DNA of 64,000 nt from Allocatelliglobosispora scoriae. Its GTDB lineage: Bacteria; Actinomycetota; Actinomycetes; Mycobacteriales; Micromonosporaceae. Positions 1-64,000 of the stretch are shown piece by piece. The stretch lies in assembly GCF_014204945.1 (NCBI RefSeq), contig NZ_JACHMN010000001.1, positions 868,001 through 932,000 on the forward strand, written 5' to 3'. Position numbers and translations under genes: made by a program. The notes below the pieces were generated by a model. The model was not told the DNA's origin, did no database searches, and saw only the letters and a program-made list of their open reading frames with translations. How positions within the stretch are numbered: position 1 is the first letter of the stretch; the number at the start of each line of letters is the position of its first letter.

Positions 1-435
1 GTCACAAGACCGGCGATCCGGCTACCGGAGTGACTCGGCGTCACCGCAGCGGTCCGGCACATGCCCGGTGCGCGGCGGGAGTTCGGGACAGGGGTTCGGG
101 ATCGCGGATCCCGGGTAACAGGCGTCAGCCCGGAGGGGGAAGCATGCCCAACATGGAACTGGCCGGCCTTGCGGTAACGGTGATCGGTCTGTTGTGGCGG
201 CTGGCGCTCCATCGTCAAGGCACCCGCCGCGGCAGCACCCGCTGCGAGCGACGCGGGGACGCAGCGTCGCGCTTCGTGCAGCCGACGGTGCCGCGGCGCC
301 GCGCCCTGGTTCGCCACGCACGCGTGCGGCACTCAGCAAGCCGGGTCTGGCTGACGCATCGAAACCACGGCCGGCAACTCCCGCTGCGCGGGCCCCGCCC
401 CCGCAACCGCCATGCCCTGACAGCGTGAATTCACG
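1..435. other. left-edge stretch without a recognisable gene
   Basis: Frames on both strands are open but arginine- and proline-rich, as expected of shadow frames in high-GC DNA. A purine-rich ribosome-binding-like stretch precedes an ATG at 144. The first codons there read as a short hydrophobic segment (MELAGLAVTVIGLLW) but the frame then becomes basic and low in complexity, so it could be the start of a decayed membrane protein. I see no confident feature here. Confidence 0.3.
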
Positions 436-717
436 TTAGGGATTTGGAGTGCACACTTCGATGGTTCCCGTTTGCGTGATAGAGGTGCCAAATGTGGCGT
501 TGAAGCTCGCCGTCGATATGGGAAGTAGCGGATTGATTGCCGCGCACATCAGTACGCCGCTGTCTACTGGGCCGATGCCGGGGATGGCCCGTGACCCTAG
601 TCCGATGAGCAGTCCGCCGCCGCCACCGAGGACTCCGCCCAGCGTCACTCCGGTGCTGGCGTGGGCTGGTGCGGCTGCGGCGCGGCGGAAGCCGATGCTG
701 CGGCTGGATCGGCTCAT
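436..717 (-). CDS. small hypothetical membrane protein
   Basis: A 93-residue frame starts at the ATG at 717, with GGAG about 12 bases upstream. After a basic N-terminus it has a glycine-rich hydrophobic stretch (roughly residues 24-42) and a second hydrophobic stretch (about 50-66), then a polar tail ending in VCTPNP. This resembles a two-segment membrane protein. No family is recognised. An overlapping frame on the other strand (449-724) is less protein-like. The codon bias is not strong enough to be sure that this is a gene. Confidence 0.35.
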   Translation of the reverse strand: MSRSSRSIGFRRAAAAPAHASTGVTLGGVLGGGGGLLIGLGSRAIPGIGPVDSGVLMCAAINPLLPISTASFNATFGTSITQTGTIEVCTPNP

Positions 718-905
718 CGAATAGGCCGCTCCATACCCCTCGGCCGGTCCAGGGCGAGCCGTGTACGACGACCAACCCGAGGACATATGTCATGGCCATG
801 CCGTGCGCCGCTCACCAGGTCTGGTGAGTGCTGGCACTACAGCCCAGCCTCGGTCGACGCCCATACTTGAACAAGGCAAGGCCCACAGCGTAGAAGGGAA
901 CGGGC

Positions 906-1385
906 ATGTTGGAGGCCACAAAGACCAGCGTCTGGAAGAACCGCTACGCGATCAGTGCCGATGGTCGGCCCCTCGCCGTCTGGGACGGATCGCTGTGGAC
1001 GGCCGGGGGAACGTTCGAGCTGGGCGGACGGCGGTACAGGGTGCGCGGCAACATGTGGGGCAGCACGTACGGGATGGTCGACCAGGACGACACACCGGTC
1101 GCCGCAGCGCGCCGGGTGGGCCGCAAGAGCTGGACGGTCGAGGCGGGCGGGCAGACCTACGCCTTCCACCGGGCGTCGTTGTGGCGGGATGAGCAGGAGC
1201 TGCGCTCCGCCGACGGTCGGCGCCTGGGCTCGGTCAGGCGGACCAGCATGTGGCGCGGCGACGCGGTGGCCGACCTTCCCAGCCTGCAGCTACCCGTGCA
1301 GATCTTCGTCCTCGCCGTTGTGCTCACCATGTGGGACTCTTCGTCTGCCACAGGCGCGGCTGGCGCGGTCGCCGCCGCCGGCTGA
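906..1385 (+). CDS. conserved hypothetical protein, LURP-one/tubby-like
   Basis: A 159-residue protein with an AGAAGGGA ribosome-binding site before the ATG. Repeated short beta-hairpin-like motifs (VWDGSLW, GGTFELGGRRYRV, GGQTYAFHRASLW) suggest an all-beta barrel of the LURP-one/tubby C-terminal type. A hydrophobic segment near the C-terminus (about residues 127-145) may lie against or in the membrane. Proteins of this look are common single genes in actinomycetes and have no assigned reaction. The fold assignment is inference from the motif rhythm; function is unknown. Confidence 0.6.
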   Translation: MLEATKTSVWKNRYAISADGRPLAVWDGSLWTAGGTFELGGRRYRVRGNMWGSTYGMVDQDDTPVAAARRVGRKSWTVEAGGQTYAFHRASLWRDEQELRSADGRRLGSVRRTSMWRGDAVADLPSLQLPVQIFVLAVVLTMWDSSSATGAAGAVAAAG

Positions 1386-1561
1386 GCTGCGCCGCCGGAA
1401 CTGCCGATCCCCGCGGCTCCGTGTTGTCGTTTCCATCCAAGACGACCGCAGCGGTGTTTCCATAACATGGGGTGGGCAGCCGCCGCCGGGCTAAGCGCGG
1501 CGCTGCCGACTGCTGTCGACTGTCTGATGGCTTCGTCGCCTGATCCTGAGGGGAACCGCAC

Positions 1562-2140
1562 ATGCGTGATCTGGTCTTTACCGGTTTCGTTTCGCTGGAC
1601 GGAGTGGTGGACTCCCCCGGCGGTGGGCCGGGCGAGGAACACCGCAGCGGCGGCTGGGTGATCAACGGCATCGACTTCCTGCCCGAGGCTTTCTCCCTCA
1701 AGGGCGAGGAACTCGCGGAGACCACGGCACTGATGTTCGGCCGCCGGAGCTACGAAGCGTTCGCGACGACCTGGCCCGGCTCGGACGACCACGCCGCCTA
1801 CCGGGACCTACCCAAGTACGTGGTGTCGACCACGCTCGACGAAGACGCCCTTGTCGAAGGATGGGGGCCGACGACGATCCTGCGCTCCACCGACGACATC
1901 GCCGAGCTCAAGCAGGGCGAGGGTGGCGCGATCTTCATCCACGGCAGCGCGGAACTCGCCCGACGCCTTTCGGAGGCCGGCCTGCTCGACCGATACCACC
2001 TGCTGGTCTTCCCCGTGCTGCTCGGGGCCGGAAAGAGCCTGTTCAGCAGCGCGGACAGGGACAAGCAGGCGCTGCGCCTCCGGGACTCCGCGGCCTACCC
2101 GAACGGCATCGTCAAGCTGATCTACGACGTCGTCGCCTGA
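1562..2140 (+). CDS. dihydrofolate reductase family protein (RibD C-terminal-like)
   Basis: A 192-residue single-domain protein of the DHFR/RibD C-terminal fold. Visible hallmarks are the N-terminal strand with FVSLDGVVD, the FGRRSYEAF motif near residue 60, the HGSAELARRL nucleotide-binding segment and PVLLGAGKSLF near residue 155. Such proteins are presumed NAD(P)H-dependent reductases of unknown substrate in the cytoplasm. The 3' end overlaps the convergent AraC-type gene by 19 bases. A second family member lies at 21320-21877. Confidence 0.85.
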   Translation: MRDLVFTGFVSLDGVVDSPGGGPGEEHRSGGWVINGIDFLPEAFSLKGEELAETTALMFGRRSYEAFATTWPGSDDHAAYRDLPKYVVSTTLDEDALVEGWGPTTILRSTDDIAELKQGEGGAIFIHGSAELARRLSEAGLLDRYHLLVFPVLLGAGKSLFSSADRDKQALRLRDSAAYPNGIVKLIYDVVA

Positions 2141-2832
2141 TGCAGGTCCAGGCCGATCGCACCGCCACCGCCGTCGCGGAGCTGGCGCGCCGTACGACCG
2201 ACATACCGGCACAGTGCACGGGCCAGGTGCGGCTCGTCGAAGTACCCGAGTCCGGTGACGACCTCGGAGACCGGGGCACCGGCTGCCAGTAGCACTGCGG
2301 CCTCACGGGCGCGCTCGATCTGCCGTACCGCACCCTGGGTGAGCCCGGTCGCCGCCCGGAACCGCCGCTCGACAGTGCGCGCCGAGACCGTCGGACGATG
2401 GCCTCGGCGCGCCTCGGCGACCAGCGGGTCACGGACCACGGCTCCGGCCCGCACGAGTCGGCCGACCAGGGCTTCGGCGTCGTCGGGGCCCGGCGTCTCC
2501 CAGCGGGCACCGTCCAGCCGGAAGGTCCTGCGGGTGACGTCCGGCAGCTCGACGCCGCTGTTCACCAGGGACGCCGTCGGCACCGCCCGTAGCGACGTGC
2601 CCACTGCGAACTCGATACCGACGAAGGACGCCCCTTCCGGCACCGGCGCGGTGCCGGTCCTGGTCTCGGGGCCGGAGACGCTCGCGTAAAACCCGCCCTC
2701 GCGCTCCCAGAACACCAGGCCCCAGCACACCGCCGCAACGGAGGTCATCTCCACGACCCGCTCGCTCCTACAGGTCCACACCGTGCTCACCCACGGCGAG
2801 TCCGACGCCCGCGTCTCGAACCGCAAACCCAC
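2122..2832 (-). CDS. AraC-family transcriptional regulator
   Basis: 236 residues from a GTG at 2832. The C-terminal third carries the AraC/XylS double helix-turn-helix: VSARTVERRFRAATGL for the first helix pair, then APVSEVVTGLGYFDEPHLARAL for the second, conserved part. The N-terminal half is a sensor domain of unknown ligand (FYASVSGPETRTG, GIEFAVGTSL). It is convergent with the DHFR-like gene and overlaps its 3' end. Convergent transcription gives no evidence that the two are functionally linked. Confidence 0.85.
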   Translation of the reverse strand: MGLRFETRASDSPWVSTVWTCRSERVVEMTSVAAVCWGLVFWEREGGFYASVSGPETRTGTAPVPEGASFVGIEFAVGTSLRAVPTASLVNSGVELPDVTRRTFRLDGARWETPGPDDAEALVGRLVRAGAVVRDPLVAEARRGHRPTVSARTVERRFRAATGLTQGAVRQIERAREAAVLLAAGAPVSEVVTGLGYFDEPHLARALCRYVGRTARQLRDGGGGAIGLDLHQATTS

Positions 2833-2899
2833 GAGATCACCCTAACCAAGCTCGCCGCACACCCGATCGGACCGCCGACGCTTCCCCACCGGGCCGAAG

Positions 2900-3304
2900 T
2901 CAGGCGGCTGGACGCTGCGCGGCCAAGGCCTTGCCCATCTCCTCCACGAGCCGGTTCAGCCCTCGCAACGGGCGGACCATCACTGTGAACTCGACGATCC
3001 GGCCATCGGCGTCCAAGCGCATCATGTCCACGCCGTGGACCGCGGTGCCGTCGAGGTCGGCATGAAACTCCAGGACCGCTCCGTCGGGCGTGTACCACTC
3101 GCGCTCGTACCGGATGGTGGGTCCGAGCACGGCCAAAGCCGCGGCGAGGTAGGCGGCCGTGATGTCGGGGCCGTTCTGCGGCGCGTGCACCGCTGGCGAA
3201 CGGAACACCACGTCCGGTGCGAGCAGGGGCGCCAGGCCTGCCAGATCACGGCTCTCGACGACGCGGTGCCAGGCGGCGACCGCAGCGGGCATCTGTTCTG
3301 TCAT
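2900..3304 (-). CDS. SnoaL-like/NTF2-fold protein
   Basis: 134 residues from the ATG at 3304; the frame stays open upstream but becomes cysteine- and arginine-rich and is unlikely to be translated. The sequence follows the SnoaL/NTF2 pattern: AWHRVVESRDLAGLAPLLAP, then DVVFRSPA, then a strand with YTPDGAVLEFHADL. The fold forms a small cone-shaped barrel that serves as cyclase, isomerase or binding protein. No catalytic residue set could be assigned, so the substrate is unknown. Confidence 0.75.
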   Translation of the reverse strand: MTEQMPAAVAAWHRVVESRDLAGLAPLLAPDVVFRSPAVHAPQNGPDITAAYLAAALAVLGPTIRYEREWYTPDGAVLEFHADLDGTAVHGVDMMRLDADGRIVEFTVMVRPLRGLNRLVEEMGKALAAQRPAA

Positions 3305-3674
3305 CCGCCGACGATACGTCCGCGCGGCGAACCACAGGCATATTCCCGCCTGCTTGAGCGGAGTGCCACTGGACGAATGCGGGCTGCACCGAGTCGGCTG
3401 GGCGTGGCTGACACAGCGGCGGGCCGTGCAGGTCCACGGCGGAATCTGGCGGGGCTCCGCGCCGAGCCGACCTACCGAGCCAGGCCGACCGTGCAGCTCG
3501 GGCAAGCTCCGGCGAGAACTGCGGTCGCCGCGGATCCATGGCGCCGATATGCCCTGGCTGGCCGGGGGTCACGGCCGGGTGACTGTGCACCAACGAGGGA
3601 CTGCCCTTCGCGCCTTTGCAACCACTAGCCTGATTTTGTGCCGCTTTGGTTGCTACATGATAGGAGCTCCCTCT

Positions 3675-4220
3675 ATGGAAGATTTGATGCAACGCAAGCA
3701 CCGGCTGGCCTTCAGTCACTTCGACCGGGACCACAACGGCTATATCGAGCGCACCGATCTGGAAGGGCTAGGGGTGCGCATCCTGTCGCAGTTCGAGGAC
3801 TCGCCCACTTCCGCCAAGGGCAAGGCCGTCGTCGGGAGCTTCGATGGGATCTGGGCCGCGCTGGCCCAGCAGTGCGACAAGGATGCCGACGGCCGCATCG
3901 ACCCGGCGGAGTACCACCGAGGCATGACCGAGGCCTTCGTCGAGCGGCCCGCCGACTATGAGCAGACCTTCCGGCCCGCGGTGAAAGCCGTGCTCGACCT
4001 CGCCGACGTCGACGGCGACGGGGCGCTCAGCCGCGACGAGTTCGTGCGGATCCAGAATGCCTTCGGCACGGCCGACGACCAGATCGACGAGGCCTTCCGA
4101 CGGATGGACACCGACGGCGACGGTCGGCTCACCGTGGAGGAGCTGACCGAAGCCGTGCGGCAGTTCTACGTCGGCACCCAGGACGATGCGGTCGGCAACT
4201 GGTTCTTCGGCGCGTCGTGA
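3675..4220 (+). CDS. EF-hand calcium-binding protein (calerythrin/CabA-like)
   Basis: 181 residues. GGAG nine bases before the ATG at 3675 decides the start over an in-frame ATG at 3657. Four EF-hand loops are visible: DRDHNGYIERTD (residues 17-28), DKDADGRIDPAE, DVDGDGALSRDE and DTDGDGRLTVEE. The last three are canonical 12-residue loops ending in Glu; the first ends in Asp. This four-hand cytosolic layout matches bacterial sarcoplasmic-type calcium-binding proteins. The stop overlaps the GTG start of the aldehyde dehydrogenase (GTGA), so the two are translationally coupled. Upstream, inverted arms GCAACCA (3618-3624) and TGGTTGC (3647-3653) may be an operator. Confidence 0.92.
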   Translation: MEDLMQRKHRLAFSHFDRDHNGYIERTDLEGLGVRILSQFEDSPTSAKGKAVVGSFDGIWAALAQQCDKDADGRIDPAEYHRGMTEAFVERPADYEQTFRPAVKAVLDLADVDGDGALSRDEFVRIQNAFGTADDQIDEAFRRMDTDGDGRLTVEELTEAVRQFYVGTQDDAVGNWFFGAS

Positions 4221-5788
4221 AGTCTTACGGGGTGCTGGTCGGCGGGCACGGCCGGGAGGGAAAGGGCTGGGCCTACGTCGCCCGGACCAGCGCACTCCTG
4301 GCCGACCCGCTCACCGTCGGCCGGCTGACGCTGAACCGGGAACGCGACGGCGGCGACGAGGACGACGAACGGCTGGCCGGACGGGTGGCCGTCGCCACCG
4401 CCGAGCAGGTGGCCGAAGCCCTCCGGGCCGCCCGCGCCGCGCAGCCCGAATGGGGCCGTCGGCCGCTGGCAGAACGGCTGGAGCTGGCCGGCCTGATCTA
4501 CCGAGAGCTGGTCCGTCGAGCCGACGAGCTGATCGACGTACTGGTCGACGAGGGACACCCGGTCCGGCTTGCCCGCTGGGAGCTGTCGGGGATGCTGGCG
4601 TCGTTTCACCCTGACAGCGTGGCGCTCGCCGCCGAGCTGGCCGAACGCCGCCACCAGGTCGGCCAGCACCGCGTTCGGCTGCGTTACCGGCCCGACGGTG
4701 TGGTCTGCCTCAGCCCGCCGCAGAATGCCGCCACCAGCAACAGCGCGCTCGGCATCTGGGCCCTGATCGGCGGCAACGCCCTCGTCGTCGGCGCCCCGCG
4801 CAGTTGCCCGCTGGGCGTCAACCATCTCTATCAGGAGATCGTCGCCCCGCAGCTAGGAGCCCTCGGTGCTCCCCCGGCGGTGTTGTCCGTCCTGTGCGGG
4901 CTGACCCGGCCCATGCTGGCGTCGTGGTTGGACAGTGCCGATGTCGACGACATCTACTACTTCGGCAGCTCGACCCGTGGCCTGGCGCTGGCGCAGGAGT
5001 GCCTGGCCCGGGGTAAGAAGCCGGTGCTCGAACTGTCCGGCAACGACGGCGTGCTCGTCTGGCGCGACGCCGACGTGGTCGGGGCCGCAGCCGCGCTGGC
5101 CGAGTGCTTCTACGGCTCCGGTCAGATCTGCATGGTGCCCAGGTATGCCGTGGCGCATCCTGCGGTGTTCGACCAGCTCGTCGACGCCGTGGCTGCCCAC
5201 GCCCGGGCGCTGCGGCCCGGGCTGCCCGACGACCCCGACGTGCTGCTCAGCCCGGTGTTCAAGGCGCCTGCGATGCAGGCGGTGCTACGGCAGGCCACCG
5301 ACGCCGGGGCAACGATCGTCACGGGCGGGCGGCAGTGGGACCGCCGCGGGCGACCCAGCTCCGGCGGGATGTTCCTCGAGCCGACGGTGCTGCGGGTCGA
5401 CGGGCTCGAGATGGCGGACGGGCTGGCGGCGGTACGCGACGAGACGTTCTTCCCGCTGCTCAGCATCGTCCTTCCCACGCCCAGCGACGACGGGAAACTG
5501 CTGACCCGGGTGATCGCTTTCATGAACGCCAACCGCTATGGTCTGCGCAACTCGCTGTGGGCGCGGGACGAGGCCGTCATCGACCGGGTCTGCGCCGATC
5601 TCGGCAACGGCGGCATCCTGAAGGTCAACGACTCGCACATCGGTTTCACACCGGTACTGCCCACCCACGGTGGCACCGGCATCACCGGCGGTCCTTTCGG
5701 CGGCGCGGCCATCCCGCTCCTGCGGACGACCACGCTCCAGGCGATCTGCGCCGCCGCTCAGCCCACCAGGCCACTCCAAGCGCAGTGA
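4217..5788 (+). CDS. aldehyde dehydrogenase family protein
   Basis: 523 residues from a GTG that overlaps the stop of the EF-hand gene. It has the NAD(P)+-dependent aldehyde dehydrogenase core: the nucleotide-loop motif FGSSTRG, the general base in LELSGND (Glu272), the nucleophile in GSGQICM (Cys305), and late motifs ETFFPLLSIV and NANRYGLRNSLW. The N-terminal segment (about residues 1-60) is longer than in ordinary family members and unrecognised. The substrate cannot be read from sequence. Coupling to a calcium-binding protein suggests a complex or calcium-dependent regulation, which is inference. Confidence 0.9.
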   Translation: MKSYGVLVGGHGREGKGWAYVARTSALLADPLTVGRLTLNRERDGGDEDDERLAGRVAVATAEQVAEALRAARAAQPEWGRRPLAERLELAGLIYRELVRRADELIDVLVDEGHPVRLARWELSGMLASFHPDSVALAAELAERRHQVGQHRVRLRYRPDGVVCLSPPQNAATSNSALGIWALIGGNALVVGAPRSCPLGVNHLYQEIVAPQLGALGAPPAVLSVLCGLTRPMLASWLDSADVDDIYYFGSSTRGLALAQECLARGKKPVLELSGNDGVLVWRDADVVGAAAALAECFYGSGQICMVPRYAVAHPAVFDQLVDAVAAHARALRPGLPDDPDVLLSPVFKAPAMQAVLRQATDAGATIVTGGRQWDRRGRPSSGGMFLEPTVLRVDGLEMADGLAAVRDETFFPLLSIVLPTPSDDGKLLTRVIAFMNANRYGLRNSLWARDEAVIDRVCADLGNGGILKVNDSHIGFTPVLPTHGGTGITGGPFGGAAIPLLRTTTLQAICAAAQPTRPLQAQ

Positions 5789-5924
5789 CACACCGCGCTT
5801 ACGTCATACCGTGCGCCCGCCCCGCCCGAGCTCCGCAGCCAGAACGCCGAACCGGACCGCCAGGTTTGAAGCGCCCTCGTCCGCCACCTCATGGCGTCGG
5901 CCGGAGGCCGGCGAGCACGCACGC

Positions 5925-10046
<4,122 letters not shown>

Positions 10047-10524
10047 CGTGACCTCCTGTGCCCGTACGGACCGCCCGGCCTATAGCCTGCTACAGCTGAC
10101 TGCGTCGGCGGATCCATCGTCGGTCGTATCTTCCTGACGGACAGGCGCAGTACCTTCCCGGCTAGCGTGAGCCTGCGTAAACTACACACCCGTTCCTGCG
10201 TTAGGACTTCATCGTCCTGCATGCAAACAGTGGTTTGACGGTCAGAGGTCATGGTGACGGTCACCAACCGATACCGTCCACGGGTATCCGTGGCCGTCCG
10301 CTGTGGTTCGTGTCTGTAGTCGCTCAGTTAGCCACTACCCGGTTGGCGAGTCGCACACCTTGAAGGCAGCCTGGGCGCACTAATAACTGATGCTCGGAGA
10401 TCGATGACGGCCGGTACCGTGACCCCGAGCCCTGGCGGCAGTCACTCACAGTGACGCATTTGGTCCTGGGACGCTGGGCTTTCGCCCGCCTGGCGATGTC
10501 ACATGCTCGCGATAGCTTCCGGCC
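10047..10524. promoter_or_regulatory. divergent intergenic region with a 15-bp palindrome
   Basis: 478 bases separate the divergent starts of the CHAT-TPR and Nudix genes. Parts are less GC-rich than their surroundings, as expected of promoters. A perfect interrupted palindrome, TGGTGAC-G-GTCACCA, lies at 10252-10266 and is a candidate operator. No reading frame here looks coding. Confidence 0.4.
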
Positions 10525-11070
10525 GTGAATCGCCACGAATTGCGGCGCCGGTCGTTGGAGGCCGCACTGGTCGACGTTGGTAACGCACGTGTCGAATTCG
10601 ACGACGTCGACGGTTGGCTCGCCGCCGTCGGCGCCAGTCCAGCCGACCCGCTCGGGGCCGAGGTCTGGGTATTCGACACGAGTCTTTCCCAGGTGCTGCT
10701 GGTCCTCAATCCCTGGCGAGGCTGGGTCCCGCCCGGCGGGAAGGTTGAACCCGGAGAGGCACCTCGCGAAGCGGCACGCCGTGAGCCGCTGGAGGAGACC
10801 GGGGTGGATGCTGAGCTCCTGGCCCGTCCAGCCGCCGCGAGCGTCCGCTCGTATCGTCCGGGCATGCCGGCGACATTAGGTTTGTCCTACGCCGCGATCG
10901 TCGACATCGCGACTGCGCTGGTGGCCGAGCCAGGCCAGCCCGCCGCCTGGAAGAACCTGGATCACCCATGGGAAGGCTCCTTCCCCGACGACCCATCTCG
11001 CATTCGTCAGCACGGCCGGTGGTTGGCCGGTCTTGCTCGATCCGAGTGGCGCACCGCAGTCCACGATTGA
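10525..11070 (+). CDS. Nudix hydrolase
   Basis: 181 residues from a GTG. The Nudix box runs from the GGKVEPGE glycines through APREAAR to REPLEETGV, giving the GX5EX7RE-X-X-EE-X-G spacing needed for metal-dependent hydrolysis of nucleoside diphosphate-linked substrates. One normally aliphatic position of the box is proline (the P of REPLEE), a mild deviation. The ~60-residue extension before the domain is typical of actinomycete family members. The substrate is not predictable. Confidence 0.85.
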   Translation: MNRHELRRRSLEAALVDVGNARVEFDDVDGWLAAVGASPADPLGAEVWVFDTSLSQVLLVLNPWRGWVPPGGKVEPGEAPREAARREPLEETGVDAELLARPAAASVRSYRPGMPATLGLSYAAIVDIATALVAEPGQPAAWKNLDHPWEGSFPDDPSRIRQHGRWLAGLARSEWRTAVHD

Positions 11071-11499
11071 CTCCTCAGAAAGGCCGACCGAACACCACGG
11101 TGTGATGTGTTGTCCGCCACCCGGCGACCCGTTGTGGCTGTGAGAGTGAGTTCGGGCCCCACCTAGGAGCGGGTTCCGACTCCACATACCGACCTCTGGC
11201 GGCTCCGATCGGGAACGAGTAGCGGCCCCGGCTGTGCCGATCAAGCGGCAGGCGGCGGTAGCGGTCGGCGACCGCTCGCCGGAAGGTACCGACGAGGGCA
11301 GCATGTCCGGATCTGCCGATGAGCGGATGTTGCAGGTGTCTGGTCGGTGGCTGTGGCGGTGTTCGGGTTTGCGGGATGATTCTGGTGGTTCTGTCCTATT
11401 CGGATCTTGGGTTCAAGCTGGGCTTGTGGGGTCTGCCTGTTCGGTTCGGGGTTGCATGGCGTGGGGTGTTGGCGGAGGTCGTGGGAGGGGTGGGGGTTG
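11071..11499. other. intergenic stretch upstream of the TPR gene
   Basis: No convincing gene. From about 11290 to 11600 the + strand becomes strongly G- and T-rich and C-poor, unlike the surrounding DNA, and continues into the start of the TPR gene. This skew may mark imported or repeat-derived DNA. The promoter of the TPR gene presumably lies here, but I could not pick a convincing -10/-35 pair. Confidence 0.3.
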
Positions 11500-12753
11500 G
11501 TGGATGTGTCGGCGTCGGCCGCGACCGGTGGGGAGGCGGGGCGGTTGGCTGGTGGTGGGTTTGGTGTGGTGGTTGCGCGGTGGGCGGAGGTGCATCGGCT
11601 GGCGGTGGCGGGTCGGGAGCCGGAGATCGCTCGGGCCGTAGGACGCCGGGTGGGCAGGGTGTGGCTGAGCCGGTCCCGGTTTGCCGACGTGGCGGCGATG
11701 GCGCAAGCGACGCTGACGTTGGGCCCAGACGCTGCCGCTCTGTACCACCTGGGCTGGGCACTGGCGTCCACCGGCAGCCCACGGCAGGCGTTGGACTGCT
11801 ATATGCAGGCGTTGCCGATCTGGCAGGAGGTCGGCAACCGGACCGGGGAAGCGGCCACGCTGAACAACATCGGCTTGGCGTACAACGGGCTGGGTGACCG
11901 GCGGCAGGCACTGGCCTACTACGAGCAGGCACTGCCGATCATGCGGGAGGTCGGTGACCGGGCCGGGGAAGCGACCACGCTGAACAACATCGGCACCGTG
12001 TACAACGGGCTGGGTGGCCGGCGGCAGGCACTGACCTACTACCAGCAGGCGCTGCCGATCACGCGGGAGGTCGGCGACCGGGCCGGGGAAGCGACCACGC
12101 TGAACAACATCGGCATGGCGTACAACGGGCTGGGTGACCGGCGGCAGGCCCTGACCTACTTCGAGCAGGCGCTGCCAATCCTGCGGGAGGTCGGCGACCG
12201 GGCCGGGGAAGCGACCACGCTGAGCAACATCGGCGCCGTGTACAACGGGCTGGGTGACCGGCGGCAGGCACTGGCCTATCACGAGCAGTCGTTGCCGATC
12301 CGGCGGGAGGTCGGCGACCGGGCTGGGGAAGCGACCACGCTGAACCACATCGGCATGGTGTACGACGGGCTGGGTGACCTGCGGCAGGCACTGGCCTACC
12401 ACGAGCAGGCACTGCCGATCCTGCGGGAGGTCGGCGACCGGGCCGGGGAAGCGACCACGCTGAACAACATCGGCGCCGTGTACGACGGGCTGGGTGACCT
12501 GCGGCAGGCACTGGCCTACTACGAGCAGGCGTTGCCGATCCGGCGGGAGGTCGGCGACCGGGCCGGGGAAGCCGTGACCCGGTACAACATTGCGATGACC
12601 CACCGGGCGGGCGGCGACCTCGACCAGGCCGTCAGCGAACTCGAAGTCGTCGTCGAACTCGACCGCCAGATCGAACACCCAGACCTCGCAGCCGACACCG
12701 CCACCCTCGAACAGGTACGCAGCGAACGAGCACAACACCTCGACAAGACCTGA
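11500..12753 (+). CDS. tetratricopeptide repeat protein with near-identical 40-residue units
   Basis: 417 residues from the GTG at 11500, chosen because GGGAGG lies about 11 bases upstream; the frame is open further 5' but reads unlike protein. Residues ~30-100 resemble the linker of actinomycete NB-ARC/TPR proteins (RVWLSRSRFADVAAMAQA). Then follow about seven 40-residue TPR units of the pattern QALAYYEQALPI-REVGDRAGEATTLNNIG. The units are almost identical at DNA level. No NTPase, CHAT or TIR domain is attached, so it may be a stand-alone scaffold or the tail of a larger ancestral regulator. Confidence 0.85.
   Translation: MDVSASAATGGEAGRLAGGGFGVVVARWAEVHRLAVAGREPEIARAVGRRVGRVWLSRSRFADVAAMAQATLTLGPDAAALYHLGWALASTGSPRQALDCYMQALPIWQEVGNRTGEAATLNNIGLAYNGLGDRRQALAYYEQALPIMREVGDRAGEATTLNNIGTVYNGLGGRRQALTYYQQALPITREVGDRAGEATTLNNIGMAYNGLGDRRQALTYFEQALPILREVGDRAGEATTLSNIGAVYNGLGDRRQALAYHEQSLPIRREVGDRAGEATTLNHIGMVYDGLGDLRQALAYHEQALPILREVGDRAGEATTLNNIGAVYDGLGDLRQALAYYEQALPIRREVGDRAGEAVTRYNIAMTHRAGGDLDQAVSELEVVVELDRQIEHPDLAADTATLEQVRSERAQHLDKT
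11800..12570 (+). repeat. tandem array of ~120-bp units encoding TPRs
   Basis: Successive units beginning near 11820, 11940, 12060, 12180, 12300, 12420 and 12540 differ at only a few positions each. The exact 120-base period keeps the frame. Such conservation implies recent amplification or gene conversion, and the array could expand or shrink by recombination. Confidence 0.9.
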
Positions 12754-13098
12754 ACCACCCCGCCACCCGGTGACGCCCACCAGCAACACTCTGCCCGACG
12801 TCCGAACCTGCCGCGATCCGCTCGGCAGTCCGTACGACCAGGTCGGAGACGAGCGACCTCGGTCGTAACCGTGAGTGCATCGGCATACCAACGATGGGTG
12901 TCGGCTTGGGTGGGGCCAGCTCTCGCTCGTACGAATCCCCAAGGCGAGAGCCTGGAGCCAGAAATGGCGCGTAGATGGGGCCATCGTTCACCAACAGAGC
13001 CAACCAGTTGTCCATCCATTTCAAGCATCCTGCCTGCCCGACCGAATTCTCCGGTGACCGCCACCGCGCGGGCTGGTAGGCAAAGCTACTCTTCGCGC
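12754..13098. other. intergenic stretch, nothing recognised
   Basis: No frame with family motifs or convincing codon bias is visible, and no clear hairpin follows the TPR gene stop. Confidence 0.3.
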
Positions 13099-13224
13099 AT
13101 GGTGTGGTTCACAGTTGATTCGACAACAGCGTGGTTCGTTGTAATAGCCGCAAGTGTCCTGTTGTTGGCTTTTGGGGTGTTAGTGCGCCGCGCCTCAATG
13201 CGACGCGATGGAACGCGTGACTGA
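13099..13224 (+). CDS. single-pass small membrane protein
   Basis: A 41-residue frame: a short polar start, one hydrophobic segment (about residues 11-29, AWFVVIAASVLLLAFGVLV) and a basic tail (RRASMRRDGTRD), giving an N-out/C-in topology by the positive-inside rule. The codons are less GC-biased than those of neighbouring genes. No family is recognised, and the evidence is only the transmembrane pattern. Confidence 0.4.
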   Translation: MVWFTVDSTTAWFVVIAASVLLLAFGVLVRRASMRRDGTRD

Positions 13225-13377
13225 TCTGGATGGTCGAAATCGGCCCCGGGAACGGTGCTTACCTGTAGAACACCCCTTTGTCCCCTGATTAGGAGTATCC
13301 GCTCCGGCCGGCGTTTTGGAATGGAGCTGCACGGGCCGTCGCCTCAAGGGACACCCGGCCTCTGTTCCGTCATCGGG

Positions 13378-14883
13378 TCACCGTCGGGCTGTCCCTTCGA
13401 TCCGGGACTGCACGTGACCCAGTGCGAGCAGCGCGAAGATATCCGCGAGCGCGGGGACGGTGAAGGTGAAGGGTCGGGGCCCTATCGAGTCCGGTACGGA
13501 GGCGATGCCGCCGTCGTCGCGCAGGCTGCCCAGCAGGAACTCCACTCCGCGGGCCGCAGCATCGGACTCGGGCCCGCGCGTCAGTGCGATCACGGCGTAT
13601 GAGGTGCTGATCGCGTCGCTGGCGTCTCCGATGCGCTGCCCCCAGCCGCCGTCGGGATTCTGGGTGCCGAGGATCGCACCTGACACCTTCGCCGCGATCC
13701 TGACGGCGCGGGGATCGTCAGCGGTCTCCCGCTGGGTTGCGGCGAGGACGGCTCGGAACGGTGTGTGGAGCCTGCTGGCGCTCCAGTCCGCCGGAAACGA
13801 ACCGTCGTCGCGTTGCGAGCGCATGAGGTGACCGAGTGCCTGATCGAGGTGGGTTCGATGGTGTTGCGGGGCGCAGAGGAGCGCGTTCGCCGCCGCCGCG
13901 GTCATGCAGGCTTCGGCGGGGGTCGCCGCGTAGGTGGGAAAGCCGCCGTCGGGGCCTTGCCTGCCGCGCAAGTAGGCCAGCCCGCGGCTGATGGCGTTGC
14001 GGTAGCGGTGGGGGTCGAGGGCGTGGAGGAACTCGACGGCCACCGACACGTCGTCGGTGTCGGTGAGCTGAACCGTATCGGTGAAGGACCAGCCGCCGTC
14101 CGCGGCTTGCCTGCCCACGAGGTGTTCGGCGAGGGGGTGGAGGGCGGCGGGGTCCGTCTGAGCGGCGGTGAGGGCCACCCCTGCGGTCGCGGTGCACCAG
14201 GTGTCGACGTCGGAGACGAACGGTATGCCGCCGTCGTGGCGCTGATGGTCGAGCGCTTTGGCGATTCCGGCTCGCACTACGTGGGTCGTGTCCGGGCGGT
14301 GGGCGAGGCCGTGCAGCACCGACAGGTGCACGAGCAGGTTGTGCTCCCACACTCCTTCGGCTTGCTGGGTGTCGAGGAGCCTGTTGTGATCATCTGGCGT
14401 GATGCTCTCCGGTCGCCCCGTGGCTGCGGCGAGGATCGCCTTCACGGCGGTGATCTGCACTCGCGCCCACGGGTGCAGGCCTTCGAGGGTCAAATCCGCC
14501 GGGTCGGGGGCACCGTGGGGCAGCGGTTCGCCCAGTGCGACGAGGAACGCGCACAGGGTGGCGCGCTTGCGATCGACGGTGAAGTCGGGCACCTCTCGGA
14601 GCAGTTGCTCGGACAGCAGGCGAGCGGGTTGTCGCCTGCTGTCCAGGAAGCGGGCCAGGGAGTCCCGTGCCGGTGAGGTGTACCCGACGCGGTCCATGAG
14701 GCTGAGCAGCAGCGCGGTTTCCAGCGCTCGGCCATGGCAGGGGTCGCGGACGGCCCCGTCGCCGGCGACGCGGGCGAGCACCGCGCGCCGGACGCTGTCG
14801 CGGGCCGCGGCCATTCCGTCAGGAAAGCCTTCGGCACTCCACGGGCGTTGAGAGGGGATCGCGGTCACCCTCATCGGTGACAC
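13378..14883 (-). CDS. class II (protonation-initiated) terpene cyclase
   Basis: 501 residues. The acid motif DTDD lies at residues 275-278, the position expected in bacterial class II diterpene cyclases of about 500 residues. Four QW-type repeats typical of the squalene-hopene/class II fold are visible: QAADGGWSF, QGPDGGFPT, QRDDGSFPA and QNPDGGWGQ. No class I DDxxD motif is evident. Such enzymes protonate geranylgeranyl diphosphate to make a bicyclic labdadienyl/copalyl-type diphosphate. The SDR, P450 and class I synthase that follow support a diterpenoid role. Other prenyl diphosphates or a squalene-like substrate cannot be excluded. Confidence 0.82.
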   Translation of the reverse strand: MSPMRVTAIPSQRPWSAEGFPDGMAAARDSVRRAVLARVAGDGAVRDPCHGRALETALLLSLMDRVGYTSPARDSLARFLDSRRQPARLLSEQLLREVPDFTVDRKRATLCAFLVALGEPLPHGAPDPADLTLEGLHPWARVQITAVKAILAAATGRPESITPDDHNRLLDTQQAEGVWEHNLLVHLSVLHGLAHRPDTTHVVRAGIAKALDHQRHDGGIPFVSDVDTWCTATAGVALTAAQTDPAALHPLAEHLVGRQAADGGWSFTDTVQLTDTDDVSVAVEFLHALDPHRYRNAISRGLAYLRGRQGPDGGFPTYAATPAEACMTAAAANALLCAPQHHRTHLDQALGHLMRSQRDDGSFPADWSASRLHTPFRAVLAATQRETADDPRAVRIAAKVSGAILGTQNPDGGWGQRIGDASDAISTSYAVIALTRGPESDAAARGVEFLLGSLRDDGGIASVPDSIGPRPFTFTVPALADIFALLALGHVQSRIEGTARR

Positions 14884-14961
14884 CTCCTGTGCAGTTCCGG
14901 TTGCGGTGAGGTCGGGCCCGGGTCGAACCAGGCGACGTGTCGTTTCGTACCGAGGGACCGG

Positions 14962-15639
14962 TCAGCCGTAGCCGCCGTCGACGTAGACGATCTGGCCGGT
15001 GACGTACCGGGCCTCGTCGGAGCAGAGGAAGGACACCACTGCCGCCACCTCGTCGGGGTGTCCGATCTTGCGCAACGGGATCGAGCTCGCGCGGTCGTCG
15101 TTCTCAAGGTGGGCGCTGGTGCCGTCGGTGAGGATGAAGCCGGGACCGACGGCGTTGCAGCGGATGCCGCGGGGGCCGAGTTCGAGCGCGGCAGTCCTGG
15201 TGAGGGCCTCGAGGGCGGCTTTCGACACCGGGTACAACCCGAGTCCGCCGACCGGCCTGCGGGCGACGACCGAGGAGACGTTCACGACCGCGCCGCCTGC
15301 GGGCATGGCAGGGGTGAGCGCCTGCATGAGGTTCAGGGGCCCGAGCAGGTTGACCTGCAGTACTTCGCGTGCGGCGGTGGCGGACAGCAGCGGCTCGAAC
15401 CGCCAGATGCCGGCGTTGTTGACCAGCACGTCGCACACCTGGACCTGTTCGGCGAAGGCGGAGACCGCGTCGCGGTCGGTGACGTCGACGACGGCTGGTT
15501 GCGCACCGCATTCCCGGCAGGTCTCGGCGAGCAGTTCGGCGTCCACGTCCACAGCCACGGTGCGGTGCCCGTCGGCGATGAGCCGGCGGAGGATGGCCCG
15601 GCCGATCCCGCGGGCCGCCCCGGTGACCACCGCCGTCAC
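14962..15639 (-). CDS. short-chain dehydrogenase/reductase of the terpene locus
   Basis: 225 residues from a GTG at 15639 that overlaps the P450 stop by four bases (GTGA), showing translational coupling. Classical SDR motifs are visible: TGAARGIG (cofactor glycines), NNAG, VSSVV (catalytic Ser), YPVSK (Tyr/Lys) and the C-terminal YVDGGYG. It should oxidise an alcohol or reduce a ketone with NAD(P)H. In this context the likely substrate is the P450-hydroxylated terpenoid, which is inference from coupling. Confidence 0.88.
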   Translation of the reverse strand: MTAVVTGAARGIGRAILRRLIADGHRTVAVDVDAELLAETCRECGAQPAVVDVTDRDAVSAFAEQVQVCDVLVNNAGIWRFEPLLSATAAREVLQVNLLGPLNLMQALTPAMPAGGAVVNVSSVVARRPVGGLGLYPVSKAALEALTRTAALELGPRGIRCNAVGPGFILTDGTSAHLENDDRASSIPLRKIGHPDEVAAVVSFLCSDEARYVTGQIVYVDGGYG

Positions 15640-16220
15640 CGCTGCACCCGGACGGGGAGCTGTGCTCGGCCGCGCAGCAGGAACCCGGGCAGGTATCGCG
15701 GTTCGTGGTCGGCGACTTCGATCCGGCGAGTGCGGGCCGCCAGGGTTTGCAGGGCGATTCGGCCCTGCAGGAGTGCCAGTCCCGCGCCGAGACAGGCGTG
15801 GATGCCGTGGCCGAACGCGATGTGCCGGTGCAGGTCGGCGCGGTCGGGGTCGAAGCGGTCGGGCCGGTCGAAGACCGCCTCGTCGCGGTTGGCCGAGGCG
15901 AAGGAGACCAGGACTGTCGCTCCGGCGGGCAGTGCGGTGCCGCCGAGGAGCGTCGCGCAGGTGACCCGGCGGGGCATCTGCTGGACAGGGCTGCACCACC
16001 GCAGGGCTTCCTGGGTGACCCGGGTGGCGTGGGCCGCGTCGGCGCGGAGCCGCCTCCACTCGGCCGGGCGGTCGCAGAGCAGTGCGACCGCCTCGGCCAA
16101 CAGGCGGGTGGTGGTTTCGTTCCCCGCGACCAGCAGCGGTCGGATCAATCCGAGGAGTACGGCCAGGCGTTCGTCTGGGTCGTCGACGGTCTCGTCGACG
16201 GCCGCCACCATCCGGCTCAG

Positions 16221-16240
16221 CAGGTCATCGCAGGTCATCG
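16221..16240. repeat. 10-bp tandem duplication causing the P450 frameshift
   Basis: The decamer CAGGTCATCG occurs twice in direct succession on the + strand (16221-16230, 16231-16240). One copy is exactly what P450 homology needs; the second shifts the frame and creates a TGA. Confidence 0.92.
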
Positions 16241-16910
16241 CCGGGATGGCGGCGGCGGGCGGCGCATTCGTGCGCCATGACGGCGTCGAACTCCGCCCGG
16301 TCGTGCTCGCCGCTCAGCAAAGCCTCGGGGCCGGGAGAGGCGCCGACCGACAAGGTCATGGCGGTGGTCCACCGCCGGACCTGGTCCCGGTGCTCCGGTC
16401 CGAGCCCGAGGACCCCGCAGATCGTCGACACGGGCAGCGGGACGGCGAGGTGCCGGACGAGGTCTCCCTCGTCGGGCAACGCCGCCACCAGTTCCTCCGC
16501 GACGGCCCGCACCCGGCCGGCGGTCCAGGCCAAAGCCCGGGGGGTGAACGCCCGGTTGACCATCCGGCGGTAGCGGTCGTGATCCGGTGGGTCATTGTTG
16601 AGCAGGGTGTGGATCGTCCGGGGACGGCCTTCACGCAGTCTCGCGAGCTGCTCGCGGACCTCCGGTGGCGGCGGGGGCCGCTTGTCGGTTCTGGAGGAGA
16701 AGCGGGCGGGGTCGGCGAGAACCTCTCGGGCCAGGTTCATGGTCGCGGCGAAGTACAGGTCGCGTCCGGGTACCGGGCACAGCGGTGCTTCGCGGCGCAT
16801 CTGCGCGTACCACGGATATGGGTTCCGCTGGAACACCGGGTCGTCGACATCAAGCCGCGACAGCTCGACAGCGTTCACGAATCCATTAGCGGCCGGGTCG
16901 GGCACACGGG

Positions 16911-16941
16911 ATAGTGCCTGTTCCGCAGGACGGAACACTAT
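16911..16941. promoter_or_regulatory. inverted repeat between the P450 and terpene synthase starts
   Basis: Arms TGTTCCG (16919-16925) and CGGAACA (16931-16937) are perfect inverted repeats around a 5-base centre. Outer arms ATAG and CTAT extend the symmetry with a 4-base interruption on the left. The dyad lies 37-67 bases upstream of the terpene synthase ATG and within or just before the P450 start, so it is a candidate operator for the divergent pair. Confidence 0.5.
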
Positions 16942-16977
16942 CTTGTCCGGCTCTGCCTGGCCGCGCACCATCACCGC

Positions 16978-17823
16978 ATGGAGCTTGTCGGGTGGGCCCG
17001 CGCCTGGGACCTGGTCACCACCGCCGAACAGGGGCGGCGGTTGGACGCGATGCGCCTGGCGGAGTTCGCCGCGGACGCGCTGCCCGGCGGCGATACCGCC
17101 GAGCGGGACCTCGTCGCTCAATGGTCAGCTTTCATCTGCATCGTCGACGACGAACTCGACACGACCGAGCTGGGACGGCGGCCCGAACGTGTCCGCGCCG
17201 CGATGTCGGCCCTCATCGCCGTCCTCGACGGGCATACCGCAGCCCCCTGCCTGCCTGCAGCCGAGGCGGCACTCGCCGACCTGTGGGCGCGGACAGCACC
17301 GAGGATGACACCGCAAGGGCGGTCCGCCTTCGTCACCCACTACCAGGACTTCGCTGCCGCTCTCGTGGCTGAGGCCGACCTGCGATCCAGCTCGAGACGA
17401 CCTACCCTCATCGCATACCTGCCGCTGCGTCACCGGACCATCGCCATCTACCCGGTGATCGACATCGTGGAGTGCCTGGCGTTGCATTCGGCACCGCCCG
17501 ATGCACCGGACCTGCGAGAGGCCCTCGTCGACGCCATCGCCATCGCCAACGATCTCGCCTCCGCCGGCAATGACGCCTCGCACGGGCACCACAACCTCCT
17601 CACCGTGCTCGCCGCTGAAAGGAACTGTTCTGCCGCCGACGCCATCGCGGAGGCCTCCCGGATGCTCAGCCAGAGCCTGCAGCGGTTCCGGACCGCTGCC
17701 GCGCGATCGGATCCGGCTCATGCCGCTGCGCTCAGTTGCCTGCTGACCGCCTGCGTGAAGTGGAACGACACCACTGGACGCTTTCTGATCGACCAGCGTT
17801 CCAGCGCAGCCGGACAGCGCTGA
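16978..17823 (+). CDS. class I terpene synthase
   Basis: 281 residues. The Mg2+-binding aspartate motif is DDELD at residues 57-61. The second metal motif reads NDLASAGND at 191-199, matching NDxxSxxxE except for Asp in place of the final Glu. Arg residues ahead of it (RHRT, 151-153) fit the pyrophosphate sensor. The protein is shorter at the N-terminus than usual, but a TAG at 16912 and the absence of other start codons force the ATG at 16978. No ribosome-binding site is visible, so translation may be leaderless. With the class II cyclase it forms the two-step pair of labdane-type diterpene synthesis. Confidence 0.85.
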   Translation: MELVGWARAWDLVTTAEQGRRLDAMRLAEFAADALPGGDTAERDLVAQWSAFICIVDDELDTTELGRRPERVRAAMSALIAVLDGHTAAPCLPAAEAALADLWARTAPRMTPQGRSAFVTHYQDFAAALVAEADLRSSSRRPTLIAYLPLRHRTIAIYPVIDIVECLALHSAPPDAPDLREALVDAIAIANDLASAGNDASHGHHNLLTVLAAERNCSAADAIAEASRMLSQSLQRFRTAAARSDPAHAAALSCLLTACVKWNDTTGRFLIDQRSSAAGQR

Positions 17824-17932
17824 GACGGCAGCCATCTGCCGGTGACGAAGCAGGGCGCGCTCCTCCCTGTCTCGACTGTCGGGGTTGCAGGCAGATGGCC
17901 AAGCACGATCCCGGTCGTGCGGGACCTTCCCC

Positions 17933-18268
17933 TCAGTGCCGGCCCACCGCGCCACCGACGCCGAGGAGGTAAGCCGTCCCGGTAGCGTCGATGACAAGTC
18001 GCACGATGGACTGCACGTTGACCAGCGCAAAGGGGACCTTGACTGCCTCTGCGCGCCGCGCGGCCGCTGTCAGACTGGCCAGTCCTGCCATATCCAGGAA
18101 CGACAATTCCGCGCAGTCGACGCAGACGGCGGCGTGGCCGCCGTCGACGGCCGCCATGAGGCAGACGAACGCATTGGACGCACCGGATATGTCGAGCTCG
18201 CCCGCGATGGAAACCACACAACGCCCGTCCACCACGGACGACGCAAATGTCGCCAACTCGATCTTCAC
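17933..18268 (-). CDS. STAS-domain protein (anti-anti-sigma factor-like)
   Basis: 111 residues from the GTG at 18268, chosen for the strong GGGAGGAGG just upstream. The STAS pattern is clear: VVSIAGELDISGAS, then VCVDCAELSFLDMAGLASL, then a final helix. In SpoIIAA-like proteins the partner-switching phosphosite is the Ser/Thr of D-S-x-G-L; here the segment reads LDMAGL, with no Ser or Thr. It may therefore bind its anti-sigma partner constitutively. No sigma factor or kinase gene lies next to it. Confidence 0.8.
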   Translation of the reverse strand: MKIELATFASSVVDGRCVVSIAGELDISGASNAFVCLMAAVDGGHAAVCVDCAELSFLDMAGLASLTAAARRAEAVKVPFALVNVQSIVRLVIDATGTAYLLGVGGAVGRH

Positions 18269-18287
18269 GGCCTCCTCCCTGGAGGCC
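18269..18287 (-). promoter_or_regulatory. hairpin masking the STAS-gene ribosome-binding site
   Basis: On the mRNA strand GGCCTCC and GGAGGCC pair in a perfect 7-bp stem with a 5-base loop, directly abutting the GTG start. Part of the Shine-Dalgarno sequence lies in the stem. This could throttle translation or respond to temperature or a partner; it may also be chance in GC-rich DNA. Confidence 0.5.
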
Positions 18288-18391
18288 CTTATGCCCCGTG
18301 GGTAGAGGGTGAAACACGCCAATCGCTGAACGGGCAACGGGCATGCGTCGTCGCAGCCGTTGCGGCTGTCCTCACGGGGGATAATCCGACC

Positions 18392-18511
18392 ATGCGAATA
18401 GGAAACAGCGAGGTCCGCTTTCTGGGAGGCGGATGGGGATGCCTGATAATGCTACTGGTTTCAGTCGTCGCCTCGGTGCTTTTGACCATTCTGGTCAACT
18501 TCGTCCTCTGA
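18392..18511 (+). CDS. 39-residue membrane protein
   Basis: A polar glycine-rich start (RFLGGGWG) is followed by one hydrophobic segment, about residues 17-39 (CLIMLLVSVVASVLLTILV), ending at the stop. The pattern resembles tiny tail-anchored proteins seen in other actinomycetes. No function is known. The only evidence is the transmembrane pattern and the absence of any competing gene. Confidence 0.5.
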   Translation: MRIGNSEVRFLGGGWGCLIMLLVSVVASVLLTILVNFVL

Positions 18512-18754
18512 CGGCACGGCCGACGGCTTAGGACTGTTCCAGCGAGGTCGCAGTGCTGTTCGGAGACGGCACGACCCGGCGGCCGGCCTCGGTGGACCAC
18601 TCCACCATCACGGCGCCACTGGTGCTGATCAAGTGCGGTCGCTGCGCTTCCGCAACGGGACCGGGAGCAACGACTCCCTCGACGCCCTCGCTGAGTGCGC
18701 TCGTTCTATGAGTGCACTCAGCCGAATCCGACGACCGCTACCGATGGAAGCGAT

Positions 18755-19558
18755 TCACCGGACACGCTCGGCGAGCCTCAGCTCCGTCAGGTAGCGCTTG
18801 ACGACCTGGCCCCCGTAGTTGACGTCTATGAGCCGCGCGATGGAGTTCAGCAATGCGCTCTGCTGCGGGTCCGGCAAGGCACGGTGGCCGGAGTAGGTCA
18901 ACAGAAGATCCAGGTACTCCGCCGTCGAGTACGGCAACTCCCACTCGTATCGGTGGAAGCTCGCAGGCCCGAACCGCTCCGACGAGGTCAGCTCCCGATC
19001 ATCCTCCGCGATGTCTTGAGCACCCGTAAGACGCAGGCCCGGCGGGGTCGACGGATCGAAGCGCTCGTAAAGCTTCTGAATCTCCACGAAGAACGCCTCG
19101 GTCCAGGTGCCACCGGCGATGTGGTGGGTTCCCACGGTGGCCAGCAGACCACCGAGACGCAAGGCGTCAGCAGACTTCGACACCCGCACGGCCGGATCGA
19201 TCCAGTGAAACGCCGTCGCGGAGAAGACCACGTCGAACGGTTCCCCCGGCAAGGACCACTCCTCGAACGCTGCCGTCACGACCTCCACCGAGTCGAATCC
19301 GGCGAGATTTCGTCGAGCCACAGCGGCCAGGTCCGCGCCCAACTCGACGGCCACGATCCGGTAGCCCCGTTCCGCCAGCGGCACGGTCGCCTGCCCAGTG
19401 CCACAGCCGATCTCCAACACCCTCGCCCCGGGCGCCACTCCGGCCGCAAGGAGATCATCGAATATCAGTTCCGGGTACCGGGGCCGCGCACGGTCATACC
19501 GTTCAGCATCCTCGTTGAAAGTCTCTCGCAGACTCACATAGTCATCGCTACCGCTCAC
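18755..19558 (-). CDS. class I SAM-dependent methyltransferase
   Basis: 267 residues. Motif I, VLEIGCGTGQATVPLA (about residues 45-60), binds S-adenosylmethionine. It is followed by the acidic residue of motif II (AVELGADL) and by FDVVFSATAFHWID, the post-I/II region seen in UbiE/COQ5-like small-molecule methyltransferases. The C-terminal half (EWELPYSTAEYLDLLLTYSG) matches the substrate-binding part of this group. Substrate is unknown, and no biosynthetic neighbours are directly adjacent. Confidence 0.88.
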   Translation of the reverse strand: MSGSDDYVSLRETFNEDAERYDRARPRYPELIFDDLLAAGVAPGARVLEIGCGTGQATVPLAERGYRIVAVELGADLAAVARRNLAGFDSVEVVTAAFEEWSLPGEPFDVVFSATAFHWIDPAVRVSKSADALRLGGLLATVGTHHIAGGTWTEAFFVEIQKLYERFDPSTPPGLRLTGAQDIAEDDRELTSSERFGPASFHRYEWELPYSTAEYLDLLLTYSGHRALPDPQQSALLNSIARLIDVNYGGQVVKRYLTELRLAERVR

Positions 19559-19867
19559 CCAGAAAGAGTACGAGTCCCGCTCCTACGGCAGGCACTCCAT
19601 TGTCAGTGCCTGGCTCGCCGGGGCGCTGCAGCTCGCCCGCCTGTGACGCGTGCGGGTACCGGGCCGACCGGGGCCTTCATGCCGCGGTACCCCGTAGTCG
19701 TCGAGGACGGCGCGGCTGATGTCGAGTGCAAGCTGTAGCCCCGCGGCGCAGGCCCACCACACCGGCTGCCTATGCCAGGGCCGCCTGCACATCCAGGGCA
19801 GCGGCTATGCGCCGCGGGCAGGGCTCTGTGATCATGACGACGGTTCCTGGCAGTAGCATGCCGGGTT
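19559..19867. other. intergenic stretch, nothing recognised
   Basis: 309 bases between divergent genes must hold the promoters of the methyltransferase and the hypothetical gene at 19868. No gene, family motif or strong symmetry was picked out. Confidence 0.3.
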
Positions 19868-20365
19868 ATGACTGATGGGCTCAAGGTGTTCGTATATCAG
19901 GTGAACACCGGTGAAGGTGAGCGCGGTTTCGTCTCCGTCCTCGAACCCGACTGGGTCTTCAAACACGGTCTGCATCCAGAAGCGATCGTGGGCTCACTGC
20001 GTGAGGGCGTACATCTCGACCAGGCCGGCCCGGAAGACTTCCAGGAGAATCCCGCGTTCGTGCGGCTGTTGTCGGGAGTGCTCTTCGACCATCTCGACCA
20101 GGACGAGAACCTGCAACGCGAGGCCGGGATCCAGGCCGAAGGGTACGTGTACCTGCTCGACGCGCGGACCACCGACCCCGGCGGCCGCGTGCCGCCGGAA
20201 GACATCATCGGCGCCGTCGCCGTCACCGGTGGTCAGATCGTGGCCGACTCCTACCAGCACAACTCCCGGCACCGTCTGCTGACCGGCAAGGGATGGTTCC
20301 GCCTGCCCCAGCAACTGGAGATCCTCCTGCTGCAGCAGCTACGGGCCCGGCCTGACAGCCAATGA
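19868..20365 (+). CDS. conserved hypothetical protein
   Basis: 165 residues with normal coding character for this genome. Features seen: an N-terminal strand (KVFVYQVNTGEG), a long acidic helix-rich middle (DLDQ-type stretches such as VLFDHLDQDENLQRE), a central AEGYVYLLDARTTD strand pair, and a leucine-rich C-terminus (LEILLLQQL). There is no signal peptide or membrane segment. I do not recognise a family. Confidence 0.6.
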   Translation: MTDGLKVFVYQVNTGEGERGFVSVLEPDWVFKHGLHPEAIVGSLREGVHLDQAGPEDFQENPAFVRLLSGVLFDHLDQDENLQREAGIQAEGYVYLLDARTTDPGGRVPPEDIIGAVAVTGGQIVADSYQHNSRHRLLTGKGWFRLPQQLEILLLQQLRARPDSQ

Positions 20366-20465
20366 CGATGACCGTCGTCGTCACTGCGGCAACGGATACG
20401 GGCAGGCACCGGGCGGCTGGCGAGCTTCGCCGACAAGCATCCTGATGCAACAGGCCTGTGAGTTG

Positions 20466-21110
20466 TCAGTCTTGCGCCGGAGCGAAGCCGAGTATCACCG
20501 CCGCCGAGACCACCACATGTCCCGGGGCGAGGTCCTGATCCGAACCCGCTCCCGAGACGGAACCGTGGCCGCGATACCGTTCCGCGCCGACCCGGTCGGG
20601 GTCTACGTCCTCGATGTGGACCACGGCGCCGAGGCGGACGCCGGCCGCTTCGGCGACCAGCTCGGCCTACTGGCGGGCGGCCGCGACCGCCTTTCGGCGG
20701 GCATCGGCGCGGAGATCGCGCTTGGCAGCGACATCGAAGTCCACTCCTTCGATGTCGCGGGCGCCGACTGCGACAAGGTCGATCAGCAACGACTCCACGT
20801 CGTCCAGATGCGACGACTCCGCCGCAAACCCCGCCTGGCACCGGTAGCCCAGGAATACCCGTACTCCGTCCCGATGGGTCCAGGCCGTCGTGAGGTCCAG
20901 CCGGGACCCGTCGACGGCGGCATCCGGGACGCCCTTGTCCCGCAGCACACCCCGCACGCTGCGAATGGCGGCGCTGGCGGCCTCGAATGCGGCGGACGGC
21001 GTCTGCTCCGTTCGGACGATCTGGAACCGGACCCGGACGAGGTCGGGCAGGGCCTTCACGCTCGCCGCGCCGTAGGCGCTGACACCCCACGGCCGTTCGA
21101 TCATCTGCAT
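20466..21110 (-). pseudogene. SIMPL-domain (DUF541) gene with one in-frame TAG
   Basis: From the ATG at 21110 the frame reads as a SIMPL/DUF541 protein (GVSAYGAASVKALPDLVRVRF, FLGYRCQAGF, ARRKAVAAARQ). A TAG then occurs at 20667-20669. The same frame continues past it with the family's C-terminus (AELVAEAAGVRLGAVV, GHVVVSAAVILGFAP) to a TGA at 20466. One substitution thus separates it from an intact 214-residue protein; at this position relatives usually have Lys, so AAG to TAG is the likely change. It may be a young pseudogene, a sequencing error or, less likely, a readthrough site. SIMPL proteins are usually secreted, but no signal peptide is seen here. Confidence 0.85.
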
Positions 21111-21319
21111 GACCACGATCAAGGCAGAGACGCTCAAGCGCCGAACGAGGGGAATCCCGCTCACCGCCATGCGCAACGGCACATGCACGGAACGTAGCCG
21201 GCCCGGCGACGAGATCGCCGGAGATGACACCGACCGCTCATTCCGGGCGGCGAGCGCCCCGTCGAGGGTCGATCATGCCCGGCGCGAACTGAAGGACCGC
21301 TCCACGCGGCCGGTGCCGC

Positions 21320-21877
21320 TCAGCGGGTGCGGTAGCGCGCGTAGATCAGTCCGCTGGCGAACGCACGCTCCTCGACCAGATCGAGGTCCAGACGCACGCC
21401 GTCGGGGAAGAACCGCTTGCCGCCGCCGACCACGCTGGTGGTGATGAACAGGTGGTATTCGTCCACCAAGCCGGCCTTGATCGCCTGGGCTGCGAGGTTC
21501 GGTCCGTCGACGGTGAGGTCGTGTTCGGCTTCGGCCTTGAGCGCGCGTACCGCGTCCGGGTCGAAGGTCCGCTCGATCCTGGTCTTCGCGCTGGACACCG
21601 AGTCCAGCGTCGTGGAGTACACGACCTTCTCCGCGGCCTGCCAGTCATGGGCGTACTGCAGGATGTGCGGCGGCTGGTCGGGCACGGTGTGCGCGGTCTC
21701 CCAGTAGACCATCGTCTCGTACATCCGCCGCCCGTAGAGGTACGTGCCGACCGGGCGGAAGAGGTCGTTGACGAAGGTGTGCACCTCCTGGTCGTCGGCC
21801 CCGGTGCCGAGGCCGCCCTCCGCCGCCTCGGCGTAGCCGTCGAGTGAGGTGATCATCGAATAGATGAGCTTCGCCAT
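21320..21877 (-). CDS. dihydrofolate reductase family protein (second copy)
   Basis: 185 residues with GGAAGGAGA before the ATG. The fold's markers are SMITSLDGYAEA at the N-terminus, YLYGRRMYETM near residue 48, DLTVDGPNLAAQAIK near 128 and VVGGGKRFFPDG near 150. It belongs to the same RibD C-terminal-like family as the gene at 1562 but to a different subgroup. A role as an NAD(P)H-dependent reductase is expected; the substrate is unknown. Confidence 0.85.
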   Translation of the reverse strand: MAKLIYSMITSLDGYAEAAEGGLGTGADDQEVHTFVNDLFRPVGTYLYGRRMYETMVYWETAHTVPDQPPHILQYAHDWQAAEKVVYSTTLDSVSSAKTRIERTFDPDAVRALKAEAEHDLTVDGPNLAAQAIKAGLVDEYHLFITTSVVGGGKRFFPDGVRLDLDLVEERAFASGLIYARYRTR

Positions 21878-22179
21878 GTGTCTCCTTCCGGCTCGAACGC
21901 TTCACTCTACCGGCGGCGCGAGCAGCCTGTTGCCGTTGCGTCGAGGCGCGCGGTGTCGATGGCGGCCGAGCCAGCCGGACTCCGGTCGGTCGGCTTGCGG
22001 ACAGGCTGCCGCTTTCCGCGGTGGCAATCTCGGCGGGGCCTGCGGTCATCGCGGCCTGGTGCTTTCCAATACCGAGCGCATGACAGGCGGCAGCGTGGGA
22101 GCGGCCGGGCTGCGTGCCTCGTTGATTGACGCTCACCGCTGAGCCACATACGTTCAACGCAGCCGGAAATACGGGGGGC
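21878..22179. other. divergent intergenic region upstream of the AfsR-like gene
   Basis: 302 bases between the second DHFR-like gene and the AfsR-like start. No gene is evident and I saw no heptamer direct repeats like those downstream at 25130 and 26574. Confidence 0.3.
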
Positions 22180-25134
22180 GTGTTGAGGTTCAGGTTGCTC
22201 GGCTCGGTTGAGGTGTGGTCTGGCGAGACGTCGGTGCCGCTCGGCGGGGCGAAACCGAAGGCGTTGCTGGCGCTGCTCATGCTCGAACGAGGCCATGTCG
22301 TGGCCACCCACCGCCTGATCGACATCATCTGGGGCGAGGATCCGCCGGAGACGGTTCGGTCGCTGATCCAGGTGTACGTCTCGACGCTGCGCCGCAACCT
22401 GGCCGACCACGGCCTGCCTGACGTGATCGTCACCCAGGCGCCGGGCTACGTGTTGCAGGTTCCCGCCGAGGCGGTGGACCGAGACGTTTTCCTGCGCCTG
22501 GTCGAGCAGAGCCGTACGGTGACGGGAGCCCAGCGGGTCGGGCTGCTGCGCATGGCACTGGAGCTGTGGCGGGGCCCGGCGCTGGGCGGGCTGGAGCAGG
22601 CGGTGCTGGTGAGCGAGGCGCTCCGCCTGGAGCAGCAGCGACTGTCCGCCACGGAGGAGCGGATCGCCGCAGAGCTGGAGCTCGGACTCCACGACCAGCT
22701 CGTCGGCGAGCTCGCCAGGTTGGTGGCCCAGCACCCGGCCAACGAGCGATTGCGTGGGCAGTTCATGCTCGCGTTGCAGCGGCAGGGCAAGCAGGCCGAC
22801 GCGCTGGCCACCTTCCGCGAGTGCCGCGAACACCTCGCCCAGGAGCTGGGGTTGGACCCCGGGCCTGAACTGGTCGCGCTGCATGAGGGCATCTTGCGTG
22901 GGGACCTTCAGCAAAGGCAGCATCGGGTACCCACCCAGCTTCCCCGCGTACCGGATGATTTCACCGGCCGAAGCGAGGAGATCACCGTCCTGACCCGCCC
23001 GGGTCGAAGCAGGCTGCAGATCATCGCCGGGCAGGGTGGCTGCGGCAAGTCGGCCTTGGCAGCTCACGTCGCCAGGTCCCTGGCATCGTGGTATCCCGAT
23101 GGCCAGTTGCATGCCGAGCTGCGCGGAATGAGTGACAACCCGGCCGAGCCCGCTGAGGTGCTGGCGCGCTTTCTGCGAGCGTTGGGCGTGGAGGCGGGCC
23201 GGATACCGGAGTCCACCGTCGAGCGGGCCGAGCTGTTCCGGGGCCTGCTGGAGGGCAGGCGGGTGTTGATCCTGCTCGACGATGCGCGCAACCTGGCTCA
23301 GATCCAGCCGCTCATACCGGCGACACCGCAGAGCTCAGTGCTGATCACGTCTCGGGACCGGCTCACCGGTCTGGCCGGGGCGCAGCTGACCGAACTCGGC
23401 GTCCTCGCTGCGGGGGAGGCGATCGAGCTGCTCAGCCACGTGGTCGGGGAACAGCGTGTGCGCCAGGACCTTGATGCGGCGCGGCAGATTGTGGGGCATT
23501 GCGGTGGGCTCCCGCTCGCGATCCGCATCGCCGGTGCCCGGCTCGCCAGCCGCGGCCGACTGCCGCTGAGCTGGCTGGCCGATCGGCTCGCCGATGAGAC
23601 ACGCAGGCTCGATGAGCTGTCCATCCAGGATATGGGCGTACGGGCAAGCATCGAGCTGAGCCACCAGGCCCTCGACTCGGTGAGCAAACTGGCGCTGGGT
23701 CGGATCGGATTCTTCGGCGTACCCGACTTCGCGGCGTGGACCGTGGGCTGGCTTACCGGGGTGTCTGAGGCGGACGCGGAAGATGTGATCGAGCGCCTGG
23801 TCGATGCCCAGCTCGTCGAGTTCTCGGGAGTGGATCGGCTGGGCAACCTGCGCTACGGCCTGCACGACCTGGTCCGCATCTGGGCCAGGGAGAACGCAGA
23901 GGCTACCGAGCCGCTCGAACAGTTACGAGCCTCGGTGACCAGGGTCCTGATCGGCTGGCTGTCCTATGTAGATCGTGCCGCCAAGGAGACGCAGCCTGAC
24001 GACATTCGCTGGCGGGTGACGCGAGATCACGGTGTGGTCGGTCCGCCGCTGGACGACCCGCGCGCCTGGTTCGAAGCGGAGCAGATCTGCATGGTGGCCG
24101 GGGTGGAACGGGCGGCGGCGCTGGGTCTGCACGAGCTGGCCTGCGACTTCGCGCCCGAGCAGTACTCGGCCGTGCTGAGCGGGGCCAATCGCTTCGACAC
24201 CCGCGCCCGGATCATCGACGCGGTGCTCAACGCGGCCCGCACCGCCGGGGACCTGCGCATCGAGGCGGTGATGACCGCAGAGATGGGCCAGTTGCGCTAC
24301 CTGCACGACCGGTTCGACGAGTCACGCCTGCTGTTCCGGGAGGCACTCGGGCGCTTTCGCGAGCTGGGTGACGAGCGTGGGCAGGCAGCCACCTTGGCCG
24401 GGCTGGGCGCGGCATGCCGCGAATCGGGCTTCCTGCTGGAAGCACTGCACTTTCTGGACCAGGCGGTCGGCCTGCTGCGGGGTCTCGACGACGACATCGG
24501 GATCGGCTATGCCCAGCGCCTAGCCGGATCGGTGCGCCTGGAAGCAGGTGATTTCAGCCAGGCCCTGGCAGACCTGCAGGAGGCCCTGAGCTGCTACCAG
24601 CGGGCAGGTAGCCGCCGCGGCGAGGCGCTGACGCTACGCACGCTCGGGCTCTTCCATCGGGCTCTGGGCAACTACGCCGAGTCGATCGAGCTGTGCGGCC
24701 GATCGCGACAGATATTCAGCGATCTCGGCGACGAACTGTTGGAGGCCTTCGCCGTGCGGGCCATGTGCAAGGCACGCTTCCGGCTTGACCCGAGCGACGA
24801 CGTACGCGAAGAGCTCGAATGGGCGCTGGAGGTCAGCCGGACGATGGAGGACCGCTGGGGGCAGGGCGCGACGCTGCGCGTACTCGGCGAGTGGTATCTG
24901 GCCCGAGGCGAGCTGGACCAAGCCGAGGCCCAGCTCATCGCGGCCAGGGAGGTTCTATCGGTTTTGGAGGCCCCGCTGTGGACGGCGCGCACCGAACACG
25001 ACCTGTCCCTGGTGTACGCCGCGCAGGGCAGAACGGACCTGTCGGCGGAGCTTGAATCGCGAGCACTGAGCGCCTTCCACGACCGCAATGCGCGGGAGTA
25101 TGCCGAGCTCACCGGCACTAAACCGAGCGGTTAA
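22180..25134 (+). CDS. AfsR/SARP-family regulator with NB-ARC and TPR domains
   Basis: 984 residues from the GTG at 22180 (just after a G-run); the frame is open 18 codons further but RFRLLGSVEV is the usual beginning. Order: OmpR-type winged helix (1-80; PKALLALLMLERGHVV, DIIWGEDPPETVRSLIQVYVSTL), bacterial transcriptional activation domain (85-235), NB-ARC ATPase with P-loop GQGGCGKSA near residue 285 and Walker B-like LILLDDA, then TPRs. SARPs bind direct heptamer repeats at -35. Such repeats lie right after this gene (25130) and before 26640, so the adjacent cell-wall genes are the likely targets (inference). Confidence 0.92.
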   Translation: MLRFRLLGSVEVWSGETSVPLGGAKPKALLALLMLERGHVVATHRLIDIIWGEDPPETVRSLIQVYVSTLRRNLADHGLPDVIVTQAPGYVLQVPAEAVDRDVFLRLVEQSRTVTGAQRVGLLRMALELWRGPALGGLEQAVLVSEALRLEQQRLSATEERIAAELELGLHDQLVGELARLVAQHPANERLRGQFMLALQRQGKQADALATFRECREHLAQELGLDPGPELVALHEGILRGDLQQRQHRVPTQLPRVPDDFTGRSEEITVLTRPGRSRLQIIAGQGGCGKSALAAHVARSLASWYPDGQLHAELRGMSDNPAEPAEVLARFLRALGVEAGRIPESTVERAELFRGLLEGRRVLILLDDARNLAQIQPLIPATPQSSVLITSRDRLTGLAGAQLTELGVLAAGEAIELLSHVVGEQRVRQDLDAARQIVGHCGGLPLAIRIAGARLASRGRLPLSWLADRLADETRRLDELSIQDMGVRASIELSHQALDSVSKLALGRIGFFGVPDFAAWTVGWLTGVSEADAEDVIERLVDAQLVEFSGVDRLGNLRYGLHDLVRIWARENAEATEPLEQLRASVTRVLIGWLSYVDRAAKETQPDDIRWRVTRDHGVVGPPLDDPRAWFEAEQICMVAGVERAAALGLHELACDFAPEQYSAVLSGANRFDTRARIIDAVLNAARTAGDLRIEAVMTAEMGQLRYLHDRFDESRLLFREALGRFRELGDERGQAATLAGLGAACRESGFLLEALHFLDQAVGLLRGLDDDIGIGYAQRLAGSVRLEAGDFSQALADLQEALSCYQRAGSRRGEALTLRTLGLFHRALGNYAESIELCGRSRQIFSDLGDELLEAFAVRAMCKARFRLDPSDDVREELEWALEVSRTMEDRWGQGATLRVLGEWYLARGELDQAEAQLIAAREVLSVLEAPLWTARTEHDLSLVYAAQGRTDLSAELESRALSAFHDRNAREYAELTGTKPSG

Positions 25135-25158
25135 GCCGCGCTTTAGCGGAGTTTTGGC
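25130..25158 (+). promoter_or_regulatory. SARP-type direct heptamer repeats upstream of the NlpC-like gene
   Basis: Heptamers GTTAAGC (25130-25136), CTTTAGC (25141-25147) and the weaker TTTTGGC (25152-25158) are spaced by exactly four bases, giving an 11-bp period. CAGTCT at 25168-25173, nine bases further, could be the -10, placing transcription start at the ATG (25180). The first heptamer overlaps the stop codon of the AfsR-like gene. Confidence 0.7.
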
Positions 25159-25179
25159 GCCTGCCCGCAGTCTTTCGGC

Positions 25180-26502
25180 ATGACAAACAAAGCGCTTACC
25201 CGAGTCCTCACCACCGCATTGGCCGCCATTGCCGCAGCCGCCTTCGGCATCGTCGGCGGGGCCGCCTCCAGCATGACGGCGACTCCGCAGGCCGCCCACG
25301 CCGCGTCCTCGCTCGGCGGACAGATCAGCCGCCAGGAGATCCTCGACCGCGCCGCGCACTGGCTCAGCACCAACCCGGTGACCTACAACCCGAATGCCAC
25401 CGACAAATGGGACGTCGGCAATACGAGAATGTATCGACGCGACTGCTCCGGGCTCATCGACATGGCCTGGCACCTCAATGCCGACCCGAACTCGGTCGGC
25501 CTGGGAACGAGCACCTACGCCAATCCGGTCGCCAAGCAGGATCTGAAGGCAGGCGACATCCTGACCGTCGGCGGAAGCGGCCCCAGCGGACACGTGGTGC
25601 TCTTCGCCCGGTGGGCACCGGCGTATCCAACCTTCGAGTACTACTCGTTCGGCAGCAACGACGTCAAATACCGCACCGCCAGCCTCACGTCGGGCACCAT
25701 CGATTCGTGGACCGCCACCAACTACAGCGCGTTCGGGTACAAGAACGTTGTCGACACCTACAACGGACACATCCCGGTAGCCGGGGACTGGAACGGTGAC
25801 GGCACCACCACCATCGGCAGCTGGGACACCGCGTCGAGCACCTTCTACCTGAAGAACTCCAACAGCTCCGGTGCCGCTGACTACGTGTTCGGCTACGGCT
25901 GCAGCGGGTGCGGTGACATCCCGGTGGCCGGCGACTGGAACGGCGACGGCATCGACACCATCGGCATCTTCCGGCCCAGCTCAGGCCAGTTCTACCTGAA
26001 GAACTCCAACAGCTCCGGCACCGCCGACTACATCTTCAGCTACGGCGGCGCGGGGCACTACCCGGTGGTCGGCGACTGGAACGGCGACGGCATCGACACC
26101 ATCGGCACCTACGTGGCCAGCGCGGCCACGTTCTACCTGCACAACTCCAACAGTGCCGGCACCGCCGACTACGTCTTCGGCTACGGCGGCGGCGGGCACA
26201 AGCCGGTGGTCGGCGACTGGAACAACGACGGCATCGACACCATCGGCACCTACGTACCCAGCGCGGGCACCTTCTACCTGCACAACTCCAACAGCGCCGG
26301 CACCGCCGACTACGTCATCGCCTACGGCGGCGGCAGCCACGTCCCGGTCGCCGGCGACTGGAACGGCGATGGCGTCACCAGCATCGGGACCTGGGAGACC
26401 GGCGGCCACACGTTCTACCTGAAGAACTCCAACAGTGCCGGCACCGCCGACTACGTCTTCGGCTACGGCTCGGCCGGTTCGGGTGCCCCGTACCCCTACT
26501 AG
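25180..26502 (+). CDS. secreted NlpC/P60-like protein with FG-GAP/VCBS-type repeats
   Basis: 440 residues. Residues 1-42 are a Sec signal peptide ending AAHA-A. An NlpC/P60-like papain-fold domain follows: RRDCSGL (Cys89) and the SGHVVLF histidine (His138), suggesting cell-wall amidase or endopeptidase activity. From about 185 come five ~46-residue units with the calcium-binding-like pattern PVAGDWNGDG-D-TIG and FYLKNSNS-GTADYVF, which probably form a beta-propeller-like binding module. No ribosome-binding site is seen, so the mRNA may be leaderless. It lies 45 bases after the AfsR-like gene and behind SARP-type repeats. Confidence 0.85.
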   Translation: MTNKALTRVLTTALAAIAAAAFGIVGGAASSMTATPQAAHAASSLGGQISRQEILDRAAHWLSTNPVTYNPNATDKWDVGNTRMYRRDCSGLIDMAWHLNADPNSVGLGTSTYANPVAKQDLKAGDILTVGGSGPSGHVVLFARWAPAYPTFEYYSFGSNDVKYRTASLTSGTIDSWTATNYSAFGYKNVVDTYNGHIPVAGDWNGDGTTTIGSWDTASSTFYLKNSNSSGAADYVFGYGCSGCGDIPVAGDWNGDGIDTIGIFRPSSGQFYLKNSNSSGTADYIFSYGGAGHYPVVGDWNGDGIDTIGTYVASAATFYLHNSNSAGTADYVFGYGGGGHKPVVGDWNNDGIDTIGTYVPSAGTFYLHNSNSAGTADYVIAYGGGSHVPVAGDWNGDGVTSIGTWETGGHTFYLKNSNSAGTADYVFGYGSAGSGAPYPY

Positions 26503-26520
26503 ATCTTCGTAACTCGTCCC

Positions 26521-26552
26521 CGGGGGCACGGACCATGCGGTCCGTGCCCCCG
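26521..26552 (+). terminator. strong hairpin terminator after the NlpC-like gene
   Basis: A perfect 14-bp stem (CGGGGGCACGGACC with its complement) around the loop ATGC begins 19 bases after the stop at 26502. No T-run follows, as is common in high-GC actinomycetes. It isolates the next gene, which has its own SARP-type box. Confidence 0.85.
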
Positions 26553-26573
26553 AACGCGCGTTGACCCGCCGGG

Positions 26574-26591
26574 TTTAAGCAACTCTTTAGC
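26574..26591 (+). promoter_or_regulatory. SARP-type direct heptamer repeats upstream of the VanX-like gene
   Basis: TTTAAGC (26574-26580) and CTTTAGC (26585-26591) are separated by four bases, an 11-bp period, and share the core of the repeats at 25130. CATTGT about nine bases downstream could be the -10. A start near 26612 would leave a short leader with GAGGT before the ATG at 26640. Confidence 0.7.
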
Positions 26592-26639
26592 GGCCCCGGT
26601 CATTGTGCTCGGAAAGCCAAACCCAACCCGAGGTAGATC

Positions 26640-27305
26640 ATGTCCGACATCATGCTGCTAGGCGATCAAGCCATCAGCGCCATCGCCGTGCACGAGTGCG
26701 GTGAACCGCTTCAAGACCTGCGCCGGGCACCCGCCCTGCGCCTCGACCCGAGGCTCGCCGACCCGGCCGGCGAGTACGCCCACCTCCGCGCGGGTGTCGT
26801 GGACCGGCTCGTCACCGCCCAGACCATGCTGCCGATCGGCATTCGACTGCTCATCGTGGAGGGCTACCGTCCGCTCGAGGTGCAGGCCGACAGCTACACA
26901 CTGCGGTTGGACAACCTCACTCGGGCCCATCCGCACCGCAACGCCGCCTGGCTGCGCCAGGAGACCAGCCGCTTCGTCGCCCCGCCGGAGGTTTCCGGGC
27001 ACGTCGCGGGCGCCGCCGTCGACCTCACCCTGTGTGATGCCGACGGCGCCGAGCTGTGGCTCGGCTCGCAGCTCAACGACATCGCGTCCGAGGCGTGCTA
27101 CACCGATTGCGCCGACCTCCCGCCGCAGGCCCGGCGTCACCGCAACGAGCTGGCCCGAGCCCTGCAAGCGGTGGGCCTGGTGAACTACCCGACGCAGTGG
27201 TGGCACTGGTCCTACGGCGACCGCTACTGGGCGTTCCACACGGGTGCGCAGGCGGCCAGGTACGCAACGATCGCACGCTGGATCCAACCGGACGACGCCG
27301 GTTAG
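26640..27305 (+). CDS. VanX/DdpX-like D-alanyl-D-alanine dipeptidase with Gln in place of catalytic Glu
   Basis: 221 residues, cytoplasmic (no signal peptide). Family motifs: EGYRP (Arg77, transition-state Arg), SGHVAGAAVD (zinc ligands His121 and Asp128) and QWWHW (third zinc ligand His189). In VanX the residue three before this His is the catalytic base Glu181; here it is Gln186 (codon CAG). All other core residues are present, so zinc may bind but dipeptide hydrolysis is expected to be impaired. It may act as a D-Ala-D-Ala or muropeptide binding/sensing protein. It stands behind a terminator and a SARP-type box shared with the upstream cell-wall protein. Confidence 0.85.
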   Translation: MSDIMLLGDQAISAIAVHECGEPLQDLRRAPALRLDPRLADPAGEYAHLRAGVVDRLVTAQTMLPIGIRLLIVEGYRPLEVQADSYTLRLDNLTRAHPHRNAAWLRQETSRFVAPPEVSGHVAGAAVDLTLCDADGAELWLGSQLNDIASEACYTDCADLPPQARRHRNELARALQAVGLVNYPTQWWHWSYGDRYWAFHTGAQAARYATIARWIQPDDAG

Positions 27306-27838
27306 CATGGCCCGCTCAACCTCGGCACGTGGGTGCACGCTGCGGCAGCGACGTGACCGGAGCAGATCTGTCTGTCGAACCAGACGGGCACACCGGCGGC
27401 AACCGGAACTCCGGCCAGCCGCTCGGCATAGGCGGTCCCGTTACGGCGGCTATAGCAGACGACCACGTGATCCGTTGAGATCGCGCCCGGGAGTCCGCCA
27501 AGCGGGTGACGTGCCTTGGATGATGTTGCCGGTGTAATCTCCGGCGTGGCTTACCATCCAACGGCGTCGTCGACAGCGGACCGACCGGTGTCGCCAGGGC
27601 GACTGCCGTTGACCGGTCCAGGACGAACCACGCCTCGGCCAGCCACCAGGCAAGGCCAAAACCGCCCACTCCCCCCATAGCAAGCATTCAGCACAATGAC
27701 CTGCCCGCCACCTGACTCCTACTGGTCACCAGACTGAAGTTCCACCCCCGAGATCCGACACCCTGTGAGAAGGACCAGTAGGAAGGATGGCCTGGTGGCA
27801 CACCCTTCGAAGTATCTGAAGCCCATTCTGGAGCGTGG
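27306..27838. other. 533-base intergenic stretch, nothing recognised
   Basis: Frames on both strands are open in places but low in protein character. No family motif, clear repeat or strong hairpin stood out. It may contain decayed coding DNA. Confidence 0.3.
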
Positions 27839-28564
27839 ATGAAGCCCGTCGTACGTGAAGTCGCCTGCCTGGTGATCGGCCTGGCCGGCGTCGTGCTGCT
27901 GGGCATCGGGCTCAACCAAGTGCTCGACATCGGCAGCTGCGCATCAGGCGGCCCGTACGAGATCGCGCGTCCCTGCCCGGAGGGCTCGGATGCCTTGTTC
28001 TGGCTGTCGATGGCCGGTGCGCTCATGTGGATCGCAGGGATCATCGTGAGCAGAAACAACTTCACCGCACCGGGCGCCGGGCAGTTCCTGTGGACGGCCG
28101 GCTTCGCCGGCGGCGGCGCGGCCATGCTGATCAAGGTGCTTACCCAGGAGTCGATGCCGCCGGACGCGCGCCTCGGTGCTTCCATCGTGGCTGCGGTGTT
28201 CATCCCGATGGGCCTGGTCGTCGGGGTCGTCGGAGTCGTTCAGCTGGTCCGCCGCCGGCGCGGCGACGGGTCACGGACCAAGGGCGGCGGCTCGCGGCGG
28301 TCCGGCGGTCCGGCGAAGGCCCCGCGCGACCCCTGGTCGCGGCTGAAGGCCCTCAACGATCTGCGGAGTACGGGAGCCCTCACCCGCGAGGAGTTCGACG
28401 CGCTCAAAGCCGACCTCACCGTCGCGGAACCGAGGATCGATCGCGTCGCGATGATCCGACAGTTGGCCGACCAGCGGGACGCGGGAGCCCTGAGCACAGA
28501 GGCGTTCGAGGTCGGCAAGCGCCGCATCATGCTCGGAGAACAAGCCGGCTCGTCCCAGCGGTGA
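27839..28564 (+). CDS. four-segment membrane protein with C-terminal SHOCT-like domain
   Basis: 241 residues. Four hydrophobic segments are seen at about 8-26, 55-72, 82-101 and 112-138, followed by a basic linker. A SHOCT-type helical hairpin follows (WSRLKALNDLRSTGALTREEFDALKADL in pattern: LK-L-DL-x-x-G-ALTREEFD-LK). A second weaker copy reads MIRQLADQRDAGALSTEAFEVGKRRI. SHOCT modules are short oligomerisation motifs at the ends of many bacterial membrane proteins. Function is unknown. Confidence 0.75.
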   Translation: MKPVVREVACLVIGLAGVVLLGIGLNQVLDIGSCASGGPYEIARPCPEGSDALFWLSMAGALMWIAGIIVSRNNFTAPGAGQFLWTAGFAGGGAAMLIKVLTQESMPPDARLGASIVAAVFIPMGLVVGVVGVVQLVRRRRGDGSRTKGGGSRRSGGPAKAPRDPWSRLKALNDLRSTGALTREEFDALKADLTVAEPRIDRVAMIRQLADQRDAGALSTEAFEVGKRRIMLGEQAGSSQR

Positions 28565-28667
28565 CCCACCGGCGGCCGATCCACACAGACCAGCCGCCAC
28601 CACCGCGCCTGTGCGGGTTGCGCGATTCCGCCGCCGGCTCCGGGCGACGGTCTGGAATGCTCTGCCC

Positions 28668-29276
28668 ATGCCTTCCTTCCCACCTACTTTCTCCGACCGG
28701 GTCGTCGAGCTGCCGCCAGGTGCCCAGTTCGAGGCGTTCCTCGACGAGCACCGCGGTGCGCTCAACGGCTATCTGGACGGGCTGACCGAGGAGCAGGTAC
28801 GCCGATCGCTGGTCGCCTCCCAGACCACACTGCTGGGCCTGGTAAAACACGCGACCTTCGTCGAGAAGATCTGGTTCGACGAGGCCATCACGGGCCGGTC
28901 GCGGGCCGAGATCGGCATCCCCGCGGCATCGGACGAGTCGTTCGTCCTCGATGATGCCGACACCATCGCCACGGTCCAGCAGGCCCACCGCGAAGCATGC
29001 GAGGCATCCCGCCGCGCGACGTCGTCGCTGGGTCTCGACGACATCCTGACCGGCCACCGGCGGGGTCCGGTCCCACTGCGCTGGGTGTATCTCCACATGC
29101 TGCGCGAGCTCGCCCAGCACTGCGGACACGCAGAGATCCTCCGCGAGCAGCTCATCAACGTAGTAGCACACCCAGACGTCCGCTCGGCGGTCTCTCCGGA
29201 CTCGGTACGGGCGCCCTGGCAGAACGGCACCGACCCCAGAACCAATCCTGAAGTCCGCTCGGATCTGCCGATGTAA
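28668..29276 (+). CDS. DinB/DUF664-family protein
   Basis: 202 residues from the ATG at 28668 (MPSFPP). The DinB-like four-helix pattern is clear: LDEHRGALNGYLDGLTEEQVRRSLVAS, then GLVKHATFVEKIWF (first metal-ligand His), and LRWVYLHMLRELAQHCGHAEILRE, carrying the second and third His. The family binds a divalent metal and includes bacillithiol/mycothiol-dependent transferases. In actinomycetes a mycothiol-linked detoxification role is plausible but not proven. Confidence 0.85.
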   Translation: MPSFPPTFSDRVVELPPGAQFEAFLDEHRGALNGYLDGLTEEQVRRSLVASQTTLLGLVKHATFVEKIWFDEAITGRSRAEIGIPAASDESFVLDDADTIATVQQAHREACEASRRATSSLGLDDILTGHRRGPVPLRWVYLHMLRELAQHCGHAEILREQLINVVAHPDVRSAVSPDSVRAPWQNGTDPRTNPEVRSDLPM

Positions 29277-29295
29277 GCGCGCCGAAGGCAGCCAA

Positions 29296-29328
29296 CGGCA
29301 GGCGCGACACTTACGTGCGCGCCTGCCG
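29296..29328. terminator. bidirectional terminator between convergent genes
   Basis: CGGCAGGCGCG (29296-29306) and its exact complement (29318-29328) form an 11-bp stem over an 11-base loop. It sits between the stops of the convergent DinB and VOC genes. Confidence 0.75.
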
Positions 29329-29339
29329 CATGGGCGCTT

Positions 29340-29708
29340 TCAGTCTTTCGGTGCGACCCGGATGCGGTTTCCGTCAGGGTCGGCCGCGAGGAAGGTCAGG
29401 CCGAATCCCGCGTCGTGGGGCTCGTGCAGGATGGTGACGCCCTTGGACCGCCACTGCTGGAAGATCGCGTTGATCTCGTCGGGTCGTCCGCCTTCGATGG
29501 CCAGGCAGACCTCACTGGTACGCGGCACGTCGGGCGACAGGTCCTCGAACTGGCCGGACCACAGAGCGAGGTCAGCGCCTGGCCCGAGGTCGAAGGTGAT
29601 GTATCCCGGAGTCTCGAGCGAAGGGGTGATGCCGAGCAGGTCGCCGTAGAAGCGGGCTGCGGCGGGCGCGTCGTTCACATAGACGATGGACACGACGGAT
29701 GTGGTCAT
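29340..29708 (-). CDS. VOC (glyoxalase/bleomycin-resistance fold) protein
   Basis: 122 residues from the ATG at 29708, preceded by GAAGGA. The two beta-alpha-beta-beta-beta units of the vicinal-oxygen-chelate fold show as VSIVYVNDAPAAARFYGDLLG and later GLTFLAADPDGNRIRVA. The usual metal-binding His/Glu set is not obvious. Proteins of this size act as dioxygenases, isomerases or drug-binding immunity proteins. It is divergent from a YafY-type regulator 92 bases away, which probably controls it (inference from arrangement). Confidence 0.82.
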   Translation of the reverse strand: MTTSVVSIVYVNDAPAAARFYGDLLGITPSLETPGYITFDLGPGADLALWSGQFEDLSPDVPRTSEVCLAIEGGRPDEINAIFQQWRSKGVTILHEPHDAGFGLTFLAADPDGNRIRVAPKD

Positions 29709-29760
29709 GGTTGTTCCTTCTCGCAGGTGGCAGGTACGCATCCACCAGCCTGACCAGAAT

Positions 29761-29771
29761 ATACGCCGTAT
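29761..29771. promoter_or_regulatory. palindrome in the VOC/YafY divergent promoter
   Basis: ATACG-C-CGTAT is a perfect interrupted palindrome inside a short AT-richer stretch between the two divergent starts (29709-29800). The nearby GTGTCGTAATTAC carries a further imperfect half-site. It is a candidate operator for the YafY-type protein. Confidence 0.45.
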
Positions 29772-29800
29772 GGTGTCGTAATTACTGGAAGACTTGGTCT

Positions 29801-30766
29801 GTGACCCCGGACCGCTTCTTCGCACTGATGCTGCTGCTCGAATCGAGGGATGGCGCGACCACCCAGGAGCTCGCCTCGGCGCTCGGGGTCTCCCTGCGAA
29901 CCATCACCCGGGACCTGAACTGGCTCCGCGACGCCGGTCTGCCGGTGACCGCGCACCGGGGCCGACTCGGCGGCGTGGCGATGCTGCCCGGATCCGGGCC
30001 CGACCTCACGCGGCTCACGCCCGGCGAGCGTGATCATCTCTCGCTCATCGGGCTGGACGACAAGCAGCGCGCGGAGCTCAATGCATCGGGCGAGAGCCGG
30101 CGCGCGCTCGCCAAGCTCGCCGCGGCACAGTCACGTCGAGTTCACGAGCTCCTGCCGCTCGCCGACGTCGTGCACGTGGACAGCCGTCCCTGGCTCCAGT
30201 CGCGACCGTCCGGCGCGACTCCGGCTTCGCTGATCGGACCGGTGCGGCGCGGCCGACGACTGCGGATCGCGTACGACAGCCCACGCGAGTCACCCCCAGG
30301 TGGCGTGGTCGTGGATCCCTACGGGCTGCTCGCCAAGGCCGGTGTCTGGTATCTCGTCGCCGACTGCGCCCGAGCGCCACGGATGTACCGACTCGAACGG
30401 ATCACGACGTGGAACGAACTCGACCAGCCACGACGGATCCGCCCGAACCAGACCCTGGCCACCGTCGCTGCAGCGCTCATCGACCAGTGGGCACACGGCC
30501 ACGCGATCGAGGTCAGCGCCACCATCGACCAGACCCAGATCGAGCGGGCGCAGCGGATTTTCGGCCCGCGACTCGTCCGGGACAACCACGAGGAATCCGC
30601 CACCGGCCACACGGTGACAATCCGCTTCATGCAGCTTGAGGACGTGCGAGCGTTGCTGCCGTTCGGGAGCGCCATCACCGTGCACGGCCCCGCCGAAGCC
30701 AGGGCCCACCTCCGCGCCCTCGCCACCGACCTCGCCCGCCACTACGCACCGTCACCAACGCCCTGA
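29801..30766 (+). CDS. YafY-type regulator (HTH-11 plus WYL domain)
   Basis: 321 residues from the GTG at 29801 (TPDRFFALMLLLES is the family's normal N-terminus). Order: winged helix HTH-11 (ATTQELASALGVSLRTITRDL, about 20-60), then a WYL domain (LRIAYDSP, WYLVADC near 190), then a WCX extension. WYL domains sense small ligands or nucleic acids, and many such regulators control divergent neighbours. It is convergent with the GNAT gene. Confidence 0.88.
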   Translation: MTPDRFFALMLLLESRDGATTQELASALGVSLRTITRDLNWLRDAGLPVTAHRGRLGGVAMLPGSGPDLTRLTPGERDHLSLIGLDDKQRAELNASGESRRALAKLAAAQSRRVHELLPLADVVHVDSRPWLQSRPSGATPASLIGPVRRGRRLRIAYDSPRESPPGGVVVDPYGLLAKAGVWYLVADCARAPRMYRLERITTWNELDQPRRIRPNQTLATVAAALIDQWAHGHAIEVSATIDQTQIERAQRIFGPRLVRDNHEESATGHTVTIRFMQLEDVRALLPFGSAITVHGPAEARAHLRALATDLARHYAPSPTP

Positions 30767-30781
30767 CCAGCAACAGCTGGT
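30766..30781. terminator. weak hairpin between convergent genes
   Basis: ACCAGC and GCTGGT pair across a 4-base loop, starting on the last base of the YafY-type stop codon and lying 15 bases beyond the GNAT stop. The stem is only 6 bp, so the call is tentative. Confidence 0.4.
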
Positions 30782-30796
30782 TGTCCGCGAGGATTG

Positions 30797-31402
30797 TCAG
30801 GCCGGAGCGATCGTCTGGATCATGACGCAGTTCTTCAGTCCCTTCGGCCGCTGGTAGGTGAAGCCGGCCTCCTCGTACATCCTGCGGGTGCCGTTGTAGA
30901 GGAAGGAGGACGACATCTTCTTGCCTTCGGGCTGCTTCGACATGTCGTGCGGGTATCCCTCGACCACCCCGCCGCCCGCCTGGGAGATCAGGTCCAGCGC
31001 TGCTCGTAGTGCCAGTGCAGCGACGCCGCCGCGGCGGTAGCGTCGATCCACGAAGATGCAGGTGATCCGGTAGTCGGGCGCCGTCACGAGGCCCGCCTCG
31101 TACTCCTGGCGATGGTGGAGGTTCGGCAGCTCCTCCGGCGGCCCGAACTCCGCCCAGGCCACGGCCTCGTCGCCGTCGAAGACCAGTGCGGCGTGTGCAC
31201 GCCCCTGCTCGACCAGTTGGCACTTCAGGTCGCGATTGCTCTCGTAGGTGCGGTCCGGGTCGCGTGACAGCGAGTGGAAATAGGTGCACCAGCACCCGCC
31301 GAACACGCCGTTGTGCCGCTCGACAAGGTCGGCGAAGGCACGCCAGGTGTCAGGCGTCAGCGGCCGGATGGTGAGGTCGTCCGTCGAACGATCGGCAAGC
31401 AT
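30797..31402 (-). CDS. GNAT-family N-acetyltransferase
   Basis: 201 residues from the ATG at 31402; no clear ribosome-binding site is seen and the frame is open upstream. The acetyl-CoA-binding motif A appears as ITCIFVDRRYRRGGVAALAL (R-x-x-G-x-A type), followed by MYEEAGF of motif B. The N-terminal WRAFADLVERHNGVFGGCWC resembles members with a cysteine-rich front loop. The acetylated substrate is unknown. Confidence 0.85.
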   Translation of the reverse strand: MLADRSTDDLTIRPLTPDTWRAFADLVERHNGVFGGCWCTYFHSLSRDPDRTYESNRDLKCQLVEQGRAHAALVFDGDEAVAWAEFGPPEELPNLHHRQEYEAGLVTAPDYRITCIFVDRRYRRGGVAALALRAALDLISQAGGGVVEGYPHDMSKQPEGKKMSSSFLYNGTRRMYEEAGFTYQRPKGLKNCVMIQTIAPA

Positions 31403-31637
31403 GCGGACAACGTAGAACACATTGCGGCCGATTTCGCCCCGTGATCCGACCACGGTCCCCCGCCGCCGGGGCCCGCGTCCGCATCGGCCGCTGTCCGCGT
31501 GCTCATGCCGATGAGCGTGCACCGGATCTTAGGCCGTCGATCCGGGCATCTCGCCACCCACGTGATGCCCTTGGAGACGGCCCGCGTGCCCATCAGATGC
31601 CAGCCAGATCCGGTACCGGGTGCGCCGTTGACCCGGC

Positions 31638-32576
31638 TCAGCCGAAGGTCACGCCGGTCAGCTCCTCGGACGCGGTCCACAACCGCGACGCGGTAGCTAC
31701 GTCGCGCAGCGGCGCCCATGGCTTCTGCTCGCCGGGAGGGCCGCCGGCGTTGCCTGGGCCCTGCGGGCCGTAGAAACCGCCGTCCTCTGCCTGCGGCGAC
31801 GTCGCGGCGAGCAGGGCCGGCAGCTGCGCGGTCTCCACAGTGCCTACGAGGATGCCGCGGGCCGACAGCCAGCGGATGACCCGTACGCCGGTGGTGTCCT
31901 TGGCCCGTCCCAGCTCCGGTCGGGCGGCCAGCAGGCTGGTCGGCGCGACGCCCGGGTGGCTGATGTTGCTGGTGACGCCCCAGCCCTCGGCCCGGCTGCG
32001 GCGGCTGAGCTCCAGTCCGAACAGCCCGACGGCGAGCTTGGACTGCCGGTAGGCGCGCATCGCGTCGTAGGACTGCTCCTCGTTGAGGTCATCCCAGTTG
32101 ATCTTCCCGGTGCGGGCGGCGATGCTCGTCTGTGACGTCACTCGGGCACGTCCTGCCTTCAGCAGCGGCAGCAGCCGGCCGGTGAGCGCGAAATGTCCGA
32201 GGTGGTTTGTGCCCAGCTGCACCTCGAACCCGTCTGCCGTGGTCTGCCGCGACGGGGGCGTCATCAGACCGGCGTTGTTGATCAAGAAGTGGATCGGCTC
32301 ACCCCCGGCGATGAGCTTCTCGCCCAGCGCCGCGACCGACGCCAGCGACGACAGATCCAGTTCTGCCAGCAACAGCCTCGCGCCCGAGTGCTTCGCCCGG
32401 ATCTTCGCGACGGCCGTCTCGCCCTTGCGCAGGTTGCGCACGGGCATGACCACCTCGGCGCCCGCACCGGCGAGCCTCGCCGCGATGCCCAGCCCGATGC
32501 CGTCGCTGGCTCCGGTGACCACCGCCCGCCTGCCGCTCAGATCGGGTATCACGATGTCGTGCTGCCTGCGTGCCAT
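31638..32576 (-). CDS. SDR-family oxidoreductase (retinol dehydrogenase-like)
   Basis: 312 residues from the ATG at 32576, with GGGAGCGGA upstream. Motifs: [10 protein letters not shown] (cofactor), a basic residue after the second strand ([10 protein letters not shown], suggesting NADPH), NNAGLM and a YxxxK-type YRQSK. The ~310-residue length and [13 protein letters not shown] put it with the WW-oxidoreductase/retinol dehydrogenase-like SDRs. It is divergent from an XRE regulator that probably controls it. Substrate unknown. Confidence 0.88.
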
Positions 32577-32618
32577 GTTCCGCTCCCGGGTGTATGGGTG
32601 ATCCGCTCTTGTCAACGA

Positions 32619-32633
32619 CGATGCCTGGCATCG
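32619..32633. promoter_or_regulatory. 15-bp palindrome in the SDR/XRE divergent promoter
   Basis: CGATGCC-T-GGCATCG is a perfect palindrome between the two divergent starts. Its position makes it the best candidate for the XRE regulator's binding site. Confidence 0.55.
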
Positions 32634-32697
32634 CGACGGTTATCCACGGCCTGACGATCCGTGGCTGAGCAGCCGCGGGCTGGGGGAGGATGCATGT

Positions 32698-33540
32698 GTG
32701 ATCGATCGAGCAGGGCTGGCTCAGTTCCTCCGTACCCGGCGCGAGGCGCTGCAACCCGAGGACGTCGGCTTGCCCCGTGGCCGGCGCCGCCGCACCGGCG
32801 GCCTGCGCCGCGAAGAGGTAGCCGCGCTGTCCCACATGTCCACCGACTACTACTCACGCCTCGAGCGCGAGCGCGGACCGCAGCCTTCAGCCCAGATGAT
32901 CGCTTCCATCGCCCAGGGCCTTCACCTGTCCCGTGACGAGCGCGACCACCTGCTCAGGCTCGCCGGTCACGAGCCGCCGCCGCGCGGCGGCGGCAGCGAT
33001 CACATCAGTCCTGGCATGCTGCGCATATTCGACCGCCTCACCGACACTCCGGCCGAGATCGTCACCGAGCTCGGCGAGACCCTGCGCCAGACCCCGCTCG
33101 GGGTCGCGCTCGTCGGTGACGCCACGCGCCACGCCGGGCCGTCACGCAGCATCGGGTACCGGTGGTTCACCGACCCGGCCGCCCGCGACCTGCACCCGCC
33201 TGAAGATCACGAGTTCTACTCCCGCCTCTACGTCTCCGGGCTGCGTGGCGTCCTCACCCGCCGCGGCCCGGAGTCGAAGGCCGCCCACCTCGCCGAGCTG
33301 CTCACCGCGCGCAGCGAGGAGTTCCGCAGCCTGTGGAAGGAACACCAGATCGGTCTCACCCCCAGAGACCTCAAACGCTACCGGCATCCCGAGGTCGGCC
33401 TGCTCGAGCTCAACTGCCAGATCCTGCTCGACCCACAGGACTCGCACTCGCTTCTCGTGTACACCGCGGCACCCGGCAGCGAAAGCCACGACAAGCTGCA
33501 ACTCCTCGCAGTCATCGGCCCGACCGCCCCCACCGGCTGA
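32698..33540 (+). CDS. XRE-family regulator with MmyB-like ligand domain
   Basis: 280 residues from the GTG at 32698, seven bases after GGGGGAGGA. The N-terminal helix-turn-helix is preceded by the typical RRRTGGLRREEVAALSHMSTDYYSRLE pattern (residues ~25-60). The C-terminal two thirds match the MmyB-like domain (ETLRQTPLGVALVGD, then RSIGYRWFTDPAAR). In actinomycetes these regulators commonly sit divergent to an SDR gene, as here, and are thought to bind fatty-acid-like or other lipophilic ligands. Repression of the SDR is inferred. Confidence 0.88.
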   Translation: MIDRAGLAQFLRTRREALQPEDVGLPRGRRRRTGGLRREEVAALSHMSTDYYSRLERERGPQPSAQMIASIAQGLHLSRDERDHLLRLAGHEPPPRGGGSDHISPGMLRIFDRLTDTPAEIVTELGETLRQTPLGVALVGDATRHAGPSRSIGYRWFTDPAARDLHPPEDHEFYSRLYVSGLRGVLTRRGPESKAAHLAELLTARSEEFRSLWKEHQIGLTPRDLKRYRHPEVGLLELNCQILLDPQDSHSLLVYTAAPGSESHDKLQLLAVIGPTAPTG

Positions 33541-33554
33541 ACTTCAGCCGAGCC

Positions 33555-33660
33555 GGCGGGCCCGTACCGCACAGGCAGATCCGCCACGGCACCCCGGACC
33601 GGATCTTCCACACGATCGCGTTGAGGACCTGCAGCCACCGCCAGGAGCACCGCCGACCAT
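33555..33660 (-). pseudogene. fragment of an IS5-family transposase N-terminus
   Basis: The - strand reads RRCSWRWLQVLNAIVWKIRSGVPWR, then after a one-base deletion DLPVRYGP. This matches the N-terminal consensus of IS5-family transposases (N-G-I-L-W-R-x-R-T-G-V-P-W-R-D-L-P-x-R-Y-G-P). Nothing of the DDE core remains. The fragment abuts the 3' end of the XRE gene. Confidence 0.7.
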
Positions 33661-33789
33661 GGGGTACCTCACTGACGTAGATGCGGGTTCCTTGAGCGTC
33701 ATGGACCGGCCGAGTCGTGCGCAGAGGGCGCGGTCCCGACATCGAACAGCCACGCCGCATAGCCACCACCCGCTGGCTATGCTCCGATC

Positions 33790-34347
33790 ATGAGTGAGTC
33801 CGTGACAGATCCTTCGCTGTCGGCGTACTCGGCCGAGGCCGAGTCCTTGCTGTCCGTTCTTGAGCGCAACCGGCGGACCTTCGCCTGGAAGACGTCGGGG
33901 CTCGATGAGAAGGGATTGCGGGCGACGACGGCCGCCAGCACGATGACGCTCGGCGGTCTGGTCAAACATGTGGCCCTGGTCGAGGCGGACTGGCTGGCGG
34001 TGAAGCTGGCTGGTCGGCAGTACGGAGCCCCGTGGGACGCCGTGGATTTCGACGCGGACTCCGACTGGGAATGGCGGACCGGAGCGCTGGACGCTCCGGA
34101 GGAGGTCTACAGGGTCTGGCGAGACGCTGTCGAGCGGTCGCGTGAGCTCGTGGCCGAGGTCATCCGGGAACGCGGGCTCGACGGATTCGCTTCCTTCACC
34201 TGGCCCGACGGCCGCACGCCGACCGTCCGCGCCATGCTCCTGGACATGGTCGAGGAGTACGCCCGGCACACGGGTCACGCCGACATCCTCCGTGAAGCGG
34301 TAGACGGCCGCGTCGGCGAAGGGGCCCCGGAGGAATTCTCCTTCTAG
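33790..34347 (+). CDS. DinB-family protein (second copy)
   Basis: 185 residues. The pattern LLSVLERNRRTFAWKTSGLDEKGLRATTAASTMTLGGLVKHVALVEADW, broken into helices with the first His, and LLDMVEEYARHTGHADILRE with the other two His, identify the DinB/DUF664 four-helix metal-binding fold. It is a distant paralogue of the gene at 28668. It lies between two decayed mobile-element fragments, so it may have arrived with, or survived, insertion events. Confidence 0.85.
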   Translation: MSESVTDPSLSAYSAEAESLLSVLERNRRTFAWKTSGLDEKGLRATTAASTMTLGGLVKHVALVEADWLAVKLAGRQYGAPWDAVDFDADSDWEWRTGALDAPEEVYRVWRDAVERSRELVAEVIRERGLDGFASFTWPDGRTPTVRAMLLDMVEEYARHTGHADILREAVDGRVGEGAPEEFSF

Positions 34348-34479
34348 AATGTCCGCATCTGCCGTATGCAGAGCGGTGCGGGATGGCATAGCGGTCGCGA
34401 GAGTACGTCCATCGTCGGGTGATGACCGCCTTGCTCGAAGGCGCTGCAGGTGCAGCCGACGCGCTGCTGCTTTACGGGT

Positions 34480-34712
34480 CGTCCTGGGCTGGTGCGCCGA
34501 GCGGGGCATCGAGCCGCTGGCGGCTCGGCGGCCTGGATGCCTCACCAGCTGCGTACGTGCGCCGGCCCAGCGCCCCGGCTGAGCCGCCTGCCCTGGGCCT
34601 GTCGCAGCTGCAGTTCGAGGCGATGATCGTCGCAGCGCGTACGCCGCTGAACCGGTACGACTTCGCGCTCGCCGCGATGCCGGGCCTGCTCGATCTGCGG
34701 ATCTTCGAATGA
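34480..34712 (+). pseudogene. remnant of a tyrosine recombinase/integrase
   Basis: Two frames carry adjoining integrase pieces. One reads LGWCAERGIEPLAARRP from about 34480. After a frame change and loss of about 55 residues, the other reads AYVRRPSAPAEPPALGLSQLQFEAM and NRYDFALAAMPGLLDLRIFE, ending at a TGA. These match the SAM-like and early catalytic domains of phage-type integrases. The catalytic Arg/His/Tyr region is gone, so it cannot recombine. Confidence 0.7.
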
Positions 34713-34760
34713 GGCACGGGGCGACCGGACTCCAGGAGTAGCGAGTCGACCCGCATGCGC

Positions 34761-37286
34761 TCAAACCTGGTCGACGAGATGGCCGACCACGTCGGGGGCG
34801 GCCATGGCGGTGCCGGAGCCGTCCCGGCGCGGATCCGGGGCCGGAAGCTCCAGCGGGTCTCCGGCGCTGCTGGCGCCCGCCGGGCGCGGGCCGATCCAGG
34901 CCAGCGTCAGGCGGGCGTCACCCTTCAGGAACCGGTGGGCTCGTACGCCGCCGGTCGCCCGTCCCTTGTCGGGGTACTCCGCGAAGGGGGTGACCTTGAC
35001 CGCACGGCCGGTCGAGGTGACGACCATGGGCTCGCCGTGTTGTGGATCGTCGGTGTGGACCGCCCCGAAGAACGCGACGTCGACATCTGCGGCGAGGTTG
35101 ATTCCGATCATGCCGCCGCCCTTGAGGCCCTGTGGGCGTACGAGTCCCGCGCTGAATCTGAGCATCGACGCGTCGGATGCCACGAACGCGAGAGTCGCCG
35201 TCGTGTCGGGGAGCCACGTCGCGCCGACGACCTCGTCGCCGTCGCGGAGGGCGATGACCTCGAACTCGTCGGAGCGGACCGGCCATTCCGGGGCGCACAC
35301 CTTGACCACGCCCTGCCGGGTGCCCAGGGCGAGTCCGGGCGACCCCGCGGTGGACTGCCCCAGCGGGGCAAGGCCGATGACTCTTTCGCCGGCTTCCAGG
35401 GGCACTATTTCGGATGCCGACATTCCGCCGCTCACCGAGACGGTGCCGGACTGTGCCGGCAGCACCGGCAGCGGCAGCACGTCGGCCTTGAATGCCCGGC
35501 CGCGGTTCGTGACCAGCAGCAGTTGGCCGCGGGCGGTGACGTGAACGACGGCCCGTACCGCGTCGTGCTTGGCCCGGCCCCTGTGGCGGCGACCCTCGGT
35601 GGCTTCCTCGGATTCGGCGGCTGTCCGGGCGACAAGGCCGGTCGCGGAGAGGATCACCTGGCAGGGGTCGTCGGCCACCTCCAGCGGCCCCGCTGGTGCC
35701 GAGGCTGCCAGCACCTCCTTGAGGTCCCCGTCGATCAGGGTCGTCCGGCGCGGGGCGGCGAACTCCGTGCCGACCGCTGTCAGCTCATCGGAGACCACCG
35801 CCTTGAGGACACTCTCGTCATCCAGAATCCGCGAGAGTTCCGCGATCTCACCGCGCAGGACGCCCTGCTCGTTTTCGAGTTCGAGCCGGTCGAACTTCGT
35901 GAGGCGCCGCAGCGGGGTGTCGAGGATGTACGCGGCCTGGATGTCCGACAGGGCGAACTCCCGCATCAGGCTCTCCTTGGCGGACGACGCGTTGTCGCTG
36001 CCACGGATCAGCCGGACCACCTTGTCGATGTCGATCAACGCGATCAGCAGGCCGTCGACCACGTGCAGGCGCTCCTGGCGCTTGCGGCGGCGGAAGTCGC
36101 TGCGTCGGGTGACCACCTCGTAGCGATGTGCCAGGAACACTTCCAGGAGTGCCTTGAGCCCCAGCGTCTGCGGCTGCCCGTCGAGCAGCACGAGGTTGTT
36201 GACGCCGAACGACTGCTCCAGCGGACTGAGACGGTACAGATCCGCCAGCAGCGCTTGCGGGTTCACTCCGACCTTGCACTCGATGACCAGCCGGGTGCCG
36301 TTCTCCCGGTCGGTGAGGTCCTTGATGTCGGCGATCCCCTGCAAGCGGGCGGGCTGACGCTGGCCCCGGCGGGGACCGGTGGTGATCGGCTTGCCTTTGA
36401 CCTCCTCGGTGATCGCTTCGATGACCTTCTCGGCTCCCACGCCGTAGGGCAGTTCCGTCACCGTGATGGCGTGGCGCCCACGGCTGCCTTCCAGCAGCCC
36501 TATCTCGACCCGGGCCCGCATGCGGACGACACCCCGACCAGTCTCGTACGCTCGGCGTACCTCATCCAGGCCCAGCAGGAGCCCACCGGTGGGCAGGTCG
36601 GGGCCGGGGATGAACGCCATCAACTCGTCCAAGGTCGCGGTCGGGTGCTCGATAAGCCACCGAGCGGCCGCGACGACTTCGCCCAGGTTGTGCGGGATCA
36701 TGTTGGTCGCCATACCGACCGCGATGCCCGACGTGCCGTTGACCAGCAGGTTCGGAAAGGCCGCCGGAAGCACCGTCGGCTCCTGCAGCGATCCGTCGTA
36801 GTTCGGCTTGAAATCGACGGTACCCTCGCCGAGTTCGCCGACCAGAAGCATCGCCTCGCGCGACATCCGCGCCTCGGTGTACCTGGAGGCGGCCGGCCCG
36901 TCGTCGGGGGAGCCGAAGTTTCCGTGGCCGTCGATCAGCGGTGCGTTCAGCGAGAAGTTCTGAGCCAGGCGAACCATCGCGTCGTAGATGGCACCATCAC
37001 CGTGCGGGTGGTACTTGCCCATGACATCGCCGACGACGCGGGCCGACTTCACGTGCGCACGGTCGGGCCGATACCCCTGCTCACTCATCGAGAACAGGAT
37101 GCGCCGGTGCACCGGCTTGAGACCGTCCCGGGCATCCGGCAGCGCGCGGGAGTGGATGACCGAGAACGCGTACTCCAGATAGGAGTCCTCGACCTCCGTG
37201 ACCAGCGGATTGTCGAGAATCCGGGCCCCTGCCCGGTCAAAGGACGAGAGGTCCACTCGGGACTTGGTGCTCTGGCTGCGGGCCAT
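34761..37286 (-). CDS. parC: DNA topoisomerase IV (gyrase-like) subunit A
   Basis: 841 residues. The DNA-cleaving Tyr136 lies in AASRYTEAR. The winged-helix region shows [21 protein letters not shown], the quinolone-resistance-determining segment; the residue equivalent to E. coli GyrA Ser83 is Gly98 and the Asp87 equivalent is Asp102. The C-terminal beta-pinwheel is present but I see no GyrA box, favouring topoisomerase IV (decatenation, relaxation) over gyrase. It follows parE by 25 bases in the same direction, forming an operon. Actinomycetes often carry such a pair in addition to gyrAB. Confidence 0.9.
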
Positions 37287-37311
37287 CGTTGCGCGCTCCT
37301 CGGTGATCTTC

Positions 37312-39375
37312 TCAGGCGTCGATCGTTGCTTGGTCGACCCGGCTCGCCGAATCGATGAGCCAGTTCCGGCGCGGTTCCACCTTCTCGCCCATCAGCAGTT
37401 CCAGTACCCGCTGGGCGGCGTCGACGTCGTCGATGGTGATGCGGCGAACCGCGCGGACCGCCGGGTTCATCGTGGTGTCCCACAGCTCGTCCGCGTCCAT
37501 CTCACCGAGGCCCTTGAACCGGGGAATCGGGGTCACCACCTGCTTGCCGGCCTTCTGCAGCCGGGCCACCACGCTCGACACCTCGACCTCGGTGTACGTG
37601 TAGATGGTCTCCGGGTTGCGGCCCTTGGTCACCACCTTGTGCAGCGGCGGAACCGCGGTGTACAACCGCCCGGCCTCGATGAGCGGCCGCATGTACTTGG
37701 CGAAGAGCGTGATGAGCAGCGTACGGATATGGGAACCGTCGACATCGGCGTCGGCCATGATCAGGACCCGTCCGTAGCGCAGCGCCGACAAGTCGAAGGT
37801 GCGACCCGATCCGGCCCCGAGCACCTGCACGATCGCCGAGCACTCGGCGTTGTCGAGCATCTGCTGGAGGCTCGCCTTCTGGACATTGAGGATCTTCCCG
37901 CGAATGGGAAGGAGCGCCTGGTACTCCGACGATCGCGCGAGCCGGGCGGTGCCGAGCGCACTGTCGCCCTCCACGATGAACAGCTCGCTCCGATCCACCC
38001 CGGTCGACCTGCAGTCGACCAGCTTCGGCGGCATCGACGCACCCTCGAGGGCCGTCTTGCGCCGGGCGGCGTCCTTCTGCTGCTTCTGAGTCAACCGCAC
38101 CCGGGCGGCGTCGACGATCTTCTGCAGGACGACAGCCGCTTCGGACCGGGTCTTCCGATCCTCCAGCCACGCCTTGAGGCGCTGCTCCACGATCGCCTGC
38201 AGCACCTTGGTGACCCCGGCCGTCGACAGCTCGTCCTTGGTCTGCGAGGTGAACTGCGGTTCGGGGAGCCGGACGTGGATGACCGCCGTCATGCCCTCCA
38301 GGATGTCGTCGAGGATCGGCGGCTCCTCCTTGGGGCGCAGCAGACCGCGACTGTTACGCATCGCTTCGGTCAGCGCCCGCACCACGGCACGCTCGAACCC
38401 CTTGCGGTGGGTGCCGCCGTGCGCATTGCGGATGGTGTTGGCGAAGCACTCGATCGTCCGCTCGTATCCGGTGCCCCACCGCAACGCCACCTCGACCTCG
38501 GCCTGGCGCTCGACGTTGGCGCGCATGACGCCGTTCTCGTCCGCGGCGTTCTCCTTGTACGTGCCCGTCCCGGTCACCAGTAGCGTCCCGCACACGGCCC
38601 GGTCCCCGGCCGGAGTCAGGAAGTCCACCATGTCGGTCAGACCGTTGGGAAAGCGGAACGTCTCCTCGTCGACCAGGCCGTGGCGGACATCGCGCAGCTG
38701 GTAGCAGACGCGGGGGACGAGGAACGCGGTGTTGCGCAGCTTGGCCCGGACGGCCTCGACGTCCAGCACCGCCCCGGTCTCGAAATAGCGGGCATCATGC
38801 CAGTACCGGATCGACGTGCCGGTGGAGTCGCCGCGCTTCATCGGGCCGACGACCCGCAGACCGGGTTGCGCGGTGAAGGCCGCCTGGGGATCGGGGCCGT
38901 CGAACACCCCGGGAACGCCGTGCCGGAATGACATCTGGTGCACCTTGCCATCCCGTTTGACGGTGATGTCGAAGCGAAGCGACAACGCGTTCACCGCCGA
39001 GGCGCCGACCCCGTGCAGCCCACCGGAGGTCTTGTACCCCGAGCCGCCGAATTTACCGCCGGCATGCAGCCGGGTCAGGACCAACTCGACGCCCGATATG
39101 CCAGACTTTGCGTGCACGTCGGTAGGGATCCCTCGGCCGTCGTCGTCGACCTGTACCGAGCCGTCGGCGTGCAAGGTCACCTCGACCCTGGTCGCGTGAC
39201 CGGCCACCCCCTCGTCCGTGGAATTGTCGAGGATCTCGTTGACGAGGTGACCTACACCGCGGCTGTCGGTCGAACCGATGTACATGCCGGGCCGCTTGCG
39301 AACGGCGTCCAGCCCCTCCAGGTGGGTAAGGTCGTCAGCCCCGTACATGCCCTGGGCTTCGAGTTCTCCGGTCAC
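37312..39375 (-). CDS. parE: DNA topoisomerase IV (gyrase-like) subunit B
   Basis: 687 residues from the GTG at 39375, with GGAGG about ten bases upstream. GHKL ATPase motifs: [16 protein letters not shown] (N-box), VDDDGRGIP and [15 protein letters not shown]. The transducer domain follows, then the TOPRIM part [20 protein letters not shown] and [11 protein letters not shown], binding Mg2+ at the cleavage site. EGDSALG replaces the EGDSAGG of most gyrases. It is upstream of and co-oriented with parC. The products form the A2B2 enzyme. Confidence 0.92.
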
Positions 39376-39755
39376 CTGGGTTGGCCTCCAGATCGTGGGG
39401 TGGATGTCGGCGGCGTCCACGGGGCTTGAAGCGCAGGCCACCGCGAGACCCCGCCGAGCCTATCCGGCGGATCTCACTCCCCTCGCCACCACCATGGCCG
39501 ACCCGCGTCATGGTGACCGGTCACTCATCGTCTCTAATTCCCCTGTAGGTCTTTTGGCTTGCGGGCTGAGCTTCGGCCGTGCGGCAAGCTACCCGGTGTC
39601 GAGGGTGCGCTCCGGGTGGGACGGTGAACCGTTCTGGGCGAACGACGGCCTGCGGACAGTCGGCTCCGAGCCACAAGGGCCAACGGTAGCAATGTCGGTC
39701 CGAGCATGGCCGCCAGTGGAACCTGCTGGGCGTGGCCGTTGCCTGATCCACGGGT
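39376..39755. other. intergenic stretch upstream of parE
   Basis: 380 bases upstream of parE, before the stop of the next co-oriented gene. The parE promoter must lie here, but I could not select a convincing -10/-35. No gene or strong hairpin was seen. Confidence 0.3.
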
Positions 39756-40580
39756 TCAGTAGTCGGCCGCCTCCAACGCGGTGGCGATCGGCCCGAGCCG
39801 CGCGATCAGCTCGTCGAGCTCGTCCACGCTGAGTACGCCGTACGCCGGCGCCGCCAGCTCGTCGGTGAGGGCCTCGATGCGTTGCTTGGTCTCCCGGCCG
39901 GTGTCGGTGAACTCGTCGGCGGCGTCCACCAGGCCTCGTCGGCGCAGCCCGTCGAGGACCGCGGCCAGCTGCGCCTTGGGCAGGTGGTGGACCCGGCCGA
40001 ACTCCTGAGGCCGCATTCCCAGGGAGATGGCGAGCAGGACGTGGGCCTCGGTGCCGCCGATGCCATGGGCGAGCAGGGCGGCGTTGTGGCCGTCCCCTCG
40101 GTGCTCCCGCAGCAGTGTCGCCGCGTGCCAGAGCCTGGCAACCGGCTCCTGCGGCAGGGCGAGCGCCCGCAGCCCGGCGTACAGCGCTCGGCCCTCGATC
40201 GGGGCGCTGACCGCTGCCCGGGTAGCGAGCTCGGCGGCCCGCACCACACTCGGGGAGTCGGCGAGATCCCCGATCAGCTGCCGTAGCGCGGTGGCGCTGC
40301 CTTGCTCACGTACGGCGGTCGCCTCCTGCGGGGTGGTCTTCCCCCATACCCAGGGGATGTGGCGCGCCACCTCGCCGTCGGCGAAATTGTAAAAGACCGC
40401 GTGCACCACCTCGGCCGGTGCCAGTCCCAGCGGCGCGGCCCGGCCCGCGAAATACCCGTCCCAGTAGTTGCGCATGCCCAGGGCCAGGAACCCTTCGTTG
40501 GGCACCTCGGAGAACGTGACGGTGGCGATCGGCTCAACGAGCTCGAACATGCGGCGAACCTTCGCCAGTGGGTGCGGCAT
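39756..40580 (-). CDS. SCO6745-family (SalK-like) protein
   Basis: 274 residues from the ATG at 40580. The whole length fits a family typified by Streptomyces SCO6745: an N-terminal helix-rich part with GFLALGMRNYWDGYFAGRAAPLG, a central HAATLLREHRGDGHNAALLAHGIGGTEAHVL, and a C-terminal winged-helix/MarR-like part (RPQEFGRVHHLPKAQLAAVLDGLRRRGLVD). The biochemical role of the family is unsettled. A regulatory role is suggested by the MarR-like end. Confidence 0.75.
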   Translation of the reverse strand: MPHPLAKVRRMFELVEPIATVTFSEVPNEGFLALGMRNYWDGYFAGRAAPLGLAPAEVVHAVFYNFADGEVARHIPWVWGKTTPQEATAVREQGSATALRQLIGDLADSPSVVRAAELATRAAVSAPIEGRALYAGLRALALPQEPVARLWHAATLLREHRGDGHNAALLAHGIGGTEAHVLLAISLGMRPQEFGRVHHLPKAQLAAVLDGLRRRGLVDAADEFTDTGRETKQRIEALTDELAAPAYGVLSVDELDELIARLGPIATALEAADY

Positions 40581-40926
40581 CGGTCGGGCCCTCCTGTGGT
40601 CGTGACGGCGCGCCCTCGTCGGCGACGTCCTACCCCAGCAACGATCAGCACGGCCCGGATCCGACAACTCCGGCCAATATCCTTGCAGCAAAGACCCGCC
40701 TTACCCTCGAGCCGTCGGCCGCGCGTTCCACCTGATCGCGAAGCCCAGACCCGGTGTAGACCCCCGTAGGATCCGCGCATGTTCTTCCGCTCCTTGCGGG
40801 ATGACCCGGGATGCGAGCATCCAGATCAGAGTTGACGGCACGCCGAAGGTGGCCCCGGCTACGCTGAGTCCGACCAGGAGTCCGGGCTCAGCGACTCCAC
40901 ATTTCCGCGCGGGACTCGGAGACACC
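40581..40926. other. divergent intergenic region
   Basis: 346 bases between the SCO6745-like gene and the peptidase E-like gene. Open frames here lack family motifs. Promoters of both genes are expected. The frame of the downstream gene is open back to 40801, but its 5' part looks untranslated. Confidence 0.35.
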
Positions 40927-41583
40927 TTGAAGCTCTTGCTGACATCAGGTGGTGTCACGAACCCCAGCATCCACTCTGCGCTCGTGCAGCTTCTCGGCAA
41001 GCCGGTCGGGGAAGCCGACGCCCTCTGCATCCCCACGGCGGAGTACGGGCATCCCATGTGCAATCCGGCCTCGGCTTGGCGTTTCATAGCCGGCCGAAGC
41101 CCGTCGCCCATGTGTGACCTGGGCTGGAAGTCGTTGGGGGTGCTGGAACTCACCGCGCTGCCCACCATCGGTGCGGAGCGGTGGGTGCCCTGGGTCCAGG
41201 AGGCCGACGTGCTCCTGGTCGACGGCGGCGACGCGACCTACCTGTGTCATTGGATGCGGGAGTCCGGGCTGGCCGATCTGCTGCCCTCGCTGCCTGACAT
41301 GGTCTGGGTGGGCGTGAGTGCGGGAAGCATGGTCATGACGCCCCGGATCGGAGCGGACTTCGTCGAGTGGCCGTCCGCGCCGGACGACCGTACCCTGGGA
41401 GTCGTCGATTTTTCGATCTTCCCCCACCTGAACGCCTTCCCGGAGAACACCCTCGCCGACGCGGAGCGGTGGGCCGCCGACCTCGGCGTCCCCGCCTACG
41501 CCATCGACGAACAGACGGCCATCAAGGTCGTCGGCGGCTCCGTCCAGGTGGTCTCCGAAGGGCAATGGACGAAATTCAACTGA
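40927..41583 (+). CDS. peptidase E-like protein (class I glutamine amidotransferase-like fold, S51)
   Basis: 218 residues from a TTG at 40927. GGAG six bases upstream and the family's N-terminal strand LKLLLTSGG decide this unusual start. The nucleophile elbow VGVSAGSMVM carries the catalytic Ser of S51 dipeptidases. VDGGDATYL and FPHLNAFPEN are the other family signatures. Peptidase E cleaves Asp-X dipeptides in the cytoplasm; many actinomycete relatives are uncharacterised, so activity is predicted from fold and Ser motif only. Confidence 0.85.
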   Translation: MKLLLTSGGVTNPSIHSALVQLLGKPVGEADALCIPTAEYGHPMCNPASAWRFIAGRSPSPMCDLGWKSLGVLELTALPTIGAERWVPWVQEADVLLVDGGDATYLCHWMRESGLADLLPSLPDMVWVGVSAGSMVMTPRIGADFVEWPSAPDDRTLGVVDFSIFPHLNAFPENTLADAERWAADLGVPAYAIDEQTAIKVVGGSVQVVSEGQWTKFN

Positions 41584-41859
41584 CATCCTGGGGCATCCGG
41601 AACTGCCGCGATTCGATCGTGAAGCGACGGCCGCCGACCGCTGGCTGCGAGATGGGGTCGCGGTAGCGACGGCGGGCTGTTCCACCGGGACTCAGCACGT
41701 GCAATCCGGCGCCGCGGCAATGGCTCCTTCCGTTCATCCCGGCACCGACGCGCGGCCGGCCCAGCGCCAATCGGTCACCGTGTCATGATCGACCAATGCC
41801 TTGTGTCCGCCCCGGCGCGTGTGCGGATGCCGTCCCGGTGGGTCGGACAGAATGACAGC

Positions 41860-42195
41860 ATGACCATAGTCAAGATCAATGCAATCACCGTGCCGGCCGA
41901 CAGCGGTGGCGAGTTGGCGCGCCGCTTCGCCGCGCGGGCCGGCGCCGTCGACGATCAGGACGGATTCGAGGGCTTCGAGCTGCTCCGCCCGGACGACGAG
42001 CGGACCACGTGGCTCGTCATCACTCGCTGGCGCGACGAGGAGGCATTCCAGGCGTGGGTCGGTTCGCCCGCGTTCGCGCACGGCCACCGCTCGGCCGCCG
42101 AGCGCGCCGGTGAGCCGGTGCCGCCGCCGGTCGGGGTGCACAGCGAGGTCTGGTCATACGTTCCCGCAGGCGGGTCGGGTCCGGCACGACCGTGA
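41860..42195 (+). CDS. antibiotic biosynthesis monooxygenase (ABM)-domain protein
   Basis: 111 residues from the ATG at 41860. One dimeric ferredoxin-like ABM domain: MTIVKINAITVPADSG, then GFEGFELLRPDDERTTWLVITRW and the FQAWVGSPAFAHGH helix. The length and the WLVITRWRDEEAF motif are close to heme-degrading monooxygenases (HmoB/MhuD type). Whether it degrades heme or oxidises a small quinol cannot be told; a conserved heme-ligating His is possible (HGHR) but unproven. Confidence 0.82.
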   Translation: MTIVKINAITVPADSGGELARRFAARAGAVDDQDGFEGFELLRPDDERTTWLVITRWRDEEAFQAWVGSPAFAHGHRSAAERAGEPVPPPVGVHSEVWSYVPAGGSGPARP

Positions 42196-42434
42196 CCGGG
42201 CCGTGTCCGCAACCGCGACCCGGCCGGACGTCCACGGACATCCCGGACTGGTTCGTCCGGGCATGACTTCCCGGTCACGTCGACGATTGATGCCCGCCGG
42301 TCCCCGCGCACCGCACGCTCGGCAAGGTGAGCCCTGCGCGGACATGCCGACGGGCGGGCACAGCACGAATCGTTGACAAGGCGTTCTTCGCCCGGCACTG
42401 TGCCTCCGCGCATCGGCACTCTTGAAGGATGTGC

Positions 42435-43283
42435 CTATAGCTGGGCTGCCGTGCGGACGAGCCGGGCGATGGCCGGAGACCGACTATGCGCAGGCCAGGC
42501 GAGAACGGTGGTGACGGGAGGCGCGCCGGTCAGGGGAACGGCAACGTGTGCGCTCCACAGCCAAGATCGGGCGGATGCGCTCGTGACGGCGACGGTGCGC
42601 CCGAGGGCGATCAGCTGCGCCAGCTGCGACTGGTCGTGGATCTCAGGGCCTGGACCGGGCGGGTAGGCGCCATCGAGGCAAGGCCAGCGGGCGAGCGGCA
42701 GGTCCGCCACATCGCTGATGTCGGCCATGGTGAGAGACGTGCGTGCGGCGAGGGGATGCCCTGCGGGCAGGATGGCGACCTGCTCCTCGGTACGCAGGTC
42801 TTCGGTGTCGAACCCGGCCATGGAGTGGAAGGGGCGCTGCATGAGCGCCACGTCGGCGCGGCCGTCTCGCAACATCGGTGCCTGTTCGCCCATTCCGCAC
42901 AGCAGAACCTCGATCTCGGCGGCGCCGGGTTCGGCGGCGTGGGCGTCGAGAAGCTTCCGCAACAGGTCGTGATTCGCGCCGGCCTTCGTCGCCAGCGTCA
43001 GGCGGTTCGTGCAGGACGCCGCGCGCAGGGTGCGGCGGGCGGCCGCAGCGACCGCATCGAGGATGACGCGCGCCTCGGCGAGCAGCACCTGACCAGCATC
43101 GGTGAGGGCGACGCCGCGGCGGTTGCGTTCGAACAGGGCGACGCCGATACGCCGTTCGAGCTGCTGGATCGCCCGGGACAAGGGCGGCTGGGCGATGCCG
43201 AGGCGCTCGGCCGCCCGGCTGAAGTGCAGTTCCTCGGCGACGGTGACGAAGTACCTGAGCTCGCGGGTCTCCAGGGTGTCCAC
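42435..43283 (-). CDS. LysR-family transcriptional regulator
   Basis: 282 residues from the GTG at 43283. A longer start at 43328 exists, but the binding-site-like palindrome at 43304 makes the shorter start likelier. The N-terminal winged helix is canonical: LRYFVTVAEELHFSRAAERLGIAQPPLSRAIQQLE. The C-terminal type 2 periplasmic-binding-like domain senses an inducer (VALMQRPFHSM, ILPAGHPLA). It is divergent from an SDR gene that is its probable target. Confidence 0.9.
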   Translation of the reverse strand: MDTLETRELRYFVTVAEELHFSRAAERLGIAQPPLSRAIQQLERRIGVALFERNRRGVALTDAGQVLLAEARVILDAVAAAARRTLRAASCTNRLTLATKAGANHDLLRKLLDAHAAEPGAAEIEVLLCGMGEQAPMLRDGRADVALMQRPFHSMAGFDTEDLRTEEQVAILPAGHPLAARTSLTMADISDVADLPLARWPCLDGAYPPGPGPEIHDQSQLAQLIALGRTVAVTSASARSWLWSAHVAVPLTGAPPVTTVLAWPAHSRSPAIARLVRTAAQL

Positions 43284-43303
43284 CGCGTCACGATACTGCG
43301 GTG

Positions 43304-43318
43304 ATACCGGGAGGGTAT
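43304..43318. promoter_or_regulatory. LysR-type box ATAC-N7-GTAT
   Basis: ATACC-GGGAG-GGTAT fits the T-N11-A consensus of LysR recognition sites and sits in the divergent LysR/SDR intergenic region, 21 bases from the LysR start and 58 from the SDR start. Confidence 0.65.
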
Positions 43319-43375
43319 GACAGCGCACCTGATCGGTGTTGGAACGCCGCTGGCCAGCAGCGCAGTATCAAGGTC

Positions 43376-44110
43376 ATGAGCGACAAGAAGATCGCGCTGG
43401 TGACCGGCGCGAACAAAGGACTCGGGTACGCGATCGCCGCAGGGCTGGGCGCACAGGGCTACCGGGTGGCGGTGGGCGCCCGCGACAAGGGCCGGGGCGA
43501 GGCGGCCGTCAGTGCCCTGCACGCCGCCGGAGTGGACGCGCTCGCCGTCCCGCTCGACGTCACCAGCGACCGCAGCGTCGCCGCGGCAGCGGAACTGGTC
43601 GAGCGCCGATGCGGCCGCCTGGACGCTCTGGTCAACAACGCCGCCGTATCCGGGGAGATGGGACCGGGCTGGACGCAGGATCCGACCGCCCTCGACCTCG
43701 ACCTCGTCCGCGCGGTCGTCGACACCAACGTCTACGGTGTGATCCGGGTGACCAACGCGATGCTGCCGTTCGTGCGGCGCTCGGCGTCGCCGCGCATCGT
43801 CAACATCTCCAGCAGCGTCGGGTCGGTGGCTCTGCAGGCGGACCCGGCCATCGAAGTCGGCCCGATCATGGCGGCCTATGCGCCGACGAAGTCGTACCTC
43901 AACGCCATCACGGTCCACTACGCGCGACAGCTCGCCGGCACGGGCATCCTCGTCAACGCCGCGTGCCCGGGCCTGGTCGCGACCGATTTCACCGGCTTCC
44001 AAGGACGCCCGCCTCAGGAGGCCGCGACTATAGCGATTCGTCTCGCCACACTGCCTGACGGCGGACCGACCGGCTCATTCTTCAACGACGCCGGCGCCGT
44101 CGCCTGGTGA
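43376..44110 (+). CDS. SDR-family oxidoreductase (carbonyl reductase-like)
   Basis: 244 residues from the ATG at 43376. Motifs: TGANKGLG (cofactor), NNAAVSG, ISSSVG and YAPTKS (Tyr/Lys catalytic pair). The N-K-G-L-G spelling and the later CPGLVATD are typical of carbonyl reductase 1-like and plant menthone-reductase-like SDRs common in bacteria. NADPH use is likely (GARDKGRGE after strand 2). It is divergent from a LysR regulator with a clear binding-site candidate between them. Confidence 0.88.
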   Translation: MSDKKIALVTGANKGLGYAIAAGLGAQGYRVAVGARDKGRGEAAVSALHAAGVDALAVPLDVTSDRSVAAAAELVERRCGRLDALVNNAAVSGEMGPGWTQDPTALDLDLVRAVVDTNVYGVIRVTNAMLPFVRRSASPRIVNISSSVGSVALQADPAIEVGPIMAAYAPTKSYLNAITVHYARQLAGTGILVNAACPGLVATDFTGFQGRPPQEAATIAIRLATLPDGGPTGSFFNDAGAVAW

Positions 44111-44368
44111 CACGAACCTCCCCGGCGGAACGCGACGGCGAGAACCAGCGATCGTCTTTCAGTGACGTGATCGTTCGGTGCACCCGCGCCCATGAGCCGA
44201 CCAGCACGGCCGTATCCCTTCCGCAGGGCTTCGGCGCCCGTATCGTCGGAGTCGTTCGGCGCGATCCTCGGGGCGGGCGATGAGACCCTCGGCCGCTTCG
44301 TTTATCGCAGCCGCCCGCACGCAGTCCCTCGCCGCGGCGAAGGGGACGGCAGCGCCGTCCTCTCGGTG

Positions 44369-45076
44369 TCAGTCGCCGGGCTTCTTCCACAGCACGAAAC
44401 TGAACGAGATGTCTCCTATGGTTCCCGCGCGCTCCTCGAGGAGGTAGTCCTTCGGAATCAGGTTCACCTTCTGAATCCTCAGGTACCCGTATCGTCCGGA
44501 TGTGGTGAGCACGCAGAACACCGCCTTGGGCTTCAGATCGTCCTGATCGATCGCGGGCAGCCACTGTGCCACCGGTATGGCTGCGCACTCCGCGAGCGTG
44601 GGTACCCGGCCCGCGGCCAGCGGTGCGAACGCGGCTCCGTTCTGGGCTCCCAGAGCCCGCTCTGCGGCCTCGACGTCGGTGGTGGCCGCCGCCAAGACCC
44701 CTTCCGCACGGTTGAGGTCGAGATCCCACGCCTTCTCCGTGCCCATGCTCGACGGCGGCGTGTACAGGTGCAGGCTACCGCTCTTGAACAGGGCCGCCGG
44801 CTGCAGCGTCCATTCGCGATCGGTGGGTGAAGGGGCGGGCACACCGTCTGTACCGCTCGGTTCGTTCGATGACGCCGGTGGAGACACCGTCCCCGACGCC
44901 GCGGAACTCGGCCCGCCTGCCGCACCGGACGGAGACTGGGGCGTCATTTGCAACGTCGCGATGATGACCGTCGCGACGACCGCCAGCACCCCGGCGATGG
45001 CACCGATACCCATCCAGCCCGGATGCGTCAGCAACCAGGAGATCCGTCCGGGTGTCCCTGGCGGTGACGAGGCCAC
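44369..45076 (-). CDS. membrane-anchored hypothetical protein
   Basis: 235 residues: a short cytosolic start, one transmembrane helix (about 22-42, GIGAIAGVLAVVATVIIATL), a Ser/Pro/Gly-rich extracytoplasmic linker (about 45-85) and a C-terminal domain with YGYLRIQKV and GDISFSFVLWKK. The layout is like serine/threonine-kinase-associated or sensor-like anchored proteins of actinomycetes, but there is no kinase here. No family is recognised. Confidence 0.65.
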   Translation of the reverse strand: MASSPPGTPGRISWLLTHPGWMGIGAIAGVLAVVATVIIATLQMTPQSPSGAAGGPSSAASGTVSPPASSNEPSGTDGVPAPSPTDREWTLQPAALFKSGSLHLYTPPSSMGTEKAWDLDLNRAEGVLAAATTDVEAAERALGAQNGAAFAPLAAGRVPTLAECAAIPVAQWLPAIDQDDLKPKAVFCVLTTSGRYGYLRIQKVNLIPKDYLLEERAGTIGDISFSFVLWKKPGD

Positions 45077-45149
45077 GGCTTCCCTCTCATCCGGTGATCG
45101 CTACATCGAGCTATCCCGATTATAAGGGAGGCGGGCCAGCGTACCGGTC

Positions 45150-45400
45150 TGCGGCCGGGTCGAGAACGCCGTGGCGCCAGTTCGGGTTGACGGCGCTGTC
45201 GGGGCCGTGCGAGCTCGGCGGCTCCCCCAGGGATACCCGCCCCAGTCGTCGGCGGGAAGCCAGACCGGCCCGGCAGGGTCGCTGTCGTGGCCCGAGGTGG
45301 CGGGTGCAGGTGCCCTTCCCGGGCGGGGTTACCCAGCCAGAACAGCACCGGGTACCGGGACCGCCGATGGCAGCCAGCCGGGCGTACCCGTCGAGTTTGG
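45150..45400 (-). pseudogene. remnant of a replication-relaxation family gene
   Basis: Reading the - strand with frame changes gives KLDGYARLAAIGGPGT, then VLFWLGNPAREGHLH, then DPAGPVWLPADDWGG. This order matches the C-terminal part of the replication-relaxation family found on actinomycete plasmids and integrative elements. At least two frameshifts are needed, so it is decayed. It suggests that an integrative element once occupied this area. The match is from memory of the family and should be checked. Confidence 0.5.
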
Positions 45401-45622
45401 CGGCGGCGCGGTGCCGCCTGCGCGCGGCCCGGCTTCTGCGGGGTCGTTCAGGGACCTGACCGCCACCGGCCAGCCGTCCAGGAAGCACCCGCAGCTCCCG
45501 CGTGCGAGACATCACAAATAGATCATGAACTGACGGCGGCTGGGAGAGCGTCGAGCGGGTAGGCGTGTCCAGGCCGGCCGGGCTGTGGCGGACCGAGGGG
45601 CGTCGTCGCCGGTGACGAACCG

Positions 45623-47851
45623 TCACCCCTGGAAGTTCAGCAGGTTGTTGCTGGCGCGCTGGGTGTCGAGGTGTTCGGCGCCCAGGACCCGGGTGTAGTC
45701 GGCGACGAGGTCGCGGAACTGGCGCACCGCCTCGGCGAGGTCTCCGCCTCTGCCGATGTTGTACGCGAGGTTGTTGCGGGCACGCAGGGTGTCGACGTCG
45801 TCGACGCCCAGCGTGCGTGTGTAATCAGCCACGACGTCGCGGTACAGGCTCGCCGCCTCCGCCCAGTCCTGCGCCTCGCCGAGATTGCGCGCGAGGTTGT
45901 CGCGGGCGCGCAGTGCGGTGATGTGGTCGGCGCCCAGCACACGCGTGCGATCGGCGACGAGGTCGCGGAACAGGCGCACCGCCTCGGCCCGGTCCCCCGC
46001 CTCGCCGACGTTGTAGGCGAGGTTGTCGCGGGCGTTGAGGGTGGAGAGATCGTCGGCGCCGAGCACGCGCGTGCGGTCGGCGACGACGTCGCGGTACAGG
46101 CGCACCGCCTCGGCCCGGTCTCCCGCGTCGCCGGTATTGCGGGCGAGGTTGTCGCGGGCGCGCAGCGTGTCGGGGTGGTCGGCGCCCAGCACCCGCGTGC
46201 AGTCGGCCACCAGGTCGCGGAACAGGCTCACCGACTCGGTCCGGTCCCCCGCCTCGCCGGCGTTGTAGGCCAGGTTGTTGCGGGCGTTGAGGGTGTTGGG
46301 GTGCTCGGCGCCCTGCACCCGGGTGTAGTTCGCCACGACGTCGCGGAACAGGCGCACCGCCTCGGCCCGGTCTCCCGTCTCGGCGACGTTGTACGCGAGG
46401 TTGTCGCGGGCGCGCAGCGTGTCGGGATGGTCGGCGCCCAGCACCCGCGTGCGGTCGGCGACGACCTCCTGGTACAGGCGCACCGCTTCAGCCCAGTCCC
46501 CCGCCTCACCGGTATTGCGCGCGAGGTTGTCGCGGGCGCGCAGCGTGTCGGGATGGTCGGCACCCTGCACGCGGGTGTAGTCGGCCAGGACGTCGCGGAA
46601 CAGCCGTGCCGCCTCGGCCTGGTCCCCGGTACTCCCGACGGTCCAGGCGAGGTTGTTGCGGGCGGTCAGGGTGTTGGGGTGGTCGGCGCCCAATACCCGT
46701 GTGTCGTCGGCGACGAGATCGCGGTACAGGCGTACCGCCTCGGCCTGGTCTCCGATGTCGCCCACGTAGGCTGCCAGGCCGTTGCGGGCGCGGAGGGTGA
46801 CGGGGTGGTCGGCGCCCAGGACCCGGGTGTAGTCGGCGACGAGATCGCGGTACAGGCCCGCGGCCTCGGCCTGGTTCCCCGCGTTACCGGTGTTCCACGC
46901 GTGCACGGATCGGGCGTCGAGGGTGTGGGGGTGTTCGGCTCCCAGAACCCTCGAGTAGTCCGCCACGACGCCGGTGAACAGGCGCACCGCACCAGCCGGG
47001 TCTCCCGCTTCCCCGATGTTGTACGCGAGTCCGTTGCGGGCGTGCAGGGTGTCGAGGTGGTCGGCGCCCAGCACCCGTATGCAGTCGGCGACGACGTCGC
47101 GGTACAGGCGCACCGCCCCTGTCCAGTCTCCGGCGTCGCCCACGTACGCGGCCAGGGCGATGCGGGCGCGCAGTGTGTCGGGGTGGTCGGCGCCCAGCAC
47201 CCGCGTGCAGTCGGCGACGACGTCGCGCAGCAGCTGTACCGCTTCGGCGGGGTGGACGGCGTATCCCAGATTGCGGGCGATGTTGTACCGGGAGTCCAGG
47301 GTGTCGGGGTGGTCCGGCCCCAGGGCCTGAAGGCGGTCGGCGAAGACGGCGCGGTGCAGCTTCTCCGCTTCCAGGTACGCGCCGCTCTCACTGGCGCGCA
47401 GGGCTTCGGCATGGCGGATACGCAGGAGGTCCGCGGCCGGCAGTGCGCGGACCGGTGCGTGGATGCGGGGCGGCGCCTGGTGTTCGCGCAGGCGTTCGAG
47501 GAACGACGGGCGGGGCATCTGGCCGTTGCTGACGTCTTCGAACTGCACGTCGGCCAGGCGGAAGAAGCGCCTTCCCGCCAGCAGCAGGGGTAGGACCGGC
47601 TTCGCCTCCTCCTCGGCCTGGATGAGTTCACGGCGCACCCAGGCCGACCTCTCGGCGTCGGGGGTCATGACCACGATCAGGGCGGCGCAGGTGGTGATCT
47701 GGTCGCGGATGACGGTCTCCCACTGGTCGCCGGGAACGATGTCGCGGTCGAACCAGACCCGGAACCCAGCCGTGGACAGGTAGTCGGCGAGCTGCCCGAC
47801 GTACAGGCTGTCGGTGGCGTGGCTGTAGGAGATGAAGATGTGACCGGACAC
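45623..47851 (-). CDS. TIR-domain protein with TPR repeats
   Basis: 742 residues from the GTG at 47851; GTG 47932 is an alternative 27 codons longer, and neither has a good ribosome-binding site. Residues 3-95 form a TIR domain: HIFISYSHATDS, GFRVWFDRDIVPGD and WVRREL, whose Glu75 is the catalytic position of NAD-cleaving TIRs. Then come about 13 TPR units of 42 residues of the kinesin-light-chain type (DYTRVLGADHPDTLRARNNLAYN-x-GEAGD-AEAVRLFRD). TIR-TPR proteins can act as NADase effectors in defence or as signalling scaffolds. No partner gene (Thoeris-like or other) is adjacent, so its role is open. Confidence 0.88.
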   Translation of the reverse strand: MSGHIFISYSHATDSLYVGQLADYLSTAGFRVWFDRDIVPGDQWETVIRDQITTCAALIVVMTPDAERSAWVRRELIQAEEEAKPVLPLLLAGRRFFRLADVQFEDVSNGQMPRPSFLERLREHQAPPRIHAPVRALPAADLLRIRHAEALRASESGAYLEAEKLHRAVFADRLQALGPDHPDTLDSRYNIARNLGYAVHPAEAVQLLRDVVADCTRVLGADHPDTLRARIALAAYVGDAGDWTGAVRLYRDVVADCIRVLGADHLDTLHARNGLAYNIGEAGDPAGAVRLFTGVVADYSRVLGAEHPHTLDARSVHAWNTGNAGNQAEAAGLYRDLVADYTRVLGADHPVTLRARNGLAAYVGDIGDQAEAVRLYRDLVADDTRVLGADHPNTLTARNNLAWTVGSTGDQAEAARLFRDVLADYTRVQGADHPDTLRARDNLARNTGEAGDWAEAVRLYQEVVADRTRVLGADHPDTLRARDNLAYNVAETGDRAEAVRLFRDVVANYTRVQGAEHPNTLNARNNLAYNAGEAGDRTESVSLFRDLVADCTRVLGADHPDTLRARDNLARNTGDAGDRAEAVRLYRDVVADRTRVLGADDLSTLNARDNLAYNVGEAGDRAEAVRLFRDLVADRTRVLGADHITALRARDNLARNLGEAQDWAEAASLYRDVVADYTRTLGVDDVDTLRARNNLAYNIGRGGDLAEAVRQFRDLVADYTRVLGAEHLDTQRASNNLLNFQG
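45650..47330 (-). repeat. tandem array of 126-bp TPR-encoding units
   Basis: About 13 successive units encode the 42-residue TPR motif. Units are similar but more diverged than those at 11800-12570, so this array is older. The constant 126-base period keeps the frame. Confidence 0.85.
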
Positions 47852-48216
47852 CCGCCTGACGCTACCAACGGATGTCGATCCCTGCGTATCGGCGGTGCGG
47901 TCCCCGCCCTCCCCCAGTCGTGGCATGTGCACGACCGACCCGTCCGTTGGCGACCACGCACGGTGGTCTGGGGCTCCGCGACCTGGTCAAGGCTGCTCCT
48001 CGGAAAGCCCGCCGTCGTCGTACCCCGACAACACGTCGCCATCGACAGCCGTGGTCACTACCTCGGTCATCGGTGCTCCCTTAGAGGGCTTACACCGTTG
48101 GTCGCGCAGATCCCCGACCCGCCGTCTTCCTGGCAACATCGGCGATTCGGCGTCGCGGCACCGGGTAGGTGGTTGCCGTGCCCGGCGGCGCTCCGCTCGT
48201 GGTCCTGAGGGTGTCG
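47852..48216. other. intergenic stretch, nothing recognised
   Basis: 365 bases between the TIR-TPR start and the end of the decayed surface-protein gene. It may contain the TIR-TPR promoter or a longer 5' end of that gene (to 47932). Confidence 0.3.
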
Positions 48217-49060
48217 TCAGCAGGTGATGATCAATCCGGTGAGCACAGTGCAGGTGTGCGTGACGGTGTTGTTGCTGGGATCGGTGTCGTTGAGCGCGGT
48301 GGCGGCGATGGCCGTGACGGTGTAGGTGCCCAGCGCCAGCAGGTCGACCTGGATGAGGCTTCGAAGGTGGACAGGCCGCCTCCGGCCGCGTAAGGGCCGG
48401 CCTTGGTGCATATCGCCTGAATGCCCAGGGTGCAGGTGGCACCACCGGAGTCTGTGACGGTGACGAAGGTGCCCAGCCCGCCCGGGTCGATGACCGTGGT
48501 CAGCTCGTTGGCAGGGATGTCGCCGGGCCCGAGGTTGCCCACCAGGAACCGCAGCGTGGCCATGGTGAGACCGCTGGTTTTGGTGAACTTGAGCGCGAAC
48601 GCGTCGACGGTGGGCTCGACGACGGTGATCGTCGGTCCCGCGCTCAGTCCGACGGCGCTGTTGCTGGAGGTGTAGAACTGGGCGTTGCCATTGAACGTGC
48701 CCGCCGCGGTGGCGGCGTCGACCGTGAAGGTGATGGTGTAGGAGAACGCCTGGTTGTTGGTGAGGTTGATCGGGTACAGCTTGTACCTGTTGGTGATCTC
48801 CGAGCAGGTCGGTGTGGACGGCGTGCCGGCGCCGCAGCTAGGGCTGCCGGTAAACGAGGTGAGCGTGCCGGTCGTGCCGCCAGTGCCCCAGCCTGCCGAG
48901 ACCTCGATGCGGGCGTTGGTGTAGTTGCCGTTCGAGGTGCCGGTGATCGTCAGCGTCACCGTGGACCCGGCGGTGACGGTGGTAGGGCTGGCCGAGATGT
49001 TCAGGGCCGGGTGGGCGATCGCCCGTCTCGTCGAGGGATTGCCCGTCGTATAGGCCGCAA
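48217..49060 (-). pseudogene. truncated and frameshifted DUF11-like surface-protein gene
   Basis: The readable frame has beta-sandwich features: PALNISASPTTVTAGSTVTL, NNQAFSYTITFTV and then a DUF11-like module (LKFTKTSGLTMATLRFLVGNLGPGD). Near 48360 the frame is lost; the next frame carries SLIQVDLLALGTYTVTAIAA and DTDPSNNTVTHTC to a TGA at 48217. The 5' end lacks a signal peptide and an in-frame TAG lies upstream at about 49107. It was probably a secreted cell-surface repeat protein, now broken at both ends. Confidence 0.65.
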
Positions 49061-49064
49061 CGGA

Positions 49065-49103
49065 CCGTCGTTCCCGGCAGGCAGTGCCTGCCGGGAACGA
49101 CGG
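49065..49103 (-). terminator. strong hairpin terminator after the I36-like gene
   Basis: A perfect 18-bp stem around a 3-base loop (AGT) lies 14 bases past the stop of the secreted inhibitor gene. Arms are 49065-49082 and 49086-49103. Confidence 0.88.
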
Positions 49104-49116
49104 CGGCTACCGAACA

Positions 49117-49647
49117 TCAACCGCAGTTGATGTAAATCGTGTCGGCCCGGTTGCGCACGACTCCCATGTTCGGGTTGGCGCTCTTGCGGGACACGTCGAC
49201 GGCCTCCCACAGGTCTTCGTCGGTGAAGATGGCCGTGTAGTCGTGGTTGTTGTGCACCGAGTTGAGCCGGTTGCGCCATCCCCAGGTGCCGAGATCCTGC
49301 CACCCGCAGTCCCGCAGCTTCCCGCGCGGGTACCCGTAGTTGTCCAGATCGTAGAAACACACCCAGTCCACCGGACAGTTCGGAGTGCCGAGCAGCGACA
49401 CCTCACCGGACGGCGGCGCGTAGTCGATGACGAAACGGCCACCGTCGTAGCTGATCTGGGTCGCCGTGGTCTGCACCCCGCCGGGGTACCTGGCGAGCTG
49501 GCGCGCCATCTCCAACTGGAGCACACCACTCGCGGTGCCGGCCGGACCGGCAGCCGCCGGGCTCGGCACGAACCCGGTCAAAACGAGAACGGCACCCATA
49601 ACGAGCGGGACCGAACTACGAAGGAGCCTGGACAAGGGACGGTTCAC
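49117..49647 (-). CDS. secreted peptidase inhibitor family I36-like protein
   Basis: 176 residues from a GTG with a perfect GGAGGTGA upstream. Residues 1-33 form a signal peptide (hydrophobic core VPLVMGAVLVLTGFV, then SPAAAG). After a linker, a cysteine-containing beta domain reads CPVDWVCFYDLDNYGYPRGKL, then DCGWQDLGTWGWRNRLNSVHNN, the pattern of crystallin-like I36 inhibitors (Streptomyces metalloproteinase inhibitor relatives). It is expected to act outside the cell. A three-fold heptamer repeat lies about 80 bases upstream. Confidence 0.8.
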   Translation of the reverse strand: MNRPLSRLLRSSVPLVMGAVLVLTGFVPSPAAAGPAGTASGVLQLEMARQLARYPGGVQTTATQISYDGGRFVIDYAPPSGEVSLLGTPNCPVDWVCFYDLDNYGYPRGKLRDCGWQDLGTWGWRNRLNSVHNNHDYTAIFTDEDLWEAVDVSRKSANPNMGVVRNRADTIYINCG

Positions 49648-49724
49648 GTCGTCACCTCCGATAATGGGCTTGCATCACTGACACCACCCACCATCCGCCT
49701 CACGGCCTGTCCGTCACCAGGCGC

Positions 49725-49753
49725 TCGACCGGCAGTTGACCGGCGATTGACCG
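49725..49753 (-). promoter_or_regulatory. three direct heptamers with 11-bp period upstream of the I36-like gene
   Basis: On the + strand TCGACCG (49725-49731), TTGACCG (49736-49742) and TTGACCG (49747-49753) are each four bases apart. This is the geometry of SARP/AfsR boxes, though the heptamer differs from that at 25130. It lies 78-106 bases upstream of the I36-like start. No good -10 follows at the usual distance, so the assignment is uncertain. Confidence 0.45.
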
Positions 49754-49883
49754 GAACCGTCGGTACCTCGCGCACAACCAGGACCCCGTGGCCGTACTCG
49801 AAGAGACGATCGCAGACCTCAGGCACAGCTCGAACCACCGGAATCATGCGGGAGCCGGTCGCCCACCCGTGAGCCACCGCCGT

Positions 49884-50351
49884 CTACGGCGTGGGGCGCT
49901 GCTCCGGAGCGAGTCCACGCAGCCGCTCCCAGGACATCAAAGCCAGGGTGACACCGAAGTACGCAGCGACAAGGGAGAAAAGGGGAGTCGGCTCATAGTT
50001 TTGGCGGCTGCCCGAAGGCGTCCAGAACAGCAAAGAGACGCACGGTGCCACAAGGAACAGTGCCCATACCGCCAGCGCCCACCCCGGCAGACGCCACAAC
50101 GGTAGCGTGACTCCAAAGCCGCTGCGCTCGCCCGGCGCAGCCACACACAGCGTGTAGAACGCAGCCACCACCACAACGAGCACCGGACTCACCAGCGGCA
50201 TCGAGACAGACATGACCAACGGTGCCTCGACCAGCCCGTATACCGCCAGGGCCAGCCCGGCCCCAACGGTCATCTTTGCCCTATTGCGCAGCGTCACGGC
50301 GTCACCGTAGGACCTGATCACCATCACAGGCACCGCCCATTCGGGCATCAA
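49884..50351 (-). CDS. multi-pass membrane protein, unknown function
   Basis: 155 residues. Four hydrophobic stretches are visible: VGAGLALAVYGLV, LVSPVLVVVVAAFYTLCVA, WALAVWALFLVAPCVSLLFW and LFSLVAAYFGVTLALM, consistent with a four-helix membrane protein. The start is uncertain; GTG codons inside (for example at 50297) may be used. No family is recognised. It lies directly left of the IS3 element. Confidence 0.6.
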   Translation of the reverse strand: MMPEWAVPVMVIRSYGDAVTLRNRAKMTVGAGLALAVYGLVEAPLVMSVSMPLVSPVLVVVVAAFYTLCVAAPGERSGFGVTLPLWRLPGWALAVWALFLVAPCVSLLFWTPSGSRQNYEPTPLFSLVAAYFGVTLALMSWERLRGLAPEQRPTP

Positions 50352-50408
50352 TCACCGCTGTCACCGGCAGTTGACTTGCTCATTCGCCCCACGGCATGTC
50401 GGGCGGGG

Positions 50409-50433
50409 GGGTCTGCTGCACCGATAGGTGACA
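50409..50433 (+). repeat. IS3 element inverted repeat, left
   Basis: This 25-base end is the exact reverse complement of the right end at 51650-51674. Confidence 0.93.
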
Positions 50434-50440
50434 GGTGTAG

Positions 50441-51322
50441 TCACGCGGCCTGACTGGCCTGTGGGGTCATGATGGTCTCGAACTCGATAGGGGTCAACTT
50501 GCCTAGCGGGCGCTGGCGTCGACGGCGGTGGTAGGTGCGCTCGATCCAGGTCACGATCGCGGTGCGCAGCTGTTCACGGGTGGCCCAGGTGCGGCGGTCC
50601 AGGACGTTGTTCTGCAGCAGGCCGAAGAACGACTCCATGGCCGCGTTGTCGCCGGCGGCTCCGACCCGGCCCATCGAGCCGAGCATCCGGTGCCGGTGCA
50701 GCGCGCCGACGAACTTCCTTGATCGGAATTGGCTGCCGCGGTCGGTGTGCAGAACGCATCCGGCCACGCCGTTGCGGCGGGCGACGGCGTTGTTCAGCGC
50801 GTTCACGGCCAGCCGGGACTTCATGCGCGAGTCGATCGAGTAGCCGACGATCCGGTTGGACCAGACGTCCTTGACCGCGCACAGGTACAGCTTGCCCTCG
50901 CCGGTGCGATGTTCGGTGATGTCGGCAAGCCACAGCCGGTTCGGCCCGGCGGCGGTGAAGTCCCGGCGCACGAGGTCGTCGTGGACCGGCGGACCGACCT
51001 TGCGGCCCTTGCCACGCCGTTTGCGGGCGAAGGCGCTGAACCAGCCACCGCTGGAGCAGATCTTCCACGCGGTCCTGTCGGCCATCGGCTGCCCGGCCGC
51101 GGCGGCCTCGTCGGCCAGGAACCGGTACCCGAACTCCGGATCGTCGCGGTGAGCGTCGAACAGCGCGTCGGCTCGCCACGCCTGCGTGTACTCAGCCAGG
51201 GTGACCGGTTCGGCAAGCCACCGGTAGTAGTGCTGGCGGGAGATCTTCAGTACCCGGCACGTCACCGCGACGGGGATGCCGTCGGCGGCCAGATCCTTCA
51301 CGAGCGGGTAGATCCTTTTCCC
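50441..51322 (-). CDS. IS3-family transposase OrfB (DDE integrase core)
   Basis: Entered by -1 frameshifting from OrfA at about 51316-51322. The translated part (KRIYPLVKDLAADGIPVAV onward, about 285 residues) contains the HTH_21 segment and the rve core. Catalytic residues: D in WLADITEHRTGEGKLYLC, D in LHTDRGSQFRS and E in GDNAAMESFFGLL, the D-D-35-E layout of IS3. C-terminal WIERTYHRRRRQRPLGKLTPIEFE is typical of the family. Confidence 0.92.
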   Translation of the reverse strand, partial: GKRIYPLVKDLAADGIPVAVTCRVLKISRQHYYRWLAEPVTLAEYTQAWRADALFDAHRDDPEFGYRFLADEAAAAGQPMADRTAWKICSSGGWFSAFARKRRGKGRKVGPPVHDDLVRRDFTAAGPNRLWLADITEHRTGEGKLYLCAVKDVWSNRIVGYSIDSRMKSRLAVNALNNAVARRNGVAGCVLHTDRGSQFRSRKFVGALHRHRMLGSMGRVGAAGDNAAMESFFGLLQNNVLDRRTWATREQLRTAIVTWIERTYHRRRRQRPLGKLTPIEFETIMTPQASQAA

Positions 51323-51606
51323 GGCAGGTGCGCCTGCGACAGGTAGGCCGCAGCCCGGCGCAGGACCTCGTTCTCCTGTTCGAGGAGCCTGATCCGCTTG
51401 CGCGCCTCGCGGAGCTCTGCAGACTCGGTGCTGCTCACGCCGGGTCTGGTCCCGGCGTCGACGTCGGCGGCGCGCAGCCACTTGAACAACGTCATCGGAT
51501 GCACGCCGAAGTCATTGGCGATCTGCTCAACCGTCACGCCGGCATCACGGTTTTGCGCGACCCGCACGACATCGTCACGGAACTCACGGGGGTAGGGCTT
51601 GGGCAC
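51298..51606 (-). CDS. IS3-family transposase OrfA
   Basis: 102 residues: an N-terminal helix-turn-helix (PREFRDDVVRVAQNRDAGVTVEQIANDFGVHPMTLFKWLRA) that binds the element ends, then a leucine-zipper-like helix (LREARKRIRLLEQENEVLRRAA) for oligomerisation. It overlaps OrfB and ends ten codons after the slippery site. Confidence 0.92.
   Translation of the reverse strand: MPKPYPREFRDDVVRVAQNRDAGVTVEQIANDFGVHPMTLFKWLRAADVDAGTRPGVSSTESAELREARKRIRLLEQENEVLRRAAAYLSQAHLPGKGSTRS
51316..51322 (-). promoter_or_regulatory. -1 programmed frameshift heptamer G GGA AAA
   Basis: In the OrfA reading frame the mRNA reads G GGA AAA, matching the X XXY YYZ slippery pattern. A slip of one base backward enters the OrfB frame at KRIYPL. 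Confidence 0.85.
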
Positions 51607-51649
51607 AGCGACATCCTTCCAGCCTGCCCACAGGGCAAGCCATCTCGAA

Positions 51650-51674
51650 TGTCACCTATCGGTGCAGCAGACCC
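51650..51674 (-). repeat. IS3 element inverted repeat, right
   Basis: The partner of the left repeat at 50409-50433, identical in inverse orientation over 25 bases. Confidence 0.93.
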
Positions 51675-51820
51675 GGGTGACACCCAACGTGACGAGGCAT
51701 GTGCGGTTGATCGGCTCGTTGCCGTGCGAGCGCGCTGCAGCCTAGGCAGTAGAGATGGCCATGTCCCAGGTGTCCCCCGCGGTTGCCACGGATCGTTGCG
51801 GACGAACACTTGCCATGAAG

Positions 51821-52329
51821 CTAGCTGGCAAGGGTTGCCGTAGTGGGTCCTTCGCTCACCGTGGCGCCGGTGGTGAGGCACGCCAGCGGCTGCATGTTGA
51901 AAGGGTGAACGTACCGGTGTAGGTGTCGCCAGCGAATTCACCGCTGGTAACAGTACCGGTCGCCAGGACGACGACCTCGCCGAGCGGCCGCACGGCCACC
52001 GAGTTGGTGAACGCGATGGTGCTGTACGCACCGGTGTTCCAGGAGATGGTGAACTGTCCGGCATGGCCGCCCGTCAGACAGCTGAGAGTGCCGTTGCCCG
52101 AAGCGGTATACGTGCCCGAGGTGATCGCGGCATCGGACGACACGCAGCTGGTCAGCGTACCCACCGCGTCGATGTGGACGGTCTGCGCCGTGAGCGTCAG
52201 GCCCGGGGTGAAGGTGGCGGTGTTCGTGCCCCCACAGATCAGGTCGACACCTGCGGCATCGGCCGGCGCTACGGCCAGAGTGGTCGCGAGAGTGACGATG
52301 GCGAGTACAGCTGCCGCTTGACGGAACAT
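51821..52329 (-). pseudogene. secreted hypothetical protein with a 3' frameshift
   Basis: From the ATG at 52329 (AGGAGA upstream) a signal peptide (about residues 1-26, AAAVLAIVTLATTLAVAPADA-A) is followed by a Thr/Ser/Gly-rich beta domain with paired cysteines (LICGGT, LTSCVSSDAAITSG, LSCLTGG). The frame ends early in an atypical basic tail at 51856. Shifting by one near 51900 gives MQPLACLTTGATVSEGPTTATL to a TAG at 51821, which matches the style of this secreted family much better. A one-base deletion (or two-base insertion) near the end is therefore likely. The shortened protein might still be made. Confidence 0.65.
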
Positions 52330-52565
52330 TGACGTCTCCTGTTCGTCGAAACGACAACCCTCACGCCGTACGCCGTGAGGCGTCAACGGACTGTTCCGCC
52401 ACGCGTAACAGCCGAGCTACGCCCCAAGTGAGCCCGCCCGCCTGGTTCGGCTCGGAACCCTGCGGGACAACACACATAGTGACCTTGCTGTATTGTGATG
52501 AGCTTCTATGGCGAGATGGTCACGTACTCCACGTGCCGTGCCGCAGCCTTCGGTGGAGACTACGC

Positions 52566-55412
52566 ATGCCCGGCTCAACGGCACACGGCTCGGCAGGTTC
52601 GGCGACCCCGCGCGACGGCGCCCGCTGGCTGCGGGAACTGATCGACGACATCCGCGCGCGGCCGACGGCGCGTGAAGGCGACCTGCCGCTGCCGACGCTC
52701 CTTTTCCGCGGCCAGGCCGACGATGTGGCCGCGGTCGCCGACGCGCTGGGCGACCGGCACAGCCGCGCGCCTCAAGCATCCGTCGCCGTCGACCCCGCCG
52801 TCGGCGGTCAGCCGAGATACCAGGTTTTCGCCGAGGTCCTCCGCCTGGCGGCAGAGAAGCTGTCATCGACGGCGCCGCGCGGCGAAGCCAGGATCCGATT
52901 CCCCCTGCTCCACCACGTCCTGTGGCTCATCAGCATGTCGCCCAACCCTCAGGGCACGGCCCTCGACACCCACGTCAAGCAGGAGGTCAGCAGCCGGCGC
53001 CGGGCGCTGACGAACGGCCACGGCAAAGACAGCATGCGCGCCAACATCCGCGCATACGTCGAAGGCCCCATCGCGGCATGGGTGCCCATCGCCTCCCTGA
53101 CCAGCCTCGTCACGTTCGTCGCCTGGGACATGGCGGTCGGACCCGCGCTCGCATCAGCGGGCCTCGCCCTCGTCGGCGTCCTCGGCCAGATGTGGGTCAA
53201 ATCGCGCAGCTGGGCCGGAGCCCGCCGGTACCGCTGGTTCAGCCGGCAGCCCTACGGCTGGACGGAGCACGAGCGGGCGCGGGACCGGCCGACCGACGTC
53301 GACTCCTTCGCGATCCGCGTCGTCACCCTGCGCGGCGCGGCCGCGGCGACATCCAGGTCGGTCACGGGGTATGCGGCACGGCGACGCGACGAAGCGCCGG
53401 CGGCGAACGACACCCTCGAACTTCTGCTGGTCAACGCGTTCCTCGAAGACCTGCGCCAGGCATACGAACGCAGGCTGTGGAAAATCTGGCGGCGGGTCAC
53501 CTGGACCCGGACGATCTACCCGGCCGTCCTGCTCACCGGCCGCTGCATCCCGCTGGCGGGGCGGATCGAGGAGGTACGCGGGCAGACCGTCGCCTGGGAC
53601 CCGCTGCTGCTGATGGCCCTGCCCACCGATGAGGATTCCGTCACGGACACCCTCGCGCCGGCCGACGCGTCGATCTCGGCCCTGACCCGTCCGGAGGAAC
53701 TCGACGCGCTGTGGCAGGCATGGACGGACGACCTGCACCGGGTGCGCCGCGTCGGCTCCCGGCGAATCGTCCGTATCGACGTCGAAGCAGAGCATGCCGA
53801 GTTCCTGCGCAACGACGGCTTCACACCGCGGCCGGTCCGAGGCAAGCCCTTCCTGTCCCGGTTGTGGGTCGCGGCCACCGCGGCGGTCGCCCTGCTCGCC
53901 GCGCCGACCGTCTACGTGCTCGCAGTGCAGTTCGGGTCGTGCGTACCCGAGATCAAGCGGGTCCCGTCAGGCGAGTGCATCGGGATCGGCCGAGACGGCT
54001 TCGTCCTCGCCGATCGCCTCCGGTCGGTAACCGACCACATTGCCGCGAACAATGCCAAGATCATGGGTTCGAACAGCCCGTACGTCACCGTGTACCACTT
54101 CGGTGCCTTCAGCGCCCCGGCGTCTCCCGGTGCCGCGGACGACCTCCTCGCCGACGCACACGGCGAACTCGTCGGCGCAGCCCTGCTGCAGGACAGCCTC
54201 ATCGACGTCAGCAAGGACGGCACCATTCCGCAGCTGGTGATCCTGCCGGTGAACGCGGGCAGCGAGTATGCGTACGCCGATCTGGCGGTCGACGCGATGC
54301 TGGCGCACATGGACGACGACAACGCCATCGGGGTCATCGGGGCGAACGAGAGCCGCGAGTCGGTCCGCACCGCGATACAGCGCCTCAGCGGCCGAGTCCT
54401 GCCGGTCCTGCCCACGGCCGCGACCTACGACGAGCTCGCGATGGTCGACGGAAACTACCTGCCCTCCGTCTTCCCGCTGGCTCCGCCGAACTCCGAAATG
54501 GCGAAGTACACGGCCAACTGGATGGTCCACGGGATTCCTCCGACGGCCGGACTGCCTCCGGAGAAGTACGTCCTCCCGGCAGCCAAGCGGGTCACCGTCG
54601 TCACCGACTCGACGAAGACCGACCTGTACGCGACCGACCTCGGCGCGGACGTCTTGGCGGAGTTGCGGAAGCTGAACCCGCAGATCAACGCCGACGAGGT
54701 CAACTTCGCCGGTGCGGCCAGTGTCGAATCAGTGATCGGACCCGTGTGCAGGTCGCGGAACCGGCCCGAGATCCTCTACTACGCCGGGAGGTCGAGCCAG
54801 TTCGGCGCGTTCCAGGCGGCCGCAGCGAAGTCCTGTGCCGGCATCATCGTGATCGCCTCCGACGCGGTGACCGAATACATCACCGACCGCAAGCCGGCCC
54901 TCACCGACTCCCGGATAGAGATCTTCTATACACCGCTGGCGTCGGCAGAGGTATGGCAGTCCGTGCCGGTCGCCCACCGGACACCCTTCTACACCAAGTT
55001 CCGGGAACTCGTCGACAAGCTGAAGGTGCCCGCCGCTCAGCAGCCCTCGCCGGTCTACGCGGCTATGGCCTACGACGCCGCCGACGCGATGACGCAAGCG
55101 GCCAAGAACGCCTTCCGCGTCCAGCGGGCCGGCGACCCCGAAGCGCACATCGTCGACCGCGCCGGAGTGGCCCTGGCCCTGACCAAGCTGGGACCGATCA
55201 ACGGCGCGAGCGGACTCGTCGATCTGCACGGCGATCCGGACGGGCATCACGCGCGCCAGCGCCCCGTGATGCTCATCCGGATCGCCACACCCGCGAAACC
55301 CGGCGACACACCAGCATCCGACCAGCAGGTGGTCGCCCAGTGCGGTCAGCTCTACACCGACCAGCCCACCCAGCCGGACTGCCCCGAGGAGCAAAAGCCC
55401 TCCGGAGGCTGA
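52566..55412 (+). CDS. two-segment membrane protein with C-terminal PBP1-type ligand-binding domain
   Basis: 948 residues from the ATG at 52566; the frame is open back to 52329 but reads poorly. Residues 1-170 form a soluble domain of unknown type (WLRELIDDIRARPTAREGD, then PTLLFRGQ). A hydrophobic stretch at about 175-213 follows, then a ~220-residue central region and a transmembrane helix at ~433-456 (VAATAAVALLAAPTVYVLAV). Residues ~460-925 look like a type 1 periplasmic-binding fold (NAIGVIGANESRESVRTAI, PAAKRVTVVTDSTKTD, SCAGIIVIASDAV), normally the ligand sensor of branched-chain amino acid systems. No permease or ATPase is nearby. It looks like a sensor/receptor, a role inferred from architecture. 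Confidence 0.7.
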   Translation: MPGSTAHGSAGSATPRDGARWLRELIDDIRARPTAREGDLPLPTLLFRGQADDVAAVADALGDRHSRAPQASVAVDPAVGGQPRYQVFAEVLRLAAEKLSSTAPRGEARIRFPLLHHVLWLISMSPNPQGTALDTHVKQEVSSRRRALTNGHGKDSMRANIRAYVEGPIAAWVPIASLTSLVTFVAWDMAVGPALASAGLALVGVLGQMWVKSRSWAGARRYRWFSRQPYGWTEHERARDRPTDVDSFAIRVVTLRGAAAATSRSVTGYAARRRDEAPAANDTLELLLVNAFLEDLRQAYERRLWKIWRRVTWTRTIYPAVLLTGRCIPLAGRIEEVRGQTVAWDPLLLMALPTDEDSVTDTLAPADASISALTRPEELDALWQAWTDDLHRVRRVGSRRIVRIDVEAEHAEFLRNDGFTPRPVRGKPFLSRLWVAATAAVALLAAPTVYVLAVQFGSCVPEIKRVPSGECIGIGRDGFVLADRLRSVTDHIAANNAKIMGSNSPYVTVYHFGAFSAPASPGAADDLLADAHGELVGAALLQDSLIDVSKDGTIPQLVILPVNAGSEYAYADLAVDAMLAHMDDDNAIGVIGANESRESVRTAIQRLSGRVLPVLPTAATYDELAMVDGNYLPSVFPLAPPNSEMAKYTANWMVHGIPPTAGLPPEKYVLPAAKRVTVVTDSTKTDLYATDLGADVLAELRKLNPQINADEVNFAGAASVESVIGPVCRSRNRPEILYYAGRSSQFGAFQAAAAKSCAGIIVIASDAVTEYITDRKPALTDSRIEIFYTPLASAEVWQSVPVAHRTPFYTKFRELVDKLKVPAAQQPSPVYAAMAYDAADAMTQAAKNAFRVQRAGDPEAHIVDRAGVALALTKLGPINGASGLVDLHGDPDGHHARQRPVMLIRIATPAKPGDTPASDQQVVAQCGQLYTDQPTQPDCPEEQKPSGG

Positions 55413-55494
55413 CGGAACCCTGCCGCCCTGGACGGCCGGGCCAGGTGTGTTCGCTCCCGGTGACACCCCGCCTGCGCGCCTCTACGTTTACCTC

Positions 55495-56313
55495 ATGCCC
55501 GACACGCTGCTCGCCATGCTCCTCGACCTGGCCGTTCCGCACGAGGATGTCGCCGCCGTACTGTCCACGGTGATTCCGCCCGAACTGGCCGCCACCTTCG
55601 AGGCGCACGTCCGCCAGCTGACCGAGACCGTCGGCACGGTCACCGAGCTGCCGAGATGGGAGCTGCCGCCGGGCGCACCGGCGTTCTATTTCGTGCACGT
55701 CTTCGCCGCAGCACTGCCACACGTGCAGCGCTACCACCAGCAGCGGGACATCCCGCAGGAGCTATCCCGGTTGATCCTCACCGACCTCGGGCGCCAGCTG
55801 GCGGTCCACCGCCGCCGCACCGGCACGGCCGGCATGGACACCCACAACTGGATTACCCGCCACTTCCAGGGCCGGATCTACCAGCTGGGACGGCTCCAGT
55901 TCGAACAGATGACCCTCTTGGGGAGCGTCGCGGCGAGCATGGCCGCAGCCGGGCTGCCGTACCGGGAGGGGGACCCGGTGCTGTCCATCCACATTCCCGA
56001 GTACTGCGGACCGTTCACCCCCACCGCGGTCGACGCCGCCCTGGCACAGGCGCGGCCGTTCTTCGCCCGGCACTTTCCAGAGATCAGGTACGAGATCGGC
56101 GTGTGCGAGTCGTGGATGCTCGACCCCCAACTCACCGAGCACCTTTCGCCGGACTCCAACATCCTCGCCTTCGCCCGCCGCTTCGTCCTGTCGCACACGA
56201 CACCCGGCGACAGCATCCAGCGGTTCGTGGCCGGAGGAAGCCGCCTGCACAGGGCGGTGGCGGCCGGCGGGACCTGGCACACCGGTTCCGGATACCTGCT
56301 GCTGCCGTCATAG
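55495..56313 (+). CDS. NAT_N/GNAT_C-like acyltransferase domain protein
   Basis: 272 residues from the ATG at 55495; a GTG 16 codons earlier is an alternative. The N-terminal half (LLAMLLDLAVPHEDVAAVLSTV, then WELPPGAPAFYFVHVFAAALPHV) and the C-terminal half (LLGSVAASMAAAGLPYREGDPVLSIHIPEYCGPFTPTAVD, then FARRFVLSHTTPGDSIQRFVAGG) match the two-domain acyltransferase-like proteins of actinomycetes whose second half is a diverged GNAT fold. The acyl donor and acceptor are unknown. It follows the PBP1-type receptor gene by 83 bases in the same direction and may be co-transcribed. Confidence 0.7.
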   Translation: MPDTLLAMLLDLAVPHEDVAAVLSTVIPPELAATFEAHVRQLTETVGTVTELPRWELPPGAPAFYFVHVFAAALPHVQRYHQQRDIPQELSRLILTDLGRQLAVHRRRTGTAGMDTHNWITRHFQGRIYQLGRLQFEQMTLLGSVAASMAAAGLPYREGDPVLSIHIPEYCGPFTPTAVDAALAQARPFFARHFPEIRYEIGVCESWMLDPQLTEHLSPDSNILAFARRFVLSHTTPGDSIQRFVAGGSRLHRAVAAGGTWHTGSGYLLLPS

Positions 56314-56481
56314 GTGCGCTCCATTGCGGCACGGGCCCCGGTTCGGAAAAGCTCACCTGTCGACCCGCCCATGGACAGCTGGGGCGCTCGATAGCCCGCC
56401 TTGGCTCTCGGATGCGCGACGTGTGGCTCAAGGGGGTCGGCACCAGCCGCCATTCCGGTGCGGCTGACGAGTGCAGGCGGC

Positions 56482-56523
56482 GCGGCCATCGCGCGACAAC
56501 GGTGGTTGTCGCGCGATGGCCGC
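56482..56523. terminator. very long hairpin terminator
   Basis: A perfect 19-bp stem with a GGTG loop (arms 56482-56500 and 56505-56523). It lies 17 bases beyond the stop of the secreted three-repeat gene and downstream of the acyltransferase gene, so it can stop transcription from both sides. Confidence 0.85.
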
Positions 56524-56539
56524 TGGGATAGGTGCGGGA

Positions 56540-57487
56540 TCAGGCGGCGAGGGTCTGCAGGTCGGCGCGCCCGCCACAGGTGTTCGGTCCGACGTTCTTG
56601 AACCAGATCAGGATCTGGCGCTGGGATGATCCGTCACTGTTGATGCGCTGGACGTAGACCATGCGCGTGACCTCGAACTGGCACGAGGGGTAGCTGCCCT
56701 GGGGTGTCACACCGACCAGGTAGGTCGAGGTGACGGGGTTGGCGTTGTTCCAGGTCTGGCCCCAGGTGACGCCGGGGGCCACGGTGGCGACGTTGAAGGT
56801 GTAGCTCACGGCGGTGGAGGCGAGCCGGATGTCGGCCTGGCAGGTGACCGTGCCGACGTTCTTGAGCTCCCACCAGAACTGGCGGCTCGAGCTGCCCGGC
56901 TGCACGTACCAGTTGCGTGTCACCTGGAACTGGCAGGCCGCGGAGCTGGTGGCGCCGGTCGGGTTGAGGGCGACTATCCAGTTGGTGTTCACCGGGATGT
57001 TCCAGAGGTGCACCTGGGTGCCGCCCGGGCTGACGCCGCCGGTGGAGCTGACGACCGAGCTGCTCACGGCGGAGAGCTGGACCGTTGCCGCGCAGGCGAT
57101 CGAGCCGACGTTCTTGAGGGTGAACTGGAACTGCCGCTGCCCGCCCCACAGCTGGACGTACCGGCTGCTGATGGTTTCGAACTGGCAGGTGGCCGAGGTG
57201 GTGGCGCCGGCGGGGTTGTAGCCGACCACGTAGGCGGCGTCTGCTGGTGCGTTGTTCCAGGTCCAGCCCTGTGTGCCGCCGACGGCGACGGTGCCGGTGT
57301 ACCACGTCGCGGCGAGGCCGTTGCCGCCCTTCGAGGCAGCGCCGATCTCACCGGTGGCGATCGCTGCGGCCCGTGCGTCCCGCGACGGCAGTTGTGAGGG
57401 CTGGTCGGCCTGTGCGGTGGCGGCCGACGTGATGACCATGCCGAGGGCCGTCGCGGTGAGGACGACCGCGCGGACTATTCCTCTCAT
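56540..57487 (-). CDS. secreted protein with three ~80-residue repeats
   Basis: 315 residues with GGAGCACC before the ATG. Residues 1-27 are a Sec signal peptide ending AQA-D. Three beta-rich units follow, each with a tryptophan-rich start (GWTWNN, VHLWNIPVN, GQTWNNAN), a CQFE/CQFQ-VTR strand and a closing LKNVG-x-x-C motif (LKNVGSIAC, LKNVGTVTC, FKNVGPNTC). The paired cysteines in each unit suggest disulfides. No family is recognised. It is divergent from the second AfsR-like gene, which may regulate it. Confidence 0.75.
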   Translation of the reverse strand: MRGIVRAVVLTATALGMVITSAATAQADQPSQLPSRDARAAAIATGEIGAASKGGNGLAATWYTGTVAVGGTQGWTWNNAPADAAYVVGYNPAGATTSATCQFETISSRYVQLWGGQRQFQFTLKNVGSIACAATVQLSAVSSSVVSSTGGVSPGGTQVHLWNIPVNTNWIVALNPTGATSSAACQFQVTRNWYVQPGSSSRQFWWELKNVGTVTCQADIRLASTAVSYTFNVATVAPGVTWGQTWNNANPVTSTYLVGVTPQGSYPSCQFEVTRMVYVQRINSDGSSQRQILIWFKNVGPNTCGGRADLQTLAA

Positions 57488-57630
57488 TGGTGCTCCTTAC
57501 ACGCTGATCCGGGCCTGGTGCCCGGCGTCGATCTCAGGTTGCGCGGGTCGGTTTGCCATCGGCTATGCGTTCATTAGCCGCCCCACTAGCGATATAGTCA
57601 TAATTAGAGATGCATCAATATGGGGGGTCC
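57488..57630. promoter_or_regulatory. AT-rich divergent promoter region of the second AfsR-like gene
   Basis: The stretch 57565-57615 is conspicuously AT-rich for this DNA (TATAGTCATAATTAG). Related short repeats CATTAGC and CACTAGC occur with a 12-base period, which is close to but not the usual SARP spacing. It ends in GGGGGG before the ATG at 57631. This is the likely control region for the two divergent genes. Confidence 0.5.
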
Positions 57631-60513
57631 ATGAAATGGCGCCTGCTCGGTCCGGTCGAGGCCGTGGTGCGGGGCGAGCAGGTGCCGCTGGGGCGGCCCC
57701 AGCAGCGCGCCGTGCTGGCATGCCTGCTGCTCAACGCCAACGTAGTGGTGTCGACGGAACAGCTGGCCGAGGCGCTGTGGGGCGGGGCCCTGCCCTCGAG
57801 CGCACGTACGCAGGTCCAGGTCTGCGTCTCCCGCCTGCGACAGCTGACCCGTGCCGCGGACGTACCCGACATGATCTTTTCCGATTCCGGAGGGTACCGC
57901 CTCGAGCTCGCCGACGACGCCCTGGACGCGGCGGTCTTCTCCGCGCTCACCGCGGACGCCCGCCGGCACGCCGACGCCGGTGAACACAAGCGGGCCGCCG
58001 CCCTGCTGCGGCAAGCGCTGGCGTTGTGGCGCGGCCCGGCGCTCGCCGGCGCGTCCGCCGCATTCGTTCCCGCGGCCGCCGCCAGCCTCTACGACAAAAG
58101 GCTGGCCGCCTATGAGGACCTGTTCGACGCCGAGTTCGCGCTCGGCCAGCACGCCGCCGCTGTCGCGCCGCTGCGCGGGTTGGTGGCGGAGAACCCCTGG
58201 CGCGAAAGTCTCGCCGCGCGGTTGATGACGGCGCTGGCCGCGTCGGGGCATCAGGCCGAGGCGCTGCAGGTGTTCGAGCGGATCCGCCACCAGCTCGCCG
58301 ACGAGCTGGGCGTCGAGCCGGGAGCGCAGCTCGCGAACGCCCACGTGCAGGTACTGCGCCAGCAGTATCCGCCGAACGAGCCCCCGCTGGCCGTCCACGA
58401 CAACGGACCCGGGGTGAGCCCGGCTCAACTGCCCGCCGACCTGCCCACCTTCACCGGCCGCGAGGACGCGCTCGCCGCGATGGACGCGATGCTCAGCCGG
58501 GCCGGAGAAAGCACCACCATGGAGGTCGTCGCGATCATCGGCACGGCCGGGGTCGGCAAGACAACCCTGGCGGTCCGCTGGGCGCACCGGATCGCCGAGC
58601 GCTACCCGGACGGCCAGCTCTACGTCAACCTGCGAGGATTCGACCCCAGCGGTCCGATGATGACGCCCGCCGAGGCGGTGCTCGGATGTCTGGAGGCCCT
58701 CGGCGTACCACCCGACCGCATCCCCACCCACCTGCCCGCGCAGGTGGGGCTGTACCGAAGCCTGCTCGCGCGCCGCCGCACGCTGGTGGTGCTCGACAAC
58801 GCCCGCGACGGCGACCAGGTCCGCCCCCTGCTGCCCGGCAGCCCGCACTGCCTGGTGGTGGTGACCAGCCGCAACCGTCTCGACGGCCTGGTCGCCTCCG
58901 AAGGCGCCCGGCCGATCACCGTCGACCTGCTGACCTCCGACGAAGCAACACAGCTACTGGTACGGCGCCTCGGAGCAGACCGGGTGACCGCCGAACCCCA
59001 GGCCGTCGACGAGATAATCGAACGGTGCGCGGGGCTGCCGCTGGCGCTGGCCGTGGTCGCCGCCCGAGGGACGGCGAACCCCGCGTTCCCCCTGGCCGCC
59101 CTCGCCGCCGAGCTACGGGAGACGCACCGGCTGCTCGGCGGATTCAACGGCGGAGACTCCGGCGTCGACGTGCAGACGGTCTTCTCCTGCTCGTACCGAA
59201 ACCTGACGCCAGCGGCCGCACGCCTGTTCCGGCTGCTCAGCTGCCACCCAGGGCCCGAGATCGGCGCCCTCGCCGCAGCCAGCCTGGCCGGACTCCCCCG
59301 CGACCGGGTGCACCTGCTGCTGTCCGAACTGACCCACGCACACCTGGTGACAGAACACGCACCGGGCAGGTTCGGCACCCACGACCTGCTGCGCGGGTAC
59401 GCAGCCGACCTGGCCGCAAGCATCGACGCACCCGACGAGCGGCAGGCAGCCGGCGGGCGCGTCCTGGACCACTACGTGCACACCGCCCATGCGGCCGCAC
59501 TGCTGCTGCAACCCGGCTGGGACCCGATAACCCTGACCGAGGCCCGCCCCGGGGTGACAACCGCGGAGGTCACCGACCACGACCACGCGCTGGCCTGGTT
59601 CACCGCGGAGTACCGGGTCCTCCTGGCCGCAGTTGTGCACGCGGAGCGCACCCGGTTCGAAGGACATGCCTGGCGGCTGGCCTGGACCCTGGTGGACTTC
59701 CTGCAACGCCGGGGCCACTGGCCGGACCTGGCCGCCGCACAGCGGACAGCCCTCGCGGCAGCACAACGCTCCGGCGACCGGCCCGGACAGGCCAGCGCTC
59801 ATCGCGACCTCGCCCGCGCGCTCGCCCGACTCGGCCAGCCCGAGGAGGCGGAGGACCACTATCACGCGGCGCTGAAGCTCTTCGCTGAACTCGGTGACCG
59901 CACCGGACAGGCACGGACCCACCGGGCGTTCGGCGCGATGCTCGACAGGCTCGGCCGGCACACTGAGGCTCTGCACCACGCCGAACAGGGACTGGACCTG
60001 TACCGCGCCGCCGCTCACCTCCCCGGGCAGGCCAGCGCAGAAAACGGGGTGGGCTGGGCGCACGCCCAACTCGGCCAGTACGGACCGGCGCTCGACCACT
60101 GCCGGCGGGCGCTGGTGCTGCTACGCCACACCGCCGACCGGCACGGCGAGGCGAACACCTGGGACAGTCTCGGCTTCATCCACGACCGGCTCGGCCACCA
60201 CCGCAGGGCGGTCCACTGCTACCACCGCGCGCTGGTCCTGTACATACAGATCGGCGACTCGTACGACGAAGCGGACACCCTGACACGACTCGGTGACAGC
60301 CGACTCTCACTGGATGACCGAGCAGGCGCCATACGCACCTGGCGAAGGGCCCTGCGCATCCTTGAGGAACTCAGCCATCCCGCCGCCGAGGGGGTTCGCG
60401 ACCGGTTGAACCGCTCAGCCCTACGGCCGCCGGGCAGCGGAGGAAACGCCCAGACTCTGGATCTCTCGGTTGCCAAGACACAGAACCAGCTGGACGACGC
60501 GAACCAGTCTTGA
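57631..60513 (+). CDS. AfsR/SARP-family regulator (second copy)
   Basis: 960 residues from the ATG at 57631, chosen for the G-rich ribosome-binding site; a start seven codons earlier exists. Order: OmpR-type winged helix (MKWRLLGPVEAVV, QQRAVLACLLLNANVVV), BTAD (to about 240), NB-ARC ATPase with P-loop GTAGVGKTT near residue 304 and LVVLDNA, then TPRs (LGQPEEAEDHYHAALKLF and similar). It is the Streptomyces AfsR layout without an N-terminal kinase site visible. Likely targets are the divergent secreted protein gene or distant clusters. Confidence 0.92.
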   Translation: MKWRLLGPVEAVVRGEQVPLGRPQQRAVLACLLLNANVVVSTEQLAEALWGGALPSSARTQVQVCVSRLRQLTRAADVPDMIFSDSGGYRLELADDALDAAVFSALTADARRHADAGEHKRAAALLRQALALWRGPALAGASAAFVPAAAASLYDKRLAAYEDLFDAEFALGQHAAAVAPLRGLVAENPWRESLAARLMTALAASGHQAEALQVFERIRHQLADELGVEPGAQLANAHVQVLRQQYPPNEPPLAVHDNGPGVSPAQLPADLPTFTGREDALAAMDAMLSRAGESTTMEVVAIIGTAGVGKTTLAVRWAHRIAERYPDGQLYVNLRGFDPSGPMMTPAEAVLGCLEALGVPPDRIPTHLPAQVGLYRSLLARRRTLVVLDNARDGDQVRPLLPGSPHCLVVVTSRNRLDGLVASEGARPITVDLLTSDEATQLLVRRLGADRVTAEPQAVDEIIERCAGLPLALAVVAARGTANPAFPLAALAAELRETHRLLGGFNGGDSGVDVQTVFSCSYRNLTPAAARLFRLLSCHPGPEIGALAAASLAGLPRDRVHLLLSELTHAHLVTEHAPGRFGTHDLLRGYAADLAASIDAPDERQAAGGRVLDHYVHTAHAAALLLQPGWDPITLTEARPGVTTAEVTDHDHALAWFTAEYRVLLAAVVHAERTRFEGHAWRLAWTLVDFLQRRGHWPDLAAAQRTALAAAQRSGDRPGQASAHRDLARALARLGQPEEAEDHYHAALKLFAELGDRTGQARTHRAFGAMLDRLGRHTEALHHAEQGLDLYRAAAHLPGQASAENGVGWAHAQLGQYGPALDHCRRALVLLRHTADRHGEANTWDSLGFIHDRLGHHRRAVHCYHRALVLYIQIGDSYDEADTLTRLGDSRLSLDDRAGAIRTWRRALRILEELSHPAAEGVRDRLNRSALRPPGSGGNAQTLDLSVAKTQNQLDDANQS

Positions 60514-60592
60514 GTGCCTGACGCAAAGCCAGGCCCATGTACGCCAGGGCCGTATTCGCGCGGAATGCGGCATGAGCGCGCCTTCCGCCACG

Positions 60593-61270
60593 TCACCGCC
60601 CGAACGCCCACGCCACCATCAGCGGGAACTCTCGTCGCCAGAACACGTCGCCATGCGACCCGGCACGCTCGTTCACGACGACGTCTGCGCCCGCGTGGCG
60701 AAGGGCCGTCGCCCACCGTGTTGCGTTCTCCAGGAAGAACGGCTCCTGTATGCCGGCGACGATGTACGTACGCGGGAGTCGAGCCGGCATCACCGCAGGG
60801 GGCTGGTAGCCCGCGCCCGGGGAGGCACAGAAGACAGCCCCGAAGACGTGCGGGTGTCGCAAGCCCATGGCGAGTGCGAACTCTCCGCCCGCCGAGACAC
60901 CGAACACCGCGGTCCGCTCGGCGGGCAGCGCCACTCCGAACCGTGTCCTCGTCCACCGCCGCACGTCTCGGACGAGGAACGCCTCATGAGCGGCGAACCG
61001 CTCCGGATCGAAGCCCGGTGAGTACTCCTGGAGCCGGAGCGTTTCGTCGACCGGCCGGTGAACCGCCACCACCATCGTGGGCCGTACACCGGCCGCCACG
61101 AGGTCTGCACCCCATGACGAGATGACCTGCCCGTCACCTGCGAAAACGATCGCCTCGGGCGGATCGGGCGGCACGAACACCGTCACCTGCCGGCCACCGT
61201 CATGGTCGAAGACCTCGGTGACGAACCCGCCCGAACCCGCGCCGACAGAAGCACCATCAACCACCCCCAT
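60593..61270 (-). CDS. esterase of the enterochelin esterase/esterase D-like group
   Basis: 225 residues from the ATG at 61270. An alpha/beta-hydrolase fold: an N-terminal strand region (VTVFVPPDPPEAIVFAGDGQVISSWG), the nucleophile elbow FGVSAGGEFALAM (Ser in GVSAGG) and a late AGSHGDVFWRREFP that supplies the catalytic His. The distinctive FDPERFAAHEAFLV and ALRHPHVFGAVFCASPG segments match the putative-esterase (Fes/D) family. It is probably cytoplasmic, as no signal peptide is present. Substrate unknown. Confidence 0.82.
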   Translation of the reverse strand: MGVVDGASVGAGSGGFVTEVFDHDGGRQVTVFVPPDPPEAIVFAGDGQVISSWGADLVAAGVRPTMVVAVHRPVDETLRLQEYSPGFDPERFAAHEAFLVRDVRRWTRTRFGVALPAERTAVFGVSAGGEFALAMGLRHPHVFGAVFCASPGAGYQPPAVMPARLPRTYIVAGIQEPFFLENATRWATALRHAGADVVVNERAGSHGDVFWRREFPLMVAWAFGR

Positions 61271-61501
61271 GTCTTCAAGTGTCTCGTCCCTACAGATCGT
61301 CGCACCGCTCGCCGCCCCGAGAGCAGCTCGGCGCGGTCGACCGCACCGAGGATGGGCAACCGGAACCGACGCAGCCGACGCCCGCGACAACTCCGATAAG
61401 GTCATGCAGTACTCCGCGAAGCCGCCGGCCAGCTCTCAAGTGGGCGTTTATGAAGGGGTTGTTGACGGGCTCGCGTGTTGTCGTTGTGAGCCTCCTCGGT
61501 C

Positions 61502-61804
61502 ATGATCGGCACCATGAGCGGGAAGTTGACGTCTGGTCGACCGGCGGAGTCGTCCACGGTGACGGTCGTGGTCTGCGCGCCTGCGGGCCTGCCTGGCTAC
61601 CGTGCGATCTTCGAGCCCGAGGGCAGTACGCGGGACATGGCTCCGGGCGACAGTGTGACAGTCGAATTCGCCGGCGGCGGGCCGAAGACGATCGAGGTCT
61701 ATCCGTTCGAGGGTGGCCTGGTGATCTGGCGCCCGCTGGATGTTCCGTATGAGGACATTGTGGTGACGGACCAGGCCGGCAACCGTGTCGAGGACATCTA
61801 CTGA
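61502..61804 (+). CDS. small conserved hypothetical protein
   Basis: 100 residues. The sequence is beta-strand-like throughout (STVTVVVCAPAGLPGYRAIFEPEG, then DSVTVEFAGGGPKTIEVYPFEGGLVIWRP) with a C-terminal YEDIVVTDQAGNRVEDIY. There is no signal peptide or membrane segment. It could be a small barrel-like protein. No family is recognised; coding is supported by composition and by the terminator hairpin right after it. Confidence 0.6.
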   Translation: MIGTMSGKLTSGRPAESSTVTVVVCAPAGLPGYRAIFEPEGSTRDMAPGDSVTVEFAGGGPKTIEVYPFEGGLVIWRPLDVPYEDIVVTDQAGNRVEDIY

Positions 61805-61808
61805 TGCG

Positions 61809-61833
61809 CCGGCCCCGTCATGACGGGGGCCGG
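61809..61833 (+). terminator. hairpin terminator with one bulge
   Basis: CCGGCCCCGTCA pairs with the following TGACGGGG-G-CCGG, a 12-bp stem with one bulged G and essentially no loop. It starts five bases after the stop of the small hypothetical gene. Confidence 0.7.
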
Positions 61834-61946
61834 TGGTGAGCTGGTCGAGGTTATATGCCTGCTGCCGGTGTGCCGGGGGTGGGACGACGGACCATGCCGC
61901 TGCTCTCGGGCCTGCGGATCGTGGCTTCACGATATTCCAGTGGCTC

Positions 61947-61976
61947 GGTACCGGCCGGTCGCCACCGGCCGGTACC
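61947..61976. terminator. 13-bp hairpin downstream of the oxygenase gene
   Basis: GGTACCGGCCGGT and its exact complement around CGCC form a 13-bp stem 54 bases beyond the oxygenase stop. Confidence 0.7.
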
Positions 61977-62029
61977 AGCTCAGGCCTCTGACCTAGTCTT
62001 TAGGCGAATCAGTAGGGGCGAACGCGCTG

Positions 62030-63034
62030 TCAGCCGTTGACGACAGCGTAGCGATCGTCAAGGAAATACTTCTCGTGTTCGCGCAAGCTGAACACGGTAT
62101 GCGACTTGATCAACCAGCGGTGGGCGAGCTCGTCAGCATCCCCGACGTGAACGACCTCTCGCCCATGAATGACCGACCGATTACAGAAGCTCACCGCATC
62201 TCCCGGGCGCGTCACACGCGTCTTCTTTACCCGGTGAAGCGCTTCGATGACGCGGCCGAACACCTCGTCGGCCTCATGGTCCGCGCCCCTCGTGCGTCCT
62301 TCGAAGATCTTCAGACCTCGACCCTCGGGGTCGATGATCGGATGGGCTCCGACGGGGTCGAGCTTCTTCAGCTTCGAAGCGCCCGAGGAGTCATCGACCG
62401 GTGTGGTGAAACGCGCTTCGGCCAAGATCTCGATATCGCTCGGGGAGAGCTCGCGGAGCACATCCACGTTCACGGCGAATGTCGAATAGACTTCATTTTC
62501 AGGCGTGTCGCGCAGGGTAATGGTGTTGATGAAGTCCGGTGCAACGAAGTGAGTTGGAAAGTCCCTGTGGAACTTCAGCGTCTTCAGCGTTTTCGCTGAC
62601 TGCAGGTCGTACATCGAAGACTTCGGGTAGATGTCATGGAAGAAGTCACCATCGTTGACCGTCAAATGGGCGATCGTTTCGGTGTCGGTGAGTTTCGCGT
62701 AAGCAGCCAAGAATGCCTCGGCGACGAAGGTCGTCTTTCTCGCCAGCTTGTCCGACCGAGGATCCTCGTTGCTGAGGACGGGAATCACATCGTCGATCGG
62801 GCAGTTGGACATGACGACGATCGGATGGGTGTCGAAATCTCTGCGCGCGGTTTCCGCGGCAAAATCGACGAAGCGCTCCGGCAATTGTGAAGCGAGTTCA
62901 TCGATGTCATTTTTGAAGTTGCGGTAGCTCTCGTAGGGGCTGGCCTTGACGCGCGCAAGCACCTCTTTCGCCGCCGCAAGCTCGTCACTCGTGAACTCGA
63001 AGTCCACTGGAATCAAACCGATTTCGTTGGCCAC
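62030..63034 (-). CDS. Fe(II)/2-oxoglutarate-dependent oxygenase (TauD/clavaminate synthase-like)
   Basis: 334 residues. The jelly-roll iron ligands are FHRDF (His156, Asp158) and VIHGRE (His290); Arg306 in HRWLIKSH is the 2-oxoglutarate carboxylate anchor. Length and ligand spacing resemble the amino-acid-hydroxylating clavaminate synthase-like group (about 330 residues), though that group often uses HxE; here it is HxD. It probably hydroxylates an amino acid or carrier-bound residue, which is inference. The gene is visibly less GC-rich than its surroundings, with more A/T at third codon positions, suggesting horizontal transfer. No NRPS gene is visible here. Confidence 0.82.
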   Translation of the reverse strand: MANEIGLIPVDFEFTSDELAAAKEVLARVKASPYESYRNFKNDIDELASQLPERFVDFAAETARRDFDTHPIVVMSNCPIDDVIPVLSNEDPRSDKLARKTTFVAEAFLAAYAKLTDTETIAHLTVNDGDFFHDIYPKSSMYDLQSAKTLKTLKFHRDFPTHFVAPDFINTITLRDTPENEVYSTFAVNVDVLRELSPSDIEILAEARFTTPVDDSSGASKLKKLDPVGAHPIIDPEGRGLKIFEGRTRGADHEADEVFGRVIEALHRVKKTRVTRPGDAVSFCNRSVIHGREVVHVGDADELAHRWLIKSHTVFSLREHEKYFLDDRYAVVNG

Positions 63035-63366
63035 GTTGCTCTCCTCACACCCCGAATGCCGCTCGCCACGCGGGGGTAACGAGCCAGCCTGTGCGAATCC
63101 AACTGGTATGCAGTTATTTGGGCAGATCTAGTTTCTCCGCACGATCGCAAGATGTCAATGAGTCAATCTTGGTAATCAGGCATGACTGTGGTCACAATCC
63201 ATCCTGACGCCGGTCGATTGGTTCTACTAGCGTTCGTCGATAGGCCCCGCCAGCCTCGCCCCCGTTGGTCCGGCAAGATCGCCGCCGCCCGTCCCGTGCT
63301 CCTCCAGGTCGAGCACAGCCGAACCACATGATCACACCAACGTCACGCCCGGCAACCGGGATGGGC
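63035..63366. other. intergenic stretch upstream of the oxygenase
   Basis: 332 bases, AT-richer than average near 63100-63200 (GGTATGCAGTTATTTGG), fitting a promoter of the oxygenase gene on the - strand. No gene or clear operator is seen. The base composition supports an acquired segment together with the oxygenase. Confidence 0.4.
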
Positions 63367-64000
63367 TCAATGAGCCTCCGGCCGGCCGCGCAGCAGGAGC
63401 GCCGCAGCGCCCGCAGCGGCAAGGCACACTGCCGCGATGACGGGCATGCTCAGATAGATCGCGTGCTCCAGGCCCGAATCGCGCGCGAGCCATCCGATGA
63501 CGACGGCGGTGCTCCCCTGCGCCAGGTACGCCGAGAGGTACATGGTGGACAGGGTGCCGGCGCGTTCGCGGCCCGAAGCTGATGCAGTGACCAGTCCGAG
63601 GCCGCCGTAGAACATGAGGCCGTAGCTGGCGCCGCTCAGAGCTGAGGCGGTGAGAAAGATGGGGAGCGAGTCCCACTGCCCGGCCGCGACGATGCCCGTG
63701 GCGCTGACCGCAGCGAGACAGCCTCCGATAGACACGGCCTTGCCGGATGAGAGCTTTTTGGAAACAAGCGAGGCGGGAAGGATGGCGACCGCCCAGATGG
63801 CGAGCGCCAGTGCCGCCAGAAAGACATTGCTGGTGCCGACCAGCTGCTTCACGATCTGCGCCCCGACTGCGAGGATGACTGCCCCTGTCATGAACGCTGC
63901 TGTGATCGAAGCGACGCCGACAGAGAACGCGCGCCGGTTCTGAACCGGAAGTCGGATCGCCACCGGGCGCCAGCTGTCAGTCCTCACTTGCCTGGTCTCC
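63367..64000 (-). CDS. MFS transporter, C-terminal half, cut by the window end
   Basis: At least 206 residues are visible, running to the window edge; the frame stays open through base 64000, so the 5' end lies outside. About six transmembrane helices are seen (VASITAAFMTGAVILAVGAQIV, VFLAALALAIWAVAILPASLV, IGGCLAAVSATGIVAAG, FLTASALSGASYGLMFYGGLGL, YLSAYLAQGSTAVVIGWLA, IYLSMPVIAAVCLAAAGAAALLL). This is the second six-helix bundle of a drug- or sugar-exporting major facilitator. It lies upstream of the oxygenase on the same strand, but the 332-base gap argues against one operon. Confidence 0.8.
   Translation of the reverse strand, partial: ETRQVRTDSWRPVAIRLPVQNRRAFSVGVASITAAFMTGAVILAVGAQIVKQLVGTSNVFLAALALAIWAVAILPASLVSKKLSSGKAVSIGGCLAAVSATGIVAAGQWDSLPIFLTASALSGASYGLMFYGGLGLVTASASGRERAGTLSTMYLSAYLAQGSTAVVIGWLARDSGLEHAIYLSMPVIAAVCLAAAGAAALLLRGRPEAH

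What the first reader, a model, noticed from the sequence alone, without database searches (positions are those of the whole stretch)
25130..26591. Matching SARP boxes in front of two cell-wall genes next to an AfsR-like regulator
GTTAAGC/CTTTAGC(/TTTTGGC) before the NlpC-like gene and TTTAAGC/CTTTAGC before the VanX-like gene have identical 4-base spacers (11-bp period) and the same core. SARPs bind this type of repeat. The AfsR-like gene lies immediately upstream. This suggests a self-contained, SARP-controlled peptidoglycan module rather than the usual antibiotic cluster control.
Basis: partly seen in the sequence, partly recalled or inferred. Interest (0 to 1): 0.75.

Follow-up and report, generated by a model that had tools for sequence, protein, structure and literature searches.

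The report
Self-contained regulated cell-wall gene module
A sensor-type gene activator sits beside two genes, for a secreted wall-cutting protein and a VanX-like protein, that carry matching landing sites for it; the same arrangement recurs in related bacteria, so it looks like a self-contained cell-wall module rather than part of an antibiotic cluster.

Summary
The repeats are real and not chance. Promoter 1 has three heptamers (25130-25158), promoter 2 has two (26574-26591), all at 11-bp period, with a -10-like hexamer 9 bp after the last. At up to one mismatch the pair pattern occurs only at these two places in the 9.15-Mb genome, and a matrix trained only on other genomes ranks them first and second in the window. 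I compiled 35 module loci in 28 genomes; 34 of 35 carry such an operator. It is missing at 5 of 5 SARP relatives lacking the module and upstream of 20 of 20 SARP-unlinked vanX homologues. The regulator has AfsR architecture. Target one is an NlpC/P60-fold domain plus a lectin-like propeller (nearest: umbrella-toxin UmbA4). Target two is VanX-like with Gln for the catalytic Glu, a loss that recurs in SARP-linked copies. Boxes are more alike within than between modules. Binding, inducer and biological role are untested; the rows shown by nine literature searches held no such regulon.

The parts
22180..25134 (+). AfsR-type large SARP regulator (OmpR-type DNA-binding, BTAD, NB-ARC, TPR), 984 aa
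   Evidence: Pfam Trans_reg_C, BTAD, NB-ARC, TPR_12; AfsR chain 8hvr E 3.1e-39
25130..25136 (+). heptamer GTTAAGC, outer (third) repeat of promoter 1, contains the regulator's TAA stop
   Evidence: pair with 25141 scores 13.2
25141..25147 (+). heptamer CTTTAGC, upstream repeat of the core operator of promoter 1
25152..25158 (+). heptamer TTTTGGC, repeat nearest the -10 of promoter 1
25168..25173 (+). -10-like CAGTCT, 9 bp after the last heptamer; 6 nt lie between it and the ATG (leaderless mRNA inferred)
   Evidence: in the 18 rows aligned by eye at this fixed spacing, hexamer positions 2 and 6 are A and T in 18 of 18
25180..26502 (+). secreted-type protein, 440 aa: signal-peptide-like N terminus (by eye), NlpC/P60-fold domain (about 49-192, Cys89, His138), beta-propeller with FG-GAP-like repeats (about 195-440)
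26521..26552 (+). 14-bp hairpin between the two target genes, probable terminator (inferred)
   Evidence: -35.5 kcal/mol for 26510-26560, z -5.6
26574..26580 (+). heptamer TTTAAGC of promoter 2
26585..26591 (+). heptamer CTTTAGC of promoter 2
26601..26606 (+). -10-like CATTGT, 9 bp after the last heptamer
26640..27305 (+). VanX-like M15 protein, 221 aa; zinc-ligand motif HVAGAAVD and the His of QWWH kept, catalytic Glu replaced by Gln
   Evidence: Pfam Peptidase_M15 2.5e-15; aligned to VanX 1r44; residue table

Best explanation
The locus is a three-gene SARP-STAND module. The AfsR-architecture regulator (22180-25134) binds heptamer direct repeats lying in place of a -35 element and recruits RNA polymerase to two weak promoters, each with a -10 9 bp downstream of the last heptamer: one for a secreted NlpC/P60-fold hydrolase carrying a lectin-like beta-propeller, one for a cytosolic VanX-like protein. 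The NB-ARC/TPR part presumably keeps it off until an unknown signal comes, as in AfsR, where ATP binding relieves inhibition by these parts. Shown by sequence: operators, geometry, conservation, within-module matching. Inferred: binding by this regulator, activation, leaderless first mRNA, the signal. Most likely purpose (weaker, about 0.4): a targeted peptidoglycan hydrolase used against neighbouring bacteria, since the hydrolase part is kept in type while the C-terminal part is exchanged between modules as in UmbA lectins; the VanX-like protein, often without the catalytic Glu, may sense or hold D-Ala-D-Ala-type ligands or protect the producer. The confidence below is for the regulatory reading, not for the purpose.
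For: Only two places with up to 1 mismatch in the genome. Matrix from other genomes ranks both window sites 1 and 2. 34 of 35 module loci have a site of 15 bits or more; the exception L107 has three TTTGGC repeats in register. 0 of 5 SARP relatives without the module have a site of 12 bits; the best score upstream of 20 SARP-unlinked vanX homologues is 8.0. Sites not used in training lie before hydrolase-type or VanX-like genes in L031, L057, L063, L068, L109, L119, L125-L127, L132 and L133. Boxes of the two promoters of a module differ by 2.04 bases against 2.55 between modules (3 of 20000 shuffles as low; 29 of 20000 without the window); with two boxes per promoter throughout 2.08 against 2.58, 9 of 20000, and 102 of 20000 without the window and L128. 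SARP and VanX-like distances correlate (r 0.76, 0 of 5000 permutations, 26 modules). SARP-linked and unlinked VanX-likes are parted by one branch, 98/90. Geometry agrees with the AfsR-afsS complex (PMC10936776, passages). Autoinhibition and ATP: same paper, passages. Fold: NlpC/P60 Z 9.8-10.8, propeller UmbA4 Z 13.4.
Against: No binding or expression data. The 18 training operators were picked by eye, and many scored loci have near relatives in training. The distance correlation does not remove shared ancestry. Within-module matching fails in L126 (3.0 within, 2.73 between) and is barely seen in L068 and L133. AfsR's base-reading Arg92 is Thr and Thr88 is Val here, so contacts must differ in part. 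The model of the secreted protein has mean pLDDT 64, Foldseek E-values for NlpC/P60 chains are only about 0.04, and the window protein has no Pfam NLPC_P60 hit. No inducer, partner or immunity gene was identified.
Confidence: 0.8

Rival explanations
1. The module remodels the producer's own wall during development or stress: the hydrolase is an autolysin held by its propeller on own wall glycopolymers and the VanX-like protein trims or recycles D-Ala-D-Ala.
For: RipA/RipB of mycobacteria, own-wall hydrolases (recalled), are among the fold matches; no immunity gene was recognised by Pfam among the eight window genes scanned, though an unknown one would be missed.
Against: C-terminal parts differ between modules and six modules were found in one genome, more like target diversification; such a SARP is rare in a phylum sample (2 of 396 genomes, one of them the window's own).
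Confidence: 0.3
2. Peptidoglycan scavenging: the hydrolase frees muropeptides from dead or prey cells, the SARP-STAND protein senses them, and the VanX-like protein cleaves D-Ala-D-Ala inside, as DdpX does in E. coli (recalled).
For: Pairing of an outside hydrolase and an inside dipeptidase-like protein; the STAND regulator MalT is activated by maltotriose (PMC10936776, passages).
Against: 14 of 33 SARP-linked VanX-likes lack the catalytic Glu, the window's included; no transporter among the eight window genes scanned.
Confidence: 0.15
3. Glycopeptide-resistance-type function with a SARP in place of VanRS.
For: VanX homology.
Against: No vanH/vanA-type gene among the eight window genes scanned; SARP-linked VanX-likes are parted from the unlinked ones in the tree; catalytic Glu missing.
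Confidence: 0.05
4. The operators are real but are bound by another SARP of the genome, not by the adjacent one.
For: The genome gave 118 first-look candidates in the search with this SARP.
Against: Adjacency, correlated distances and within-module matching of boxes.
Confidence: 0.07
5. The repeats are chance.
For: The second site scores only 2.2 bits above the best unrelated place of the window.
Against: Ranks 1 and 2 with an outside matrix, rarity in the genome, conservation.
Confidence: 0.02

Closest known systems
AfsR-afsS of Streptomyces coelicolor (large SARP with NOD and TPR; PMC10936776, passages)
   Same: Domain order; two 11-bp direct repeats in place of a -35; weak -10 (CACTGT there, CAGTCT/CATTGT here)
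   Different: Targets are cell-wall-type proteins, not AfsS; residues 88 and 92 are Val and Thr instead of Thr and Arg; box core TTWAGC-like instead of CGTT(T/C)ATCGNN (PMC10972967, passage)
PimR-pimM (SARP-LAL, PMC5930380, passages)
   Same: Heptamer triplet with 4-bp spacers at one operator, doublet at another
   Different: PimR's doublet has a 3-bp spacer, core CGGCAAG, both in one promoter of an antibiotic cluster
UmbA lectins of umbrella toxins (9oee; PMC13274773 and PMC11062931, passages)
   Same: Secreted protein with a constant N-terminal part and exchangeable lectin domains, often beta-propellers
   Different: N-terminal part is NlpC/P60-fold, not trypsin-like; UmbB/UmbC partners were not looked for
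VanX (M15D) of vanHAX, and of the pdx operon of Micromonosporales (PMC8698665, passages)
   Same: Fold family, zinc-ligand motifs
   Different: Separate group in the tree, SARP partner, catalytic Glu replaced by Gln in the window copy
NlpC/P60 and CHAP peptidoglycan hydrolases (RipA/RipB, MepS, Acd24020)
   Same: Fold and Cys/His pair of the N-terminal domain
   Different: Below Pfam's NLPC_P60 cut-off; fused to a lectin-like propeller; SARP operator in front

Membership tests
Large SARP (AfsR type) | OmpR-type DNA-binding domain plus BTAD | tested here: met
   Trans_reg_C 2.8e-10, BTAD 3.8e-39
Large SARP (AfsR type) | NB-ARC/STAND ATPase and TPR C-terminal parts | tested here: met
   NB-ARC 8.3e-17, TPR_12 1.3e-21
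AfsR orthologue | base-reading residues Thr88 and Arg92 | tested here: not met
   Val and Thr there: AfsR architecture, not AfsR specificity
SARP operator | direct repeats at 11-bp period at fixed short distance from a -10 | tested here: met
   heptamers, 4-bp spacers, 9 bp to a -10-like hexamer in both promoters; the '8 bp' of PMC10936776 depends on where the repeat edge is drawn
SARP operator | binding and activation by the SARP | not testable with these tools
   needs EMSA/DAP-seq and a transcription assay
VanX D-Ala-D-Ala dipeptidase | zinc ligands His, Asp, His | tested here: met
   HVAGAAVD and WWH
VanX D-Ala-D-Ala dipeptidase | catalytic Glu before WWH | tested here: not met
   Gln in the window; Glu in 19 of 33 SARP-linked and 19 of 20 unlinked homologues
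NlpC/P60 hydrolase | fold of the N-terminal domain | tested here: met
   Z 9.8 to 10.8 over 111-125 residues to NlpC/P60 and related hydrolases; model pLDDT 64, Foldseek E about 0.04
NlpC/P60 hydrolase | catalytic Cys and His | tested here: met
   Cys89 and His138 invariant in 12 of 12 aligned; CHAP-type and L107 proteins were not in that alignment
NlpC/P60 hydrolase | Pfam curated threshold | tested here: not met
   no hit for the window protein at 0.001; 4 of 10 relatives hit NLPC_P60, all below cut-off, 2 hit CHAP above it, 4 had no hydrolase hit at 0.05
NlpC/P60 hydrolase | third residue of the triad | tested here: inconclusive
   no invariant polar residue in that strand
UmbA lectin adaptor | beta-propeller lectin | tested here: met
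   9oee Z 13.4, 228 residues, 20% identity; profile E 1.5e-7; sugar binding untested
UmbA lectin adaptor | trypsin-like N-terminal domain | tested here: not met
   NlpC/P60 fold instead
UmbA lectin adaptor | UmbB/UmbC partners | not tested
   -

The most novel reading that the evidence does not exclude
An undescribed class of actinobacterial antagonism modules: a SARP-STAND sensor switches on a lectin-guided secreted peptidoglycan hydrolase together with a VanX-derived zinc pseudo-peptidase that acts as ligand sensor or self-protection factor. Regulator and operator change together, which insulates parallel modules (six in one genome) from each other; the base preference in the middle of the box tracks residues 84-88 of the SARP recognition region.
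Probability: 0.25. Interest if true: 0.82.

Novelty: new variant of a known kind. Interest (0 to 1): 0.62.

Why it matters
SARPs are known mainly as antibiotic-cluster activators (PMC10972967, passages). A conserved, multiplied module in which such a sensor drives a lectin-carrying wall hydrolase and a VanX-like protein would widen what they control, give a compact two-promoter system for finding the natural inducer of a SARP-STAND protein, and provide natural regulator/operator variants for testing SARP DNA specificity. Repeated loss of the catalytic Glu with zinc ligands kept points to a non-enzymatic job for VanX relatives.

Tried and rejected
Chance origin of the repeats: rejected. Wider regulon in the own genome: the 15 two-mismatch sites score at most 9.8 bits, so no further target was found; a genome-wide scan with the -10 included was not done. 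Glycopeptide-resistance reading: disfavoured. Plasmid linkage: 69 plasmid records at E 1e-80, 33-39% identity in the 15 rows shown. Spread: 284 of 354 family genomes hold some SARP at E 1e-100 or better, with only two candidates scored per genome; I fetched 30 regions, so modules behind unfetched matches are unknown and the 35 loci are a lower bound. In the phylum sample 2 of 396 genomes, one being the window's own, reach E 1e-170. Literature: nine searches; several listed only part of what they found (for example 15 of 258). No row shown is about a SARP with VanX-like or NlpC-type targets; PMC13290855, which holds both words, mentions them apart; PMC8698665 on vanX in Actinobacteria has no 'SARP' or 'AfsR' in its main text. 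Of PMC10936776, PMC5930380, PMC10972967, PMC13274773, PMC11062931, PMC8698665 and PMC13290855 I saw passages only; other papers only as listings.

Results against my reading: L107 fails leave-one-out scoring (5.4 bits); L124 has the operator but no recognised target; L126 boxes are less alike within than between, L068 and L133 hardly differ; Arg92 of AfsR is not conserved; T at box index 2 is not special to Val88, since L032 and L076 (Thr88) have it too; fifth-ranked place of the window is unrelated to the module; L064, counted as SARP-unlinked, has a short 32% SARP-domain match about 6 kb away.

Rows dropped before counts: 7 of 33 modules whose regulator end was not read cleanly; two-promoter modules, one (L126) of four near relatives kept, L128's second promoter without a recognised gene, outer boxes included for three modules only (mended), L132 could not be placed, so 39 of 40 regulators were compared. 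One search dropped the own row and rows within 6 mismatches, but loci not in training (L108, L109, L111-L118, L120, L121, L124, L126, L127, L130) were scored with relatives in it.
Full report
What is there. Between 22180 and 27305 the window holds three genes on the + strand. The first encodes a 984-aa regulator with OmpR-type DNA-binding, BTAD, NB-ARC and TPR parts, whose N-terminal 240 residues align with AfsR of the solved transcription complexes (E 3.1e-39). The second (25180-26502) encodes a 440-aa protein with a signal-peptide-like start (by eye) and FG-GAP-like repeats. The third (26640-27305) is a VanX-like M15 protein (Pfam 2.5e-15; VanX 1r44 E 5.4e-6). A 14-bp hairpin at 26521-26552 (-35.5 kcal/mol, z -5.6) separates genes two and three, so the third probably has a promoter of its own.

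The repeats. Heptamers lie at 25130, 25141 and 25152, and at 26574 and 26585. In both promoters a -10-like hexamer (CAGTCT, CATTGT) starts 9 bp after the last heptamer. The outermost repeat contains the stop codon of the regulator. Six nucleotides lie between the first -10 and the ATG, with no Shine-Dalgarno-like sequence in front, which fits a leaderless mRNA; L119 is similar with seven.

Not chance. TTWARGC-N4-YTTTAGC with up to one mismatch occurs at these two places only in 9.15 Mb; at two mismatches there are 15 more, fewer than the 68 of the backwards control, and these score at most 9.8 bits. A matrix built from 18 operators of other genomes, picked by eye and without the window, ranks the two sites first (20.7) and second (15.0) in the window. 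The next places are a reverse-strand match inside promoter 2 (14.4), the outer pair of promoter 1 (13.2) and an unrelated place at 39516 (12.8).

Conservation. The regulator was sought in 354 genomes of the family (two candidates scored per genome) and 396 of the phylum. Regions were fetched around vanX-like matches (26) and regulator matches (30); named loci of Microtetraspora and Herbidospora came. I list 35 module loci in 28 genomes, six of them in one genome; L124 among them has the operator but no recognised target. Gene order varies: regulator-hydrolase-VanX-like (window, L076, L107, L130), regulator-VanX-like, regulator-VanX-like-hydrolase (L125-L127, L132), VanX-like-regulator (L052, L063, L119-L121), hydrolase on the other strand (L031, L057, L133). 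In 34 of 35 loci a site of 15 bits or more is found with own training rows dropped; the exception, L107, has three TTTGGC repeats in register with a GAAGCT hexamer. Where hydrolase and VanX-like genes stand apart, second operators that were not in the training set lie before the other gene (L031, L057, L063, L068, L109, L119, L125-L127, L132, L133). No site of 12 bits is seen at 5 of 5 SARP relatives without the module (L129, L131, L134-L136), and the best score in 300 bp upstream of 20 SARP-unlinked vanX homologues is 8.0. Random 310-bp stretches of the module loci, which may include true sites, have a 95th percentile of 6.1 and a 99th of 15.8.

Agreement with the known mechanism. In the AfsR-afsS complex two SARP protomers bind two 11-bp repeats overlapping the -35; contacts span the first 8 bp of each repeat, Arg92 reads T-38 and Thr88 the base pair at -36 (PMC10936776, passages). 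Taking the afsS -10 at the usual -12 to -7 (my inference), the 8-bp core ends 9 bp before it, as here, and the T present at index 1 (counting from 0) of all 36 training heptamers falls on T-38/T-27. Positions 88 and 92 are Val and Thr in the window protein. Val88 is shared only with L107 among the 39 regulators that could be compared. The boxes of these two have T at index 2 and T or A at index 3 in 8 of 8; 28 boxes of the main Thr/Ser88 group have no T at index 2 and T or A at index 3 in 10; the four boxes of L032 and L076 (Thr88, Ala85) have T at index 2 and C at index 3. This rests on one clade for each type, so it is a lead, not proof. Boxes of the two promoters of one module differ by 2.04 bases on average, those of different modules by 2.55 (3 of 20000 shuffles as low; 29 without the window). 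With exactly two boxes per promoter the values are 2.08 and 2.58 (9 of 20000; 68 without the window; 102 without the window and L128).

The secreted protein. AlphaFold2 on 12 module proteins (mean pLDDT 64) gives an NlpC/P60 fold at about 49-192 (Z 9.8-10.8 to RipA/RipB, MepS, Acd24020 and others; Foldseek E about 0.04), with Cys89 and His138 invariant in 12 of 12, and a beta-propeller at about 195-440, best matched by UmbA4 bound to teichuronic acid (9oee: Foldseek E 2.5e-6; Z 13.4, 228 residues, 20% identity; profile E 1.5e-7). In L068 and L075 the catalytic part is a CHAP domain. C-terminal parts differ between modules. UmbA lectins decide species-specific binding of umbrella toxins and are likewise diversified (PMC13274773, passages). 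This makes a targeted hydrolase the best reading, but it may act on the producer's own wall.

The VanX-like protein. Of 33 SARP-linked homologues 19 keep the catalytic Glu (11 of these are one close group), 4 have Gln (window, L057, L109, L123), 8 Arg, 1 Ala and 1 Cys; of 20 unlinked ones 19 keep it. The zinc ligands are kept in 32 of 33 linked ones (L128 has lost the last His). On the best tree the linked rows need three changes; in 1000 bootstrap trees three in 925, two in 56, four in 19. Linked and unlinked copies are parted by one branch (98/90), though some rows are on long branches. The Arg, Cys and Ala forms read out are 139-176 aa long, upstream start uncertain; of six such forms scanned, one reaches Pfam's M15 cut-off, two hit below it, three miss it. 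That Gln at this place abolishes activity is expected from VanX chemistry (recalled, not tested).

Limits. No binding, expression or phenotype data. The organism's family was not named by any tool; from genus sizes I take it to be Micromonosporaceae (inference). The literature searched is the open PMC set, and several searches listed only part of their finds.

Noticed in passing
L052, L063, L119, L120, L121: VanX-like gene lies directly upstream of the regulator with an operator in front of it, so the regulator may be co-transcribed and activate itself.
   Followed up: partly
L110, L112, L114, L115, L117, L118 and, slightly changed, L051, L113: leader of the VanX-like gene: A GC-rich inverted repeat (GGGTGGCTCGGC...GAGCCACCC, by eye) lies between the operator and the start codon; possible leader structure or attenuator.
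   Followed up: no
L124, about 6717-6749 in the oriented sequence: Operator kept behind the regulator although no VanX-like or hydrolase gene was recognised: target lost, changed or not detected.
   Followed up: no
L033 (Phytohabitans flavus): A VanX homologue with no SARP relative found in its 16-kb locus also has Gln for the catalytic Glu and lacks the stretch with the first zinc motif.
   Followed up: no
window 15636-17823: Reading frames resembling cytochrome P450 and a terpene-synthase-like protein (DDELD, NDLASAGND; by eye) suggest a small terpene cluster.
   Followed up: no
L112, L114, L115, L117, L118, - strand about 1.6-1.8 kb behind the regulator (L117's offset is unsure, its stop was misread): A weaker operator-like match (13-19 bits) in front of another open frame; may be chance.
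   Followed up: no
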